Positions 1 to 64,000 of a stretch of 64,000 nucleotides of DNA are shown here, in pieces (positions within the stretch are counted from its first letter, which is position 1; each line of letters begins with the position of its first letter). Under the pieces are notes generated by a model. It did no database searches, was not told the origin of the DNA, and saw only the letters and a list, made by a program, of their open reading frames with translations. This DNA comes from an uncultured Gammaproteobacteria bacterium (GTDB lineage Bacteria > Pseudomonadota > Gammaproteobacteria > HK1): the NCBI GenBank assembly GCA_947258715.1, contig CAMYJH010000001.1:101959-165958 (forward strand), written 5' to 3'. The translations under genes were made by a program, and so were the position numbers.

Positions 1-1501
1 AGCTTCGGGCCAGGGCCCTTCACCAGAGCGAACAGTATCTCGCGGCGGTGAGCGAACGCATTCAGCTGGAGGCCTCGCTGACTAATCCGGGGGCGGTGAC
101 GGACAATCGGCGCAGGCTGTGGAGCGCCGTTTCGCGCATGTTCCCGGCGGAACTTCGGGCCGCCATGCCGAGCGTGCCGGATGTCATGAGCGGTTGGCTC
201 GAACTCGGCGTGATCGCGTCGGAGCTGCTCATGCAGCCCGACGCGTTGGTGCTCGAGATCGGTCGCTGGCGCGGGTTGTATCCGGGGCATCCGGCCAACC
301 CCGAGATCGTACCTTCGCTGATCGAGCTCGCCCGCTCGGGCGCGGCGCCGCCTTCGAAGGTCGTGCTGCTGCTGCCCCTGGATGGGCCCTTCGCGGCGGC
401 GGCAGCGGCTGTTCGCGACGGATTCCTCGCCGCCTGGTACGACGACGCGGATAACCCGCGCCGGCCTGAAGTTGCCGTACAAACCATGCGCAGCGAAGAC
501 GTTTGGTCGCCTTACCAGGCGGCGGTAGGTTCGGGGGCCGAGTTCATTGTCGGTCCTCTGGAGCGCTCGGCGGTCGACGCTATCGCCTCCGCCGATGCTC
601 TGCCGGTACCAACGCTGGCCCTCAACTACGCCACCGTGGACGCGCGCGCGCCAAGAGAAGCTGACGATCCTTTTGCCACTGGGGGCGTCGTCACCCACAG
701 CGTGCCACCACCTGCCCGCGACCGCCCGGAGCTGCTCTACCAGTTCGCACTGTCGCCGGAGGACGAATCCCGAATGGTGGCCAAACGCGCCTGGTTCGAC
801 GGCCATTCCAAAGCTGCCGTAATTGCACCCGAGGGAGACTGGGGCAATCGCGTTGCCGACGCCTTCGTTAGCGAATGGGAGCGAATTGGGGGAGTGGTGC
901 TGGATGTGCGCCGTTTCACGGGCGATGCAGCCGATATTTCCGCGCCCATCACGGCGCTACTGAAAATTGACGCCAGCGAGGCGCGCAGGCGCTCGCTCAG
1001 CAGAATCATTGGCAAGAAGGTCGAATTCGAGCCCCGCCGCCGCCAGGACCTGGATTTTCTGTTCATGGCCGCCTTCCCGGTGCAGGCCCGCCAGATCCGG
1101 CCCCTCCTCAAGTTTTACCACGCCGAGGACGTTCCGGTTTACGCCACTTCCCACGTCTACGTCGGGATGCCGGACGTGGACCGCGACACGGATCAGGACG
1201 GGGTGATGTTTCCCGACATGCCGTGGACCGTCGCTCCTGACCACGCCTCGCCGATCCGGGAGCAGGTGGTCAGCGCCTGGCCAAAGTCGCTGCCTGCGTA
1301 CCTGCGTCTTTTCGCTTTTGGCGCAGACGCTTATGGATTGGTGCCGCGCCTGAAGACCCTCAAGGAACGTCGCTATATCGAGTACGCCGGGGCCACTGGC
1401 GCGCTTTCGGTTGACGGCCAGAACCGCATCGAGCGTCGCCTGCTTTGGGCGAAGTTCGAGAGCGGCGTGCCACGACTGCTGAGTCAGCCGCCGCCGTCGC
1501 A

Positions 1502-1505
<4 letters not shown>
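1..1505 (+). CDS. lpoA: Penicillin-binding protein activator LpoA (LppC family), 5' end outside window
   Basis: Outer-membrane lipoprotein that activates the peptidoglycan synthase PBP1A from the periplasm. The reading frame is open back to base 3, so the GTG at 48 is probably internal, and the lipoprotein signal and most of the N-terminal TPR-like domain lie outside the window. What remains is the end of the helical domain and the whole C-terminal periplasmic-binding-protein-like domain. That domain opens with the typical VVLLLPLDGPFAAAA stretch and continues with RDGFLAAWY. The order lpoA-yraN-diaA-dolP is the classical gammaproteobacterial one and supports the call. Its stop overlaps the start of yraN (ATGA). 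Confidence 0.9.
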
Positions 1506-2522
<1,017 letters not shown>

Positions 2523-3110
2523 ATGTCGAGCACTAGAAAACTGCTTCTTAGCATTATCATCGCTACACAAGCGGGCCTGCTGGGAGGATGCGTGGCGGCC
2601 GTGGGTGCCGGCGTGGTGACTGGCGCAGCCGTCGCCCATGATCGCCGCACCAGCGGCACTTTCATTGATGATAATGTCATCGAGCTCAAGGCCCGTGGGG
2701 AACTGCAAAATGACAAGGAGCTGTGGAATTACTCTCACCTCAGCGTAACCTGCTTCAACAATATCTTGCTCCTGACGGGAGAGTCGCCGAGCGAGGCGTT
2801 GCGTCAAAGGGCGGCCCAAATCGTGGCCAATGTGCAGAAGGTTCGCAAGGTCCACAACGAGGTCGTCGTGGCGGCCCCTAGCTCCATGCTCTCGCGATCG
2901 GGGGATACCCTGACTACGGGTAAAGTGAAGACCGCGCTCGTCAACAATGACGACATCGATGCCACGCGAATCAAGGTCGTCACCGAGAACGGAGTGGTTT
3001 TTCTCATGGGCCTGGTGACCCAAAAGGAGGCCGACACCGCCACCGAGGTCGCGCGCCGGGTCGGCGGGGTGCAGCGGGTAGTGAGAATCTTCGAATACAT
3101 TGACGCCTGA
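2523..3110 (+). CDS. dolP: Outer-membrane lipoprotein DolP (YraP), two BON domains
   Basis: A 195-residue lipoprotein. The signal peptide ends in the lipobox LLGGC, so Cys22 or Cys23 is the expected lipidated residue. Two BON domains follow, roughly residues 50-118 and 128-195; BON domains bind phospholipid, and in E. coli DolP marks the division site and supports outer-membrane integrity. The ATG follows the diaA stop without a gap. This is the last gene of the lpoA-yraN-diaA-dolP unit; the next gene is on the other strand. Confidence 0.9.
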   Translation: MSSTRKLLLSIIIATQAGLLGGCVAAVGAGVVTGAAVAHDRRTSGTFIDDNVIELKARGELQNDKELWNYSHLSVTCFNNILLLTGESPSEALRQRAAQIVANVQKVRKVHNEVVVAAPSSMLSRSGDTLTTGKVKTALVNNDDIDATRIKVVTENGVVFLMGLVTQKEADTATEVARRVGGVQRVVRIFEYIDA

Positions 3111-3140
3111 CCCGCAGCAGCGTGCGGCGGGCGAATTAAC

Positions 3141-3644
3141 TCAATTGCCCACGACCTCGTCGCGGGCGCGACGGTAAATTTCTGCGTCTTCTTCACTGAA
3201 ACAACATGCGATAATTTCCGTGAACGACGATTCATAGGCACGCATAGTTGTAAGCGCAATGCGCGCCGCCTCCGACTTGGGAAATCCGTAGGCGCCGGTG
3301 CTTATGGCGGGGAAAGCGATTGTGCGCACGCCCTTCTCCAGCGCGAGTTCTAGGCAGTGCCGGTAACAGCTTTCCAGGAGCCCGCTTTCTCCACGGCTTC
3401 CCCCGGACCAGACAGGCCCCACGGCGTGGATGACAATCTTCGCTGTCAGCCCGTGCCCTCCGGTCGCCCTCGCCTCTCCGGTGGGACAGCCGCCCACATT
3501 CTCGCACTCTTCGCGCAGTCCAGGTCCCGCCGCACGGTGGATTGCGCCATCCACGCCGCCCCCGCCAAGAAGACTGTTGTTGGCGGCATTAACGATCGCA
3601 TCCACCTCGAGACGCGTAATATCTCCTACTTGTACGCTGATCAT
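3141..3644 (-). CDS. Macrodomain protein, probable O-acetyl-ADP-ribose deacetylase (YmdB-like)
   Basis: A stand-alone macrodomain of 167 residues. Proteins of this MacroD/YmdB class bind ADP-ribose and hydrolyse O-acetyl-ADP-ribose or remove mono-ADP-ribose from proteins. Visible landmarks: [22 protein letters not shown] at the start with the conserved Asn and Gly-rich loop, [12 protein letters not shown], and the second phosphate loop [13 protein letters not shown]. The catalytic-loop Asn/Asp pair of active MacroD enzymes appears present. It reads towards dolP and starts 62 bases from the divergent DUF3301 gene. No ADP-ribosyltransferase or sirtuin is adjacent, so its partner is unknown. Confidence 0.9.
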
Positions 3645-3706
3645 GCGGACCTCCTTGCAAAAAGTGTTTGTCTGCCAATTGGCCTAGGCCTGGATTTCGA
3701 GATGCG

Positions 3707-4033
3707 ATGGAACTGAACGGTGTCCTGCTCGGCCTGCTTCTCGTCGGAGCAGTTTATCTAGCGTGGCGCGACAGCATGCGGGCGCGCGAGCGCGCGGTCT
3801 CGTTCTGCCGCAAACTTTGTTCGCGACACGAGGTGCAATTTCTCGACGACACAGTGGCGCTGACGCGTCTGGGCATAAGGCGGGATCCGACCCGCGGGCT
3901 GAAGCTCCATCGCGTTTACGAGTTTGAATTCAGCACCGAGGGGCAAAGTCGTTCGCTCGGCAGCGTGATTCTCACCGGTGACCGCATCGATGCCGTCCAG
4001 TTACCAGGCGTTACGAATTACATTGAACACTAA
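3707..4033 (+). CDS. DUF3301 membrane-anchored protein
   Basis: A 108-residue protein with one N-terminal membrane segment (about residues 4-18, GVLLGLLLVGAVYLAW) followed by a basic, soluble domain. That domain contains RERAVSFCRKLC, the segment VQFLDDTVAL and the pattern YEFEFSTEG, which match the DUF3301 family as I know it. The function is unknown. I chose the ATG at 3707 because it places the membrane helix at the N-terminus; an upstream ATG at 3668 would add 13 residues. Divergent from the macrodomain gene. Confidence 0.75.
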   Translation: MELNGVLLGLLLVGAVYLAWRDSMRARERAVSFCRKLCSRHEVQFLDDTVALTRLGIRRDPTRGLKLHRVYEFEFSTEGQSRSLGSVILTGDRIDAVQLPGVTNYIEH

Positions 4034-4440
4034 ACAGTTTTACCAAGCGATGCTAGACCAGCATTTCGACTCAATGCTCGGATAAGGTGTTATCACGGCG
4101 CTTCGAGTTCGCAGATCTCGCTCTACGTTCTTTGTCTATGCCCTTTGCCGCGCTTCCTGGCCCGGCAGTCAAGATTAAGGCGCGTTTCAGTTTACGATTT
4201 CACTCGCGCCCTTCCAATTTTCACCCCCTCCGCAATCAGGGGGCAGGGATCTTGACCATTGGGGTGAGTTGAAACGCAGTCGAGCGAAAAATCGAACCAA
4301 CCACGTTTCGCGGGGTTGAAAGAGTCGCCGAACGGGCCTGTGATCCAAAGTCCAGTCGGCTATGGACGCCCGCCGGACCCCCGGGAGCAGCGAGACTCGA
4401 TGCTATTCTGGCGAGTTTCCGCCCTTCGCTCGAACAGCGA
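4034..4440. other. Intergenic region between convergent DUF3301 gene and sspB
   Basis: About 400 bases without a gene I can support. The flanking genes converge here, so terminators are expected, but I see no clear GC hairpin followed by a T-run. Short open frames exist but have no recognisable domain. Confidence 0.5.
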
Positions 4441-4827
4441 CTATTTGACAATACGCAGAGCGGGACGCCCCGCTGACTTGGATTCGATGGACTCCCCGTC
4501 CGGCGGATCGGGTTCGGGCGAATCCTCGGGGAACGACATCCCAGCGCCATTTTCCCGCGCGATGACCGCCTGCACCGCAGCCACGGGAACAGAGACCTGA
4601 AAGACCACGCCGCCAAAACGCGCGCCGAATTCAATTCCCTCGTTACCGATAACCAAGCTGCGCACCGCGCGTTCAGAGATATTCAGCACGATTCGGCCAT
4701 CGGAAACGTACTGTCGCGGAACTTGTACGCCTTCGAACTCCGCATCGACGACGATCTGAGGTGTCAGTGAGTTGTCGACGATCCATTCGTGCACGGCACG
4801 TATAAGATACGGCCGGCTCGAGCTCAT
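4441..4827 (-). CDS. sspB: ClpXP protease specificity-enhancing factor SspB
   Basis: Adaptor that binds ssrA-tagged proteins and hands them to ClpXP. The 128-residue product has the conserved N-terminal domain (SRPYLIRAVHEWIVDN, TPQIVVDAE, IVLNIS and the FGARFGG segment), an acidic Pro-rich linker, and the short C-terminal motif RPALRIVK that docks on the ClpX N-domain. I place the start at MSSSRPY (4827); the frame is open eight codons further. It lies directly downstream of sspA on the same strand, the usual sspA-sspB pair. Confidence 0.93.
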   Translation of the reverse strand: MSSSRPYLIRAVHEWIVDNSLTPQIVVDAEFEGVQVPRQYVSDGRIVLNISERAVRSLVIGNEGIEFGARFGGVVFQVSVPVAAVQAVIARENGAGMSFPEDSPEPDPPDGESIESKSAGRPALRIVK

Positions 4828-4929
4828 CGTGATTTCGGATGACGATGGCAAGGCAAAGCTCAGAAGTATTACTTCGCTATTTCCTCTTAGCTCAGCTACG
4901 CAGCTTTTTTGGTGACCACGAATGGTCTG

Positions 4930-5556
4930 TCAAGGCTCGCGCATTTCGCGCTCCGCCTCCGAAAGGCTCGCTTCGAAGGCTTCCCGCTCGAATATGCGAT
5001 CGGCAAATCTATACAGCGGCTTTGCCTGGCTCGGCAGTTTGATTCGATAGTACGACAAGCGCCACAGCACCGGCGCCAGATAACAGTCGACGAGAGAGTA
5101 ATCGTCAGACATGAAAAACTTCTTCTGTCCGAACATCGGCGCTATCGAGGTCAAGTGATCCCGCAAGCTTCTCCGTGCGGTATCGGCTTGTCTGCCATCG
5201 GTCTCGATTTGGGAAACCAGCTCGTAAATATCTCGCTGGATACGATAACGGAAAAGGCGATTGTTCGCTCTCGCCACCGGGTCGACCGGCATCAGCGGCG
5301 GATGGGGAAAGCGCTCATCAAGGTACTCCATGATGATCTGTGGCTCGTAGAGCACCAACTCACGATCTACGAGTGTGAGGATCGACCCGTAAGGGTTCAA
5401 GTCCTTGAGGTCCTCAACCGAATCTTCGGCCGAAACGCTCTGTATCTCGACGTTTATGGCCTTTTCGGCCAGAACGAACCGAACCGCATGACTCGCTGGG
5501 TCCAGCGGATCGGAATACAGGGACATGACGGACCTGCGGTTCGCCAGCAACGCCAT
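4930..5556 (-). CDS. sspA: Stringent starvation protein A (glutathione S-transferase fold)
   Basis: RNA-polymerase-associated protein of the GST superfamily, needed in E. coli for stationary-phase acid tolerance. The 208-residue product begins MALLANRRSVMSLYSDPLD, contains the thioredoxin-like domain with VDRELVLYEPQIIMEYLDERFPHPPLMP and an all-helical C-terminal domain. It lacks GST catalytic residues, as is normal for SspA. The ATG at 5556 has a GGAG ribosome site about ten bases upstream; an upstream in-frame codon at 5637 would add a non-conserved leader. It follows petC, a common gammaproteobacterial arrangement (petABC-sspAB). Confidence 0.93.
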   Translation of the reverse strand: MALLANRRSVMSLYSDPLDPASHAVRFVLAEKAINVEIQSVSAEDSVEDLKDLNPYGSILTLVDRELVLYEPQIIMEYLDERFPHPPLMPVDPVARANNRLFRYRIQRDIYELVSQIETDGRQADTARRSLRDHLTSIAPMFGQKKFFMSDDYSLVDCYLAPVLWRLSYYRIKLPSQAKPLYRFADRIFEREAFEASLSEAEREMREP

Positions 5557-5670
5557 TAGCTTAACTCCGGATTGTTCCCGCGGGGTGATAACACGAATAC
5601 CTCCAGCCTCCACGCCGCGGTTATTTAAACGCGGCAACCACCACAGTTCATACGTGGAACCGGAGCGATG

Positions 5671-6495
5671 TCAGTGAACGTCCTTCCAGTACTCCCTGTA
5701 CAGGCTGTAACTCAGAACGGACAGCACCGCCAAAAAAACCAGCACCCAGATTCCGATCTTATACCGAACCAGCTGGGCGGGTTCACCAAGATAGACCAGG
5801 AAATTCACCAGATCCCTCACTGCCTTTCGGAACTGCCCCGGCTCCATGATGCCTGCCTGAACCACCTTGAGCCGGTCGATGGCTTCGACCGCCGAGCCAT
5901 CCGACAATACCAGGTGCCTATGTAGCAGAATATCTTCACCCGAGGCTTCCAGCGCGTGAAGTTGATCGGACTCGACGTTTTCAGGCCGGTCCCCGGTGAC
6001 GTATTCCGGAATTCCCTGCTGGGACCAAAGCACGTGAGGCATTGCGACTTCCGGGAAAACAACATTGTTTACGCCGAAGGGTCTGGCAGGATTATCGTCC
6101 TTGTAAAAGGTAACCAGATACGAATACAGCCAGTCTGCGCCACGGGCGCGGGCAATGACCGAGAGATCCGGCGGCGGCACCCCGAACCACGTGTTGGCGG
6201 TACCCGTCGGTATGGCGACGTCCATTTTGTCGACAACTTTGTCTCCGGCGAACAAAAGGTTTTCCCGCACATGATTGTCGCTCAAGCCCAGATCGCGACC
6301 TATGCGGTTGTAGCGCATATAGCTTGCGGAATGACAGCTGACGCAAAAGTTCACGAATAGCCTTGCGCCGCGCTGAAGCGATGCCTTGTCGTTCAGGTCG
6401 GGTTTGGCTTCAAGCAGCTCGAGTTCCGCCACCGCCATGCTCACCACGGGCAGCGTGGCAAGGAGCGCGGCAAGCATGATGTTCCTCAACCTCAC
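5671..6495 (-). CDS. petC: Ubiquinol-cytochrome c reductase, cytochrome c1 subunit
   Basis: Membrane-anchored c-type cytochrome of the bc1 complex; it takes electrons from the Rieske protein and passes them to a soluble cytochrome c. The 274-residue product has a signal peptide (residues 1-23), the haem-attachment site CVSCHS near residue 51, the segment VAMPHVLW providing the axial Met, and one C-terminal membrane helix (IGIWVLVFLAVLSVLSYSLY). It overlaps petB by four bases, so the two are translationally coupled. Confidence 0.95.
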   Translation of the reverse strand: MRLRNIMLAALLATLPVVSMAVAELELLEAKPDLNDKASLQRGARLFVNFCVSCHSASYMRYNRIGRDLGLSDNHVRENLLFAGDKVVDKMDVAIPTGTANTWFGVPPPDLSVIARARGADWLYSYLVTFYKDDNPARPFGVNNVVFPEVAMPHVLWSQQGIPEYVTGDRPENVESDQLHALEASGEDILLHRHLVLSDGSAVEAIDRLKVVQAGIMEPGQFRKAVRDLVNFLVYLGEPAQLVRYKIGIWVLVFLAVLSVLSYSLYREYWKDVH

Positions 6496-7883
6496 GTCAC
6501 CCGCTCCGGAACCGGTTTTGACGCGTTCAACCCGGGCCTGAATACCGGGAGGAGATAAAACACCAGGAAATAGCCGACGGGGAGAAGCGCGCTCACCGCC
6601 ATCAGGGCGCCTTGACTAGGGTCAAATCGTCTCCAGTCGCCAATCAGCATCAGCACCAGCAGGACGACGACCAATCTGCCATAGTACTTGGCGGACCTGT
6701 CCTTACTGTAGACCCAGAGCGTCAGGAACCACAGAAAATAGAGCTCGCCCAGGCGCAGCCCGAGCTCGGACATTCCAGGCGTCGGCGGCTGGGTGCCGAG
6801 ATAACCCAAAGTTACGAAGCCGACGGCAAACACGGCCAACGCTAGTCTGTACAAGGTGCTGCGGTAGCGAATGGATTTCACCGGGTGGCGATCAAGCCAC
6901 GGCAAAAAGAAGAAGATCAGCACCGCGACACCCATGGCGAGGACGCCGGTGAGCTTGTCGGGTATGGCCCGGAGGATCGCGTAGTAGGGAGTAAAATACC
7001 AAAGCGGAACGATGTGCTCCGGCGTCTTCAGGGGATCCGCAGGGGTGAAATTTGCCCTTTCGAGGAACCAGCCGAAGAAGTCCGGCGCGAAGAACATCAC
7101 CAGAGCAAACAGAAACAGGAATACCATCATGCCCGCGATGTCTTTCACGGTGTAGTAGGGATGAAAGGGAATTCCGTCCTGCGGGACGCCTTCGGCGTTC
7201 TTGTTCTTTTTGATCTCGATCCCATCCGGATTATTTGAGCCCACTTCGTGCAGCGCCATGATGTGCGCGGCAACCAGCCCCAGCAGCACCAGCGGCACCG
7301 CGACTATGTGGAACGAATAAAAGCGATTGAGGGTCGCGTCGGAGACCACATAATCACCGCGCATCCAAAGGGCCAGAGTCTCACCTACCCAGGGCACCGC
7401 GCCAAACAGCGAGACGATGACCTGCGCGCCCCAGAACGACATCTGGCCCCAAGGCAGCAGGTAGCCGAAGAAAGCTTCCGCCATAAGGGCCAAGAAAATC
7501 ATCATGCCGAGGATCCAGATGAGCTCGCGTGGGTGCTTATAGGAGCCGTACATAAGACCCCGGAACATGTGCAGGTAGACGATGACGAAGAAAAACGACG
7601 ACCCCGTCGAGTGCATGTAGCGGATGGTCCATCCCCAAGGCACTTCACGCATGATGTACTCCACCGAGGCGAATGCGTGTTCGGCCGAAGGCTTGTAGTG
7701 CATCGCGAGCCAGATGCCAGTGAGAATCTGCATCACCAATGCGAGTATCGCGAGGGATCCAAAAAAATACCAGAAGTTGAAATTTTTGGGCGCGTAGTAC
7801 TTCGCCAGGTGTTCGTTCCACATCTTGGTGAGCGGAAAGCGCGCGTCGGTCCATTCCAGCAGTCCAGTGAGCAGGGCTTTCAT
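6492..7883 (-). CDS. petB: Ubiquinol-cytochrome c reductase, cytochrome b subunit
   Basis: Integral membrane subunit holding haems bL and bH and both quinone sites. The 463-residue product has eight or more hydrophobic helices. Haem ligand histidines are seen in IRYMHSTGSSFFFVIVYLH and FHIVAVPLVLLGLVAAHIM. The Qo-site motif, PEWY in mitochondria, reads PLWY here (about bases 7003-7014, in IVPLWYFTPYY). The C-terminus carries extra hydrophobic segments beyond the eighth helix, as in many proteobacteria. Coupled to petA by a one-base overlap and to petC by four bases. Confidence 0.95.
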   Translation of the reverse strand: MKALLTGLLEWTDARFPLTKMWNEHLAKYYAPKNFNFWYFFGSLAILALVMQILTGIWLAMHYKPSAEHAFASVEYIMREVPWGWTIRYMHSTGSSFFFVIVYLHMFRGLMYGSYKHPRELIWILGMMIFLALMAEAFFGYLLPWGQMSFWGAQVIVSLFGAVPWVGETLALWMRGDYVVSDATLNRFYSFHIVAVPLVLLGLVAAHIMALHEVGSNNPDGIEIKKNKNAEGVPQDGIPFHPYYTVKDIAGMMVFLFLFALVMFFAPDFFGWFLERANFTPADPLKTPEHIVPLWYFTPYYAILRAIPDKLTGVLAMGVAVLIFFFLPWLDRHPVKSIRYRSTLYRLALAVFAVGFVTLGYLGTQPPTPGMSELGLRLGELYFLWFLTLWVYSKDRSAKYYGRLVVVLLVLMLIGDWRRFDPSQGALMAVSALLPVGYFLVFYLLPVFRPGLNASKPVPERVT

Positions 7884-8476
7884 CAGGCGGCGTCCTGATC
7901 CACGCCGATGATGATGCGGCTGTCGCTTAAGTACTTATAAGGTGGAACTTCGAGGTTGGTGGGCGCCGGCACACGGGCGTAGACCCTTCCGGCCATGTCG
8001 AAGCGGGAGCCGTGACAGGGACAGAAGAACCCGCCCTTCCACTGGGGGCCCAAGTCGTCGGGGGCAACGTCGGGACGATAAGTAGGCGCGCAGCCCAGGT
8101 GGGTGCAAATTCCCACCAAGATGAGGTATTCGGGCTTGATGGAGCGGTGCGGGTTCTGTGCGTAGGCCGGCTGTTGGGCCACCTCGGAGTCGGGATCCCG
8201 CAGCTTGTCTTCCACCGCCACCAGGGAGGCGAGCTGCTCTTCGGTCCTGCGTACGATCCACACCGGCTTGCCCCGCCACTTGACTGTGGTCATTTGCCCC
8301 GGCTCGAGCTTGCTGATGTCCTCTTCCACGGGCGCGCCGATGGCCTTGGCGCGTTCACTGGGCTGAAACGAGGCGACGAAAGGGACGGCCGCAAAGGCCA
8401 CGCCAACCGCTCCAACCACGGTGGTCGCGCCCGTGAGGAACCGGCGCCGCCCAATATCTACGCCATCACTGCTCAT
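7883..8476 (-). CDS. petA: Ubiquinol-cytochrome c reductase, Rieske iron-sulfur subunit
   Basis: Carries the 2Fe-2S cluster that oxidises ubiquinol at the Qo site. The 197-residue product begins with a twin-arginine-like signal/anchor (GRRRFLTG followed by a hydrophobic stretch to about residue 33) and has both cluster-binding motifs, CTHLGC and CPCHGS, with one Cys and one His each, plus the Pro loop (PAPTNLEVPP). First gene of the petABC operon. The 144 bases upstream separate it from hisC and should hold its promoter. Confidence 0.95.
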   Translation of the reverse strand: MSSDGVDIGRRRFLTGATTVVGAVGVAFAAVPFVASFQPSERAKAIGAPVEEDISKLEPGQMTTVKWRGKPVWIVRRTEEQLASLVAVEDKLRDPDSEVAQQPAYAQNPHRSIKPEYLILVGICTHLGCAPTYRPDVAPDDLGPQWKGGFFCPCHGSRFDMAGRVYARVPAPTNLEVPPYKYLSDSRIIIGVDQDAA

Positions 8477-8620
8477 GACTTGAGAAAACTCCTAGGCTGG
8501 GAATGCCGGATGAATTGTTATTTTCAATCGGCCCGGGAACCTAAAACGGCGCAAATGAAAGCACGCGCTAAGCGTTTTATCGTCCTATAAGCGCCGGGAG
8601 AGGTCAAGGCCACGAGGGTG

Positions 8621-9772
8621 TCAGCCTCGGCCGAACGCCTCAACGCCCTTATCCGCAAGGGTCTGCTCCAGCGCGGCGAGAAAAGCCGCGTTCTCATCGG
8701 CCGTGCCGACCGTCACTCTTAGGCAGTGCGCGAGCGCCGGCGCCGTGCCATCCAGGTTCTTGATCAGAACATTTCGCTGCTTGAGTCCCTCGAATATCGA
8801 GTCTGCGGCGACGCCAAATGACCGGAAGAGCAGGAAATTGGCACGGCTCGGCCATACCTTGAGTCCTTCGATTGCCGAGAGCGCAGCGAAAAGCGCCTCG
8901 CGCTGGCGGCAGATCTCATTGGCTTGTCGGCGGAACACGTCACGGTGTCGCAGCGCGAAAGCCGCCGAGCGCTGGGTAAGCACGTTGATGTTGTACGGCA
9001 AACGGAGCTTGTCCAACTGTTTCGTCCAGGCGCTTGCGCCCAACAGATAGCCCAGTCGGAGGCCGGCAAGACCCAGTTTGGAAAGCGTGCGCATCACCAG
9101 AACGTTGTCAAACTCGCGCCAGCGCCCGATCCAGGTATCACCAGCGAAGGGTGAATAGGCCTCGTCGATGACCACCAGACCGTGGGCCCCGCGCGTCACC
9201 GCCATGATCCCCTCAGGGTCGAAAAGGTTTCCGGTGGGATTATTGGGATAGGCAAGAAAAATCAGCGACGGCTGATGTTGTATCACCGCGGCGAGCACCG
9301 CGTCGGTGTCGAGAGCGAAGCTTTCGCGCTCTAGGGGCACCTCGACGAATTCCATCCCGGAGGCAATAGCGCAGCGCCGGTACATGACGAAGCTTGGGGC
9401 CACCGAAAGCACCGCGGCGCCGGGGCGGGCGAAGAGGGTGGAGAGCAGCTGAATGAGTTCGTCGGATCCATTACCGAGCACCAGCGGCTGATCTCGCTCC
9501 AGTCCTTCTGACCTCCGGATCTGAACTTTGAGCTCAGCGGCTTGAGGATCTGGATAGCGGTTGACCGGCGTGTCGCGCAACCACGCGAGCCACTCCGCGC
9601 GCATTTTCTCGGACCAGGAATGGGGATTCTCCATCGCGTCCAGCTTCACCATTCCACTGGCGTCTGCGACGCTGTAAGGCGCGAGATCCCGAACCTCGGG
9701 CCTCACCAGCTTCTCCACCCGCCGGGCCGCGCTCGCTCGCGCAGCGGGCGGGGTCTTGACCCGGTCACTCAC
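8621..9772 (-). CDS. hisC: Histidinol-phosphate aminotransferase
   Basis: PLP enzyme converting imidazole-acetol phosphate and glutamate to histidinol phosphate. The 383-residue product shows LDAMENPH near the N-terminus, [19 protein letters not shown], the VIDEAYSPF segment and the PLP-lysine motif [15 protein letters not shown] start it at the GTG at 9772 (VSDRVK), which overlaps the hisD stop by eight bases; the frame is open far upstream inside hisD but that part is antisense-like noise. Order murA-hisG-hisD-hisC is typical of gammaproteobacteria. Confidence 0.93.
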
Positions 9773-11078
9773 CGCGACTTCGAATCTCGGCGGATCGCGC
9801 GTGCGCGGTGAGCGTCTCGCCGCGTGCAAGATGCGCGGCCACGTCACCCAGCACGCGAGCGCCTTCGGGCGTGCAGTGGATGACGCTGGACCGCTTCTGA
9901 AAGTCGTAGACGCCCAGAGGCGAGCTGAATCTCGCCGTACCCCCTGTGGGCAGCACGTGATTGGGACCGGCGCAGTAGTCGCCCAGGGCCTCGGCGGTGA
10001 AGCGCCCCATGAAAATGGCGCCGGCGTTGCGCACCGCGGGCAGCAGCGCATCCGGATCGGCCACCGAAAGCTCCAGGTGCTCCGGCGCGATCCGGTTGGC
10101 CACGGCGATAGCCTGGTCAAGATTTTCGACCCGGATGAAGACACCCCGGCGCGTAAGCGAGCGGCGAATGATGTCGGCGCGCTCCATCGTCGGCAACAGG
10201 CGCATCACCGCATCGAACACCTGATCGAGATAGGCCCCGTCGGTGCAGACCAGAACGGCGCGGGCGTCCTCGTCGTGCTCCGCCTGAGAAAACAGATCCA
10301 AGGCGGTCCAGTCCGCAGGCGCGCTGCCATCGCTGACGATGAGAATCTCAGATGGTCCGGCGATCATGTCGATACCCACCTGTCCGAACACCAGCCGCTT
10401 GGCCGTAGCCACGTAAGCGTTTCCCGGGCCAACGATCTTATCCACGCGCTCGATGCTCTCGGTGCCGTAGGCGAGCGCCGCCACCGCCTGCGCGCCGCCC
10501 ACGGTGAGAACCTCGGTGACCCCGGCGACGTGCGCCGCCGCCAGCACCAGCTCGCTCAGTATCCCGCCCGGCGCCGGCACCGCTAGAACCACCTTGCCGA
10601 CACCGGCCACGCTGGCGGGGATGGCGTTCATCAGCACCGAGGAGGGATAGGCGGCTTTGCCGCCGGGCACGTAGAGCCCGACCCGTTCCAACGGCGTCAC
10701 TTGCTGGCCCAGGCGGGTGCCGTGCTCGTCGCTAAAGGACCACGACTCGAGTCGCTGCTTGGTGTGGTAGTCGCGAATTCGTTCGGCGGAAGTCTCGAGC
10801 GCACATCGCGTTTGTCCGTCGGTGGCGGCCCAGGCCTTTCTAATCCGCGATTCGGAGACGAACAGCGCACGCACGCTGGTAGCATCAAGTCGATCAAAAC
10901 GGCGGGTATAGTCCAGCACCGCCGCATCTCCTCGCTGGCGCACGTCGTCGATGATCTCACGCACCTTAGCTTCCACCTCGCCATCTGACTCAGGCGGCGA
11001 GGAAACGAGCGCATCGAGCCCGGAACCAAACCCTGGATCCGAAGCCTCCAGGCGGGCAATTGCGATCCGTTCTGTCAA
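9765..11078 (-). CDS. hisD: Histidinol dehydrogenase
   Basis: Zinc enzyme performing the last two steps of histidine synthesis, L-histidinol to histidine, with two NAD+. The 437-residue product contains [20 protein letters not shown], the VGPGNAYVA segment, the metal-site region [11 protein letters not shown] with the downstream SQAEHDEDA, and [17 protein letters not shown]. It follows hisG with a four-base gap and overlaps hisC. Confidence 0.96.
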
Positions 11079-11082
11079 TTAA

Positions 11083-11733
11083 TCACCCGCGAGCGGCCGC
11101 CTGAACCGCGGCCGCGGAAGCCGCAGCCGCAAGTCGGTCGATGACGGCCCCGATAGCGGAGTGCTTCATCTTCATCGATCCTTTGTTGACCACCAGCCGC
11201 GAACTGATGTCGGCGATGTGGTCCAGGACCACCAGCCCGTTGGCCCTGAGCGTGTTGCCGGTATCCACCAGGTCCACTATCCAGTCAGTCAGACCCACCT
11301 GCGGGGCAAGCTCCATGGATCCACTCAGGGGAATTATTTCCACCTGAGTACCGCGCTTCGCAAAAAAACGCCGTGTGGTTTCCGCATACTTGGTCCCTAC
11401 CCGGGGCCGTTTGCCATGGCTGCTTCGATCCTGCCGCCCGGCGACCACCATTCGGCAGCGGGCGATGCCAAGATCGAGGGGCTCGTAAAGGTTGAGGCTA
11501 CCCTGCTCCAGCAATACGTCCTTGCCGGCGATTCCCAGATCCGCAGCCCCGTGCTCCACATAAATGGGCACGTCCTGGGCGCGAATCACAAGCAGGCGGA
11601 ACTCGCGGTCGTCGACCGGTATCACCAGCTTACGACTGGACCGAGGGTCCTCTTCCGGTTCAATCCCGGCGCGCGACAGCAGCGGCAGCGCCTCCTCGAG
11701 GATCCGCCCCTTGGATATGGCCAGGGTGATCAT
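11083..11733 (-). CDS. hisG: ATP phosphoribosyltransferase, short form
   Basis: First, feedback-regulated step of histidine synthesis: PRPP plus ATP to phosphoribosyl-ATP. At 216 residues it is the short form, which lacks the C-terminal regulatory domain and normally needs the HisRS-like partner HisZ. No hisZ is visible in the window. Motifs include [13 protein letters not shown] at the N-terminus, [13 protein letters not shown] and the PRPP-binding region [14 protein letters not shown]. The ATG at 11733 fits the family; a TTG three codons upstream is possible. Confidence 0.93.
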
Positions 11734-11746
11734 CTGTACCAAGCCT

Positions 11747-13275
<1,529 letters not shown>

Positions 13276-13419
13276 TTATGCGATTCTCGAGTGTCGCAAC
13301 ATGGCGCGACGTCACCCTGGGCCGAAAAGCGGAGCATTGTACCGTTACAGGCGAGGGCGGTGAAATTAGGCGCAAAGGCGGGAAACGATGCCGGACCGGA
13401 GTTTATCGGCTGCCAGACC

Positions 13420-13746
13420 TCAATTGCCGGCCAGCAGGATGCTGTCCAGCTTGCTCATACGGGCGATTGCCAGCATCTGATTCGGCATGTTGACCACCTG
13501 AAGCCTCGCCTGCATGCGTTTTGCCTGCCGCAGCCACTCCACCATCAAAGCCAGCCCGGCGCTGTCGGCCCGGGTCACTGCGTTGAGATCCAGGGTTATG
13601 TCACCGTTTCCCCGGAACAGCTCGGAGCCGCGCTCTCGCAGGCCCCTTACGGTTTCAAAAGTCAGATCACCCGCGATCTCCACCCGGCCCTCTTTAGCGG
13701 AGACAATCTGCGGTTCACGACGATCACGCAGTTCCCGCGCGCTCAT
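13420..13746 (-). CDS. mlaB: STAS-domain protein MlaB
   Basis: Cytoplasmic STAS protein that binds the ATPase MlaF and is needed for the inner-membrane Mla transporter. The 108-residue product has the STAS core: EGRVEIAGDLTFETV, the DLNAVTRADSAGLALMVEWL segment with the T-x-x-DSAG pattern expected for MlaB, and a C-terminal helix. It overlaps mlaC by four bases. The 144 bases between it and ibaG hold no gene. Confidence 0.9.
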   Translation of the reverse strand: MSARELRDRREPQIVSAKEGRVEIAGDLTFETVRGLRERGSELFRGNGDITLDLNAVTRADSAGLALMVEWLRQAKRMQARLQVVNMPNQMLAIARMSKLDSILLAGN

Positions 13747-14378
13747 GAGGCTAAGCGTCTGTCCTGATTGTGTTCGACCAAACGCTCGATGAGGCCGTCC
13801 AGGCCGTTGCTGCGGATTTCGGAAGCGAAAGTGGACCGATAATTGATCACCAAACTCACCCCGTCGATGGAAATATCATAGACCTTCCACCCATCGGCGC
13901 GTTGGTACATCTCGTATTGAATTGGAATGGGCGGGCTACCGCTATGGACAATCTGTGTTCGAACCGACACTTCTCCCCCTTGACGCCGCCGCGAGGGCAG
14001 ATACTCCACTTTCTGGTTCGTATATTCCCGCAGCGCGGCGGCATAGGTGTGTACCAGCAGAGTCTGAAACTGCGTTGAGAACTTGGTCCGCTGCTCTTTG
14101 GTGGCGCGGTGCCAAAATTTACCCAGCACACGCTGGGACATCCGCTCGAAATCGAAATGCGGAACGATCCATTGGTCGACGATGCCGTAGATACGGGAGG
14201 GATCCTTATTTATAACTTCGCGGTTTTCGCTCAGAACTTGAAAAACCCGCTCAGTCGTGACCCTGACCACAACTTCCGCCGAGTTATCTGTTCCGGCTGC
14301 GACGGCAAAAGAAAATATGGCTAGCACAAGCGCCACTCCAGGCCGCCGAATTTTCGAACTCGCTGTTGGCGTTGTCAT
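13743..14378 (-). CDS. mlaC: Periplasmic phospholipid-binding protein MlaC
   Basis: Soluble periplasmic carrier that shuttles phospholipid between outer and inner membrane. The 211-residue product (start at ATG 14378 with a GGAG site just upstream) has a signal peptide (RPGVALVLAIFSFAVAAG) and the Tol-Tol-Ttg2 domain with VDQWIVPHFDFERMSQRVLGKFW and the later ISIDGVSLVINYRSTF. An upstream open extension to 14462 overlaps the mlaD end and would bury the signal peptide, so I rejected it. Confidence 0.93.
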   Translation of the reverse strand: MTTPTASSKIRRPGVALVLAIFSFAVAAGTDNSAEVVVRVTTERVFQVLSENREVINKDPSRIYGIVDQWIVPHFDFERMSQRVLGKFWHRATKEQRTKFSTQFQTLLVHTYAAALREYTNQKVEYLPSRRRQGGEVSVRTQIVHSGSPPIPIQYEMYQRADGWKVYDISIDGVSLVINYRSTFASEIRSNGLDGLIERLVEHNQDRRLAS

Positions 14379-14436
14379 AGCTCCGGTTCCGGTCGCAAGG
14401 CGGACTTGCGATTCAGTGCAGGTCGTCGGCGGGGAT

Positions 14437-14907
14437 TCAGCTTCCGCCACCTTGAGCCGCACGATTGTACAGAAACTGCCCGATAATCTGCTCCAACACC
14501 ACCGCGGACTGAGTCAGCTTGATCTCATCCTTGTCGCCGAGAAATTGCAGCGAGCCGCCCGCCTCGAGACCGACATACTGTTCTCCGAGAAGCCCGGCGG
14601 TAAAAATACTGGCGGAAGTGTCGTCTGGAAGCTGATCGTATTTAGAATCGATCGTCAGGTTGACGACCGCTTCGTAGGTCTGGCTGTCAAAGCCGATCTC
14701 GGACACTCGACCGATTCGCACACCCGCCATGGTCACCGGGGAGCGCACCTTCAGTCCTCCGATGTTATCGAATCTCGCGGTCAGCTCGTATCCGTCATTT
14801 ACCGACGACTCCGAGAGATTGCTCACCTTCATCGCGAGCATCAACAAGGCGGCAAGCCCCAGAGCAACGAATAAGCCCACACCGATTTCCACGCCCTTTG
14901 AAGTCAT
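14437..14907 (-). CDS. mlaD: Phospholipid transport MCE-domain protein MlaD
   Basis: Inner-membrane-anchored MCE protein that forms the hexameric ring of the MlaFEDB complex. The 156-residue product has an N-terminal helix (GVGLFVALGLAALLMLAM), one MCE domain starting YELTARFDNIGGLKVRSPVTMAGVRIGRV, and the C-terminal hydrophobic EQIIGQFLY helix expected for lipid passage. Length matches the family (about 150-180). Unusually, 161 bases separate its start from the mlaE stop. Confidence 0.94.
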   Translation of the reverse strand: MTSKGVEIGVGLFVALGLAALLMLAMKVSNLSESSVNDGYELTARFDNIGGLKVRSPVTMAGVRIGRVSEIGFDSQTYEAVVNLTIDSKYDQLPDDTSASIFTAGLLGEQYVGLEAGGSLQFLGDKDEIKLTQSAVVLEQIIGQFLYNRAAQGGGS

Positions 14908-15068
14908 GTTAATGCTTCCCAGTTGTTCCGAAACGGTGACTCGAAATTAATTCATGGCGGCCAGAGGCTGGTTAATCGCACATAATACTACCCGCATACC
15001 ACTTACGACACGCGACTTAGATTCCGGTCTATGGCCGGCCTTTTAGCCAATATGGCGCGTCGCATCCG

Positions 15069-15851
15069 CTACTGGTTAAACATCAGCGCGGTGAGCACGA
15101 AATCGAGACCGAGCACCGCCAGTGACGAGTTGACCACGGTGCGCGTCGTCGCCGCGCTGACACCCTCGGAGGTCGGCACCGCGTCGTAGCCTTCAAAAAC
15201 CGCAATCCAGGTCACCACGATACCGAAGACGAAGCTCTTGACCAGGACACCGTTAATGATGTCGTCGCGCAGCTCCACCTTGGACTGCATTTGCGACCAG
15301 AACGCTCCGTCATCGACACCCAGCAATCCGACGCCGACGAAATACCCGCCGACGACGCCGATGGCCGTAAACATCGTCGCCAGCAGCGGCATTGAGAGCA
15401 CACCGGCAAGAAATCTTGGGGCGACCACGCGTCGAAGCGGATCGACCGCCATCATTTCCATCCCGTCCAGCTGCTCGGTAGCCTTCATCAGGCCTATTTC
15501 AGCGGTGAGCGCGGAGCCGGCCCGGCCGGCAAAAAGGAGCGCCGAAATGACCGGCCCGAGCTCGCGGGTAAGCGCTTTAGCGACGGCAACGCCCAGGGAT
15601 TCCTCGGCGCCAAAGTCAACCAGCGTATTGTAGCCCTGCAGCCCAAGGACCATGCCTACGAAGACCCCGGAGACCACGATGATGAGCAGGGACAGCACGC
15701 CCACGGCCCACATCTGAGCCACCACCAGGCGGAAGCGAAAAAGCAGCCCGGGGATTCCGGCCAGCACGTAAAGAACAAATATGTGCCCGCGACCCAAGCG
15801 TTGGAACACGCCAAGACCCCAGCGACCGAGATAGCGAAGCAGCTCGATCAT
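15069..15851 (-). CDS. mlaE: Phospholipid transport permease MlaE
   Basis: Permease of the Mla ABC transporter. The 260-residue product has five to six hydrophobic segments and the family signature [28 protein letters not shown] followed by the [13 protein letters not shown] coupling region that contacts MlaF. It starts four bases inside the mlaF end. Confidence 0.95.
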
Positions 15852-16693
15852 GGTTCTTCGCTAGCAAGCAGGTCGTCAATGTAGCCGGCGCCCGGGTAAT
15901 GAAACGGAACCGGACCATCGGGCAGTCCTTGCATGAACTGACGCACCCATTTGGATTCAGCACGTCCCATCTCATCCGGCGTACCGTGGCCGACGATTTT
16001 GCCGTCAGAGATTACGTACATGTAGTCAGCGATCGAGGCCGTTTCCGCTACGTCGTGGGAAACTACGATGCTGGTGAGGCCGAGGGCGTCGTTGAGCTGC
16101 CGGATGAGCTGCACGAGAATCCCCATGGATATCGGGTCCTGACCGGAGAAGGGCTCGTCATACATGATCATCATCGGATCGAGGGCGATGGCCCGCGCCA
16201 GCGCGACCCGCCTCGCCATACCCCCGGAAAGCTCTCGAGGCATCAGTTTTCTCGCGCCGCGCAGCCCCACCGCTTCGAGCTTCATCAGCACCAGGGTGCG
16301 GATCATGGAGCCGGGAAGCCGGGTATGCTCGCGCAAGGGAAACGCGACGTTTTCGAACACGTCGAGGTCGGTCAGCAATGCGCCGCTCTGGAAAAGCATC
16401 CCCATGCGTTTCCGCATCTCGAACACTTCGTCCCTGGGCAGTCGATGAACGTCAACCCCGTCGACGCTAACACGGCCAGCGTCGGGTTTGAGCTGCGCGC
16501 CGATGAGTTTAAGCAGGGTTGTTTTTCCACTGCCGCTGGGGCCCATAATGGCGGTGACCTTGCCGCGCGGGATATCAATGTCGACGTGGTTGAAGATGAT
16601 TCGAGAGCCACGTGCGAAGGAAAGCCCCCTGACCTCCACGATCGGTCCCTCGCCGGCGGCGGCCCTGCTGTGGTTACCGTTTTGGTCCAACAT
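15848..16693 (-). CDS. mlaF: Phospholipid transport ATP-binding protein MlaF
   Basis: ATPase of the Mla transporter. The 281-residue product has Walker [11 protein letters not shown]-loop region [20 protein letters not shown] signature LSGGM, Walker B MIMYDEPF and the switch His in VVSHD. The C-terminal extension (about 30 residues past the ATPase core) fits the MlaF tail that engages the neighbouring subunit. First gene of mlaFEDCB; secF lies 120 bases upstream on the same strand. Confidence 0.95.
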
Positions 16694-16813
16694 CGCTCGA
16701 CTGGAAATCGAAACTCCCCCCGCAATTCCCGTGCACCTTGTTTCCGGGCACGCGCCGGGCGAATTGTTTTCGGTCCGCGTGCGCCCCTAGTTTTGACCCC
16801 TGTTCCGACTGCC

Positions 16814-17752
16814 TCAGGGTTGAGCGTCCGCTTCCGCTCCTTCTTTGGGTACAGTCATGAAGTCCGCCTTGCTCACGCCAAGGTGCAACGCCGCGTTGCT
16901 GGCGACATAAATAGACGAATAGGTGCCGATGATGACTCCGACGATCAGCGCGGTAGCAAAACCATGGATCAGCTCGCCGCCGAATGTGAACAGAGCAACG
17001 AGCACCAGAAGCGTTGTAAAAGACGTCATCAGGGTTCGCGAAAGGGTCTGGTTCAACGACACATCGATAATCTCCATCGGCTCGCCTTTTCGCATTTTTC
17101 TGAAATTCTCCCGGATGCGATCGAATACCACGATGGTGTCGTTGAGCGAGTAGCCGATCACGGCAAGCGCCGCGGCGAGAACGGTGAGGTCGAATTCGAG
17201 CCCAAGAATCGAAAAGAAGCCGATGGTGATTAGCACGTCGTGGAAAAGCGCGCCTACGGCACCGAGCGCGTACTTCCACTGGAAACGGATGGAGACGTAG
17301 ATCAGAATCCCCCCGAGCGCGATAATCATCGCCAGTCCACCTTGTTCCGTGAGCTCCTCGCCGATTTGGGGGCCTACGAATTCAACCCGGCGCATATTCA
17401 GCTCTGTTCCAGCCGCCCGGTTCAGCGTCCGCAGGACGCTTGAGCTCAGCTCCGCCTTCTCGATGTCTGCCCGGGGAGCAATGCGCACCAGCACTTCGCG
17501 ACTGGTGCCGAAATGTTGGACCACCGCGCTCTCGAATCCCGCCTGCTCCAGAGCGGCGCGTACTTCCTCCAGATCCGCCGCTTCGGCGTAACCCACTTCG
17601 ATCAGAGTTCCGCCGGTGAAATCGATGCCGAACTCGAGCCCGCGCACCGCCAGCGAGCCCAGGGACAACAGCAGAAGTACCCCGGAACAAGCGGCGGCCA
17701 GCTTGCGGTGGGCCATGAAGCGGAATTTGGTTTCTCTGCTCAGTATCTGCAT
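16814..17752 (-). CDS. secF: Protein translocase subunit SecF
   Basis: RND-like membrane subunit that with SecD uses the proton gradient to pull proteins through SecYEG. The 312-residue product has the N-terminal helix, the periplasmic P1-like segment beginning EFGIDFTGGTLIEV, and the helices with VIGYSLNDTIVVFDRIREN, the signature proton-path region. Follows secD by 36 bases. Confidence 0.96.
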   Translation of the reverse strand: MQILSRETKFRFMAHRKLAAACSGVLLLLSLGSLAVRGLEFGIDFTGGTLIEVGYAEAADLEEVRAALEQAGFESAVVQHFGTSREVLVRIAPRADIEKAELSSSVLRTLNRAAGTELNMRRVEFVGPQIGEELTEQGGLAMIIALGGILIYVSIRFQWKYALGAVGALFHDVLITIGFFSILGLEFDLTVLAAALAVIGYSLNDTIVVFDRIRENFRKMRKGEPMEIIDVSLNQTLSRTLMTSFTTLLVLVALFTFGGELIHGFATALIVGVIIGTYSSIYVASNAALHLGVSKADFMTVPKEGAEADAQP

Positions 17753-17788
17753 CTTTATTATCAGCTCGGGACTAATCCGACCGCGGGG

Positions 17789-19648
17789 TCAAATCGGCAA
17801 GGACTTCACCCGCCGACCGCCAAATATGAGGTTGATTACGGCTCGAGTGCCCATGATTGCGGTGAACATCGAGGTGATGATTCCGATGGACAGGGTGATG
17901 GCGAAACCTTTGATTGGTCCGGTTCCAAAGCCGAAGAGGACCACGGCCGCGATCAATGTGGTGATATTTGCGTCGGCGATAGTGGAGAAGGCTTTTTCGT
18001 ATCCGGCGTGGATGCTCGCCTGCGGCGAGTTGCCGTTCCTCAACTCTTCCCTGATGCGCTCGAATATGAGCACGTTGGCGTCCACGGCCATGCCCACCGT
18101 GAGCACGATGCCGGCGATGCCCGGCAGCGTGAGCGTCGCCTGTAGCATCGACAGCACGGCGACGATGAGTACCAGATTGAAGGTGAGCGCCAGATTCGCC
18201 ACCAGGCCGAAGACCTTGTAATAAAGCGCCATGAACACGAGCACCGCGATGAACCCGATAATGACGGACATCTGGCCCTGCTCGATGTTTTCTCGCCCGA
18301 GGCTCGGTCCCACCGTGCGCTCCTCGACGATCTCAACCGGCGCCGCCAGTGCACCGGCGCGCATGAGCAGCGCCAGGTTTCGCGCCTCCTCGGTGGTATC
18401 GAGTCCGGTGATTTGAAACCGCTTGCCCAGCTGGTCACGAATGGTGGCTACGTTGATGACTTCTTCCACCGTCCAGCGTTCTTTCACCTCTTTGTCATCG
18501 ACCAGCCTGGTCTCCGACTTGTTCTCGATGAACACCGTCGCCATGGGACGCCCAATCTGATCGCGGGTGCGCTTGGAAAATAGCCGCGCGCCTTTTCCGT
18601 CGAGGGTGATGAAAACCGCTGGGGAACCGGTTTGCTGGTCGAGGCCCGAGGCGGCGTCAGTAATATAGTCACCGGTGAGCATTACGTTCCGTTTCAATAG
18701 AATCGGCGCGCCGTTGCGTTCCTGGTAAAGCTTGGCCCCGGGCGGAACCCGACCCGCCAGCGCGTCCTGCACCGAGTGATCCTGATCCACCATGCGGAAC
18801 TCCAACGTCGCAGTGGCTCCGAGGATTTCCTTGGCGCGGGCGGTGTCCTGCACGCCGGGCAGCTGTACCACGATCCGCTCCTGGCCCTGCTGCTGAATAA
18901 CCGGCTCGGCAACGCCGAGCTCGTTGACCCGGTTCCTTAGGGTGGTGATATTTTGCTGCAGGGCGAATTCCCGTACTTCCCGGGCCGCCTGCTCAGTGAT
19001 TGAGAGCGATAACACCGGGGTGCCGTCAGAATCCCGTTCCTCCAGGTCCAGATCGGAGAATTCGCGGCGAATGAGACTGCTGCCCCTGTCCCGATCCGTG
19101 AGGTCGCGGAACGTAACCACCACGCCCCGCTGCGGGCGGCGGGTGATCGACTTGTATCGAACCCGCTCCTCTCTCAGCAGTGTTCGAATATCACTCGCGT
19201 ACCGCTCTTCGGCCTTACTCAGCGCGCCCAGCATGTCCACTTCCATTAAAAAGTGGACGCCGCCACGGAGATCCAAACCCAGATACATGGGCAAAGCACC
19301 CAGGGTCTCGAGCCAACCGGGCGTAGACGGCGCGAGGTTAAGGGCAACCACGAACTGGCGACCGAGCTCGTTTCTCAGCTCATCCTGGGCTTCGAGCTGT
19401 TTCTCGGGATCAGTGAAGCGAACCAACAACGAACGCTGGCTGATTTCGATCCGCTTTGGTTCTAGACCCGCCCGGGTCAGTCGCTCGCTTACCCGCGTTT
19501 GCAAACGGGCGTCGATTTCGGCGCCCCGCGGCGCCGAAATCTGCACCGCCGGGTCTTCGCCGTAGACGTTTGGGAGCGCGAAAACCACGCCGACGGCCAG
19601 CACCACCCCAATGAGCAGGTGCTTCCAGAACGGATATCTGTTGATCAT
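17789..19648 (-). CDS. secD: Protein translocase subunit SecD
   Basis: Larger SecDF subunit, 619 residues. One N-terminal membrane helix, then the D1 motif region GLDLRGGVHFLMEVD, the long periplasmic P1 domain, and the five C-terminal helices with VLTVGMAVDANVLIFERIREEL carrying the conserved proton-relay Asp. Downstream of yajC by 58 bases and upstream of secF, the canonical queA-tgt-yajC-secD-secF order. Confidence 0.97.
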   Translation of the reverse strand: MINRYPFWKHLLIGVVLAVGVVFALPNVYGEDPAVQISAPRGAEIDARLQTRVSERLTRAGLEPKRIEISQRSLLVRFTDPEKQLEAQDELRNELGRQFVVALNLAPSTPGWLETLGALPMYLGLDLRGGVHFLMEVDMLGALSKAEERYASDIRTLLREERVRYKSITRRPQRGVVVTFRDLTDRDRGSSLIRREFSDLDLEERDSDGTPVLSLSITEQAAREVREFALQQNITTLRNRVNELGVAEPVIQQQGQERIVVQLPGVQDTARAKEILGATATLEFRMVDQDHSVQDALAGRVPPGAKLYQERNGAPILLKRNVMLTGDYITDAASGLDQQTGSPAVFITLDGKGARLFSKRTRDQIGRPMATVFIENKSETRLVDDKEVKERWTVEEVINVATIRDQLGKRFQITGLDTTEEARNLALLMRAGALAAPVEIVEERTVGPSLGRENIEQGQMSVIIGFIAVLVFMALYYKVFGLVANLALTFNLVLIVAVLSMLQATLTLPGIAGIVLTVGMAVDANVLIFERIREELRNGNSPQASIHAGYEKAFSTIADANITTLIAAVVLFGFGTGPIKGFAITLSIGIITSMFTAIMGTRAVINLIFGGRRVKSLPI

Positions 19649-19706
19649 GGACTAGACGCGCGTTCCTTGACGCCTCGGGTTCTCGGTCCTTTCGCCCCGG
19701 GACCCG

Positions 19707-20045
19707 TCAATCGGACTTCATCGTGCCTTTGGGCATCAGTGAGGCAACGGCCATACGCTGAACCTGCACCTTCAACCCCTCGGCGACTTCGAGGGTAACG
19801 AAGTTATCGCCCACCTTGGTGATCTTGCCCAGCAGGCCGCCGTTGGTGACCACCTCGTCTCCCTTCGAAAGCGCCGCCACCATGCTCTTATGCTCCTTGG
19901 AGCGCTTTTGCTGTGGCCGGATGAGAAGGAACCAGAAGACCGCGAAGATAATGATTATAAAGGCAAAATCACCGATGCCCGGGCCAGCGCCGCCGCCGCC
20001 TTGCGCGTATGCATCCGATATGAAGAATCCCATCAGCAACCCCAC
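19707..20045 (-). CDS. yajC: Preprotein translocase accessory subunit YajC
   Basis: Small membrane protein associated with SecDF. The 112-residue product has a short N-terminus, one membrane helix (FAFIIIIFAVFWFLLI) followed directly by the family motif RPQQKRSKEHKSMVAALSKGDEVVTNGGL, and a beta-rich C-terminal domain. Gly-rich segment GGGGAGP precedes the helix. Confidence 0.95.
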   Translation of the reverse strand: MGLLMGFFISDAYAQGGGGAGPGIGDFAFIIIIFAVFWFLLIRPQQKRSKEHKSMVAALSKGDEVVTNGGLLGKITKVGDNFVTLEVAEGLKVQVQRMAVASLMPKGTMKSD

Positions 20046-20112
20046 TTCGATTCAGCGCGGAACAAGCGGCGGATTATAGTCACTTGCCGCCCGCCGTTGC
20101 GAGTCGGTTCGT

Positions 20113-22262
<2,150 letters not shown>

Positions 22263-22335
22263 GGCGCGCGATGGTAGCAGACAAGAAACGCGCCACGGGG
22301 CCACACAGCCGGTCCATCGCCGTACAACGGGTTGC

Positions 22336-22341
22336 TATACT
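22336..22341 (+). promoter_or_regulatory. Candidate -10 box for tRNA-Leu
   Basis: TATACT lies 14 bases before the first base of the tRNA. No good -35 box is visible 16-18 bases upstream, so the promoter may be weak or of another type. Confidence 0.4.
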
Positions 22342-22355
22342 ACGCGCCCCGCAAT

Positions 22356-22442
22356 GCCGGGATGGCGGAACTGGTAGACGCGCCAGACTCAAAATCTGGT
22401 GGGGGCAACCTCGTGAGAGTTCGAGTCTCTCTCCCGGCACCA
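22356..22442 (+). tRNA. tRNA-Leu (anticodon CAA)
   Basis: An 87-base class II tRNA with an encoded CCA end. The acceptor arms GCCGGGA and TCCCGGC pair fully. The anticodon stem CCAGA/TCTGG encloses the loop CTCAAAA, giving anticodon CAA. A long variable arm (about GGGGGCAACCTC) is typical of Leu tRNAs, and the T-arm shows the standard GTTCGAGTC. It lies between divergent queA and speE. Confidence 0.96.
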
Positions 22443-22503
22443 CGCATCAGAAACTGCCGTCCCTGTCCCAAACCCGCGGGCGGGCGTGAACAAAACTGAC
22501 CCA

Positions 22504-23421
22504 ATGAGCAGAAAATTTCTGGAGACGCTTTTCGACGGCTACGGCCAGCAGTTCGATGTTGACCAGGTGCTTTTCGAGAGCGAGACAGAACATCAGCACC
22601 TCGTTATTTTCGAGAACCGCGCTTTCGGCAGGGTGATGGCGCTAGACGGGATCGTCCAGACCACCGAGCGCGACGAGTTCATTTACCACGAGATGATGAT
22701 CCACGTCCCGCTGATGGCCCACGGCGCCACGCGGCGCGTGCTCATTATCGGTGGCGGCGACGGCGGCTCGCTGCGAGAAGCGCTCAAGTATCCGCAGATG
22801 CAGTCCATCACCCAGGTGGAGATTGATGCTTCCGTCATCGACATCTGCAAATCCTATCTGCCTGCCCACTCCTGCGGCGCCTTCGATCACCCGAAGGCAA
22901 AGGTCGTCATCGATGATGGATTTCGCTACGTCAAGGAGAGCAAGGAAAGTTTTGACGTCATTGTCTGCGATTCCACCGATCCGGTCGGTCCCGGGGAAGT
23001 ACTGTACAGCGAGGAATTTTTCGCCGCCTGCCGCCGCTGCCTGGTCGAGGGTGGAATCATGGTGGGCCACACGGGCGTCGGCTGGTTTCAAACTACCGAA
23101 GCAATCCAGGTGAATCAGCGACTGCGCAGTTCTTTTGCATCGGTCAACTTTTACTGCGCCGCCGTACCCACCTACGTGGGTGGTGCGATGATGTTCTATT
23201 TCGCCAGCGACGATTCAAGCCTGGCGAAGCAGCCGACCGAAGTCATTGCGCAACGTTTTTCCGCGGAGAAGATACCGACGCGGTTCTACAATCCCGAAGT
23301 GCACGTCGGCGCTTTCGGTGTGCCACAGTACTTTCGTAACGCGTTGGAGAAGGGCGCGGCGCCGCCCGGCCCTCAGTGGAGCGCGGAGATGCACGAGAAG
23401 CTGATGGCTAAAAACAGCTGA
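22504..23421 (+). CDS. speE: Polyamine aminopropyltransferase (spermidine synthase)
   Basis: Transfers aminopropyl from decarboxylated SAM to putrescine. About 305 residues: the N-terminal beta domain contains FENRAFGRVMALDGIVQTTERDEFIYHEMM, followed by the nucleotide loop IIGGGDGGSLREAL, the VEIDASV acidic pocket, and the catalytic DSTDPVGPGEVLYS. I start at the ATG at 22504, aligned with known SpeE; a GTG at 22486 would add six residues and neither has a clear ribosome site. No speD is adjacent, so decarboxylated SAM must come from elsewhere. Confidence 0.93.
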   Translation: MSRKFLETLFDGYGQQFDVDQVLFESETEHQHLVIFENRAFGRVMALDGIVQTTERDEFIYHEMMIHVPLMAHGATRRVLIIGGGDGGSLREALKYPQMQSITQVEIDASVIDICKSYLPAHSCGAFDHPKAKVVIDDGFRYVKESKESFDVIVCDSTDPVGPGEVLYSEEFFAACRRCLVEGGIMVGHTGVGWFQTTEAIQVNQRLRSSFASVNFYCAAVPTYVGGAMMFYFASDDSSLAKQPTEVIAQRFSAEKIPTRFYNPEVHVGAFGVPQYFRNALEKGAAPPGPQWSAEMHEKLMAKNS

Positions 23422-23429
23422 GGAACCTT

Positions 23430-23594
23430 TAGTAGGCTGGTGAAAAAACCAGTTTTTCCCCAGCCTGTGTGCGGCACATGAACGTGCCGTAATTTTCGAC
23501 GACTACAAGTCGTTGAAAATGAAGCAAGCCGGAAATCGCATTTTCAGCGCAGCGCGGTAAAAAAGCATGGATGCGCTTTTTCATCATCCTGCTA
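23430..23594 (+). mobile_element. MITE-like palindromic element, non-coding
   Basis: A 165-base non-coding block with imperfect terminal inverted repeats. The left end TAGTAGGCTGGTGAAAAA and the complement of the right end TAGCAGGATGATGAAAAA agree at 15 of 18 positions. Inside are three nested hairpins: GGCTGG...CCAGCC at 23434-23465, CGGCAC...GTGCCG near 23472-23490, and ATTTTCGACGACT against AGTCGTTGAAAAT around 23492-23520. No open frame. It sits between the convergent speE and quinone-reductase genes and may also act as a terminator. No clear target-site duplication could be defined. Confidence 0.6.
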
Positions 23595-23628
23595 GCCGAC
23601 GAACCGCATAACGCCTGTCCAATCGCGA

Positions 23629-24618
23629 TCAGTCCATTGCCAAAAGGACCTTGCCCTGTACGCGCCCGGCCTTGATCGCCTCGAGCGCCGCCTGAAAATC
23701 CTCTAGCTTATGCACGCCCATGATTTGGGGACAGATCTTTTTCTGCCGGTAAAGCGAGTACAGATCGTTCTGAACCCGGCGCACACTCTGGGGCTCGCGA
23801 CGCGGGTAATCGGCCCAGTGTAGACCAATGATGCTCAGATTTTTGAGCAGCAGGTAGTTGACCTTGACGCTGGGGATCTCACCGCAAGCGAAGCCGACCA
23901 CCACCATTCGGCCTTCCCAGGCGAGCGCTCTCAAACAAGCGTCGAAAACGCTCCCGCCGACGGTATCGATGACCACGTCCACGCCGTGCCCGTTTGTAAT
24001 CCGGTGCACCTGGTCTTTTAGCCCATGGTAAAGGTCCTCCCCCTCGAGCAGTACCACGTGGTCGGCGCCGGCCGCGCGCACGCTGGCTTCCTGCTCCGAA
24101 CGCCTCACTCCGGCGAAAGCCATTCCACCGTAAGCCTTCACTAGCTGGATGGCAGCAATGCCGACCCCCCCCGCAGCACCGGTAACCAGCACCCTTTCGC
24201 CAGCGCTGAGATGAATGCGTTCGCCCAGCGCGAAGTGGGCTGTCTGATAGACCAGCCCCAGCGCCGCAGCGTGCTCGAAGGAAATGTCTTCGGGGATCGG
24301 GTAGCAGCTCGCCTCCGGCGCCAGCACCTGCTGAGCGTAAGCGCCCTGTCCCACGAGAGCCGCGACCCGTTGGCCCTTTGAGATATTTTCCACTTCTTCG
24401 CCCACTGAGGCGACGACGCCCGAAACTTCCATTCCCGGGCAAAAAGGTAGCTCCGGTCTGACCTGATAGGCGCCGGTGATCATGAGCAGGTCCGGAAAGT
24501 TGACGCCCACGTTGCGAGCCTCGATCAGCACCTGCTTGGGTCCGGGCGTTGGCGCCTCGACTTCCTTGACCACGGCCTCTTCGAGCGGGCCGAAACGTTC
24601 GACAATCACGGCACGCAT
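23629..24618 (-). CDS. NADPH:quinone oxidoreductase-like, zinc-independent medium-chain dehydrogenase
   Basis: A 329-residue member of the QOR branch of the medium-chain dehydrogenase family. The catalytic domain has RNVGVNFPDLLMITGAY and GMEVSGVV but lacks the structural- and catalytic-zinc cysteines. The Rossmann domain has the variant VLVTGAAGGVGIAAIQLVKA. Such enzymes reduce quinones or acryloyl/crotonyl-type alkenes with NADPH; the substrate cannot be read off. Its first base overlaps the stop of the CoA transferase, so the two genes are one unit and probably act on the same acyl-CoA route. Confidence 0.88.
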   Translation of the reverse strand: MRAVIVERFGPLEEAVVKEVEAPTPGPKQVLIEARNVGVNFPDLLMITGAYQVRPELPFCPGMEVSGVVASVGEEVENISKGQRVAALVGQGAYAQQVLAPEASCYPIPEDISFEHAAALGLVYQTAHFALGERIHLSAGERVLVTGAAGGVGIAAIQLVKAYGGMAFAGVRRSEQEASVRAAGADHVVLLEGEDLYHGLKDQVHRITNGHGVDVVIDTVGGSVFDACLRALAWEGRMVVVGFACGEIPSVKVNYLLLKNLSIIGLHWADYPRREPQSVRRVQNDLYSLYRQKKICPQIMGVHKLEDFQAALEAIKAGRVQGKVLLAMD

Positions 24619-25745
24619 CAGCGCTCCTCCGTAAGTGGAGTCAAATACTCTTCGTTGGCTTCACCCAACGCCGGCGCGGACAGAATACCCGGCGCCGAGC
24701 GAAAGCACGGCGACAACGGCACCGCCGCGGCCGTGAGACCGGTATCTTCGTCGCCCGCGCGATGGGAGAACAGACCTCGAGCCACAAACTGCAGGTCGCG
24801 CATGGCCTCGCCGATGTCAGCCACGACGCAAACGCAGGCGTCGGCGTTCGCGAACACCTGCATCCATTCCGATGCCGTGCGCGAGGCGATAATGGCGGCC
24901 ACCGCCTTCTTGGTGGCTTCGGGATCGTCCCGATCCCGCCTCAGCGGCGCATCGAGATCGATGATTTCACAAAAGTTATCCCAGAAGCGCTGCTCCAACG
25001 GCGCCGCCGCCAGGTATCTTTGGTCGCTGGTGCGGTAAACCTGATAACGGGGTGAACCTCCCGTCAGCAGTTCGGCTCCCGGTTGAGGCACTCGTCCCGT
25101 CGCCTGATGCATTCCCTGGGCCCAGTACTGAAACGGGAACAAATGGTCGGTCATGGCGATGTCCAGAAAACAGCCGCCGCCGTCGAGCTCCCGCTGGCGC
25201 AGCGCCAGCAGCACGTTGATGATAACGGGGTAAGCTCCGCCGCCGATGTCAGCGATCAGTGCCGGCGGAATGACAGGATCGCCCTTGGCATCGGCGCCCG
25301 TTCGCAAAAGCCCCGTTTCAGCCAGATAGTTGAGATCATGGCCCGCGACGTTGGACTTGGGTCCCGACTGACCGTAGCCGGTGAGCGCGCAGTAAATCAG
25401 CTTTGGATTCGATTCCTTAAGCGCACCGTATCCGAGTCCGAGCCGATCCATGACCCCCGGTCGAAATTGCTCGATAAGCACGTCGGCTCGGGCGATCAGC
25501 GGCGCCAGCCGTTGCCTACCGCGGGGAGATTTAAGGTCCAGCTCGACGCTGCGCTTTCCGCGGTTGAGGAGCACGAACTCGACGCTGGTTTCGCCCCACG
25601 GGGTGCCAAACCCACGCATGGGCTCACCGCCAGGACGCTCCACCTTGATCACCTCGGCGCCGGCCTCGGCAAGCACGAGACTCGCCATGGGTCCGGGTAG
25701 CAGGGTAGAGAAATCGATGACCGTAACGCCTTTGAGCGGCTGCAT
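24618..25745 (-). CDS. CoA transferase family III (CaiB/BaiF)
   Basis: A 375-residue class III CoA transferase or alpha-methylacyl-CoA racemase homologue. Typical features: LKGVTVIDFSTLLPGPMASLVLAEAGAEVIKVERPGG at the N-terminus, NRGKRSVELDLKS, the LIEQFRPGVMDRLGLGY segment, and the YCALTGYGQSGP loop. The residues HDLNYLAETGLLR follow, with the conserved Asp expected to carry the acyl anhydride in transferases. The 375-residue length fits racemase or formyl-CoA-transferase-like members. Coupled to the downstream QOR-like gene. Confidence 0.88.
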   Translation of the reverse strand: MQPLKGVTVIDFSTLLPGPMASLVLAEAGAEVIKVERPGGEPMRGFGTPWGETSVEFVLLNRGKRSVELDLKSPRGRQRLAPLIARADVLIEQFRPGVMDRLGLGYGALKESNPKLIYCALTGYGQSGPKSNVAGHDLNYLAETGLLRTGADAKGDPVIPPALIADIGGGAYPVIINVLLALRQRELDGGGCFLDIAMTDHLFPFQYWAQGMHQATGRVPQPGAELLTGGSPRYQVYRTSDQRYLAAAPLEQRFWDNFCEIIDLDAPLRRDRDDPEATKKAVAAIIASRTASEWMQVFANADACVCVVADIGEAMRDLQFVARGLFSHRAGDEDTGLTAAAVPLSPCFRSAPGILSAPALGEANEEYLTPLTEER

Positions 25746-26431
25746 GTGTGATTCCTCTTCAGCCGGATAATTTGCCGATACTCTGCCGCCAACCGCCCAG
25801 GTAGGCCCGCCAAGGGCCTCATTTCAACAACCCGAGATGTTCGACTGGTATAGAGACGGGTCCATGGCCCCCTTGCGCGATAAGGCCCCCAGATTTTCGA
25901 GGGCAATCATAGCAAGGCCGCCGAACGGCGGCGCCCGCGGCCGGTTTGACCAGGCCACGGCAACGAGAAGAAGCCGCCGCGTCCTCAGCGGATGGGCGTC
26001 ACCGGAACGCGAGCGCGCGGGTCTGCGAAGTCAGCGCACCTTCCTTCTTCGCATCGACGCCAGCTCGGCGCGCCGCTCTCAGAGCATCTGATTGAGATAA
26101 AGGATCACTACCCTGGGGCTGGAGTCGTCGCACGGGGAGACTCGAGATATCCGTTCACCTAAGCGCTCGATTTCCCCATGGAGCGCATCCTTCGTCCAGC
26201 GTGGTTTGATAGGTGACCAAGGTGTTTCCCCCTTACTTGCATATTTCTTCCCGTTCAGTTGCTGCCCCAGGGATATGAGACCGCGTTTCGGACCCGGGGG
26301 GCCGAAGGTGTTAACAACGGAACCCAACAAACCGCCCCGGGATCGGGCTCAGCTACCGGGCCTTACGCGCATTGGTCATAATCGGGCCTTGCCCACGCGC
26401 GATGCCTTTTACGGACCCCAGGTTGAATTTG
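25746..26431. other. Intergenic region upstream of divergent CoA-transferase and kinase genes
   Basis: Nearly 690 bases between divergent genes. An 83-codon frame on the minus strand (26079-26330) has only a TTG start and ends ERLGERISRV...ILYLNQML; its second half reads like a helical protein, but I recognise no family and no ribosome site, so I do not call it as a gene. Promoters for both neighbours should lie here; I could not fix their boxes. Confidence 0.4.
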
Positions 26432-27472
26432 ATGACCCCGGTACGCCCCCAGCAGAACACGCGAGGCGATACTGAGTTACCCGCGGCGCTCCGCGACGCT
26501 TTGGCCCGAATGGGGCTTGTTGCTCCGGACGAGTCGGTGCGTGGAACCGCCCTGGAGGGCGGCGTGTCCTCGGACATCTGGCGGGTGGATCTGTGCTCGG
26601 GACCGGTTTGCGTCAAACGCGCCCTACCCAAGCTCAAAGTGGATGCGGAATGGCGCGCGCCGGTGGAGCGGAACAGGTATGAGGTGGCATGGCTGCGGGC
26701 GGCGGAGGCGATCGTTCCCGGCGCCGCACCGACGGTGCTCGGCGAAGACCCCGCGTCTTACGCGTTCGTCATGGCTTGCCTCGAGCCGGGTCTTTATCCG
26801 CTGTGGAAGACCCAGCTGCTCGGCGGCAAGGTCAGCGCCGATTTTGCCCGCCAGGTTGGTGACGTTGTTGGGCGTATCCATGCTGCCAGTGCCGATCGCG
26901 ACGACTTTGCCGCGGCGTTCCGCAGTGACGAAAATTTCTATGCCATTCGACTCGAACCGTATCTTATCGCCGCAGCGAGGAATCAGCCGGACGTAGGCGA
27001 TGTTCTCGAGGCATTGGCAAAAACGACTGCGAGCGTTCGCAGGGTGCTGGTGCACGGAGACGTCAGCCCGAAGAACATTCTTGCCGGACCTTGCGGTCCC
27101 GTTTTCCTGGATGCGGAATGCGCCTGGTTCGGAGACCCGGCTTTCGACCTGGCGTTTTGTCTCAACCACCTGCTGTTGAAGGGAATCGTCGTGCCTCTCG
27201 CCCGCGATGACTTGAAGCGCGCCTTTGAAGCGCTTCGCGCCGCCTATCTTTCCGTCGTCGACTGGGAGCCGGCAGACGAGCTGGAAGCGCGCACCGCGAG
27301 GCTGCTGCCAGGGCTTACCCTGGCCCGGGTCGACGGTAAGTCGCCGGTGGAATATCTGCAGTCAGAATCCGATCGGAGCCTGGTTCGCGCCGTCGCCAAG
27401 GCGCTGCTGGCCCGGCCGAAGGAAACGCTGACCCAAGTCAGCGAGTTTTGGTGGACGGCGCTGGCCTCGTGA
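26432..27472 (+). CDS. APH-family phosphotransferase (small-molecule kinase of unknown substrate)
   Basis: A 346-residue protein with the aminoglycoside-phosphotransferase/choline-kinase fold. It has an N-terminal nucleotide domain beginning about GGVSSDIWRVDL, the catalytic loop HGDVSPKN (His208, Asp210, Asn215) and the metal-binding segment DAECAWFGDPAFDLAF (Asp227). The family phosphorylates hydroxyls on antibiotics, choline, sugars or amino-acid derivatives; nothing here identifies an antibiotic as substrate. I use the ATG at 26432; an in-frame ATG at 26372 is also possible. The stop overlaps the GTG of the enolase-like gene (GTGA), so the two are translationally coupled and probably act in sequence. 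Confidence 0.85.
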   Translation: MTPVRPQQNTRGDTELPAALRDALARMGLVAPDESVRGTALEGGVSSDIWRVDLCSGPVCVKRALPKLKVDAEWRAPVERNRYEVAWLRAAEAIVPGAAPTVLGEDPASYAFVMACLEPGLYPLWKTQLLGGKVSADFARQVGDVVGRIHAASADRDDFAAAFRSDENFYAIRLEPYLIAAARNQPDVGDVLEALAKTTASVRRVLVHGDVSPKNILAGPCGPVFLDAECAWFGDPAFDLAFCLNHLLLKGIVVPLARDDLKRAFEALRAAYLSVVDWEPADELEARTARLLPGLTLARVDGKSPVEYLQSESDRSLVRAVAKALLARPKETLTQVSEFWWTALAS

Positions 27473-28764
27473 CCGCTGCTCGAATATCGGCGGTGCGCGG
27501 GCGTCGCGTCTGGGACTCCCGCGGTAATCCCACGGTGGAGGCCGAGATAAGGCTCGCAAGCGGTGTCACCGGCCGGGCCATCGCGCCGGCCGGTGCCTCC
27601 CGGGGCAGCCGCGAGGCCCACGAGCGCCGCGATGGCGGTATGCGGCTCCAGGGGCTCGACGTTAAGCACGCACTCGCCGGAATCCGTGACACAGTTGATC
27701 CCGCGCTCAAGGGTTTGGATGCGCGCGATCAAGAAGGCGTTGACGCTGCGCTGATTGAGGCTGACGGCACCGAGCTTCGGCATCGTCTCGGCACCAACGC
27801 GCTGGTGGCGGTTTCCATGGCGGTGGCCCACGCGGCCGCGGCGGCGGACGGAATGCCTCTTTGGCGCCACCTGCTGGGAGAAACCGAGGCCGTGTTGCCG
27901 CTGCCCGAAGTACAGATATTCGGCGGCGGCGCCCACGCCGGGCGCAGGATCGACATTCAGGATTTCATGGTCATGGCGCCGAAGGCGCAGCGCTTCGCCC
28001 AGGCGCTGGAATGGAGCGCCGAGGTTTATCACGCCGCCGGCAAGCTGCTGGACGCGCGCGGACTTCGCGCCGGCGTGGCCGACGAAGGCGGCTACTGGCC
28101 CGCCTTCAGAGAGAACTGCGAGGCGCTGGACGTGCTGATTCAGGCCATCGAGACTGCCGGCTTCACTCCCGGCGAAGAAATCGTGATCAGTTTGGACGTG
28201 GCCGCCTCGGAGCTGAGAAGAAACGGGCGCTACCGGCTAGAGCTGGAGGGTCGTGAGCTGGACTCCGACGCCCTGGCCGAGCTCATCGGCCGCTGGATCG
28301 AAACATATCCCATCGCCTCGGTGGAGGATCCCCTGGCGGAGGACGACGATGCCGGCTTAAAGCGCTTCACCGAAGCCTACGGCGAACAAGTGCAGATCGT
28401 CGGCGACGACTATCTGGTCACCGATGCCGCGCGCGTGAGCGCGGCGGCGGCCAGGGGCGTCTGCAACGCGGTGCTGCTCAAACCCAACCAGCGCGGCACG
28501 CTCACGGAAACCCGCGCGGCCTGGGAGACGGCAAAAGAAAATCGCTTCGGCGCCATCGTCTCGGCCCGTTCCGGCGAGACCGAGGACGTGAGCATCGTGC
28601 ACTTGGCACTGGGCTGGGGAGTGCCCCAGCTCAAAGTCGGCTCTTTCTCCCGTTCCGAGCGCATGGCCAAATGGAACGAGGGTATACGAATCGAGGAAAC
28701 GATTGGCGACGACGCGCGGTTCGCCGGTGCCAGGCCGCTTAGGGGGAAGTACGGGTCGGCATGA
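27469..28764 (+). CDS. Enolase-like protein with altered active site
   Basis: A 431-residue enolase homologue. Kept residues, by my alignment to yeast enolase: GAS loop, His156 (H159), Glu206 in ADEGG (E211), metal ligands Asp243, Glu286 and Asp313, and lysines Lys338 (K345) and Lys389 (K396). Changed: the canonical SHRSGET reads SARSGET, so His373 is Ala366; and the QEFM glutamate (E168) is Asp165. Canonical enolase converts 2-phosphoglycerate to PEP; the loss of the phosphate-contacting His suggests another phosphorylated acid or a much altered enzyme. The gene is not in the usual pyrG-eno context. Related enolase paralogues handle phosphonates (phosphonopyruvate-type hydratases), but that is only an analogy. 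The GTG start overlaps the kinase stop. Confidence 0.85.
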   Translation: MTAARISAVRGRRVWDSRGNPTVEAEIRLASGVTGRAIAPAGASRGSREAHERRDGGMRLQGLDVKHALAGIRDTVDPALKGLDARDQEGVDAALIEADGTELRHRLGTNALVAVSMAVAHAAAAADGMPLWRHLLGETEAVLPLPEVQIFGGGAHAGRRIDIQDFMVMAPKAQRFAQALEWSAEVYHAAGKLLDARGLRAGVADEGGYWPAFRENCEALDVLIQAIETAGFTPGEEIVISLDVAASELRRNGRYRLELEGRELDSDALAELIGRWIETYPIASVEDPLAEDDDAGLKRFTEAYGEQVQIVGDDYLVTDAARVSAAAARGVCNAVLLKPNQRGTLTETRAAWETAKENRFGAIVSARSGETEDVSIVHLALGWGVPQLKVGSFSRSERMAKWNEGIRIEETIGDDARFAGARPLRGKYGSA

Positions 28765-28937
28765 GGTCGGGGACCGAATTTCGTATCTCGCATGTGATGT
28801 GTGAGGAGTACGCGCTGGTCACGCCTCCAAGCCCGGACTGCGACATATTCTGTAACTCTCAATTATTTGCCATCTCCGATTGGCGTTATGGATCACGCGT
28901 CACGCATCACCAGCTTTCTGAGCCGCATAATTTAATG

Positions 28938-28968
28938 AATCGCGGCCAAGGCCGCTCCTACAGCGGGC
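28938..28968 (+). repeat. REP-like palindrome
   Basis: The segment ATCGCGGCCAAGGCCGCTCC followed by TACAGCGGG has the form of the REP sequences frequent in Pseudomonas and relatives: a short GC-rich palindrome GCGGCCAAGGCCGC followed by TCCTACAG. It lies in the 249-base gap between the convergent enolase-like gene and panC. The 10-mer ACGCATCACC occurs on both sides, at 28902-28911 and 28994-29003. Confidence 0.7.
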
Positions 28969-29013
28969 TTCAATTAAACTCGAATTACGTATTACGCATC
29001 ACCCGTTACCCCA

Positions 29014-29856
29014 TCACGCCGCCAGGTTGTCAATTAGCCGCGCCTTTCCCAGCCACGCTGCGGCGAGAATGCGAAGTTCGTCGTCAATCGATGTTGGAAT
29101 GTTAAGGTCCTGCGCCCGGCGCACCTCGAAATAATCCGGCTTGAACCCCGCCGCTTCAAGGGCGTCGGTGGCGCGCTTGCACACGGCTTTGAAATCTCCC
29201 TCACCCGCACGCAGTTCTGCGCGCACTTTTTGCAGCTGCTTAAAGATCATCGGCGCCAGTTCGCGTTCCGCCGGCGTGAGGTAGTTGTTTCTCGAGCTCA
29301 TGGCCAGGCCGTCGCGCTCTCGCACCGTTTCTCCCACCAGGATTTCGATAGTCATATGAAGATCATCGACCATGCGGCGGATGACCAGAAGCTGCTGGTA
29401 ATCCTTTTCGCCGAAGACTGCCGCGTCCGGCCGAACCATGTTGAAGAGAATGTTCACTACCGTGGCCACGCCGCGGAAGAAACCTGGGCGTTGCTGGCCG
29501 CAGAGTATGGAACTCAGATCCGGCACCTCGATTTGTGTCGCATGCTCTGGTCCTCGCGGATAAACGTCTTTGATCTTCGGAACGAAAACAAGATCACAGC
29601 CCATGGCCTCGAGTCGCTGTAGATCCGTTTTCAGGGTCCGCGGATAGCTGTCGAAGTCCTCGTTCTCACCAAACTGGAAGGGGTTTACAAAAATGGTGGC
29701 GACGACGTAGTCGCCGTAATCGCGGGCCTTTCGCAGCAGGGACAGATGACCGTGGTGAAGATTTCCCATGGTGGGGACAAGCACGATACGGTCACCGGCC
29801 GCGCGCCTGCCGGTCAGCGCGCTGTTCATTTGCGCCAGCTCAGCGGCGGTTTCCAT
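29014..29856 (-). CDS. panC: Pantothenate synthetase
   Basis: Joins pantoate and beta-alanine with ATP hydrolysis to AMP. The 280-residue product has the nucleotide motif VPTMGNLHHGHLSLLRKA (HxGH type), FVNPFQFGENEDF, the VFGEKDYQQLLVIRRMVDDL segment and the late MSSRNNYL loop. Its first base overlaps the panB stop. No panD is present in the window. Confidence 0.96.
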   Translation of the reverse strand: METAAELAQMNSALTGRRAAGDRIVLVPTMGNLHHGHLSLLRKARDYGDYVVATIFVNPFQFGENEDFDSYPRTLKTDLQRLEAMGCDLVFVPKIKDVYPRGPEHATQIEVPDLSSILCGQQRPGFFRGVATVVNILFNMVRPDAAVFGEKDYQQLLVIRRMVDDLHMTIEILVGETVRERDGLAMSSRNNYLTPAERELAPMIFKQLQKVRAELRAGEGDFKAVCKRATDALEAAGFKPDYFEVRRAQDLNIPTSIDDELRILAAAWLGKARLIDNLAA

Positions 29857-30686
29857 CAGTCGAATGTGTGTTCAGTACTCGGAAAGGTTCCCGACTTCAC
29901 CGCCTCCACATAGGCCTCGAGTGCAGCAGGAACACTCCCGGCGCCGGCAAGGAAATCCTTGGAGAAACTCGGACGCCGGCCGGGCGTGATCCCCAGCATG
30001 TCGTAGAGCACGAGAATCTGTCCGTCGCAGTGAACGCCTGCCCCAATCCCGACCACGGGCACCTGCGCGTGTTCGGTGATCTTCTTTGCCAGGGACGCGG
30101 GAACGCATTCCAGCAACAGCATATCGGCGCCGGCTTGCTCCAGGGATGCGGCGTCATCCATCAACACCTTTGCGGCTTCTGGCTCACGCCCCTGAATCTT
30201 GTAGGCGCCGACTTTGTGCACCGCCTGCGGGCGCAAGCCCAGGTGAGCACATACGGGTATCCCCTGAGCCGAGAGCGCTTCCACTGTTTCCCCCTGAGCG
30301 CCGGTGCCTTCCAGCTTGACGATTTCCGCACCACCTTCCTGCATCAACCGCGCCGCGTTGCGCCGCGCGTCGTCAATAGTGGCAAAACTCATGAACGGCA
30401 TGTCACCCATGACCAAAGCACTGCCGGCTCCGCGTGCCACCAGTCGGGTGTGATATACGACGTGGTCCATGGTGACCGGAATGGTAGAACGATGGCCCTG
30501 AACCACCATTCCGAGGGAATCCCCGACCAGGATTAGCTCGACTCCGGCAGCATCCTCCAGCGCCGCAAAGCTCGCGTCATAAGCGGTGAGCGCAGCAAAT
30601 CGACGTCCTTCGTGCTTTCCCTTGCGTAAAGACGCAACGGTGATGCGGCGACTGGTAACCAGCGGACTTGTTTTCGACGTGCCCAT
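29856..30686 (-). CDS. panB: 3-methyl-2-oxobutanoate hydroxymethyltransferase
   Basis: First step of pantoate synthesis, using methylenetetrahydrofolate. The 276-residue TIM-barrel protein shows FAALTAYDASFAALEDAAGVELILVGDSLGMV, the metal/substrate loop VMGDMPFMSF, KLEGTG, VCAHLGLRPQAVH and LLLECVP. Proximity to folK fits the folate link. Forms an operon with panC. Confidence 0.96.
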   Translation of the reverse strand: MGTSKTSPLVTSRRITVASLRKGKHEGRRFAALTAYDASFAALEDAAGVELILVGDSLGMVVQGHRSTIPVTMDHVVYHTRLVARGAGSALVMGDMPFMSFATIDDARRNAARLMQEGGAEIVKLEGTGAQGETVEALSAQGIPVCAHLGLRPQAVHKVGAYKIQGREPEAAKVLMDDAASLEQAGADMLLLECVPASLAKKITEHAQVPVVGIGAGVHCDGQILVLYDMLGITPGRRPSFSKDFLAGAGSVPAALEAYVEAVKSGTFPSTEHTFD

Positions 30687-30775
30687 GACGAATTCTCGAA
30701 TACCAACGTTAGAATGGCGTGCTTACGATCACACGACGGCGTTCTGTACAAATGAACACGGCTACTGCGTAAGTT

Positions 30776-31429
30776 TCAAAATGGCAGCGGATTTAGGTAA
30801 TGCCGTCCTTTCTTGATGCTTTTGAGCTGATTGAAGAGTTCCTCGTAGTCTTCATCGTTATTCGCGATGTCAATTTCCGCGGCATTGACGATGACCAGCG
30901 GCGCTTGTTCAAAATTATAAAAGAAATGGGTGTAGGCGCTCACGAGCCTGGAGAGATACTCCTCGTCAATGGCGCTTTCGTAGGGCACGCCCCGAGTGGC
31001 GATTCTATCCATGAGCACGTTAACCGGCGCCTGCAGATAAATAACCAGGTCCGGAACTATCGTTTCGCCTACAATCTGCGTGTATACCTGCTCGTAAAGC
31101 TTGAGCTCGTCAGCATCCAAATTGAGCTGCGCGAATAAGTAGTCCTTTTCGATCATGTAGTCGCTGACTCGGACTTGGGCGAACATGTCAGCCTGGCGAA
31201 GATCGCGTAGCTGCTGGGTGCGCTGAAGAAGAAAGTAAAGCTGCGTCGACAGCGCGTTAGCGCGCGGGTTGTCGTAGAAACGGGGCAGAAAAGGATTCTG
31301 ATCCGATGCTTCCAGCAACAGCTCTCCGCCATAACTTTTCGCCAGGCGACGGGCGAGGGTTGTCTTGCCTACGCCAATCGGGCCTTCGACAACGATATAA
31401 TCGAGGTCTGTTTCGATCATGTTGCGCAC
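30776..31429 (-). CDS. Deoxynucleoside kinase family protein
   Basis: A 217-residue P-loop kinase of the dGK/dAK/dCK type. Visible: Walker A EGPIGVGKTTLA, the LLLEASDQNPFLPRFYDNP segment with the base-binding and catalytic Glu, SDYMIEKDYLFA in place of the usual D-R-S/H motif, and the lid-like RIATRGVPYES. These enzymes phosphorylate deoxynucleosides in salvage. In many gammaproteobacteria and Bacteroidetes such a gene sits beside folK/pan genes. Substrate preference cannot be told. The start at 31429 precedes an alternative ATG three codons on. Confidence 0.88.
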   Translation of the reverse strand: MRNMIETDLDYIVVEGPIGVGKTTLARRLAKSYGGELLLEASDQNPFLPRFYDNPRANALSTQLYFLLQRTQQLRDLRQADMFAQVRVSDYMIEKDYLFAQLNLDADELKLYEQVYTQIVGETIVPDLVIYLQAPVNVLMDRIATRGVPYESAIDEEYLSRLVSAYTHFFYNFEQAPLVIVNAAEIDIANNDEDYEELFNQLKSIKKGRHYLNPLPF

Positions 31430-31432
31430 CCG

Positions 31433-31945
31433 TTATCCGGACTCGAGTGCCGCCTCGGTCGAAGCGACTTCAATCAACTCTTGCGCCGGCGCCTGCTGCA
31501 GCAGATCTTGCAACGGACCGAGTCCTGGGATCGTGAGCTCAGGCGCAATATCGCTGAGCGGCTGCAGCACGAACCTTCTTCGATGCATCTCCGGGTGCGG
31601 CAGCGTCAATCGACTGTCACGCATCTGGCGGTCATCGTACAACAGTATGTCCAGGTCGATGACCCGCGGCGCCCAGCGTTTCGCTCGGCGTTCCCGCCCC
31701 TGGGCCGTCTCGATATCCCGAACCGCCCGCAACAAAGCGTAGGGACCGAGGCCGGTGTCCAGCTCGGCAACTGCATTAATGAAGTCGGGCTGCGGTCCGG
31801 GGCCGACGGCGCGGTTGCGATAGCTAGGCGAGCGTTTCGAGAGCCGTGTTGCGGGAAGCTTGGCGAGCGCGCGAAAGGCGGCATCGATCCGCACCAGTGG
31901 ATCGTCAAGGTTGCTGCCCAGCGCAATGAAGGCGCGGGCCTTCAC
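31433..31945 (-). CDS. folK: 2-amino-4-hydroxy-6-hydroxymethyldihydropteridine pyrophosphokinase
   Basis: Transfers pyrophosphate from ATP to hydroxymethyl-dihydropterin in folate synthesis. The 170-residue product opens with FIALGSNLDDP, and carries the conserved core VIDLDILLYDD and LTLPHPEMHRRRFVLQPLSDIAP. Overlaps the pcnB end by four bases; pcnB-folK-panBC is the known order. Confidence 0.95.
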   Translation of the reverse strand: MKARAFIALGSNLDDPLVRIDAAFRALAKLPATRLSKRSPSYRNRAVGPGPQPDFINAVAELDTGLGPYALLRAVRDIETAQGRERRAKRWAPRVIDLDILLYDDRQMRDSRLTLPHPEMHRRRFVLQPLSDIAPELTIPGLGPLQDLLQQAPAQELIEVASTEAALESG

Positions 31946-33297
31946 TGGGTGACGCGCCGCTTGCTGCGCCGACGGCGTCTCCTTCGCCCCCGCTTGGGCT
32001 TTTCCAGCATGCTGTTCTGCTCGACTTCATCACCCTCCTGAAAGCGGGTCCACCACTCCGCGGCTTCGGCTACCGGCTCCCCGGCCTCCGCGCGCAGCAG
32101 GAGAAAATCGTACGCCGCCCGGAACCGCGCTCGGCTCAAGATCTGCTTCGCCCGCGCCCCGCGCTGACGCTCGAGCCTGGGTTGCATCTCCCAAATTTCG
32201 CGGGTAATGACCGAAAAACGCTTCGGCAACGCCACGTGCTCCACCTGTCGCGCGATGACATCGAGGCCCGCGAGATCGTAGGCCTGGAACGCCGGCATGC
32301 CGCGGGCGATCATGGCTTCGACATCTTGTCGCAGCGGTTCCCACAGCAGCGCAGCAAAAAGAAAAGCCGGGGTGACCGGCTTGCCCTGCGCAATGCGTGA
32401 ATCGGTGTTCTCGAGCGCGCGTTCCACCATTCGCCTGGCAACGTCGGCCTCGTCGTCATCCAGGCACGCACCGGTCTCGGGAAACAGATGTCCGAACACG
32501 CCGTAACGCCTGAGCAGTTCAAATGTTTTCCACGAGCAGCCCTCCATGAAGAGTTTCAGTACTTCCTCGAACAGCCGCGCCGGTGGAATATTCTCGAGGT
32601 CCGCCGCGGCCCGTGCCAGCGGACCCTCGCTCGCCGGGTCGATACGGAACCCGAGCTTGGCAGCGAAACGCAGTGCGCGCAGCGTACGCACAGGATCCTC
32701 CCGGTAGCGGGTTTCGGGATCACCGATGAGACGCAGCGTTCGACTCTTGAGATCGTCCATGCCGCCGGTGAAATCCACCACGGAGAAGTTGGCAATGTTG
32801 TAGTAGAGGCAGTTGATGGAAAAGTCGCGCCGCACGGCGTCTTCTTCTAAAGTGCCGTAAACATTGTCGCGAACAATACGGCCGTTGATTTTCAAATGAT
32901 CTTCGTCTCCGACGTCGGCCGCCGCCCCTCTGAAGGTAGCGACTTCGACCACTTCCCTGCCGAATCGTACGTGCGCCAGACGAAATCGTCGGCCTATGAG
33001 CCGGCAATTTCTGAACAGCTTTCTGATTTCCTCGGGGTGCGCGTTGGTGGCAACATCGAAGTCTTTGGGTATCGCCTCGAGCAGCAGATCGCGGACACCT
33101 CCGCCGACCAAATAAGCCTCATAGCCCGCCTTGTTCAACGTATAGAGGACCTTCAGCGCGCCGCTGCTGATGTTGGACCGCGAAATGTTATGCGCGGACC
33201 TGGGAATTATATGAGGTTCGCCGATGGTACAGTCCCTGTCTTGCGAACAAAGCTTTTTGGAATTGTGGGCATCGAAAAGGGCGGCGTATAATACCAT
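31942..33297 (-). CDS. pcnB: Poly(A) polymerase I
   Basis: Adds 3' poly(A) tails that tag RNA for decay. Features of the 451-residue product: nucleotidyltransferase core YEAYLVGGGVRDLLLEAIPKDFDVATN with the metal Asp pair, then FRNCRLIGRRFRLAHVRFG; RNA-binding helical domain; very basic C-terminus (RRRRRRSKRRVTQ). The frame is open into tRNA-Glu on the other strand, so the real start must be later. The only ATG in reach is 33297, which leaves about 33 residues before the conserved HIIPRSAHNISR, similar to E. coli. This start overlaps the divergent tRNA-Glu promoter. Confidence 0.93.
   Translation of the reverse strand: MVLYAALFDAHNSKKLCSQDRDCTIGEPHIIPRSAHNISRSNISSGALKVLYTLNKAGYEAYLVGGGVRDLLLEAIPKDFDVATNAHPEEIRKLFRNCRLIGRRFRLAHVRFGREVVEVATFRGAAADVGDEDHLKINGRIVRDNVYGTLEEDAVRRDFSINCLYYNIANFSVVDFTGGMDDLKSRTLRLIGDPETRYREDPVRTLRALRFAAKLGFRIDPASEGPLARAAADLENIPPARLFEEVLKLFMEGCSWKTFELLRRYGVFGHLFPETGACLDDDEADVARRMVERALENTDSRIAQGKPVTPAFLFAALLWEPLRQDVEAMIARGMPAFQAYDLAGLDVIARQVEHVALPKRFSVITREIWEMQPRLERQRGARAKQILSRARFRAAYDFLLLRAEAGEPVAEAAEWWTRFQEGDEVEQNSMLEKPKRGRRRRRRRSKRRVTQ
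33263..33292 (+). promoter_or_regulatory. Sigma70-type promoter of tRNA-Glu
   Basis: A perfect -10 box TATAAT at 33287-33292 and a -35 box TTGTGG at 33263-33268 with an 18-base spacer. Predicted transcription start near 33299, about 38 bases before the tRNA. It lies over the N-terminal codons and start of pcnB on the opposite strand. Confidence 0.7.
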
Positions 33298-33336
33298 CGC
33301 CCTTTTGGGGGTACAGATTCTTAATCTTTTTCCCGC

Positions 33337-33412
33337 GCTCCCTTCGTCTAGTGGCCTAGGATACCGCCCTCTCACGGCGGGGACAGGGGTTCGAGTCCCC
33401 TAGGGAGCGCCA
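33337..33412 (+). tRNA. tRNA-Glu (anticodon CTC)
   Basis: A 76-base tRNA with encoded CCA. Acceptor GCTCCCT pairs with AGGGAGC; the anticodon stem CCGCC/GGCGG holds loop CTCTCAC, anticodon CTC; the T-arm AGGGGTTCGAGTCCCCT is standard. The body closely matches bacterial tRNA-Glu, but the usual anticodon is TTC; this one reads GAG and should be a second isoacceptor. Confidence 0.96.
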
Positions 33413-33602
33413 ATTCTTACCCGCCTTTCTGGACAGGCGTCATTTTACTTCACCCCCTCGCTCTTCGCGCAACCACCGCGCCCAGCGCGGGCCCGGGAAT
33501 CGAGATTGCCTGTCGTCAGTTGAAAACGACCCCTCCGCCAGCAACTACTTATCATTAACCATTAAGCATCACTTCGAGCTGATCGGTGGCGTTGCTGAGT
33601 CT

Positions 33603-34352
33603 CTACCGCTGAGAAATCGGCACCACCGTGAGGGCTGAAATGACCACGTGCGCCGGCTGCTGCAGCGCGAAGACTACGCTCCGCGCAACGTCGTCCGGAT
33701 CGAGACTGGTACCGAAATCGCTATAAAACTGTGCAGCTTGCGCCGCGTCGCCGCTGCGATTGAATGCGAAATCCGTCTTTACCATGCCCGGCATGATCTC
33801 GGTCACGCGAATACCCGTGTCTACGTAGTCCAACCTCAGGGCTTCGGTGAACCCGTGCACCGCGTGCTTGCTAGCAGAATAAAGTGTGCCTGTAGCGTAC
33901 GGCCGGGTGCCGGCGATCGAGCCGATGTTGACGATGTGACCTCGGTTGCGATCGCGCATGCCGCCGATCAGGGCACGGGTCACCCTCACCAAGCCCACGA
34001 CGTTGGTATCGATGATGTCGGCCCACTGCTCGGCCGTGCCTTCATGGAAGGGCCGCCTGCCGCCGGAGTCATGACCCGCATTGTTGACCAGAATTTCCAC
34101 CTGCCTCCAGTCGGCGGGCAGTCGGCTGCCGAGGCTTGCCACCGAATTCTGATCGGTGACGTCCAAATACAGGCCCAATCCGCGCCCGTCCAGGCTCGCC
34201 GCCACGGCCTCCACCCGCTCGACCCGCCGGCCCGCGCAGATCACCCGGCAGCCTATTTCCGCAATCCGCGCCGCCACGCGTGCGCCGATACCGCCACCCG
34301 CTCCGGTCACCAGAGCCACCGCCCCGGGGGAGGGTCGGGTTTCTATTTCCAT
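33603..34352 (-). CDS. Short-chain dehydrogenase/reductase (YdfG-like)
   Basis: A 249-residue classical SDR. NAD(P) loop VTGAGGGIGARVA, the AGRR segment after the second strand (arginines suggest NADPH), structural NNAG, catalytic Ser in NIGSIAG and the YSASK Tyr-Lys pair, then IMPGMVKTDF. Closest in style to 3-hydroxy-acid dehydrogenases of the YdfG group; the substrate is not determined. Isolated on the minus strand between tRNA-Glu and the cysG remnant. Confidence 0.88.
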   Translation of the reverse strand: MEIETRPSPGAVALVTGAGGGIGARVAARIAEIGCRVICAGRRVERVEAVAASLDGRGLGLYLDVTDQNSVASLGSRLPADWRQVEILVNNAGHDSGGRRPFHEGTAEQWADIIDTNVVGLVRVTRALIGGMRDRNRGHIVNIGSIAGTRPYATGTLYSASKHAVHGFTEALRLDYVDTGIRVTEIMPGMVKTDFAFNRSGDAAQAAQFYSDFGTSLDPDDVARSVVFALQQPAHVVISALTVVPISQR

Positions 34353-34542
34353 ACCTCACCGTCCTCCGCCTCGGTGGCCTGCCGGTTTATCCGCCCGCGC
34401 CCGGGGCACGATATCGGGAGTGCATAAAGAGATCCCAGATCAGCCTCTTCGTTCATAAGAAACGGGGATCCTTACCCATTGCAACGGCCCTCGAAGGGCG
34501 GGCGAGTGGGCGTCGGTTCCGGAACCCTCTAAAGTTCGGACC

Positions 34543-34912
34543 ATGAACCCGCTTACGATAACACTCAACGTGCGCGGCCAGCGCGCCGTGGAAACGGGCG
34601 GCGAGCAAGTCGCAGCGCACAAGGCCAGCTGGCTCACCGGGGCGGAGGCTAAGATAAAGGTGGTGGCGCCCACGATTTATTCCGCCCTCGGGTCCTCACC
34701 GATACGCTTTTAACCCCGACCGCCGAGGGTGCGCGGGGGCCAGGTGCCGTCGCAACGCGTAGACTAAGATACTCAAAGGCATCGCCGCTCAACAACGCCT
34801 GTTGCTTGCTGATTCGTGACCAGTGGCAGCTACCCGGCGTACTCGCAGTCACCGACCCACGCGCCGCCGATCACGAACTAAATCTTTGGTTACACGCATC
34901 CGGTCGGCTTGG
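34543..34912 (+). pseudogene. Degenerate siroheme synthase (cysG N-terminal) fragment
   Basis: The first open segment (34543-34713, 56 codons) reads like the start of CysG/precorrin-2 dehydrogenase: LNVRGQRAVETGGEQVAAHKASWL...IKVVAPTI resembles the family pattern L-RGR-VLVVGGG-VAARKA-WLL--GA-V-VVAP. The Gly-rich NAD loop is damaged (ETGGEQ in place of VVGGGE). After a stop and about 90 bases, a second frame (from about 34806) reads LPGVLAVTDPRAADHELNLW, resembling the following ...VIAATDD-A-NH-V--W stretch. The remaining two domains are absent. It runs tail-to-tail into dsrC. Confidence 0.55.
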
Positions 34913-35222
34913 GAAGACCCGCGTAGCGGCAGGCCTGCTTTGCAGGCCCCTCGGGAAACAGCTTGTAGAGGTATCGCGTGTTTCCCTTTTCCCGGCCGAG
35001 TTTCTTTGCCATCGCCTTGGTGAGAATCCGGATCGCGGGGGCTATCTTGTATTCGTCGTAATACTGGCGCAGAAAATTGATTACTTCCCAGTGATTATCC
35101 GTGAGTTCTATACCGTCTTCAGTCGCCATTTGAGCTGCCACGTCGGTGCTCCAGTCGGACAGATTCTGCAGGTAGCCTTCCTCGTCGGTTTCCAGAACCC
35201 TGTGATCGATTTCTATGCTCAT
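34890..35222 (-). CDS. dsrC: DsrC/TusE family sulfur relay protein with both C-terminal cysteines
   Basis: A 110-residue protein of the DsrC/TusE family, which carries sulfur as a persulfide or trisulfide. The C-terminal arm ACRYAGLPKPTGCV has the penultimate Cys109 shared by the whole family and the second Cys98 eleven positions before, found in true DsrC but missing in TusE. So it should work with a sulfite-reductase, Hdr-like or sulfurtransferase system rather than only in tRNA thiolation. Other family features: GYLQNLSDWS, LTDNHWEVINFLRQYYDEYKIAPAIRIL. No dsrAB, dsrEFH or tusBCD are nearby; only a broken cysG-like gene adjoins it. Confidence 0.92.
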   Translation of the reverse strand: MSIEIDHRVLETDEEGYLQNLSDWSTDVAAQMATEDGIELTDNHWEVINFLRQYYDEYKIAPAIRILTKAMAKKLGREKGNTRYLYKLFPEGPAKQACRYAGLPKPTGCV

Positions 35223-35656
35223 AATGCGCGCTGTCTTCAGGTTAGAGTTTCAGTTCAAGCCGCGACTGGATAATGTCGTCCGCGTGCTTGCTGTTGCGGC
35301 GACGCGCGGCGGCCAAGTTGATCACCAGATCGAGCCCGGATTGGGCGGAGAGTTCCGTCCCTGTGCTGGGAACACCTCCATTCGCCTTTGGGGGGCGCCT
35401 CCAGACGCGTGGCCGCGTCCACTCGGTCGCGATAAAAGAAACACGTAATCCATCTTTCGCTCTACTCCAGTGCAGTGCGACCGAAGTCGAACACCGTATA
35501 CCCTCCCTGTGCTGACAAGGTCCTTGGTTGATGATGGTAATCTTCAGTCTGGGCCTTCTTTCCTTCTCCTGTGCGATCAGATCCCGGTTCGCAGCCGTCG
35601 CTGAGATCATGGTAACGTCAATTACCGATTGCTTCTAAAAGCGTAAACGCCGACTT
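35223..35656. other. Intergenic region between divergent dsrC and radical SAM genes
   Basis: About 430 bases. A 122-codon minus-strand frame (35242-35610, ATG start) exists; its last third (LDLVINLAAARRRNSKHADDI) is helical-looking but unrecognised, and the middle is low-complexity Arg/Pro. I do not support it as a gene. Promoters for both neighbours should be here. Confidence 0.4.
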
Positions 35657-37048
35657 ATGTCCATACGGGCCATTTTGATCAACACCTACGAACTCGGCCG
35701 TCAGCCTTTCGGAATTGCGCAGGCGGCGGCATGGTTGCGTAACGCCGGCCACGACGTTGTTTGCCTGGACCTCGCGGTACAGTCATTGGAAGCGGAATCT
35801 CTGTCGAGAGCGGATCTGGTGGCCCTCCACGTCCCGATGCATACCGCCACCCGCATTGCGGTGGAAGCCCTGCCCCGAATCCGAGCGCTTGCGCCCGGAG
35901 CCAGACTTTGCGCTTTCGGTCTGTACGCCCCTGTAAACGAATTCTTGTTCAGGGGGCTCGGCGCAGACACGGTGCTCGGCGGAGAGTTCGAACCCGGGCT
36001 CGCCTCTCTGGCACGGCGTATCGCCAACGGCAATGACTCGCCCCAATCGGAGCCTGTGATCAATCTGAACAAAATTCCTTTCGTCGCGCCGGATCGTACC
36101 GGATTGCCTCCGCTTTCCGCTTACGCCTCGCTCATACTCGCGGACGGCGGCGAACGAACCCTCGGTTTCACCGAGGCGAGTCGCGGCTGCAAGCATCTTT
36201 GCAGGCACTGCCCCGTTGTACCGGTGTATGAGGGGCGATTCCGCATCGTGCCGGTGAACGTGATTATGCAAGACGTCCGCGCCCAGGTGGCCGCAGGTGC
36301 GCAGCATATTTCTTTCGGCGATCCTGACTTTCTCAACGGGCCGAGCCATGCGATCAGGGTGATCCGCGCGCTACACCGAGAGTTCCCCGAGCTTAGCTAT
36401 GATGTCACGATCAAGGTGGAGCACATCGTGAACTCGGGCTCAGTGCTTTCCGAGTTGTCCCGGACCGGTTGCCTTTTCATCACTACGGCGGTGGAATCAG
36501 TGGACGATGAAATTCTCGCCCGACTCGACAAAGGCCATACCAGGGCGGATTTCGAAAAGGCGACCGCCATGCTTCGCGATGCGGGCATCAGCATGGCACC
36601 CACTTTTGTTCCGTTTACACCTTGGACTACGGTGGAAGGGTACGTGGACCTGCTCAATGCGCTGATAAAGCTGCGCCTGGTGGAAAATGTTCCGCCGGTG
36701 CAGCTCACCATCCGTCTGCTGGTGCCGAATGGTTCTTACTTATTCCACATCCCCGGCTTCGATGATTTGGTTAAAGAGTTCGATCCCTCAACTTTAGGCC
36801 ACCCCTGGAACAACCGGGACCAGCGGGTAGACATGCTGCAGCAGGAATGTCACGCCCTGGTGCAAGATGCCGAAGCGGAAGACATCCCGCGACGAGAAAC
36901 GTTCAAACAGATCTACCGTCGCGCCTATGCCCGGCTCGGAGAAAATCCTCCTGCTCTGCCCGAGGACCTGGGATCGCCTATCCCGCGCCACTCCGAACCG
37001 TGGTACTGCTGTGCTGAACCGACGGATCACCAGTTGGTCAGTTTTTAA
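35657..37048 (+). CDS. B12-binding radical SAM protein with CCAEP tail
   Basis: A 463-residue radical SAM enzyme. N-terminal region (about 1-130) has a Rossmann-like cobalamin-binding look (ILINTYELGRQPFGIAQAAAWLRNAGHDVVCLDL) but no DxHxxG. The radical SAM core starts with CKHLCRHC (Cys178, 182, 185) for the 4Fe-4S cluster. The C-terminus is WYCCAEPTDHQLVSF with Cys451-Cys452. I recall an NCBI-named family of radical SAM (seleno)proteins with a CUAEP or CCAEP tail; in some members the first residue is selenocysteine. Here both are plain Cys codons (TGC TGT). The reaction is unknown. Divergent from dsrC. Confidence 0.85.
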   Translation: MSIRAILINTYELGRQPFGIAQAAAWLRNAGHDVVCLDLAVQSLEAESLSRADLVALHVPMHTATRIAVEALPRIRALAPGARLCAFGLYAPVNEFLFRGLGADTVLGGEFEPGLASLARRIANGNDSPQSEPVINLNKIPFVAPDRTGLPPLSAYASLILADGGERTLGFTEASRGCKHLCRHCPVVPVYEGRFRIVPVNVIMQDVRAQVAAGAQHISFGDPDFLNGPSHAIRVIRALHREFPELSYDVTIKVEHIVNSGSVLSELSRTGCLFITTAVESVDDEILARLDKGHTRADFEKATAMLRDAGISMAPTFVPFTPWTTVEGYVDLLNALIKLRLVENVPPVQLTIRLLVPNGSYLFHIPGFDDLVKEFDPSTLGHPWNNRDQRVDMLQQECHALVQDAEAEDIPRRETFKQIYRRAYARLGENPPALPEDLGSPIPRHSEPWYCCAEPTDHQLVSF

Positions 37049-37275
37049 GCCGTTCGGCCCCGCCCACACTCTGCTTGTCGCTTCGCCAACTGGCGTAATT
37101 TTGCATCGCGAAAAAGGCACCGCGACTTTGTTGGCACACGCCTAAGTCTTAACTCCCCACCCCGTCGCCCCTGACCAGGGGTAAGGAGGACGAATCCAAA
37201 ACGTTTTGGCAAAAGCTCGTGCTAGAGCGTTTATGGCTCACCGAGTCGTGCGGCGTGAGGTCAAGCTGGTGCCGA

Positions 37276-40200
37276 TCAGAGTTTACGCAGGAGGTTTTCG
37301 TAGATGGCCGTGGTATCCGGCGAAGGGTCCACCTCGAGTTCGGCGCGGAAAGTGCGCTTGCAGGCGTCGTAAACTTCGACCGCTTCAGTCTGCCGTCCCA
37401 GCTCGCGGTAACAAATCATCAGCCGCCGGTAGAGACTCTCGGCAAGCTGATCGGCTTCCAGGCTCCGCTGATAGAGATCCAGCGCCTGGTCCCATGCCTC
37501 TGCCGTCTCCAGCGCGCGACCCAGGTCGCCAATGGCACGCAAAAACCGGTTGCGCAGGCGCTCGCGCAGGCTCACGTAGATCGGCTTTTCGGCCTCGCTG
37601 TGCATGAAAGGTCCGCGGTAAAGCTCGAGTAACGCATCCGCCTGGGCGTAAATCTCGTCCAAGTCCACCGGATCGAGGGGGCGCCGAGTGAAGCTTTCAA
37701 TGCGCTTTCCGACGGCGTCAAAAGCGCGTAGATCGAGCCAGCAAAGCTCGGGATTGAGACTCAAGCGCCCGTGCTTGAGCATTACAGCACGGTCCTCGCC
37801 CAGCAGCTTTCGAAGTCGGTGCAGGTTGGTGGTCAGTGAGCGATGCGCATAGTCGGCATCGATACGAGGCCACAACGCTTCGGCAAGCGCGCTCTCGCGA
37901 ACGTTTTCACCGCCCATACCCACCAGTCCCTTGAGCAACTCGAGTGGCTTCTGCTGCACCCGTGCGACAACGCCTAACGGCTTGTCGTCTCTGAGTATCT
38001 GGAAATCGCCGAAACTGGTGATGCGATATCGCCACGGCCAGTCGTGAACCAGAACTGGAGGATCCTCCATAACCAGTCCGCGCTCGCGTATCAGCTCCCG
38101 CACGTACTCAGTTTCAATGCCGTGCTCAAGAGCGTACTCGCAGAGCTTCGCCATCACTTTGGGTAGCCACCATAGGAAATGCTTGAAGCCGTACTCCCGA
38201 CCGAGGCTCATGGCATGTCTCAGGGCGCGGAGCCCTGATCGCTCGCGGCCGTGCTCAAGAGCCAGGTAGGCAAAGGTCGTGAAGCCCATAAACTCCAACA
38301 GCCGGTTTTCTATGTAGCGTGCCGAGGCGCGCACCTTTAGCAGCTGAGAGGCCGCGCGGCGCTCGTCACCGTTCTCGGCCAAAACCAGCGCCAGAGCCAG
38401 TCGGCAAAGCACTTCGTAGAACGGACACCCCGCTTCGATCGCGAGCCTTAACGCAATTTTTTGCTCGCGATATGCTTTGAGGCTATCGTCACACAGCATG
38501 GCGTGCCAGGCGGAATTGTAGTGGTAGGTGCACCTATCCAGGCGGCGAGCGTTTTCCGCGTAGGTCTGCATCTCGCCTAACAGTGTCTCCGCCGTCTCGA
38601 GGTCACCGGCGCCGAGGGCGCTGGCGGCGCCGTTGCTCAGGAGGTGATAGCTCCAGTAGTGCACGCCGCCCTGGCGACCGATCTCGATACCGTCGTAAAC
38701 CGCCTTGAGACAGTTTTCGTGGTCGGCCGTCTGCATGTAATACATGGACTCCACGTCTTTGAGCACGGTCAGGGTGATTGTCGGGACCCGGGGCGAATCG
38801 CAGAGCCTGCGAAGGTGTTCCATGAAGTCCCTGGCTCTAGAAAACTGGCCTGTATAACTGAGATTGATAGCCACCAACAGCATCGCCGACAGGCGGGCAA
38901 AAGTATCGGAGATGTTCTCTACCTCTACGGCCGCCTGCTCGGCCCAGTGGGCAATATCTTCCCTATGGGGCTGGCGAAATACCAATGCCATGAACATGTT
39001 GACGTAGAGTTGCGCTCGCACGTCCGGCCATGGAATATCCTTTGTTTGCGCGAGAATGCCGTCCACGGTGGTAATCCAGCGGTCCAGAATCGATAGATCG
39101 TCGAGCTCGTGAAGCACCGCTTCGATCACGCCCGAACAGGTGAGCAGCCGGCCTTTGAGATCGTCCACTTCGGGGGAATCGAACAGACTGAAAGCACGCT
39201 CGTAGGCAATTCGACTTTCCCGCGGCGTCGACTGGAACAGGCACGCCGCACGCCAGTAATGGAACCAGGGGTCACGGTCGCTAAGAGTCTCAGGAACCTC
39301 CTCGAGCCAGCGTTCCAGTGTCTCGCCGCGTCCTAGCCTCAGCATTTCAGCGGCATGGCTCAACACCAACGGTAGAAACGCTTCGTAGTCCTCACCGTCC
39401 CTCAGCACCGTGGCTGCCAGGTCAAAGGCATTCTCTGCCTCCAGCAGCTGCGCCGCCTGGCGCCTTAGCTCGCGACATTCCTCTTTGCTCATGCGCTTTT
39501 CGGCGCGCGCGACCAAGAATTCCCGCATCAGGGGGTGATACATGTACACCGGTCCAGCTGCTCCCGCCTTCAGGGCAACGAAATAATGTTCCCTGTGGAG
39601 GCGTTCGAGAATGCTTCCGGCCTCCGTGGACTGGGTGAGTTTTTCCGTCGTCGAGACATGCATCTCCGGCAACACCGCGGTGCGTAGCAGGATTCTCTGG
39701 GTCTCATCGTCGAAATTTGAGAACACCTCGCCGGCGAGATAGTCGAACACGAGTTTCGGCGCAGAAAGAGAAGGCATGCGTTCCAAAAAGCCCTCGTTTT
39801 GCGCCTGGTCGAGCATCAGCACCAAGCCGGCGGCCCAGCCTTCGGTCTTTTCATAAAGCTGCTTCGATACCGACTTAGGGAGCTCCGGATGCCAGCGGGC
39901 GATGATGGCGTCGGATTCCCGCCGCTTGAGCTGCAGGTCACTCCCGCCGATGAGCTCCACCTGCCTTTCCGCTCGCAGCTTGACCATGGACGCAGGCGGG
40001 TCGCTGCGGCTTATAACGACGATGGAGCTTTCAGCAGGAATTTCCGCCACCGCGTAAACCAGGACTTCATGGAACTGGGACTCAGGTAAGACCTCGTGGT
40101 AGTTGTCGAGCACCAGTACGAAAGGTGGGCTGAGCTTGGTATAAAGCGCGCTGAAGAATCTGCGGCAAAAAGCTGCGAGGTCGCCGTGATATTCGCGAGT

Positions 40201-40494
40201 AAACAACGGTAGCGCTGCGTTTTCTTCCGTGCCCCGCCCGGAAGCGATCGCCATGTGATAGAAGAAGGTGGCGGAATCCGAATCTTCCTTGTCCAACTGG
40301 TACCAGCAGGAGGCAATTTTTTTCGCCTCCAGATAACTGGAAACCAGAGTGGTCTTGCCGCTTCCCGGGGGACCGCTGACCCAAACCACCGGCGAGCGAC
40401 GGCGTCGATCCAGCAACGTGAAAAGTCGGTCCCGCGCGATCACGCCGGGCGGCGTGGGTCGCGTAGTCTTGGAAAGGGATACGGGACGTTTCAC
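37276..40494 (-). CDS. STAND-ATPase transcriptional regulator with C-terminal winged helix and BTAD
   Basis: A very large regulator of 1072 residues. The N-terminal P-loop STAND ATPase domain has Walker A GPPGSGKT (residues 41-48), Walker B VLVLDNYHE and the segment VVISRSDPP, as in MalT-type LuxR regulators. A long helical/TPR-like middle follows. The C-terminal 240 residues begin ITSFGDFQILRDDKPLG and contain a winged-helix DNA-binding domain (TTNLHRLRKLLGED) and a BTAD (bacterial transcriptional activator domain). I start at GTG 40494, which has GGAGG 7-8 bases before; an upstream frame extension to 40635 lacks this. Ligand and targets unknown; it points towards the radical SAM gene. Confidence 0.85.
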   Translation of the reverse strand: MKRPVSLSKTTRPTPPGVIARDRLFTLLDRRRRSPVVWVSGPPGSGKTTLVSSYLEAKKIASCWYQLDKEDSDSATFFYHMAIASGRGTEENAALPLFTREYHGDLAAFCRRFFSALYTKLSPPFVLVLDNYHEVLPESQFHEVLVYAVAEIPAESSIVVISRSDPPASMVKLRAERQVELIGGSDLQLKRRESDAIIARWHPELPKSVSKQLYEKTEGWAAGLVLMLDQAQNEGFLERMPSLSAPKLVFDYLAGEVFSNFDDETQRILLRTAVLPEMHVSTTEKLTQSTEAGSILERLHREHYFVALKAGAAGPVYMYHPLMREFLVARAEKRMSKEECRELRRQAAQLLEAENAFDLAATVLRDGEDYEAFLPLVLSHAAEMLRLGRGETLERWLEEVPETLSDRDPWFHYWRAACLFQSTPRESRIAYERAFSLFDSPEVDDLKGRLLTCSGVIEAVLHELDDLSILDRWITTVDGILAQTKDIPWPDVRAQLYVNMFMALVFRQPHREDIAHWAEQAAVEVENISDTFARLSAMLLVAINLSYTGQFSRARDFMEHLRRLCDSPRVPTITLTVLKDVESMYYMQTADHENCLKAVYDGIEIGRQGGVHYWSYHLLSNGAASALGAGDLETAETLLGEMQTYAENARRLDRCTYHYNSAWHAMLCDDSLKAYREQKIALRLAIEAGCPFYEVLCRLALALVLAENGDERRAASQLLKVRASARYIENRLLEFMGFTTFAYLALEHGRERSGLRALRHAMSLGREYGFKHFLWWLPKVMAKLCEYALEHGIETEYVRELIRERGLVMEDPPVLVHDWPWRYRITSFGDFQILRDDKPLGVVARVQQKPLELLKGLVGMGGENVRESALAEALWPRIDADYAHRSLTTNLHRLRKLLGEDRAVMLKHGRLSLNPELCWLDLRAFDAVGKRIESFTRRPLDPVDLDEIYAQADALLELYRGPFMHSEAEKPIYVSLRERLRNRFLRAIGDLGRALETAEAWDQALDLYQRSLEADQLAESLYRRLMICYRELGRQTEAVEVYDACKRTFRAELEVDPSPDTTAIYENLLRKL

Positions 40495-40927
40495 GGTGGT
40501 CCCTCCAAGGTTGTTCTTGTGAGTTACATGATATTCCTTTGTTGGGGCAAAAATAGGCTTTTCGCTTGACTGTAAGGCATGTGTAACTGTCGTCGGCAAA
40601 CCCCGCGTCAGACCGAAAAATTGTCTTTTTTTCATGTGGTTAGATTGTTGGCACCGGCAGCCATAGGGCCCGATCGGCGCTTTTCTCGAAGCGCCGCGTT
40701 TGTTCGCCCAAGACGCCGGGACTGAAGAATCAAAAGTGGTAGGATTCGATCAACATCTTTTCTCACATTTTGTGGTGAGGACGACGCTGCGGAATCGTTG
40801 CGGCGTAGGAAAGCAAGGCGCAATTGATTTTGCGATGCTTCTTCGCGGGAGTCGAAAACCACGCTCGGGCCGCACCCTGACGCGAATTGAAATCGAGTCC
40901 CAATACTCGCTAAAGAAAAACCGAACG
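40495..40927. other. Intergenic region between divergent regulator and glutaredoxin genes
   Basis: About 430 bases. The minus-strand ribosome site of the regulator lies at its edge (40502-40506). Open frames cross it on both strands but show no conserved sequence. I see no clear operator palindrome. Confidence 0.45.
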
Positions 40928-41200
40928 TTGCCAAAAATCGAGATCTACAATTCCGAATCATGTCCCTTCTGCCGGGGTACAATTCGCTTGCTCAAGGACG
41001 AGGGCGTGGAGTTCGCCCTTTATTCCATCGATGGAGACCTACGCAAACGAAGAGAGATAACGGCACGCGGCAGTGACCACTCGGTGCCGCAGATTTTCAT
41101 GGGCCAACGTCCGATTGGCGGATTCGACGAACTCACGGCCCTGATCTTTAACGGCGAGCTGGACTCGCTGCTTGGGCTCGGGCGCCGGCACTCCGGTTGA
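40928..41200 (+). CDS. Glutaredoxin (CPFC type)
   Basis: A glutaredoxin of about 90 residues. It has IEIYNSESCPFCRGTIRLL with the dithiol active site CPFC, the cis-Pro region HSVPQIFMGQRPIGGFDEL and a short C-terminal helix. Class I dithiol glutaredoxins reduce disulfides with glutathione; the C-P-F-C site is close to GrxC (CPYC). The TTG at 40928 gives the normal length; the frame stays open to 40700, so an upstream ATG (40700 or 40832) is possible but would add a leader with no similarity. Start is uncertain. The gene overlaps no neighbour; hslR follows in 19 bases. Confidence 0.85.
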   Translation: MPKIEIYNSESCPFCRGTIRLLKDEGVEFALYSIDGDLRKRREITARGSDHSVPQIFMGQRPIGGFDELTALIFNGELDSLLGLGRRHSG

Positions 41201-41219
41201 ATCCGCCACCCGCCCGCAG

Positions 41220-41615
41220 ATGTCAGCAGAGTTCGAGACCTCACAGCGCCTGGACAAATGGCTCTGGGCGGCGCGGTTTTTCAAAACCCGAAATACGGCC
41301 GCGGCGGCAATTTCCGGCGGCAAAGTACAGTGCGACCACGAGCGGGTGAAGCCAGCCCGGCGCATTCGCCCGGGAACCCGGCTTAGAATCCGCCGCGGCC
41401 CGATGTTGTGGGAGGTAGTGGTGGTCGCGCTTGCGAATCAAAGGCGACCGGCGAAAGAGGCGGCGCTGCTTTATACCGAAACCGAAGCCAGTATCGCGCT
41501 GCGAAAAGCTGAAGCCGAACGCCGCAAGCAGCGCTCCGAGCAGCGCCAGCGCGGTCTCGGTCGGCCGACCAAACGAGAACGGCGGCAGCTCCAGCGTCTG
41601 AAGGAGAACCCTTGA
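41220..41615 (+). CDS. hslR: Heat-shock protein 15, S4 RNA-binding domain
   Basis: Ribosome-rescue factor that binds the free 50S subunit carrying a nascent chain. The 131-residue product shows the S4 domain from QRLDKWLWAARFFKTRNTAAAAISGGKVQ to ARRIRPGTRLRIRRG, then a basic, lysine/arginine-rich tail (about residues 85-131). The ATG at 41220 matches the family start; the upstream extension overlaps the glutaredoxin end. Confidence 0.92.
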   Translation: MSAEFETSQRLDKWLWAARFFKTRNTAAAAISGGKVQCDHERVKPARRIRPGTRLRIRRGPMLWEVVVVALANQRRPAKEAALLYTETEASIALRKAEAERRKQRSEQRQRGLGRPTKRERRQLQRLKENP

Positions 41616-41723
41616 ACCCTCGGCAATAAGAGGCGCGAAGTCATGGATCGTGAATCAGGGATAGGGACAGCAGAGTAGAAGTCGCCCGCCTCAATTTACG
41701 GCACACCATCTGCCGCCGTTCAG

Positions 41724-42041
41724 CTAAGCGTATCGTTTGTGGTCCCGGCGCCGCCTGCCGGCGCGCTGCACGACGACACCCCGAATCGCGGACAGCCCGT
41801 TTTGCGGTCGGATCACCTCATAGCCAACCCCCAGCGCCTCGAGGCAGATGTCGTCACCGTGCAAGCGCAAGCGCCGAAACACCAATGCGCCGTCGTGCTC
41901 GGCCAACACGAATGCGCCGTCGCCGGCGACACCCGTGGGATCGACGATGATGACACAGCCGAGCGGAAACTCGGGCGCCATGCTCTCGTCCCCAACGTGC
42001 AGGGCGTAGGGCTCGGCTTCTATACAGGTGCGCGGTTCCAT
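41724..42041 (-). CDS. S24 peptidase-like (LexA/UmuD-fold) protein, no DNA-binding domain
   Basis: A 105-residue protein with the LexA C-terminal fold. The nucleophile loop GDESMAPEFPLGCVIIVDPTG carries the Ser-Met pair. The lysine that completes the dyad in LexA (in VKRF) aligns with an Arg in LVFRRLRL, so it may not self-cleave. There is no helix-turn-helix. I start at ATG 42041, which leaves about 20 residues before the nucleophile loop. Similar stand-alone S24-like genes are common in gammaproteobacteria; the role is unknown. Divergent from the TetR gene. Confidence 0.7.
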   Translation of the reverse strand: MEPRTCIEAEPYALHVGDESMAPEFPLGCVIIVDPTGVAGDGAFVLAEHDGALVFRRLRLHGDDICLEALGVGYEVIRPQNGLSAIRGVVVQRAGRRRRDHKRYA

Positions 42042-42134
42042 GGAATGGAGACCATAAACTCGGGCCAGGCGCGAGTATAGCGCCGGACCCGGATCATTGA
42101 CGGGACTTGATCCCACTGCTTGTGAAGGATATAA

Positions 42135-42152
42135 AACTAACGGTCGTTTGTT
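42135..42152 (+). promoter_or_regulatory. Candidate TetR-type operator
   Basis: AACTAACGGTCGTTTGTT is a near-palindrome with arms AAC-AACG and CGTT-GTT around a central GT. It is the size and form expected for a TetR dimer and lies 21 bases before the proposed TTG start of the TetR gene, within its upstream region. Autoregulation is inferred. Confidence 0.5.
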
Positions 42153-42172
42153 TTTTATCAATCATCGATAAA

Positions 42173-42745
42173 TTGACTCAGGCCCGCGCGCCGCGCCAGG
42201 ACAATCGGTGCCAGAACATACTCGAGGCCGCTGCCCGTCTGTTTGCCCGGCAGGGCTACCACGCGACTTCCATCCGCGATATCGCCGCCGCGGCGGAGAT
42301 GCTGCCGGGGTCGGTCTATTACCATTTCGCCTCCAAGGAAGCGCTGCTGCTCGCTGTTTACGCCGAGGGAGTCGCCCGCATTGCCGCTCATGTGGACGCC
42401 GCGGTGGCAAAGAAACGCACGCCCGGCGCGCGGCTGGAAGCGGCCTGCGCAGCGCATCTGGAAATGCTTCTGGATCGAAGCGACTACGCCCAGGTAGTGG
42501 TCAGGGTGTTGCCCCAGGACGCAGAGGCAATCGCCGCCGACCTCATTGCGCTGAGGGATGATTACGAGCACCGCTTCCGCGATCTGATTGCCGCCCTGCC
42601 GCTTTCCCGCCGCGCCGACCGGAGGCTGCTGCGTCTCGGTCTGCTCGGCGCGCTCAATGGGGCCAAGGTTTGGTACCGGTGCGGGAAACAAGCGCCGGCC
42701 TCCATAGCCCGCAGTTTGCTGCAAGCAATAGTCCCCGCTGCCTAA
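42173..42745 (+). CDS. TetR/AcrR family transcriptional regulator
   Basis: A repressor of about 190 residues. The N-terminal helix-turn-helix reads NILEAAARLFARQGYHATSIRDIAAAAEMLPGSVYYHFASKEALL, which is canonical. The C-terminal ligand domain is unassigned. The frame is open back to ATG 42107, but that would put the operator-like palindrome inside the gene, so I favour the TTG at 42173 (no strong ribosome site either way). Three bases separate its stop from the B12-subunit start, so it is the first gene of the acyl-CoA mutase operon and probably controls it in response to an acyl-CoA. Confidence 0.85.
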   Translation: MTQARAPRQDNRCQNILEAAARLFARQGYHATSIRDIAAAAEMLPGSVYYHFASKEALLLAVYAEGVARIAAHVDAAVAKKRTPGARLEAACAAHLEMLLDRSDYAQVVVRVLPQDAEAIAADLIALRDDYEHRFRDLIAALPLSRRADRRLLRLGLLGALNGAKVWYRCGKQAPASIARSLLQAIVPAA

Positions 42746-42747
42746 GG

Positions 42748-43182
42748 ATGAGCACGTCGGCACAACGGCCGTACCGCGTGCTGGTAAGCAAGATTGGACT
42801 CGACGGCCACGACCGCGGCAGCCGTATCGTCGCCGCTTATCTGCGCGACGCCGGCATGGAGGTGATCTACACCGCCCCATGGCAGGAAGTCCAGGCGCTG
42901 GTGAGGATGGCCAGCGACGAAGACGTGGACCTAATCGGCATCAGCTCACTGGCGACCGATCACCTGCTGCTTCCGAAACTGCTCGAAGCCCTGCGCGCCG
43001 CCGATCTCGGCGACCTTCCGGTCGTAGTTGGCGGCATCGTCCCCGACGAGGATGAACAGGCGCTGATCGAGGCTGGGGTACGGCGGGTCTTTCACCCGGG
43101 ATCTTCGCGAGACGAGATCGTCAGCACGGTCGCCGCCCTCGCAGCAGAGGCGCGAATCCAGCGCAAGACAGAGAGCTTTTAG
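42748..43182 (+). CDS. Cobalamin-binding subunit of an acyl-CoA mutase
   Basis: A 144-residue B12-binding protein equal to the C-terminal domain of methylmalonyl-CoA mutase. It has the adenosylcobalamin motif DGHDRG (Asp19, His21, Gly24), with the His as cobalt ligand, then [21 protein letters not shown] and [15 protein letters not shown] typical of the nucleotide tail pocket. In isobutyryl- and hydroxyisobutyryl-CoA mutases the B12 domain is also a separate subunit. The ATG at 42748 is preceded by AAGG. It lies 26 bases before the catalytic subunit. Confidence 0.92.
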
Positions 43183-43207
43183 CCGATTTCGGAGGGAGAT
43201 TCCATCC

Positions 43208-44890
43208 ATGCGTCGTCAGCCTTCACAGTTGCCTTTGCCTGGATTCGACCAGGCCCGCGCCGAGTGGCGCCGCGCCTATGGCGAGCAGTTGCCCGAGGAG
43301 CGACCCATTTTCAACCGCTCCGGCATCGAAATAGCGCCCCTGTACACGCCGGAACATTTCAGCGACGAGCGATATATGGACGCCCTCGGTTTCCCGGGAC
43401 ACGGCCCCATGACCCGCGGGATTTATCCCAGCATGCACCGCGGCCGCGCATGGAGCCAGCGCCAGCTCATCGGCCTCGGCGTACCCGAAGACTACAACCG
43501 AAGGCTGAAACGCATTCTTGCCTCCGGCGGGACCGCCGTGAGCCTTATCCCCTGCAACTCCGTTTACCGCGGACTCGACGCCGATCAGGTGGACCCGCTG
43601 TTGCTCGGCACCTGTGGCGCGGTGGTCAACACGGTGGACGACATGGATGCGTGCTTCGCCGACGTGGCTGTGGACGAACTTTCCACCGCCATGAACGATC
43701 CCCTGCCCTTTACTCTGCTGGCGCTGTTGCTGGCGGTGTCGGATCGACGGGGAATACCGTGGACAAAGCTGACCGGAACCTCTAACCAGAGCGATTACAT
43801 CTCCCACTTCGTCGCCAACCACATGTTCTTCCGCATCGCCCTCCCTGGCTCGCGGCGGATCCTCATCGACCACATCGAGTTCACCAATAGACACGTGCCC
43901 GGCTGGAATCCGGTGTCGGTCGTCGGTCAACACATGCAGCAGGCCGGCGCGACCCCGGCGGAGGCCATGGCGTTCACCCTCTGCACCGCGGTCCAGTATG
44001 CCGAGGACTGCATCGCCCGGGGCATGGACCCGGACACATTCCTGCCTCGATTTACCTTTTTCTTCGACATCTCCATCAGCTTTTTCGAAGAGATCGCCAA
44101 GTTCCGCGCCGGTCGCCGGATCTGGGCGCGCATCGTGCGCCAGCGGTTCGGCGCCAGGAACCCGCGCGCCGCGCGGTTCAAGTTTCATGCTCAGACTTCC
44201 GGCGTCGACCTCACGCGGCAGCAGCCGTACAACAACATCGCCCGGGTGACGGCCCAGGCCATGGCCGGCATTTTTGGCGGGCTGCAGTCGCTTCACACCG
44301 ATGCTTATGACGAGGTGCTCAGCGTGCCCACCGAACACGCGGCGCGCATCGCGGTGTGCACCCAGAACATACTTCGCGAAGAAGCCCAATTGGGCGACGT
44401 GATCGATCCTCTGGGCGGCTCGTATTACCTTGAACACCTGACCAACGAAACAGAGGCTTTGATCGAGTCTCTCATCGCCAAGGTCGATGACGCCGGGGGA
44501 ATGTACCGCGCAGTGGAAACGGGCTTGGTGCAGACCATGATTGGAGAATCTGCGATGCGCTTCCAGGCCAGAGTGGACAACGGAGAACAAACCGTGGTCG
44601 GCGTCAACAAGTACCGGCTCGAGGAGGACTCCGACGCCCGCGCTTCGCTCAAACGGCCATCGCCGGAAAAGATTGAGGCCCAGCTGGAATCACTAAGACA
44701 ATACAAGAAAGGCCGCGACAGCGCCGCTGTCCAGCGGGCGCTGGAGACGCTCACCAGAGTTGCCGACAGCGAAAACGAAAACGTGTACGCGGCCTTGGTC
44801 GAGGCCACCATCGCCGGCGCCACCCATGGCGAAGTTGTGGCCGTCCTGCGCCGGGAAATGGGCGACGGCGAGCCGCTCATCGTCCCGTGA
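43208..44890 (+). CDS. Acyl-CoA mutase catalytic (large) subunit, divergent
   Basis: A 560-residue TIM-barrel subunit of the methylmalonyl-CoA mutase family without its own B12 domain. Shared features: [18 protein letters not shown] near residue 70-87, [25 protein letters not shown] with the catalytic His (His242), and the late [27 protein letters not shown] and VGVNKYR. Substrate-pocket positions differ: the Tyr that contacts the carboxylate in methylmalonyl-CoA mutase (Tyr89; Phe in isobutyryl, Ile in 2-hydroxyisobutyryl mutases) is Leu87, and the usual FDLPT-RGYD loop reads [13 protein letters not shown]. So it is likely to isomerise another acyl-CoA. Overlaps meaB by four bases. Confidence 0.88.
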
Positions 44891-45858
44891 GCGTCCGGCC
44901 CGCGGTCGAGTCATGGGGCGCAAGCGATCTCGCTGCGCGGGTGCGCGCCGGGAACCGCGCCTCAATCGCAAGGGCGATCTCCACTGTCGAGGCGGGTGGT
45001 AAAGCCAGCGCGGAACTGCTCAAGGCGCTGCACGAAGCCACCGGCCGGGCGCGCCTGTTCGGAATCACCGGCGCCCCCGGCGTGGGCAAGTCCACCCTCG
45101 TCGGTGCCCTCATCGCCGAGCTTCGGAATGGTTATCAAAGTGTGGCCGTGATTGCCGTCGATCCCTCGAGCCCCGTAACCGGCGGCGCCATCCTCGGCGA
45201 TCGTGTTCGTATGACGCAGCACGTCGAAGATGACGGCGTTTTCATCCGTTCCCTGGCCTCCCGTGGCAGCGGTGGGGGCCTCTCCCTGGCAACATCCCGC
45301 GTCGCGGAGGTGCTGGACGCAGCCGGGTTGGAAAACGTAATCATCGAGACCGTGGGCGCCGGACAATCCGAAATCGACGTCATCGACGTCGCCGACATCA
45401 CCACTGTGGTCTGCGCCCCCGGGCTCGGCGACGACATTCAGGCGATGAAAGCCGGGCTGCTGGAGGTGGCCGACGTACTGGTGGTGAACAAGGCCGACGA
45501 CCCCATGGCCACGCTTACGGTGAATCAGCTCGAATCCATGCTGGCGTTGCGCAGCGACGCAGGCCGAAAGGTGCCGCTGCTGAAAACGGCGGCCAGAGAC
45601 GCCGTCGGAATCCCGGAGCTCGCCGACGCGCTGAATCAAGCGTTTGAAAAACTGGATCAGCAAGGCCGCGCCGAGCGCAGACTCCAGCGTATGCAGCGGC
45701 TGCTCGCCACCGTAGCCGGTGGCATCGTCGCGCGGCGGCTGAAGGCCACTCGAGGGAGAAGATTGGATCAATTGTTGACCCGAATGGCCGCCGGCGAGCT
45801 GGACGTGGAGACCGCCGCCGTGGCGCTGTTGAAAAGCGATGTCTGGCGGCAAGATTGA
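44887..45858 (+). CDS. MeaB-family GTPase (mutase chaperone)
   Basis: G-protein chaperone that loads and protects adenosylcobalamin in acyl-CoA mutases. The 323-residue product has a P-loop GAPGVGKST (residues 62-70), [22 protein letters not shown] (switch and Mg region), [15 protein letters not shown], the [10 protein letters not shown] switch and NKAD for guanine binding. GTG start, overlapping the mutase stop (GTGA). In isobutyryl mutase systems it is often fused to the mutase; here it is separate. Confidence 0.93.
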
Positions 45859-46270
45859 AAAGCGGGTTACCGCAAATCTCGCCGCCCTGGCCCACAGGGA
45901 CCGATTCATGGCGCTTCTGGGCGCCGAGCTGGTCGAAGCCGACAAGGGTTTCGCCCTCGTGCGGGCGGAAGTCCGGCCCGATCACATCAACTTCAACGGC
46001 AGCTGTCACGGCGGATTCACTTTTGCTCTGGCGGACATGGCCTTCGGCATTGCCTCGAATTCCCATGGTGTGCCGGCTGCCGGCATAGACGCCCACGTCA
46101 CCTATCTCACCGCGGCTTATCAAGGCGACGTACTGATGGCGACCGCGCGCGAGATTTCCCGCAGTCGAAGGATCGGCAGCTACAGCATCGACGTGGCGCG
46201 GGCAGACGGGCGCCTGGTGGCGCGTTTCACCGGTACGGTTTTCGTGAGTGACGAAGGTCGCGAACCGTAG
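45839..46270 (+). CDS. PaaI-type hotdog thioesterase
   Basis: A 143-residue hotdog-fold acyl-CoA thioesterase resembling PaaI: NFNGSCHGGFTFALADMAFGIASNSHG contains the HGG active-site loop and the downstream Asp. PaaI releases hydroxyphenylacetyl-CoA and similar stuck CoA esters. It overlaps the meaB end by 20 bases, so it belongs to the mutase operon and may hydrolyse the mutase product or rescue CoA from a dead-end ester. No other phenylacetate genes are nearby. Confidence 0.87.
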   Translation: MSGGKIEKRVTANLAALAHRDRFMALLGAELVEADKGFALVRAEVRPDHINFNGSCHGGFTFALADMAFGIASNSHGVPAAGIDAHVTYLTAAYQGDVLMATAREISRSRRIGSYSIDVARADGRLVARFTGTVFVSDEGREP

Positions 46271-46394
46271 GGGGGAGTTGCGAGGGATGGCATGTCCTAA
46301 ATCGCCGTCCCGGTATCCGTCTCACACGCCGCGAATCGCGATTCACCGATCACGAATCTCTGAGGCCCCGAACCGCCCAATCTAATCCACCGCA

Positions 46395-46422
46395 CGAAAG
46401 CTCGCTGCGACAGCGAGCTTCG
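46395..46422. terminator. Hairpin between convergent thioesterase genes
   Basis: CGAAAGCTCGCTG and CAGCGAGCTTCG pair around the loop CGA, with one bulged A. A 12-bp stem lying between two convergent genes (45839-46270 and 46442-46924). There is no T-run, so it may be a bidirectional transcription or RNA-stability hairpin rather than a classical terminator. Confidence 0.45.
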
Positions 46423-46441
46423 GCCAACGCGTATCCTGAGC

Positions 46442-46924
46442 TCAGCCCACCATGTAGGTACACGTTCCCGAGGCGATCATTTCGCTGTTCTCGTCATGCA
46501 TTTCCGTGTGTATCACGGCGACACGGCTTCCCTTGCGCAAGGTACGGGCGCTGGCGGTGAAGTGAAGACCCCGGCCAGGACGCAGGAAATCCACCCGCAT
46601 GTCGATGGTGCCGACGCGGGAAAAGCGGGCGAACCGTTCCTCCCGACTCATGCCCGACGCGTCCTCCGCCAGCGAGGAATAGGCAACCAGCCCAGCGGTT
46701 GCATCCAGCGTCGCCGAGATGACGCCTCCATGGAGAATACCGCGGGAGTAATTACCCACGAACTCGTCGCGCATGGTAAGCCGAACCGAGGCCTCGTCAC
46801 TGCCAACCGAGAGGATCTTCAGGCCGAGCATGCGATTGAACGCAATCCGGCTCTCGAACATGTGGCGCACGACGGACATGAGATCGCCCGTTTGCGCCAA
46901 GGAGTCTCCCTTGATTTCACTCAT
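46442..46924 (-). CDS. PaaI/YigI-like hotdog thioesterase
   Basis: A 160-residue hotdog-fold protein. The active-site stretch is RGILHGGVISATLDATAGLVAYSSL with the HGG loop, followed by the MRVDFLRPGRG turn and a C-terminal HTEMHDENSEMIASGTCTYMVG. Family members hydrolyse short/medium or aromatic acyl-CoA; specificity is not determined. It converges on the mutase operon and is divergent in origin from the PaaI-type gene across the hairpin. Confidence 0.82.
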   Translation of the reverse strand: MSEIKGDSLAQTGDLMSVVRHMFESRIAFNRMLGLKILSVGSDEASVRLTMRDEFVGNYSRGILHGGVISATLDATAGLVAYSSLAEDASGMSREERFARFSRVGTIDMRVDFLRPGRGLHFTASARTLRKGSRVAVIHTEMHDENSEMIASGTCTYMVG

Positions 46925-47064
46925 CTTCGCTCTTCCCGGAGCTTATCCAATCGCTGTATACGCCAGCAGCCACGGTCGATAGTCTCGACGGAGGTCGCCC
47001 CCGGGGGCCTCGCCTGCCGGTGCAGTCAACCGCCTGCGGAAAAATGGAGTTTATCAGCAGCCCG

Positions 47065-47397
47065 TCATGCGCCAAGCATGAGGGATTTCAGGTTGGAGGC
47101 GGCCAGCAGTCCAACCAGCACAATCAGTGAGGCGAAAAATAAAACGCAGGCGCCGTGAACGACGACCGCAGGCGTTCCTCGTTGCATCACCGCCGCCAGG
47201 TCTTTGGTCGCCCAAGTGACATAAGCGACCAGCAGGGGAATCGAAAGAAAAAACATTCCCGACAGGACGAAATGCGCGCCCATGGTGGCCTCCAGCGCGA
47301 CTAGGACCAGGCACAGCGCCCAGAACACCGCAGCCACGATCAACATCTGACGCCAAACGCGGATCAGCGCAAGTTGAGATTGCAGCCGCATATCCAT
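47065..47397 (-). CDS. Small integral membrane protein, unknown function
   Basis: 110 residues with three hydrophobic segments (about 19-35, 42-62 and 80-101) and a short basic N-terminus (LQSQLALIRVWRQ). The layout resembles the ATP-synthase I/YGGT kind of small membrane protein, but I see no diagnostic motif. Stands alone between the thioesterase and rhodanese genes. Confidence 0.55.
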   Translation of the reverse strand: MDMRLQSQLALIRVWRQMLIVAAVFWALCLVLVALEATMGAHFVLSGMFFLSIPLLVAYVTWATKDLAAVMQRGTPAVVVHGACVLFFASLIVLVGLLAASNLKSLMLGA

Positions 47398-47558
47398 AGT
47401 CGGATTTTCGCCTTCCGCTCTAAGCTTGCTTAAAATTACTCTAGTTCATGCTTCCGCCAGCGGCAACGCGAACGCCGGATGGAACCGGGTTGAAAGTTCT
47501 CAGCATAGATTTATAGTGGACTTCGTCCAGGAAAGCGTTGTGTAAAAGGACTCGAAAT

Positions 47559-47987
47559 ATGGCGGAGAAGCATGCAAAATCCTTGAGTCCCAAGCAGGCG
47601 TACGATCTGCTGAGGGAGGATCCGAGAGCCGTGCTGGTCGACATTCGCTCCACCATGGAGTATCTGTTTGTCGGCCACCCCGCGGGCTCCATTCACGTTG
47701 CCTGGATTGACGAACCCGAGTGGATTATCAACCCGCACTTCGTTACCGACGTTCGTAAGATACTCCTGGGCGGCGCCACTTCTCACGACGATATCAGCGG
47801 CGCGCCTGTGGTTCTCATCTGCCGCAGCGGCAAGCGTTCTATCGATGCCGGCAAGGCGTTGCTCAACGCGGGATTCAGCGAGGTCTATTTTGTCGTCGAA
47901 GGATTCGAGGGGGATCTGGACGAGAACCGGCACCGGGGAACCGTGGGCGGCTGGCGCTACCATGGACTACCATGGGAGCAATGTTGA
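47559..47987 (+). CDS. Rhodanese-like sulfurtransferase
   Basis: A single-domain rhodanese of 142 residues. It has SPKQAYDLLREDPRAVLVDIRSTMEYLFVGHPAGSIHVAW and the active-site loop CRSGKRS with the persulfide-forming Cys, then GFSEVYFVVEGFEGDLDENRHRG. The start ATG at 47559 has an AAGGA ribosome site eight bases upstream. The tail GTVGGWRYHGLPWEQC ends with a second Cys. Rhodaneses with such tails occur in sulfur-oxidising bacteria, which fits the DsrC found at 35 kb, but there is no operon link. Confidence 0.9.
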   Translation: MAEKHAKSLSPKQAYDLLREDPRAVLVDIRSTMEYLFVGHPAGSIHVAWIDEPEWIINPHFVTDVRKILLGGATSHDDISGAPVVLICRSGKRSIDAGKALLNAGFSEVYFVVEGFEGDLDENRHRGTVGGWRYHGLPWEQC

Positions 47988-48432
47988 CACGTTAGCAGAA
48001 ACTGAACGAAGCGGGCTTGCCCACGTCAACGACCAGGTTTATCGACGCCAGGAAGAACCACCCGGCCAGCGCGCGGCAACACCTTCGCCTGAACCAGGGA
48101 TCCAAGCCACTGGTCTCCGCCTCGGCCAGCGGAACGGTGTGAACACGCGTAGAAACGCGCTTAGCTACCAACACTGTTCTAGAAGTCTCAGAGTCAGCAG
48201 CGCGCTCTTTCGCTATCGAATCCGTAATGAGATTGATACGTTCAGTGACGGAGACGTGTTCGGTATTCAATCGCCTAACGAGGTATCTGGTGAAGATAGC
48301 TGGCCGTCAGTTTTGCCGCGAACACGGCCGTTTCGGCCGACCGCTGCGATGCCTTGCCTGCCGGAGTGCCGTTTCCGGTGGTCTAAGTTCGTCAGGTTGG
48401 AAGGTCTGAAGCGTGCTTTTTTTTAATCCCGA
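47988..48432. other. Intergenic region after rhodanese gene
   Basis: About 445 bases between the convergent rhodanese and ROK-kinase genes. A run of eight T (48417-48425) lies at the end, but the preceding bases do not form a clear GC hairpin. Open frames on both strands lack any recognisable domain. I see no gene. Confidence 0.5.
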
Positions 48433-49335
48433 TCAACGCTCCGGCGGCCACAGCCACGCGGCACCGCGCACGCCGCTGGAGTCACCGTGAACGGGAGGAA
48501 GCAAAGGCGTGTCGACTTCATCGGAGAACACCCAGCGGCTCCAAAGACCGGGCACATGGCGGTAAAGTCGCTCCATCTTCGAAAGTCCGCCACCGAGAAC
48601 AATGACATCCGGATCGAGCACGTTGATAACATGCGCGAGCGAGCGAGCCATGCGATTTTCGTAGCGCTGCATGCATGCTTCCGCCTCCTTGTCGCCCTTT
48701 GCGGCAAGATCGGCAATCGCCGCCGGTTCTAGATTCCGTCCGCAGACGGCTTCAAAATCCCGTGTCAGCGCTGGACCCGACAAAAAAGTCTCGATGCAGC
48801 CGCGGGCGCCGCAATAACAATTGGAACCCGGAAGTTCGTCGCTGAACGGCCAGGGAATCGGGTTGTGACCCCATTCCCCGGCGATGGCGTTACGACCCGG
48901 AAGGGATTCTCCGTCAACGACGATACCTCCGCCCACGCCGGTTCCCACAATGACGCCGAATACCACCCCGGCGCCGGCTCCCGCTCCGTCCACGGCCTCG
49001 GAGAGGGCGAAACAGTTGGCGTCGTTGCTTACCCTCACTTTTCTCGCCAAGATTCGCTCCAAATCCTGGTCCAGTCGATGCCCGATGAGGCACGTGGAGT
49101 TGGCGTTCTTGATTAGACCGCTTGCCGGCGACAAAGCCCCCGGCGCTCCAACACCAACACTCCCCGTCGAACCGGTTTGCGACTCCATTTCCGTCACCAG
49201 AGACGCGATAGCCTGAAGCGTGCCTGGATAATCATCTTGCGGCGTCGGCACCCGCAGCCGCGCAAGCTCCCGGCCGTCGTCGGAGAAGGCGGCCGCCTCA
49301 ATTTTGCTGCCGCCGAGGTCAATCCCGATTCTCAT
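48433..49335 (-). CDS. ROK-family sugar kinase (fructokinase/NAG-kinase-like)
   Basis: A 300-residue ROK kinase. N-terminal ATP loop IGIDLGGSKIEAAAF, VSNDANCFALSEAVDGAG with the catalytic Asp, EWGHNPIPW, the zinc site CYCGARGCIETFLSGPAL and the LDPDVIVLGGGLSKM segment. Such enzymes phosphorylate fructose, mannose or N-acetylated hexosamines; the substrate is not resolvable. No transporter or regulator is beside it. Confidence 0.93.
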   Translation of the reverse strand: MRIGIDLGGSKIEAAAFSDDGRELARLRVPTPQDDYPGTLQAIASLVTEMESQTGSTGSVGVGAPGALSPASGLIKNANSTCLIGHRLDQDLERILARKVRVSNDANCFALSEAVDGAGAGAGVVFGVIVGTGVGGGIVVDGESLPGRNAIAGEWGHNPIPWPFSDELPGSNCYCGARGCIETFLSGPALTRDFEAVCGRNLEPAAIADLAAKGDKEAEACMQRYENRMARSLAHVINVLDPDVIVLGGGLSKMERLYRHVPGLWSRWVFSDEVDTPLLPPVHGDSSGVRGAAWLWPPER

Positions 49336-49479
49336 CAGATCCCAATATCCGATTCATGTCAGGGCGAGACGCCGCGGCATCGAAATCCACTCCCGTTAGC
49401 GAATCAGAACGCGCCATCGGGCGCAATTTTAATGCATCAAACCAGGCGACTTGTTCGGAAAGCTTCCCGCCTTCGCGCT

Positions 49480-50052
49480 ATGATTCAGACTAACAACGTC
49501 ACCTGCTCTTCCATGGCCTCCCGCACAGTATCCGAAATTCAGGCGATCGTCAGACCCTTCGTGGAGATCTGCCTACTCAAGCGCGCTCCTCAGGATCTGC
49601 CGGACTCTACTTTTCTGCTTGCGATCATGCTGGTGGCCCATACGATAACCAGCATACTCCTCAACGCGGTGGTACTGGACGGATGGAATGCGATGCTGGC
49701 CGGAGTCACCGATACTCTGCTCGTATCCATTCTCACCGCGTCCGTTCTCTATTTACACAGTTTTAGCGCGCGTTTTGTGCAAACGCTCAGCGCCATGACC
49801 GGAACCGGCGCCATCATCTCTTTGGTCGCAATTCCGCTGTTCAGCTGGGACGTTGGCGCACAGCAAAGCGAATCCGCAAATCCCGTTGCCGCCCTTTTGG
49901 TGTTTGGCATCGTGGCCTGGAGTCTGGCTGTATCCGGCCACATTCTGCGACACGCGCTTTCGATTCCGTACCTCCTCGGGATTCTGGTTGCCGTCGCCTT
50001 TTACGGAATTTCTTACACCGTATTCGGCAGCCTATTTTGGGTGGAAAGCTAG
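49480..50052 (+). CDS. Four-helix integral membrane protein, unknown function
   Basis: About 190 residues with four to five hydrophobic segments (roughly 49-66, 75-90, 99-125 and 129-185). The frame is open far upstream, through the divergent ROK gene, but the stretch before 49480 is Arg/Pro-rich shadow; ATG 49480 or ATG 49513 is likely. I see no domain I can name (YIP1-like in layout only). It ends 32 bases before mpl. Confidence 0.55.
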   Translation: MIQTNNVTCSSMASRTVSEIQAIVRPFVEICLLKRAPQDLPDSTFLLAIMLVAHTITSILLNAVVLDGWNAMLAGVTDTLLVSILTASVLYLHSFSARFVQTLSAMTGTGAIISLVAIPLFSWDVGAQQSESANPVAALLVFGIVAWSLAVSGHILRHALSIPYLLGILVAVAFYGISYTVFGSLFWVES

Positions 50053-50083
50053 CCCGGTCGATCACTTAAAAAGGGTAGATATC

Positions 50084-51466
50084 GTGCACGTTCATCTTCT
50101 TGGCATCTGCGGTACGTTCATGGGGGGTCTTGCGCTTCTAGCGCGAGGTCTCGGCCACCGCGTCACCGGTTCGGATGCAAAAGCCTACCCGCCCATGAGC
50201 GACCTGCTCGAGGAACAAGGCATAGAGGTTATTCAAGGCTACGACCCGGATCAGCTCGAGCCGGCGCCGGATTGTGTCGTAGTCGGCAACGCGCTGACGC
50301 GGGGCAATCCCGCGGTGGAATTTCTGCTCGAGCACGACATACGGTATACGTCGGGGCCGGCTTTTCTCTATCAGCACGTGCTTCGCGGACGACACGTGGC
50401 GGCCGTAGCCGGCACTCACGGCAAGACCACCACCAGCAGCATGCTCGCCTGGATTCTGGATTGCGCCGGAATGTCGCCCGGTTTCCTGGTGGGCGGCGTA
50501 CCGGGAAATTTCGGTGTATCGGCCCGCCTCGGCGGCGATGCCAAGGGCCCCTTCGTGCTCGAGGCCGATGAATACGACAGCGCTTTTTTCGACAAGCGCT
50601 CCAAATTCGTCCACTACCATCCGCGCACGCTGATCATCAACAACGTCGAATTCGATCACGCCGACATATTCGACGACCTTGACGACATCAAGCGTCAGTT
50701 TCATCACCTGGTGCGAACCCTTCCGGCCTCCGGTCGCATCATCGCCGCGAGTCCGGATTCGAACATCGATGACGTATTGATAAAAGGCTGCTGGACGGCG
50801 GTGGAACGCTTCGGCACGGAGTCAGGGGACTGGAAGGGCGTGCTCATCGATTCTGACGGCGGACGTTTCGAGGTCCGGCATGCCGGCTCAACGGTAGGCG
50901 AGACTCGCTGGCAGCTCATCGGCCGGCACAACGTGAGTAACGCGGTCGCCTCGGTCGCGGCGGCCCATCACCTGGGCGTTGCCGCCGACGCCGCCTGTAG
51001 CGCGCTGGAATTCTTCCGCAACGTCAAGCGGCGCCTGGAAATACGGGGGCTTGCCGCCAATGTGACCGTGTACGACGACTTCGCGCACCATCCCAGTGCC
51101 ATTCAAGCCACTATCGAGGCGCTGCGAGCGCGCGTGGGCGACGCCCGCATCCTCGCGGTGCTCGATCCCGCATCCAACAGCATGCGTCTAGGCGTTTATC
51201 GGGACACCCTCGGACCATCCCTTCGCGGCGCCGACAAGATCTGGCTGTTCAGGCCCCCGCACACGCGATGGAACCTCGCCGATGCGGTGGATGGGCTCGA
51301 CGCGCGCATCAGCGACGATATCGGCGATATCGTCGCCGAAGTCGCCGCCGCGGCGGATGCGGGCGATCACGTACTGGTGATGAGCAACAGCGGCTTCGGT
51401 GGCATTCATCGCCTGCTGCTGGATGCCCTGAATCGGCGCGCAGCCGTCGGGAGCGCCGGCGCGTGA
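50084..51466 (+). CDS. mpl: UDP-N-acetylmuramate:L-alanyl-gamma-D-glutamyl-meso-diaminopimelate ligase
   Basis: Murein-peptide recycling enzyme that joins the recovered tripeptide to UDP-MurNAc. The 460-residue Mur-ligase has the N-terminal VHLLGICGTFMGGLALLARGLGHRVTGSD, the P-loop AGTHGKTTT, the EADEYDSAFFDKRSKFVHY segment characteristic of Mpl, and DDFAHHPSA with the C-terminal VMSNSGFGGIH. The GTG at 50084 has AAAAGGG upstream; the open frame before it overlaps the membrane-protein gene in another frame. Confidence 0.95.
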   Translation: MHVHLLGICGTFMGGLALLARGLGHRVTGSDAKAYPPMSDLLEEQGIEVIQGYDPDQLEPAPDCVVVGNALTRGNPAVEFLLEHDIRYTSGPAFLYQHVLRGRHVAAVAGTHGKTTTSSMLAWILDCAGMSPGFLVGGVPGNFGVSARLGGDAKGPFVLEADEYDSAFFDKRSKFVHYHPRTLIINNVEFDHADIFDDLDDIKRQFHHLVRTLPASGRIIAASPDSNIDDVLIKGCWTAVERFGTESGDWKGVLIDSDGGRFEVRHAGSTVGETRWQLIGRHNVSNAVASVAAAHHLGVAADAACSALEFFRNVKRRLEIRGLAANVTVYDDFAHHPSAIQATIEALRARVGDARILAVLDPASNSMRLGVYRDTLGPSLRGADKIWLFRPPHTRWNLADAVDGLDARISDDIGDIVAEVAAAADAGDHVLVMSNSGFGGIHRLLLDALNRRAAVGSAGA

Positions 51467-52062
51467 GCGAGTGCACAGAGGTCCCTCTGTTTCCCTTGAA
51501 CACCGTCCTTTTCCCCGGTGGTCCGCTTTCGCTTCGAATTTTCGAGCCGCGCTACGTTGACATGGTGGCGGAACGCATGCGCAATGAGCAGCCCTTCGGC
51601 GTCTGCCTCATCCAGGACGGCGAGGAAGCCGGCGGCGCCGCCACGCCACACGAGGTGGGTACGCTGGCCCGCATTATCGACTTCCAGGAATACGACGACG
51701 GCATTCTCGGAATTAACGCCGTCGGCGAAGACCGCTTCCGGGTGCTCTCGACCCGGGTACGATCCAACCAGCTCGTTCTTGGCCGGGTCGCGGTGCTGCC
51801 AAAAGAGCCGGAGGAAAAGCTCAGCAAAGAATACGCCGCAATTTCCGAGCTGGTGCGCACACTGATCGATCGCACCGGACCCCTTTATGAGGGTCTGCCC
51901 AAACGCTATGACGATCCGACCTGGCTCGGATACCGGCTGGCGGAAGTGCTTCCCATTCCGCTAACGCGCAAGCAGCAGTTTCTGGAGCTGGATAATGCGC
52001 TCCTGCGCCTTGACCAGATCGGAGACGTGTTGCGCGCAATCGCCGAGACGCAGGATCGCTGA
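51463..52062 (+). CDS. LON substrate-binding-domain protein
   Basis: A 199-residue stand-alone homologue of the N-terminal domain of Lon protease: VPLFPLNTVLFPGGPLSLRIFEPRYVDMVAERM, EVGTLARIIDFQEYDDGILGI, and the helical C-terminus TRKQQFLELDNALLRLDQI. It has no protease or ATPase part; homologues are thought to bind unfolded protein, but the role is unproven. The GTG start overlaps the mpl stop (GTGA). Confidence 0.9.
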   Translation: MSECTEVPLFPLNTVLFPGGPLSLRIFEPRYVDMVAERMRNEQPFGVCLIQDGEEAGGAATPHEVGTLARIIDFQEYDDGILGINAVGEDRFRVLSTRVRSNQLVLGRVAVLPKEPEEKLSKEYAAISELVRTLIDRTGPLYEGLPKRYDDPTWLGYRLAEVLPIPLTRKQQFLELDNALLRLDQIGDVLRAIAETQDR

Positions 52063-52096
52063 GTTCAGTAAGGCGTTTGGCGCAAGCGCCCTTGTT

Positions 52097-53770
52097 TCAC
52101 CATTCCTCCGGCTCAAGATCATAGATCTCGCGCGCGGCCTGCGGCGAAACCAGTCCGCTCGCGATGTCGGCGCGTAGCTTTTCCCGATCGCGGGCGCGAG
52201 GATCGCCTAGACCCCCGCCTCCGGGCGTATGTACGACGAGTCTTGCCCCGGCAGGGATCGTCTGCGTGCCCTTGCCGCGGAGCCGTTCCCCGCTGGCCAG
52301 GAGCACCGACCCGGGGCTCCCGCGCTCGCCGCCACGTCGCCCCCGGGCCGGGTGGTCGATTCGATCGAATGCCGCCAGCAGCTCGAAGTCAGCGTCGATG
52401 GCGCTTTCGATTTCCAGCACCTGGCCAAGACCGCCGCGGTGCTCGCCCGCGCCCCCGGAATCCGTTCGCAACTCCTTGCGCCGGAATACCAGCGGCGCTA
52501 CCGACTCGTTGATCTCCACCGGGGTTCCGCGTACGCCGCTGGGATAAGCGGTGCCGGACAGCCCATCTTTGACCGGCCGCGCGCCGGTACCACCGTTGGT
52601 GACCGCGGTTATGGTAAACAGGGACCCCTGATTCTGGTTGCGTTGGCGCCCTCCCTCACCGCGGAAGGTCAGGTTCCAGAGACAGGACGCGCCTTCCGCA
52701 GGCACCCGTTCCGGAACTGCCTGCTCGAGACAGCCGAACACCACGTCCGGAAGCATCTGACCGATGATGTGACGCGCGCATACGGCCGCCGGATAGGGTG
52801 CGTTCAATATCGAACCATCTGGCGCCCTCACGCGGAACAGTGACAGCGATCCGGCGTTGTTGGGGACTTCCGGCGAGACGACGCAGCTCAATCCGAAACA
52901 GGTGTAGGCCGTGGTGTAGGCGCTCGGCACGTTGACGCCGAAACGCGACATGGGAGAGGTGCCGTCGTAGTCCACCGAGATCCCGTGGTCGTCGATGGTG
53001 AGGCGGGCCACCAGCTCAAGCGGATGGTCGTAGCCGTCGATGGTCATGGTGTTGCGGTACACGCCCCTGGGCAGTTTTTGAATTTCGGCCATGACGGCAT
53101 GTTTCGAGTTTGCAAAGATGAACCCTGCCAGCTCGTCCAGATGATCAAGCTCGAACTCGTCCATCATCTCCACCAGTCGCGCGCAACCGATGTCGTTGCA
53201 CGCCGCGAGCGAATAAACGTCGCCCTCGGACTCGACGGGCTGACGCGTGTTGGCACGCACCATCGCCATCAGGGTCTGATCCAGCTTTCCCCGATCGGCG
53301 AGCTTCAGCATCGGGATGTATATCCCTTCCATGTGCACATCGGTTCCGTCCGGCCCGGTGCCGATACCGCCGATGTCGGTGAGATGGGAGGTGCACGCGA
53401 ACAGCGCCACCAGATTGCCGCTGCGAAAGCACGGCGTGGTGAGCACAAAGTCATTGAGATGGCCGGTGCCCATCCACGGATCGTTGGTTATGTAAATATC
53501 GCCGTCATTCATCTTTTCGATGGGAAAGTGACGCAGGAAATGCTTCACCGATTCCGCCATCGAGTTGACATGACCGGGCGTTCCGGTCACCGCCTGCGCC
53601 AACATCCTGCCCTGGGTGTCGAACACCCCCGCCGATAGATCGCCGCACTCGCGCACGATGGGACTGAAGGCCGTGCGCATCAGCGTCTGGGCCTGTTCCT
53701 CGACCACCGAAATAAGCCGGTTCCACATGATCTGCATGCGGATGGTTTCAAGCCCACTGGAAGCGTTCAT
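52097..53770 (-). CDS. hyuB: Hydantoinase B / oxoprolinase subunit B
   Basis: 557-residue HyuB subunit. Motifs include the N-terminal QIMWNRLISVVEEQAQTLMRTAFSPIVRECGDLSAGVFD, the metal-site PGHVNSM and ITNDPWMGTGHLNDF, the C-terminal HTPGGGGLGDPRARD. With HyuA it performs ATP-dependent ring opening of hydantoins, N-methylhydantoin or 5-oxoproline, or carboxylation in acetone/acetophenone-type relatives. Overlaps hyuA by four bases. Confidence 0.93.
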   Translation of the reverse strand: MNASSGLETIRMQIMWNRLISVVEEQAQTLMRTAFSPIVRECGDLSAGVFDTQGRMLAQAVTGTPGHVNSMAESVKHFLRHFPIEKMNDGDIYITNDPWMGTGHLNDFVLTTPCFRSGNLVALFACTSHLTDIGGIGTGPDGTDVHMEGIYIPMLKLADRGKLDQTLMAMVRANTRQPVESEGDVYSLAACNDIGCARLVEMMDEFELDHLDELAGFIFANSKHAVMAEIQKLPRGVYRNTMTIDGYDHPLELVARLTIDDHGISVDYDGTSPMSRFGVNVPSAYTTAYTCFGLSCVVSPEVPNNAGSLSLFRVRAPDGSILNAPYPAAVCARHIIGQMLPDVVFGCLEQAVPERVPAEGASCLWNLTFRGEGGRQRNQNQGSLFTITAVTNGGTGARPVKDGLSGTAYPSGVRGTPVEINESVAPLVFRRKELRTDSGGAGEHRGGLGQVLEIESAIDADFELLAAFDRIDHPARGRRGGERGSPGSVLLASGERLRGKGTQTIPAGARLVVHTPGGGGLGDPRARDREKLRADIASGLVSPQAAREIYDLEPEEW

Positions 53771-55863
53771 GTTCTGGTTTCCCGTCTGCTTTCGATGACG
53801 ATGTGCCCGTTAGCACCAATACGTGCGGTGAAACGCCGGCCGACGAAGGTCGAAGTCTCATCCTCGGCAATTACCGCCGGTCCCTCCAGCGTCGCACCCA
53901 ATTCAAGGTCCGGACGCCAGTAAAGCGGAACCTTGATCCGCCGCGACGTCTGAGGATCGACGAGATCCCGCACTCCGATCGGCTCCGGGAGCGGAGCTGC
54001 CGGCGGCTCCGCCACCCGCGAGGGTCGATCATGGGAGGCGGATATCGTCACCGACCAAGTGAGCACCTCCACTTCCGCGTCCGGAATCGTTCTTCGATAG
54101 AGGGCCTCGTATTCGCGATTGTAGGCCGCCTGCAGGGTTTGGTGGTCGTCGACGTCAAGCTCGCGCAAAGGCAAGAGAACGAAGATCTCGTGACCCTGAC
54201 CGAGATAACGCATGTAAGCCCCCCGAGTTTCGCTGACCTCCGCGCCCGGCGCTCCCGCGCGCACCACGTCGAGCGCCTCCTTGCGCATTTCAAAGATCAG
54301 CCCGTTGGCAGCACCCGGATCAAAGTCCCGAAGACGCATGTTGCGGCTGCGAACCACTTCGTACGCCACCGGCGCGCGGAGAAAGCCGACGGCGGAGCCA
54401 ACCCCCGCGTTGGCGGGCACGACGATGCGACGGATGCCGAGTTTTTCCGCCAACCTAACCGCGTGCAGCGGCGCGGCGCCGCCAAATGCCACCAGGGCAT
54501 GCTCTGCCGCAGCCTCGCCCTGCTCCACCGCGTGCACCCGGGCGGCATTGGCCATGGTCTCATCCACCATCTCGGTTACGCCGTAGGCGGCCATAAGTGG
54601 ATCGAGGTCCAGGGGATCTCCGATTTCGACGGCCATCGCCTGGCTTGCGCGCTCGGGAACCAGAGCTACTTTGCCGCCGGCAAAATGCGATGGCTCGATA
54701 CGCCCCAGCAGAATATCGGCGTCAGTGACGGTGGGTTGTCGGCCACCGCGGTCGTAGGCGGCCGGGCCCGGCTCCGCCCCGGCGCTGTCGGGTCCTACTG
54801 CAATCCGCTTCATGGAATCCACCCGGGCGATAGAGCCGCCACCGGCGCCGATCTCAATCATCTCGATGACGGGGATCCGGAGCGGAAGCCCGCTGCCCTT
54901 TATAAAGCGGGCCGCCCGATCGACCTCGAACTCCCGCGCGCTCTTTGGCAGATAGTCCTCGATCAGGCAAATCTTGGCCGTGGTGCCGCCCATATCGAAG
55001 GAGATAACCTTACTAAGACCCATTTCGGCGGCGATATGGCTGGCCAGTATCGCACCCCCGGCCGGGCCCGACTCCACCAGCCGGATGGGAAAGCGCATCG
55101 CGGTCTGAAGCGTCGTCAGCCCCCCTCCGGAGGTCATCATCAACAGCGGGCAGCCCAACCCCAAGGAATCGAGCCGCCCCTTGAGCCTTCCGAGGTAGCT
55201 TTCCATCAGCGGGCGCACGTAGGCGTTGGCGACCGCGGTGGAAAAACGCTCGTATTCGCGCACCTCGGGACAGGCCTCGCAGGACAGCGTCACCGACAGA
55301 CCCGGCATCGCCTCGGCGAGCAGATCGCGCACCCGCACCTCATGGGCCGGATTGGCGTAAGAGTGCAGGAAACCCACCGCGAGACTCTGTGTCCCGAGCC
55401 GCTTCAAGTCTGGTACCAGGGCTGCGACACCTTTCTCGTCGAGGGGCTCTAGCACCCGGCCGTGGACGTCCATGCGTTCGTGCACCGTCAACCGGCGATC
55501 CCGCGGCACCAGCGGTCGCGGTTTCTCGATCATGATGTCGTATTGGTTATAGCGACTCTCGTAGCCGATCTCGATCACGTCGCGAAAGCCGTGGGTCGTA
55601 ATCAGCGTTGTGAGCGCGCCTTTGCGCTCCAGGATGGCGTTGGTGGCAAGCGTGGTGCCGTGAATGATCAAGCTTACGGAAGACGGCTGCACCCGGGATC
55701 GATCCAGCACATCGCACACCGCACCGACGACGCCTTCGTCCGGCGCTTGGGACGTGGTCAAAACCTTTACGCTGAAACGTGAATTGCCGCGCTCCAGTAC
55801 GACGTCGGTGAAGGTGCCGCCGATGTCGACGGCGATACGGGCTTCAGCGCGGCGGACGGTCAA
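53767..55863 (-). CDS. hyuA: Hydantoinase A / oxoprolinase subunit A
   Basis: 698-residue ATP-binding HyuA subunit, ASKHA-like. It has ARIAVDIGGTFTDVVLE, HGTTLATNAILERKGA, the ESGPAGGAILASHIA and SFDMGGTTAKI loops, and GAGGGSIARVD. I set the start at TTG 55863, with GAGGA five bases before it; the frame remains open to 56193 but that part overlaps the TRAP gene and is unlike the family. Subunit of the same enzyme as HyuB. Confidence 0.93.
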   Translation of the reverse strand: MTVRRAEARIAVDIGGTFTDVVLERGNSRFSVKVLTTSQAPDEGVVGAVCDVLDRSRVQPSSVSLIIHGTTLATNAILERKGALTTLITTHGFRDVIEIGYESRYNQYDIMIEKPRPLVPRDRRLTVHERMDVHGRVLEPLDEKGVAALVPDLKRLGTQSLAVGFLHSYANPAHEVRVRDLLAEAMPGLSVTLSCEACPEVREYERFSTAVANAYVRPLMESYLGRLKGRLDSLGLGCPLLMMTSGGGLTTLQTAMRFPIRLVESGPAGGAILASHIAAEMGLSKVISFDMGGTTAKICLIEDYLPKSAREFEVDRAARFIKGSGLPLRIPVIEMIEIGAGGGSIARVDSMKRIAVGPDSAGAEPGPAAYDRGGRQPTVTDADILLGRIEPSHFAGGKVALVPERASQAMAVEIGDPLDLDPLMAAYGVTEMVDETMANAARVHAVEQGEAAAEHALVAFGGAAPLHAVRLAEKLGIRRIVVPANAGVGSAVGFLRAPVAYEVVRSRNMRLRDFDPGAANGLIFEMRKEALDVVRAGAPGAEVSETRGAYMRYLGQGHEIFVLLPLRELDVDDHQTLQAAYNREYEALYRRTIPDAEVEVLTWSVTISASHDRPSRVAEPPAAPLPEPIGVRDLVDPQTSRRIKVPLYWRPDLELGATLEGPAVIAEDETSTFVGRRFTARIGANGHIVIESRRETRT

Positions 55864-55886
55864 AGCATTCCTCGGGGAGGTATCGA

Positions 55887-57188
55887 CTAACCCCTGAGCT
55901 GGATCTGGTCGGGCAACCAGGTGGCCACTCCAGGGAACACCGCGATCATGATAGTGAAAAGGATCATGATGATGAAAAATGGCAGAGCCGCCTTCGCGAT
56001 AGCTCCGATGCGTTCGCCCGTGAGTGACTGAATCACGAACAAGTTGAACCCCACCGGCGGCGTAATCTGAGCCATTTCGACCACCAGCACCAGAAACACG
56101 CCGAACCAGATTTTGTCGTATCCTGCGGCCACGATCAGCGGCAGCGTGATAGGCAAGGTCATGACGATGGCGGACATGCCTTCCAGCACGCACCCCAGCA
56201 GCATATAGAAGGCCAGCAGCAGAAGAACCAAACCAAAGGCAGACAGATCCAGCGCCGCGATTTGTTCCGCCACTGCGCGCGGCACGCCGAGAAACGCCAT
56301 CGCCTGGGAAAGGAAAACCGCGGCGGTCACAATCATTCCCACCATCGAGCTGGTGCGGACCGCGCTCATGCAGGCTTGCCCGAACGCATGCCGGGTGAGC
56401 GAACGCTGAAGCGCTCCAATGAGGAACGCGCCAAGCACGCCTACGGCAGCTGCCTCGGTGGGACTGGCGTAACCGGCGTACATTGAGCCCAGCACCAGCA
56501 GGATCAGGAACACCACCGGTCCTAGACTGACCACGCTGCGAAGGAGCTGGCCAAGTGTTGCCGGAGGGCCGGCTTTGGGCGTGAGCCCGGGCGAGATTGC
56601 GGCGCGCGCGGCGATATAGATCATGTATGTTGCGGCGAGCAACAGACCCGGGATGATGCCGGCAATGAACAGCTTCAGCACCGAGGTCTCCGAAAGCACG
56701 CCGTAGATGATCAGAATCACGCTTGGCGGAATTAAGAACCCGAGTGTGCCGGCGCCGGCCAGAGAGCCCATGGCGAGGTTGCGGTTGTAGCCGCGGGAGA
56801 ACAGCTCAGTTAAGGTGATGCGTCCCACTGTCGCCGCGGTGGCGGCGGACGATCCCGAGATGGCGGCGAACATGGTGCAGCCGAGAACGTTGACGTGCAT
56901 CAGCCGTCCCGGCAGATAGGCCGCCCAGGGCGCAAGACCACTGAATAAAGACGCCGAAAGCCGCGTTCGAAATAGAATCTCGGCCATGAGAATGAACAGC
57001 GGTAAGGCGATTAGAGATTCGCTGGTCATGGTGTTCCAAATACTGATCGCCAGCTGGCGTTCGATGGGCATATTGCGGAAGATTTCGAGGCCCGCGATTC
57101 CGACAGAGAACAGCGCCAGAGAGACCCATACGCCGGCTCCGAGGAACACGACCAACAGCAAGATGGTAACCGAAACGGTGGCGGTCAC
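55887..57188 (-). CDS. dctM: TRAP transporter large permease (DctM)
   Basis: 433-residue permease with about 12 hydrophobic segments. The DctM family signature regions are visible: VFLGAGVWVSLAL, SLIALPLFILMAEIL, GCTMFAAISGSSAATAATVG, GTLGFLIPPSVILIIYG and ITPPVGFNLFVIQ. Moves small organic acids with sodium or proton symport together with DctQ and DctP. It ends 23 bases before hyuA, so the TRAP and hydantoinase genes are one unit. Confidence 0.95.
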   Translation of the reverse strand: MTATVSVTILLLVVFLGAGVWVSLALFSVGIAGLEIFRNMPIERQLAISIWNTMTSESLIALPLFILMAEILFRTRLSASLFSGLAPWAAYLPGRLMHVNVLGCTMFAAISGSSAATAATVGRITLTELFSRGYNRNLAMGSLAGAGTLGFLIPPSVILIIYGVLSETSVLKLFIAGIIPGLLLAATYMIYIAARAAISPGLTPKAGPPATLGQLLRSVVSLGPVVFLILLVLGSMYAGYASPTEAAAVGVLGAFLIGALQRSLTRHAFGQACMSAVRTSSMVGMIVTAAVFLSQAMAFLGVPRAVAEQIAALDLSAFGLVLLLLAFYMLLGCVLEGMSAIVMTLPITLPLIVAAGYDKIWFGVFLVLVVEMAQITPPVGFNLFVIQSLTGERIGAIAKAALPFFIIMILFTIMIAVFPGVATWLPDQIQLRG

Positions 57189-57715
57189 GGCTCAGCGTCG
57201 AGGGACTGGCCGTCGTGTTTCAAATCCGGCTCTTCGGCACGCACGAGCCTGATCAATCGCGCGACCATCTGCAGGAAAAGCAGCAGCGCGCCGACGGCGA
57301 GTACACCTTGCGGAATGATCAGCGGCGTTTGGGTCGGTGTGAAAGAGACGATATCGCGCTTGAAAGACGAATAGGTAAGATCGCACAGCGCGTACAGAAT
57401 GTAAGCGGTCACCACGATGCCCACCAGGGTAGAAAAATAATCGAGCCCGCGCGCCACTCCTCGAGGCACGTGCTCCGCCAGCAGAGAGACGCGCACGTGA
57501 CCGTCCGAGCGAAGCGTGTAGGCGGCGCCGAACAAGAACGTGGCGCCCATCAGGTAGCCGCTGAATTCCCAGCTGAAGACAAGGCTCCGAGTGAATGCCG
57601 AGCGGGCGACGACCTCGCACATCATCAAGATCGCCATCGACAATAAACAGGCGGCGGCAAGCGCCGCCGCCCAGATTGCAAGCCGATCGATGTGGCGCAG
57701 GAACGCGGCGATCAT
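57185..57715 (-). CDS. dctQ: TRAP transporter small permease (DctQ)
   Basis: 176-residue membrane protein with four hydrophobic segments, DctQ-like: CEVVARSAFTRSLVFSWEFSGYLMGATFLFGAAYTLRSDGHVRVSLL is the typical central region. It overlaps dctM by four bases and follows dctP by 42 bases. Confidence 0.92.
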   Translation of the reverse strand: MIAAFLRHIDRLAIWAAALAAACLLSMAILMMCEVVARSAFTRSLVFSWEFSGYLMGATFLFGAAYTLRSDGHVRVSLLAEHVPRGVARGLDYFSTLVGIVVTAYILYALCDLTYSSFKRDIVSFTPTQTPLIIPQGVLAVGALLLFLQMVARLIRLVRAEEPDLKHDGQSLDAEP

Positions 57716-57757
57716 CGCGGGCAGCCGTTCGGCGCGCAGCCTGCCGCCGGCAGGCGG

Positions 57758-58759
57758 CTACTTACCAACCATCTTGCGATACGCCTTGATGACCGGTCCC
57801 GCCTCGGGAACGTTGGCGATAAACTCTGCCCACATTTTCTCAGCCACGCCAACGAGGTGGCCGCGAAGCTCAGGCGTTGGTCTGCTGACCGTAACCCCGT
57901 TCTTCGCCAGAACGGCCATCTTGGTCTCGTCCTCGTCTATGGACGCTTCCCAGAATTGCGATTCGAGCTGGCTGGCCAGCGCCTCGATGGCGTCCTGGTG
58001 CTTGGGACTGAGCCGGTTCCAGGCGTCCAGGTTCACGTTCACCATGTTCGACGCAGACTGCCAGTGAAAGGTGTTGACGTGATTCAAGAACTCCCAGAAT
58101 TTGCCGTCCACGCCTGACGAGCTCGAGGTGGTCACGCCGTTGATGGCTCCAGAGGCCAGCGACGGCACCACCTCGCCCCAGGGAAGCTGCGTCGGGCTCG
58201 CGCCGAGCTTGCCGAAGAAGTCGGTGCCGTTTTTGTCTACGGTACGGATCTTCAGCCCTTTGAGGTTGTCGAGCTTCGCGATCTGCCACTTCGAATAAAC
58301 GTTCTGACCGGGCCAGGGCACCATGTACAGAATCTTCTGGTTGTGCTTCTTCGCCAAACGCTCGTAGACCGGACGCGAGAAGGTCTGCAGTGCCCGGACC
58401 TCGACGTAGCCTGAAGCGAGATAGGGCACCGACTCGATACCCAAAAACGGCTCTTCACCCACCTGCTGGTTGAGCAGAATATCGCCGATGGGGACCAGGC
58501 CGTCGCGGACCGCGCCGAGCATTTCCGGCCCTTTGTAACCGAGCGAACCGCCCGGATGAATCGTGATCTGTACCTCGCCGTTGGTCACCTCCTTGACCTT
58601 ATCGGCAAAGATTTGTGCGTTGGTGACGTGGAAATTACCCAGCGGCCAGGCCAGCGGCAGATCCCACTTCTCGGCCGCAATAACCTGGGTCGAGAGGGCT
58701 GTCGCCAGTACTGCGCCGGCGGCGGTGACGACGGAACGGGAGCGGATTGATTTGGCCAT
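57758..58759 (-). CDS. dctP: TRAP transporter substrate-binding protein (DctP)
   Basis: 333-residue periplasmic binding protein with a signal peptide (MAKSIRSRSVV...VIAAEKW; cleavage near residue 28-29). The core has FADKVKEVTNGEVQITIHPGGSLG, the conserved carboxylate-binding Arg in LKIRTVDKNGT, and LPWGEVVPSLASGAINGV. Substrate likely a carboxylate; given the next genes, perhaps a hydantoin, oxoproline or their ring-opened acid. Start of the dctP-dctQ-dctM-hyuA-hyuB unit. Confidence 0.93.
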   Translation of the reverse strand: MAKSIRSRSVVTAAGAVLATALSTQVIAAEKWDLPLAWPLGNFHVTNAQIFADKVKEVTNGEVQITIHPGGSLGYKGPEMLGAVRDGLVPIGDILLNQQVGEEPFLGIESVPYLASGYVEVRALQTFSRPVYERLAKKHNQKILYMVPWPGQNVYSKWQIAKLDNLKGLKIRTVDKNGTDFFGKLGASPTQLPWGEVVPSLASGAINGVTTSSSSGVDGKFWEFLNHVNTFHWQSASNMVNVNLDAWNRLSPKHQDAIEALASQLESQFWEASIDEDETKMAVLAKNGVTVSRPTPELRGHLVGVAEKMWAEFIANVPEAGPVIKAYRKMVGK

Positions 58760-58986
58760 GACTCCTCCTTTTTGTTATCGGTGGCAGTGAGAACGGATCG
58801 ACACTCGAACGCGGACCGCGGGGCGGTCAGAGCGGGGTGCCCCTGCTGCGTGGGGATGGCTATCTTAAACCGCTGTTCGCCGGGGTTAAAGGCAGGTTGA
58901 ATCGGGGAAAACCAAGGCGGGCTCCGGCACACCGGGAAAAGCTGCTGGTAAGCGCCCGCGGGAAACGGGTCATCAGTCATGAATGC

Positions 58987-59844
58987 TCAATGACGCACCT
59001 CGGCGCCCGAGGCGGCAATGAGCAGGCGGTCGAGGAGTCGCGTCGGCAGCAGCCTTTTCAGCACCCCGAACCCATAGGTGGGCACGGTGACATAGTAGCG
59101 TGGTCGCGGTCGGCTGCTCTCGATAGCGTGAACCACCTTTTTCAGAACCGCGCTTGCGGGCAGAGTAAAGGGCGGCTCATTTTCGTTGTCGGCGAGCCTT
59201 CGCTCCAGCAACACATACGCCATTTGGTGCGGACTGCTCTCCACGTCAATGTTCGACTTGAAAGCACGGTAAGCGTTCTCGCGAAAACGACTGATAACGG
59301 GCCCCGGCTCAATCAGAGAAACATGAATGTTGGTTCCCCGAAGCTCCAGGCGCAGGGTGTCGCTCAATCCTTCGAGGGCAAACTTGCTGGCGTTGTAGGC
59401 GCCGCGGAACTTGAGCGTGATAAAGCCGAGCACCGAGCTGTTCTGAATGATGCGGCCCTCACCCTGGGCGCGCATCACCGGCAGAACACGCCGGGTAAGC
59501 TCGTGCCAGCCGAAGAAGTTGACTTCGAACTGGGCGCGCAGCACCCGAGTGCTCACATCTTCCACCGCCCCGGGTTGGCCGAAACCACCGTTGTTGAACA
59601 GCGCATACAAGCGGTTTCCAGTGCGTTCGAGAATTTCTTCCAGTGTATCGGCGATAGAGTCCGGGTCGCTTAGATCCAGCTTGAGCGATTCGAAACCGTC
59701 AGCATTCAATCTTTGCACGTCCGCTTCCTTCCGCGCGGTGGCAAACACGCGATAGCCGCGGGACCTGAGTCCCTCGGCCACACACAGTCCGATTCCGCTG
59801 GAGCAGCCGGTGATTAGCACCGCCCGGGCCTGCGGGCTCGTCAT
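58987..59844 (-). CDS. Short-chain dehydrogenase/reductase
   Basis: 285-residue SDR (start at ATG 59844, overlapping yjbQ by four bases; the frame is open to 59919). NAD(P) loop VLITGCSSGIGLCVAEGL, an Arg-rich position after beta-2 (ATARKEAD) suggesting NADPH, NNGG in place of the usual NNAG, catalytic Ser in QNSSVLGF and YNASK. The C-terminal part, with helix-rich PTRLLDRLLIA, resembles the SDR group acting on steroids or fatty aldehydes. Substrate unknown. Confidence 0.85.
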   Translation of the reverse strand: MTSPQARAVLITGCSSGIGLCVAEGLRSRGYRVFATARKEADVQRLNADGFESLKLDLSDPDSIADTLEEILERTGNRLYALFNNGGFGQPGAVEDVSTRVLRAQFEVNFFGWHELTRRVLPVMRAQGEGRIIQNSSVLGFITLKFRGAYNASKFALEGLSDTLRLELRGTNIHVSLIEPGPVISRFRENAYRAFKSNIDVESSPHQMAYVLLERRLADNENEPPFTLPASAVLKKVVHAIESSRPRPRYYVTVPTYGFGVLKRLLPTRLLDRLLIAASGAEVRH

Positions 59845-60257
59845 TCGCCGTGCACCGTCAGAGTGAGCCGTCGCTGGTGCGGCGCGTGCCGGTGCTCCCA
59901 AACGAAAACGCCCTGCCATGTGCCCAGATCTAGGCGCCCACGGTCCACCGGTAGATCGAGACCGGTCTGCGTGAGCACGCTGCGGACGTGGGCCGGCATG
60001 TCGTCGGGGCCCTCAGCGGAATGCCGAAACATAGCGTCTCCGTCGGGAACGAGCGTGGACATGAAAGTCTCCAGGTCGTTTAGCACCGACGGATCGGCAT
60101 TCTCGCACAGCATCAGCGAGGCGCTCGTGTGGTGAATAAAGAGGTGACAAAGGCCACTGGTCACGCCCGATTCTTCGACCACCCGCCGCACCTCGCCGGT
60201 GATTTCATAGGTCCCGCGACCTTTGGTGCGCACCTTGATCGAAGTACGTTTTATCAT
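59841..60257 (-). CDS. YjbQ family protein (UPF0047)
   Basis: A 138-residue protein of the YjbQ/UPF0047 family, which has thiamin-phosphate-synthase-like activity reported for the E. coli member but no clear physiological role. The conserved motifs are FIHHTSASLMLCENADPSVLNDL, HSAEGPDDMPAHV and GTWQGVFVWEHR. I start at ATG 60257 rather than the open upstream frame at 60296. Coupled to the downstream SDR. Confidence 0.9.
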   Translation of the reverse strand: MIKRTSIKVRTKGRGTYEITGEVRRVVEESGVTSGLCHLFIHHTSASLMLCENADPSVLNDLETFMSTLVPDGDAMFRHSAEGPDDMPAHVRSVLTQTGLDLPVDRGRLDLGTWQGVFVWEHRHAPHQRRLTLTVHGE

Positions 60258-60312
60258 CGCGACGTGGCTCGTTGAGTTCAAACACACTCGACGCAAAGCA
60301 TTTTTCTGGAAT

Positions 60313-60918
60313 TCATGGATTGAGCAGGTTCACTTTCCAGCTGTCAGCCTGCCTCTGGTAGCAGATTCGCTCGTGGATCCGGTGGTGGTACTCACCACCC
60401 TGCCAGAATTCAATCATGTCCGGTACGACACGGTATCCGGACCAGTAAGACGGTCGCGGAATCTTCTGTCCATGATACGTCTGCGCGATTTCCGCCATGC
60501 GCCGCTCGAGCTCGGCGCTGGAATCCAGCGGCTCGGACTGCTGCGACGCCCAGGCGCTGATCTGACTGTTGCGCGGCCGCGTCGTCCAGTACGCGTCGGC
60601 TTCCTCTTCTGAGACGGTTTCGACCGAACCCTCAATCCGCACCTGCTCTAACAACGGCTCCCAATAGAAACAAAGGGCGGCGCGGGGGACAACGTCAAGG
60701 TCCTTACCTTTTCGGCTGTTATGGTTGGTATAGAAGACGAAACCACGCTCATCGTACTCTTTTAGAAGAACCACCCTGGAGGACGGCCGGCCCCGCGCAT
60801 CCACGGTGGCGAGATTCATGGCGTTGGGCTCGGTGATTCCGCATTCGCCTGCACGTGCGTAAACCTCGCCGAATCGATCGAGCGCTTCCCGATAGAGTTT
60901 GTCCAAACCAGGCGTCAT
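60313..60918 (-). CDS. pdxH: Pyridoxamine 5'-phosphate oxidase
   Basis: FMN enzyme giving pyridoxal phosphate from pyridoxine or pyridoxamine phosphate. The 201-residue product shows NAMNLATVDARGRPSSRVVLLKEYDERGFVFYTNHNSRKG, the FYWEPLLEQVRIEG segment, and the C-terminal signature ERICYQRQADSWKVNLLNP. The length is slightly short of the 218 residues in E. coli, missing mainly the N-terminal arm. Confidence 0.95.
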   Translation of the reverse strand: MTPGLDKLYREALDRFGEVYARAGECGITEPNAMNLATVDARGRPSSRVVLLKEYDERGFVFYTNHNSRKGKDLDVVPRAALCFYWEPLLEQVRIEGSVETVSEEEADAYWTTRPRNSQISAWASQQSEPLDSSAELERRMAEIAQTYHGQKIPRPSYWSGYRVVPDMIEFWQGGEYHHRIHERICYQRQADSWKVNLLNP

Positions 60919-60945
60919 TTTTTCCCCACCTGTGTGAAAGATGTC

Positions 60946-61086
60946 AGAACTATCTCGAAATTAGCGAGCTTGGATAAGACAAGGCAGAAATAGCTTTATA
61001 AGCGCAGTCTATACGCCAGAAAATGAGCATGTTGAGCCTGTTTTCAACTCCCTTAGGCTAAGCACGGCAACTTTGAGACAGGTTCT
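60946..61086. mobile_element. Possible MITE-like inverted-repeat element
   Basis: A 141-base non-coding block with imperfect terminal inverted repeats: the left end AGAACTATCTCGAAATT against the complement of the right end AGAACCTGTCTCAAAGTT (one gap and three mismatches). No open frame. It lies just upstream of pdxH and at the 3' end of the epimerase gene. Classification rests only on the end symmetry. Confidence 0.35.
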
Positions 61087-61089
61087 AGT

Positions 61090-61947
61090 TCAAATTGAGG
61101 GCTTCCTAGAAGCGTTCAGAGAATCGATTAGCTGCGCGTAACCCTCGCGAAAAGTAGGATAAAGAAAACGATAGCCGCTATCGAGCAACAAATCGTTGCG
61201 GCATCGTTTGCCCTGGCCACCGGTGCCTTGAGCCGCCTCCCGGCGAGGCTTGGGAGCGTTCAGTCGCTTTGCCAGCCAGTCCATTACCGTACATTGCGCC
61301 GCGGGATCGCAGTCGACGCCGTTGTATACCGAAGCTGGCGCGTCGAGCCGTAACAAGTGGCGGAGTACTCCTGCGCAATCATCTCGGTGAACCCGATTGG
61401 TGTAACGCGGCGGCTGCTCGACGCAGGTGGCCCCGTCACGCACCTGACGTACGAAACGGTTTCGGCCCGGCCCGTAGATGCCCCCAAAACGAACCGCGGT
61501 TGCTGGATACATGCCCTGCAGGCAAAGCCGCTCACCGTCGAGCAGTGCTCTGCCGGTAAAGCGAGACGGTTCGGTGGGCGACGATTCGTCCACCCACTCG
61601 CCGGCGTCCTGGCCGTAGACGCCCGTGCTGGATACAAACACAAACCTTTTAACGTTTTGGCCGTGCTTAGCGAGCGATTGCAAAAGGTTGCGCACGCCGG
61701 ATACATAAGCGCGCTCGTAGGCAGTCTCGTCGCGCCCGTCAGCTGCAGCGGTGTAATAGACGTAATCCACTACCGGCAGTACGCGCAGCGAATCGGCATC
61801 CGCCAGATCTGCAGCTACAGGCTCGAGGGAAGACGGCAGCGCGCCGACGTTGCGGCGAAGCGCATAGACTTGGTGCCCATCCTCGACCAGCCTAAGCCCG
61901 AGGGCGATGCCTACGTCGCCGCAGCCTGCAATCAGTACTTTTGACAT
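61090..61947 (-). CDS. NAD-dependent epimerase/dehydratase-like protein (YeeZ-like)
   Basis: A 285-residue extended-SDR protein. It has KVLIAGCGDVGIALGLRLVEDGHQVYALRR (the G-x-G-x-x-G variant of YeeZ-like members), VYYTAAADGRD, FVSSTGVYGQ and the downstream YxxxK region lacking a clean match. The YeeZ group is of uncertain function. Stops four bases from the MITE-like element. Divergent from trmH. Confidence 0.85.
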   Translation of the reverse strand: MSKVLIAGCGDVGIALGLRLVEDGHQVYALRRNVGALPSSLEPVAADLADADSLRVLPVVDYVYYTAAADGRDETAYERAYVSGVRNLLQSLAKHGQNVKRFVFVSSTGVYGQDAGEWVDESSPTEPSRFTGRALLDGERLCLQGMYPATAVRFGGIYGPGRNRFVRQVRDGATCVEQPPRYTNRVHRDDCAGVLRHLLRLDAPASVYNGVDCDPAAQCTVMDWLAKRLNAPKPRREAAQGTGGQGKRCRNDLLLDSGYRFLYPTFREGYAQLIDSLNASRKPSI

Positions 61948-62104
61948 TTCGGGGCTGCACCTCGCGCCGGATTTGGGAGGGCATTCAAGTAATCGCTTGA
62001 GTTGCCGCCCAAGAGCCCGGCTACAATAGCGGTATGCAGCGCGGCGCTCAACTTTAACCCTCTCTTCGGAACATCACTATTACCGGGCTCGCGATGCTGA
62101 ACTC

Positions 62105-62761
62105 ATGACACCGAAACGATACGCCAAGCTGCGGAGCGTGCTCGACCGTCGCCAACCCGATCTCACGGTGCTTCTGGACAACGTGCATAAAACGCACAAT
62201 TTTTCGGCCATCGTTCGAAGCTGCGATGCGGTTGGCGCATTCGAGGCGCACGCGGTATGGCCGGATCCAAGACTGAAACCCAATCATATGAGCTCGGGAG
62301 GCGCGGGTAAGTGGGTCCGCGTTTGTGTTCACCCGGATCTGGATACTGCCGCTTCGGCGCTGCGGGAAAGAGGGATGCGGATTGTCGCCGCCCACCCGGA
62401 TGAAATCGCATGCGATTATCGCCAGATCGACTTTAGCCAACCGACTGCGATCCTGCTTGGCGCTGAGCTCGACGGCATCAGTAGGGTAGGTTTGAACCTT
62501 TCCGACGTTTGCGTTGCTGTTCCCATGGCCGGTATGGTCGAATCGCTCAACGTTTCCGTAGCCGCTGCGGTACTACTATTCGAGGCGCAGCGGCAACGCG
62601 ATGCGGCCGGCATGTATAATTGCTCGCGGCTCGATCCGGAAGTCTACACGCGCACGCTGTTCGAGTGGTGCCACCCCGAAGTTGCCGCCTACTGCCGAAA
62701 ATACGACCAGCCCTATCCGACGCTGGATGATAACGGAGACATTTCAGGCCCGATTAATTGA
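62105..62761 (+). CDS. trmH: tRNA (guanosine(18)-2'-O)-methyltransferase
   Basis: SPOUT-family enzyme methylating G18 in the D-loop. The 218-residue product has the three SPOUT motifs: NVHKTHNFSAIVRSCDAVGA (motif 1, with the Arg and Asn), AILLGAELDGIS (motif 2) and VPMAGMVESLNVSVAAAVLLFEA (motif 3). The C-terminal helix LFEWCHPEVAAYC is as in TrmH. Overlaps the end of the aminopeptidase pseudogene tail-to-tail by 18 bases. Confidence 0.95.
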   Translation: MTPKRYAKLRSVLDRRQPDLTVLLDNVHKTHNFSAIVRSCDAVGAFEAHAVWPDPRLKPNHMSSGGAGKWVRVCVHPDLDTAASALRERGMRIVAAHPDEIACDYRQIDFSQPTAILLGAELDGISRVGLNLSDVCVAVPMAGMVESLNVSVAAAVLLFEAQRQRDAAGMYNCSRLDPEVYTRTLFEWCHPEVAAYCRKYDQPYPTLDDNGDISGPIN

Positions 62762-63701
62762 TTGCCTTGGAGCCAGACGCTCCAGCGCGCGCCTGCGGTC
62801 CTCGGCCGGCATCCTCGCAAGTACTTCGCAGGCCGCGTTGAATGCCGCCAGATCACCACCTTTTTGGCGCAACAGACTCTCCAGCGCGGGCACGTACGCG
62901 TTATAGGTGGCGATCAACGCCAGCTTGGCGTTATTCAGATCCGACTCGAACCAGCGGTCGTATCCGGCATAGCCGTTCCAGCGCCGCCGCAGCTCACGGT
63001 AATCAGAGCGCAAGCGCTCGAAAATCAACGCCTTTTTGGCGCGCTTCTGTTCGTCGCCAAGCTCCGACGCGTATAGTTCCTCCAGCGAGCTGCGGGTTTG
63101 GCCGACTAACTCAAGAAACGCCCCGCGCCTCTCCTGGTCGGTGCCATAACGGGCCTTCAGTTCGGGGTCTTCAGCCTGCTCTAACCAGCGCTGTACGCCC
63201 ACTCGTTCCACCACCACGGCGTAGGCCTCGTTGAAATGCCTGCACGCCCGATACATGGACGTCGTAGCTTTCGGCCGCGAGATCGGAGGCGAATTGCTCT
63301 GCGTCCGCCTGCTCAAAATAACCACGGTAAGCCACGCAGCCGATGATCGGGAAACACCAGGTTTTAGGCTCCAGTGACAGCTCCGGCGCGGCAATCACCG
63401 TCCAGGACACATAAGACCGGTCCAGGTCCACGTAACTTCGGTAGCTGCCGTTGTTCGGCAGGTCCAGCTCACGCTGGGCAAATTCCCGAATCGCGACGGC
63501 TTTGCGCAGTCTCTCGCGAAGCTTCTCACCGGTTTGCCCGTCGGTTATCAGCTGATCTACGGGTTTGCGCATGGACATCAGCTGCAGATGCCCGTTGATG
63601 GACTGGGCGTAGTATTCGAGCGTGGCGCAACCACCGACCAGCGCTGCTGAAATGATTGCGGCGCCCGCCACGATGAACGTTCTGAGGCGACGCTCAAGCA
63701 C
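62744..63701 (-). pseudogene. Frameshifted lipoprotein aminopeptidase (DUF2265/Aminopep family) with internal deletion
   Basis: The N-terminal part (63701 to about 63234, GTG start) has a lipoprotein signal ending VGGC (Cys25) and family segments REFAQRELDLPNNGSYRSYVDL, WCFPIIGCVAYRGYF and YDVHVSGVQAF. The C-terminal part (from about 63235) resumes in another frame with FNEAYAVVVERVGVQRWLEQ. In intact relatives these are joined by about 40-50 residues containing STLGWFDDP and the zinc motif HELAHQ, which are missing. So there is an out-of-frame internal deletion at about 63233-63236, removing the catalytic centre. Could be a true mutation or an assembly error. Confidence 0.7.
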
Positions 63702-64000
63702 GCGAATCTGCCTCTGCGATCACTGCGTCGACGGCCTGGTAGAGATCGAGCACGTGGCGCGCATTCGCGCCCAGATCACCGCGGCCGATTCGAGAGCTCG
63801 AGCGCACGTACAGCTTGGCGGATGTCGGCCCCGCTGCCTCCACGCGCGCTTCCAGATCGTCGACGAAGCGAAGCAGTGGCGTACGCACCTGCGCCCGCAG
63901 CCGGCTTTGCTGCGGATCCACGCCAATATCTTCCCAGCCCAGCCGTTCGCAGGCGCGCCGCGTGTACTCCAACAGCTTGTCGGCACTGACTTCGAAGACG
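63694..64000 (-). CDS. DUF1499 family protein, 5' end outside window
   Basis: The frame is open to the window edge; the visible 100 or so residues are the C-terminal part. It shows QSRLRAQVRTPLLRFVDDLEARVE and the closing SSRIGRGDLGANARHVLDLY, which match the DUF1499 ending (V-x-S-x-S-R-x-G-x-x-D-x-G-x-N-x-x-R). Function unknown. Its stop overlaps the GTG start of the aminopeptidase pseudogene by eight bases, so both are one transcription unit. Confidence 0.75.
   Translation of the reverse strand, partial: VFEVSADKLLEYTRRACERLGWEDIGVDPQQSRLRAQVRTPLLRFVDDLEARVEAAGPTSAKLYVRSSSRIGRGDLGANARHVLDLYQAVDAVIAEADSRA

Follow-up and report, generated by a model that had tools for sequence, protein, structure and literature searches.

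A second enolase with an altered substrate pocket is genetically linked to an APH-fold kinase in many Pseudomonadota

Closest described systems

Enolases are generally regarded as catalyzing a single reaction. The protein considered here, a second enolase copy that we call ENO2, resembles the known members (TIGR01060; e.g., those of E. coli, 6bfy, and C. aurantiacus, 4z1y) in fold (query TM 0.95 to 6bfy_A), Mg ligands, the Lys338 base, the Glu206 acid, His156, the Arg367/Ser368 phosphate contacts, and Lys389. It differs from them in having Asp165 for Glu, Ala366 for His, Trp210, and other fixed changes (92/92 ENO2 sequences) and in being, as a second copy in its genome, genetically tied to an APH-fold kinase. 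In a report on the C. aurantiacus enzyme, Glu165 and Glu206 are described as contacting 2-PGA and the Lys338 position as that of the base (PMC4450660).

The pair can also be compared with known routes that join a kinase to an enolase. The serine cycle contains a hydroxypyruvate reductase, glycerate 2-kinase, and enolase segment, and the module proposed below would be like this C3 segment but with another kinase fold and a second enolase. It likewise shares with the glycerate 2-kinases of class I (GarK) and class II (MOFRL), acting with enolase, the proposed order of 2-oxo acid to glycerate to 2-phosphoglycerate to phosphoenolpyruvate (PEP). The differences are that the kinase belongs to an unrelated family, that the enolase is dedicated and altered, and that the substrate may be other than glycerate. 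A glycerate 2-kinase plus enolase route to PEP has been described (PMC2063504).

Some clusters containing the pair, of the types found in Paracoccus, in Roseibium, and at locus L130, carry an FAH hydrolase and SDRs and thereby resemble the nonphosphorylating route II for L-rhamnose and L-fucose. The L-fucose route is reported to end in pyruvate and L-lactate, without mention of a kinase or enolase step (PMC13406643). Among kinases, 5-methylthioribose kinase (TIGR01767; 2olc, 2pyw) offers the nearest solved fold and has the same HGD...N catalytic motif. This motif is generally present in the superfamily, and the kinase studied here is only ~15% identical to 5-methylthioribose kinase, lies far below the TIGR01767 cutoff, and is tied to an enolase. 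None of the open papers listed in our literature searches describes this pair.

Results and Discussion

A two-gene locus with a start-stop overlap

The window, a stretch of 64,000 nucleotides from an uncultured gammaproteobacterium (contig CAMYJH010000001.1), contains the kinase and ENO2 genes in direct succession on the forward strand (Table 1). For the kinase we favor the ATG start, since several close homologues among the protein-database matches listed are also 346 aa long; the longest open reading frame begins at a TTG at 26372. A reading of this DNA from the sequence alone (the sequence-only reading) had described an overlap of the kinase stop with an enolase-like GTG and had placed the cassette between a divergent CoA-transferase operon and panC. 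Both descriptions proved correct, with the panC assignment presumed from motifs. The cassette had also been described as standing alone; this is true of the window but not of every genome, as some place the pair inside sugar-acid or ring-cleavage clusters. Dehydrogenase and FAH genes are absent beside the cassette, and the best matches to both in this genome are on other contigs. No Rfam match was found at gathering cutoffs between 25700 and 29000, where RNA regulation was looked for.

Table 1. Features of the kinase-ENO2 locus and its flanks (window coordinates)
Feature	Position	Strand	Remarks
Divergent quinone-oxidoreductase-like/CoA-transferase III pair	23629-25745	-	Neighbor of the cassette
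APH-fold kinase gene	26432..27472	+	346 aa; catalytic motif HGDVSPKN, metal motif DAE; PF01636
GTGA overlap of the ENO2 start with the kinase stop	27469..27472	+	Read from the sequence
ENO2 (enolase paralogue) gene	27469..28764	+	431 aa, GTG start; Enolase_N and Enolase_C; TIGR01060
Asp165 codon of ENO2	27961..27963	+	Glu in 26/26 canonical enolases
Trp210 codon of ENO2	28096..28098	+	Four residues past general-acid Glu206; Ala in 26/26 canonical enolases
Lys338 codon of ENO2	28480..28482	+	Catalytic-base position of enolases; kept in 92/92
Ala366 codon of ENO2	28564..28566	+	His in 26/26 canonical enolases
Neighbor gene	29014-29856	-	Candidate panC

The kinase belongs to the APH superfamily and to neither class I nor class II glycerate kinases

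The kinase matches PF01636 (APH) with 61.1 bits against a cutoff of 23.2, and this is its only match at an E value of ≤0.001; neither PF02595 (class I glycerate kinase) nor PF13660 (which we take to be the class II type) was matched. Its best NCBIfam match, TIGR01767, scores 49.7 bits, under the equivalog cutoff of 275, so that the protein falls outside that family even though the nearest solved folds to its AF2 model (pLDDT 92.4) are methylthioribose kinases. Among the 89 kinase homologues of the neighborhood set, the motif HGDxxxxN is present in 84 (contig ends truncate two matches) and the acidic metal motif DAE in 81. Source names among the matches listed (aminoglycoside phosphotransferase, fructosamine-3-kinase, and 5-methylthioribose kinase) are uninformative, as is the name enolase given to ENO2; in these searches, the 8,000 nearest candidates were scored and 120 were listed.

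ENO2 forms a distinct clade with a changed pocket

By score, ENO2 is an enolase, with 459.7 bits against a cutoff of 300 for TIGR01060 and 288.1 against 21.5 for PF00113, and its AF2 model (pLDDT 86.6) matches the E. coli enolase chains 6d3q_C and 6bfy_A with query TM values of 0.94 to 0.95. ENO2 sequences nevertheless form a clade distinct from canonical enolases, with all ENO2 sequences on one side of a branch and the 26 canonical enolases on the other. ENO2 is also not the only enolase of its organism: a canonical enolase, for which the sequence-only reading had advised a search, is encoded elsewhere in the genome (G000:C22:29259-30485) and is 46% identical to ENO2. Exactly two enolases were found in each of the 13 ENO2 genomes examined, one canonical (403 to 449 bits) and one ENO2 (248 to 314 bits).

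In the alignment, D243, E286, D313, K338, E206, H156, R367, S368, and K389 are kept in 92/92 ENO2 sequences, whereas seven other positions are fixed to different letters: D165, A366, W210, Q149, G152, A204, and V390 in 92/92 ENO2 sequences compared with E, H, A, N, N, G, and T, respectively, in 26/26 canonical enolases. Ten further ENO2 sequences from outside the discovery set (54 to 62% identical) agree in every one of these altered letters, including Asp in place of the substrate-contact Glu at 165 and Ala in place of the invariant His at 366, and all 10 also keep the metal ligands, base Lys, acid Glu, loop-2 His, and Arg/Ser phosphate contacts. Judged from these residues, ENO2 retains the metal, base, acid, and phosphate positions of enolase but has an altered substrate pocket. 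Positions 366 and 165 presumably correspond to His373 and Glu168 of the yeast enzyme, and mutagenesis of His373 was reportedly the subject of a 1997 study. An additional anionic group on the substrate, considered because of Arg159/Arg160 in loop 2, was dropped as an idea when Arg at 160 was found in 2/26 canonical enolases; human enolase carries Lys there.

Kinase and ENO2 are linked far above chance

Among 398 genomes sampled from across the Pseudomonadota, ENO2 (E ≤ 1e-125) and the kinase (E ≤ 1e-50) were found in the identical nine genomes, our own included. The two genes are within about 60 nt of each other in seven of the nine; in the other two, the distance is 4.6 and 7.8 kb. A kinase homologue accompanied ENO2 in 77/80 genome-contig loci (the 80 best of the 574 detected), and in the three loci without one, no more than 60 nt separate ENO2 from a contig end. 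A strand-aware count over 92 ENO2 loci places the kinase immediately upstream and codirectional in 73; in 16 it is farther off or on the opposite strand, no more than 7 kb away, and in 3, at contig edges, it is absent. The total depends slightly on method (89/92 by tblastn with no coverage filter versus 87/94 when half of the query was required and overlapping seeds were dropped). These and all neighbor counts rest on tblastn because open reading frame calls picked shadow frames in GC-rich loci.

A 4-nt start-stop overlap is present in 57 of the 69 loci tested as adjacent, own included (50 ATGA, 6 GTGA, and 1 TTGA), and the two proteins codiverge (r = 0.90 over 83 pairs, compared with at most 0.22 in 1,000 permutations). 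The arrangement is thus far above chance, and chance adjacency is excluded by the shared nine-genome occurrence and the linkage. Rare adjacency in other genomes and a sole enolase in this organism had been named beforehand as grounds for abandoning a dedicated pair; instead, the linkage is consistent, at 89/92 loci and in the same 9/398 genomes, and the canonical enolase is present as well.

Neighboring genes vary among loci

Beyond the pair itself, the neighborhoods are heterogeneous. A frequent companion is a D-2-hydroxyacid dehydrogenase, found in 47/94 loci and in all 47 within 500 nt of the kinase or ENO2, with none farther away in the stored stretches; the count is 50 when overlapping seeds are kept. 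At locus L026, the kinase (6994-8004), ENO2 (8001-9290), and dehydrogenase (9287-10225) genes overlap in one run. Half of the 50 dehydrogenase-bearing loci are from Acetobacteraceae or Roseomonadaceae and 15 more are without a family name, and these loci are not independent of one another. The dehydrogenase was not detected by tblastn in the other 47/94 loci, for which contig ends are only part of the explanation (74/94 loci have 3 kb on both sides); contig ends are likewise a partial cause where FAH (73/94) and PEP carboxylase (91/94) were not detected. An ApbA-type reductase is present in 3/94 loci. PEP carboxylase is also present in three, all Rhizobium plasmids, placed after the kinase and dehydrogenase.

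The FAH proteins are nearest to 2,4-didehydro-3-deoxy-L-rhamnonate hydrolase (352 bits, below the cutoff of 500; structure match 8gsr). At L130, FAH is joined by a galactonate-dehydratase-like enzyme, SDRs, ENO2, and the kinase, and a conventional sugar-acid dehydratase is also present at L017. Burkholderiales and rhizobial clusters contain an extradiol dioxygenase resembling HpaD (272.5 bits, short of the cutoff of 321.4), and a route through it does not obviously end in glycerate. Sugar transporters, LacI regulators, an SMP-30/gluconolactonase-like protein, and SDRs occur near the pair in some loci. A sulfatase-like gene lies ~5 kb from the pair at L085. One further neighbor family (F2), without a Pfam match, was set aside as probably a wrong frame.

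A proposed kinase-enolase module and its alternatives

We propose, with a probability of roughly one-half, that the two proteins form a module in which the kinase phosphorylates and ENO2 dehydrates a glycerate-like 2,3-dihydroxy acid, the substrate probably being altered at C3. The acid would likely come from one of two sources: reduction of a 3-hydroxy-2-oxo acid by the D-2-hydroxyacid dehydrogenase (or, in three loci, the ApbA-type reductase), or release from a 2,4-diketo sugar acid by an FAH-type hydrolase. The kinase would then phosphorylate the C2 hydroxyl to give a 2-phospho-acid, from which ENO2 would remove water across C2-C3, yielding PEP or a close enol-phosphate analogue. Phosphorylation of a hydroxy acid followed by elimination had been suggested in the sequence-only reading and finds partial support here: the order of steps fits the dehydrogenase in 47/94 loci and the retained ENO2 residues, while substrate, activity, direction, and product are matters that we infer.

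The simplest alternative is a plain D-glycerate route, in which the kinase would be a nonorthologous D-glycerate 2-kinase and ENO2 an ordinary 2-phospho-D-glycerate enolase producing PEP. The dehydrogenase, FAH, and PEP carboxylase neighbors can be read in terms of glycerate and PEP, and PF02595 was not found in 13/13 ENO2 genomes or PF13660 in 5/13. However, PF13660 is present in the other 8/13 (own included) and a canonical enolase in all 13, which would make the kinase-ENO2 pair redundant in many cases, and the fixed D165/A366 pair favors another substrate; we consider this route unlikely, though deserving of some weight. Still less probable is a module for the L-enantiomer, in which L-sugar acids would feed an L-glycerate 2-kinase and then a 2-phospho-L-glycerate dehydratase. 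It would account for the insufficiency of the canonical kinase and enolase, and FAH cleavage of L-hexonates would yield L-glycerate, as might be expected of proteins nearest the L-rhamnonate-route hydrolase, but the dehydrogenase found next to the two genes is a member of the D-isomer-specific family, whose members normally make (R)-acids, and the L130 dehydratase is nearest galactonate dehydratase, whose D-substrate would yield D-glycerate.

We are equally doubtful that whole sugar acids are the substrates, with the kinase acting on O2 of an aldonate and ENO2 dehydrating the product to a 2-keto-3-deoxy acid in its enol phosphate form. The sugar-related neighbors noted above would fit, the His-to-Ala and Glu-to-Asp changes could open space at C3, and the gene table for the Paracoccus and Roseibium plasmids, which is incomplete, shows no other sugar-acid dehydratase within ~9 kb. 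Conventional sugar-acid dehydratases are nevertheless present at L130 and L017, and the enol phosphate would require a phosphatase or phosphotransferase, neither of which stood out among the neighbors that carry annotation. Very improbable, finally, is a methylthioribose-kinase-type sugar kinase whose linkage to ENO2 reflects coregulation and not consecutive steps: the nearest solved folds, the best NCBIfam match, and the names of some homologues among the matches listed point that way, but the score is far from the family cutoff, and the 9/9 co-occurrence, conserved start-stop overlap, and codivergence fit consecutive steps better.

Returning to the proposed module, its substrate would probably not be 2-phospho-D-glycerate itself but a related compound changed at C3. 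A different substrate is probable because the Glu-to-Asp and His-to-Ala pocket changes are fixed and a canonical enolase is retained, and with a C3-altered substrate a PEP carboxylase partner is less to be expected. We tentatively suggest that ENO2 is a two-metal, phospho-substrate enolase with a nonglycolytic substrate, acting with the APH-fold kinase on a C3-modified glycerate whose side chain is larger or whose leaving group is not hydroxide. To our knowledge, it would be the first such enolase. Sulfolactate, with sulfite as the leaving group, is a speculative candidate, the sulfatase-like gene at L085 being the sole hint.

Implications for annotation

If the proposal is correct, the ENO2 clade, with its rebuilt pocket and its own kinase, would add a reaction to a highly conserved enzyme and assign a function to a kinase family whose present name refers to aminoglycosides. 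D165, A366, and W210 would offer a handle on how enolase specificity is set. The pair also draws attention to clusters in Rhizobium, Variovorax, Paraburkholderia, Paracoccus, and Roseibium that appear to serve sugar-acid use or ring cleavage and are uncharacterized, and a new catabolic strategy would be hidden under the label "eno." Since ENO2 passes the curated NCBI model, annotation counts it as glycolysis. Of seven plasmid matches with annotation that we inspected, five have ENO2 named "eno: phosphopyruvate hydratase" or do not list it.

Genomic context of the kinase-ENO2 cassette

The sequence-only reading had described an overlapping pair made of an APH-fold kinase gene and a gene for an enolase paralogue (ENO2), and this arrangement was confirmed in the sequence, with GTGA common to the kinase 3' end and the ENO2 start. 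ENO2 additionally has a weak Pfam match to the related domain MR_MLE_C, and the minus-strand gene downstream of it is, judging by its motifs, presumably panC. Interpretation of the pair as a dedicated two-step system supposed a canonical eno elsewhere in the genome, and the assembly (4.9 Mb, 110 contigs, completeness of 94.7%) contains one further enolase, of this type, on contig C22, with 46% identity to ENO2. None of the partner genes described below for other loci adjoins the window's own cassette. CoA-transferase III homologues occur at 5 of 94 ENO2 loci searched by tblastn, the window among them.

Genes of the cassette and its upstream neighbor in the window
Feature	Position	Strand	Annotation
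APH-fold kinase gene	26432-27472	+	APH phosphotransferase family as sole Pfam match
ENO2	27469-28764	+	Both enolase domains (Pfam) and the curated "eno" model
CoA-transferase III gene and quinone-oxidoreductase-like gene	23629-25745	-	Upstream of the cassette, divergent

Linkage of the kinase and ENO2 across genomes

In a sample of 398 genomes drawn evenly from the phylum, including the window's own, separate searches (E values of ≤1e-125 for ENO2 and ≤1e-50 for the kinase) recovered ENO2 in 9 genomes and the kinase in the identical 9 and nowhere else. In seven of these genomes, no more than about 60 nt separates the two genes, bearing out the expected recurrence of the pair; in the other two, the distances are 4.6 and 7.8 kb. 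Among 55 nearer genomes (own included), ENO2 was present at ≥58% identity in 5, all of which also have a canonical enolase; canonical-type matches alone were found in 48, and no match was found in 2. Of 574 genome_contigs loci, the best 80 were taken, and a kinase homologue was present at 77 of them; this set, being the nearest loci, leans toward close relatives, whereas the 398-genome sample is free of that bias but has only nine positives; at the three kinase-less loci, ENO2 starts ≤60 nt from a contig end.

At 73 of 92 ENO2 loci, a strand-aware recount found the kinase immediately upstream and in the same orientation; it lay upstream at 0.4 to 6.6 kb at 8, 4.7 kb downstream at 4 (Variovorax), and on the opposite strand, 4.4 to 5.7 kb away, at 4; it was not found at 3, all at contig edges. 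The 4-nt start-stop overlap was seen in 57 of the 69 loci tested as adjacent. Pairwise divergences of the kinase and ENO2 were strongly correlated (r = 0.90 over 83 loci; best of 1,000 permutations, 0.22), which reflects the shared descent of the two genes and is no independent proof of function.

ENO2 is a separate enolase group with an altered pocket

A midpoint-rooted tree of 118 sequences, built by a quick method without bootstrapping, has a branch with SH-aLRT support of 100 that separates 92 ENO2 proteins from 26 canonical enolases. The two groups had been set beforehand from their percent identities with the window's own ENO2 (≥55% versus <50%, with none between). All 13 ENO2 genomes checked with PF00113 encode exactly two enolases, the canonical one scoring 403 to 449 bits and ENO2 248 to 314 bits. 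The canonical enolase of a genome of the same class (L110, G031:C49:165945-167228) has a single in-frame TAG. In those of two other genomes (G001:C36:46006-47310 and G003:C76:15899-17320), the match is interrupted near residue 140 for about 80 to 170 nt with no stop, which suggests a small insertion there.

The Mg ligands D243, E286, and D313, the base K338, the acid E206, and His156 of the loop, as well as R367, S368, and K389, are kept in all 92 ENO2 proteins. In contrast, D165, A366, and W210 are found in 92/92 ENO2 proteins, where 26/26 canonical enolases have Glu, His, and Ala, respectively; likewise, Q149 and G152 (92/92) stand against canonical Asn and Asn, and A204 and V390 (92/92) against Gly and Thr. 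A366 stands at the position of His373 of yeast enolase, a residue that matters in catalysis. Ten further ENO2 proteins (L119 to L128; 54 to 62% identical), which were not used in finding the changed positions, all carry the same letters there. Superposition of the AF2 model of ENO2 (pLDDT, 86.6) and E. coli enolase gives a query TM score of 0.94 to 0.95.

By alignment to 4z17/4z1y, ENO2 numbering equals that of the C. aurantiacus enolase, in which 2-phosphoglycerate (2-PGA) is held by Glu165, Glu206, Lys338, Arg367, and Ser368 according to PMC4450660; all ENO2 proteins have one of these five residues altered. For the enolase of M. tuberculosis, PMC10619443 reports that Glu163, taken to be the counterpart of Glu165, contacts the substrate carboxylate and, together with Glu204, acts via water on the terminal carbon of phosphoenolpyruvate (PEP).

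The closest solved folds of the kinase are 5-methylthioribose kinases (about 15% identity), yet it scores far under the cutoff of that family (49.7 versus 275 bits). The catalytic HGDxxxxN motif is present in 84 of 89 kinase homologues.

Enolase chemistry and APH kinases are already known. Full-text searches of open PMC papers listed no description of an enolase paired with an APH kinase. As far as that literature was searched, neither the dedicated pair nor the altered enolase is described.

Neighboring genes and the proposed pathway

A frequent third partner is a D-2-hydroxyacid dehydrogenase, found by tblastn at 47 of 94 ENO2 loci and always ≤500 nt from the kinase or ENO2. Neighbor counts are limited by contig ends, with 3 kb present on both sides at 74 of the 94. 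Without removal of overlapping seeds, there were 50 hits at 50 loci, none beyond 500 nt; 25 of these loci belong to Acetobacteraceae or Roseomonadaceae, 8 belong to Burkholderiaceae or Comamonadaceae, and 15 have no family name. In one Roseomonas locus (L026), the kinase, ENO2, and dehydrogenase form a single overlapping run. An ApbA-type reductase lies ≤500 nt away at 3/94 loci (a looser search gave more matches in L017, L055, and L129), and FAH-type hydrolases occur at 21/94 (≤500 nt in 4). At other loci, GMC oxidoreductases (9/94), TctC (13/94), or unrelated-looking genes adjoin the pair (all counts by tblastn).

Acting in the order dehydrogenase, kinase, and ENO2, the module would convert a 2-oxo acid to a 2-hydroxy acid, a 2-phospho acid, and finally an enol phosphate. 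The serine cycle includes a segment from hydroxypyruvate to PEP, and the proposed steps would equal this segment if hydroxypyruvate is the starting compound. On Rhizobium plasmids, PEP carboxylase is encoded after the kinase and dehydrogenase and would close the segment in rhizobia. Plasmids of Paracoccus and Roseibium have, after the pair, genes for an FAH protein near diketo-deoxyrhamnonate hydrolase, for SDRs, and for a sugar ABC transporter; the L130 cluster has an additional galactonate-dehydratase-like protein (276 bits versus a cutoff of 311). Such FAH clusters may lead to the same entry point through hydrolysis of 2,4-diketo-3-deoxyhexonate, with release of pyruvate and glycerate that we infer by analogy with route II chemistry, for which the fucose case (PMC13406643) is the basis.

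Plain D-glycerate is the main alternative as the natural substrate of the module. Class I glycerate kinase was not found in any of the 13 ENO2 genomes and neither glycerate kinase class was found in 5 of them, which leaves room for such a role, but PF13660, the class II type, is already present alongside ENO2 in 8 of the 13, the window's genome included, and the ENO2 pocket changes are fixed. Because of this coexistence and the fixed changes, we favor a C3-altered glycerate over plain D-glycerate.

Several loci carry other genes beside the pair. In an Acetobacterales locus (L024:1268-3774), genes for a DgaE/SelA-like PLP protein and a D-serine-dehydratase-like-domain protein, which may supply the module with hydroxy-amino acids, are divergent from kinase-ENO2-dehydrogenase, and similar genes occur at a few other loci. 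A PEP-mutase/isocitrate-lyase-superfamily gene lies directly upstream of the kinase and beside a TRAP transporter gene at L011:3866-4732, scoring 250 bits to methylisocitrate lyase, below the cutoff of 354. One relative of the same family encodes, next to ENO2, a protein that has ankyrin repeats in 14 stretches (L138:6298-7986). On Rhizobium plasmids (L083, L089, and L120), ENO2 sits in a conserved cluster with an HpaD-like extradiol dioxygenase (score below the cutoff), a cupin, a carboxymuconolactone-decarboxylase-family protein, an NAD(P)H-dependent (FMN-reductase-like) oxidoreductase, an alcohol dehydrogenase, an FAH protein, and a branched-chain-type ABC transporter, and similar sets are present in Paraburkholderia, Cupriavidus, and Variovorax.
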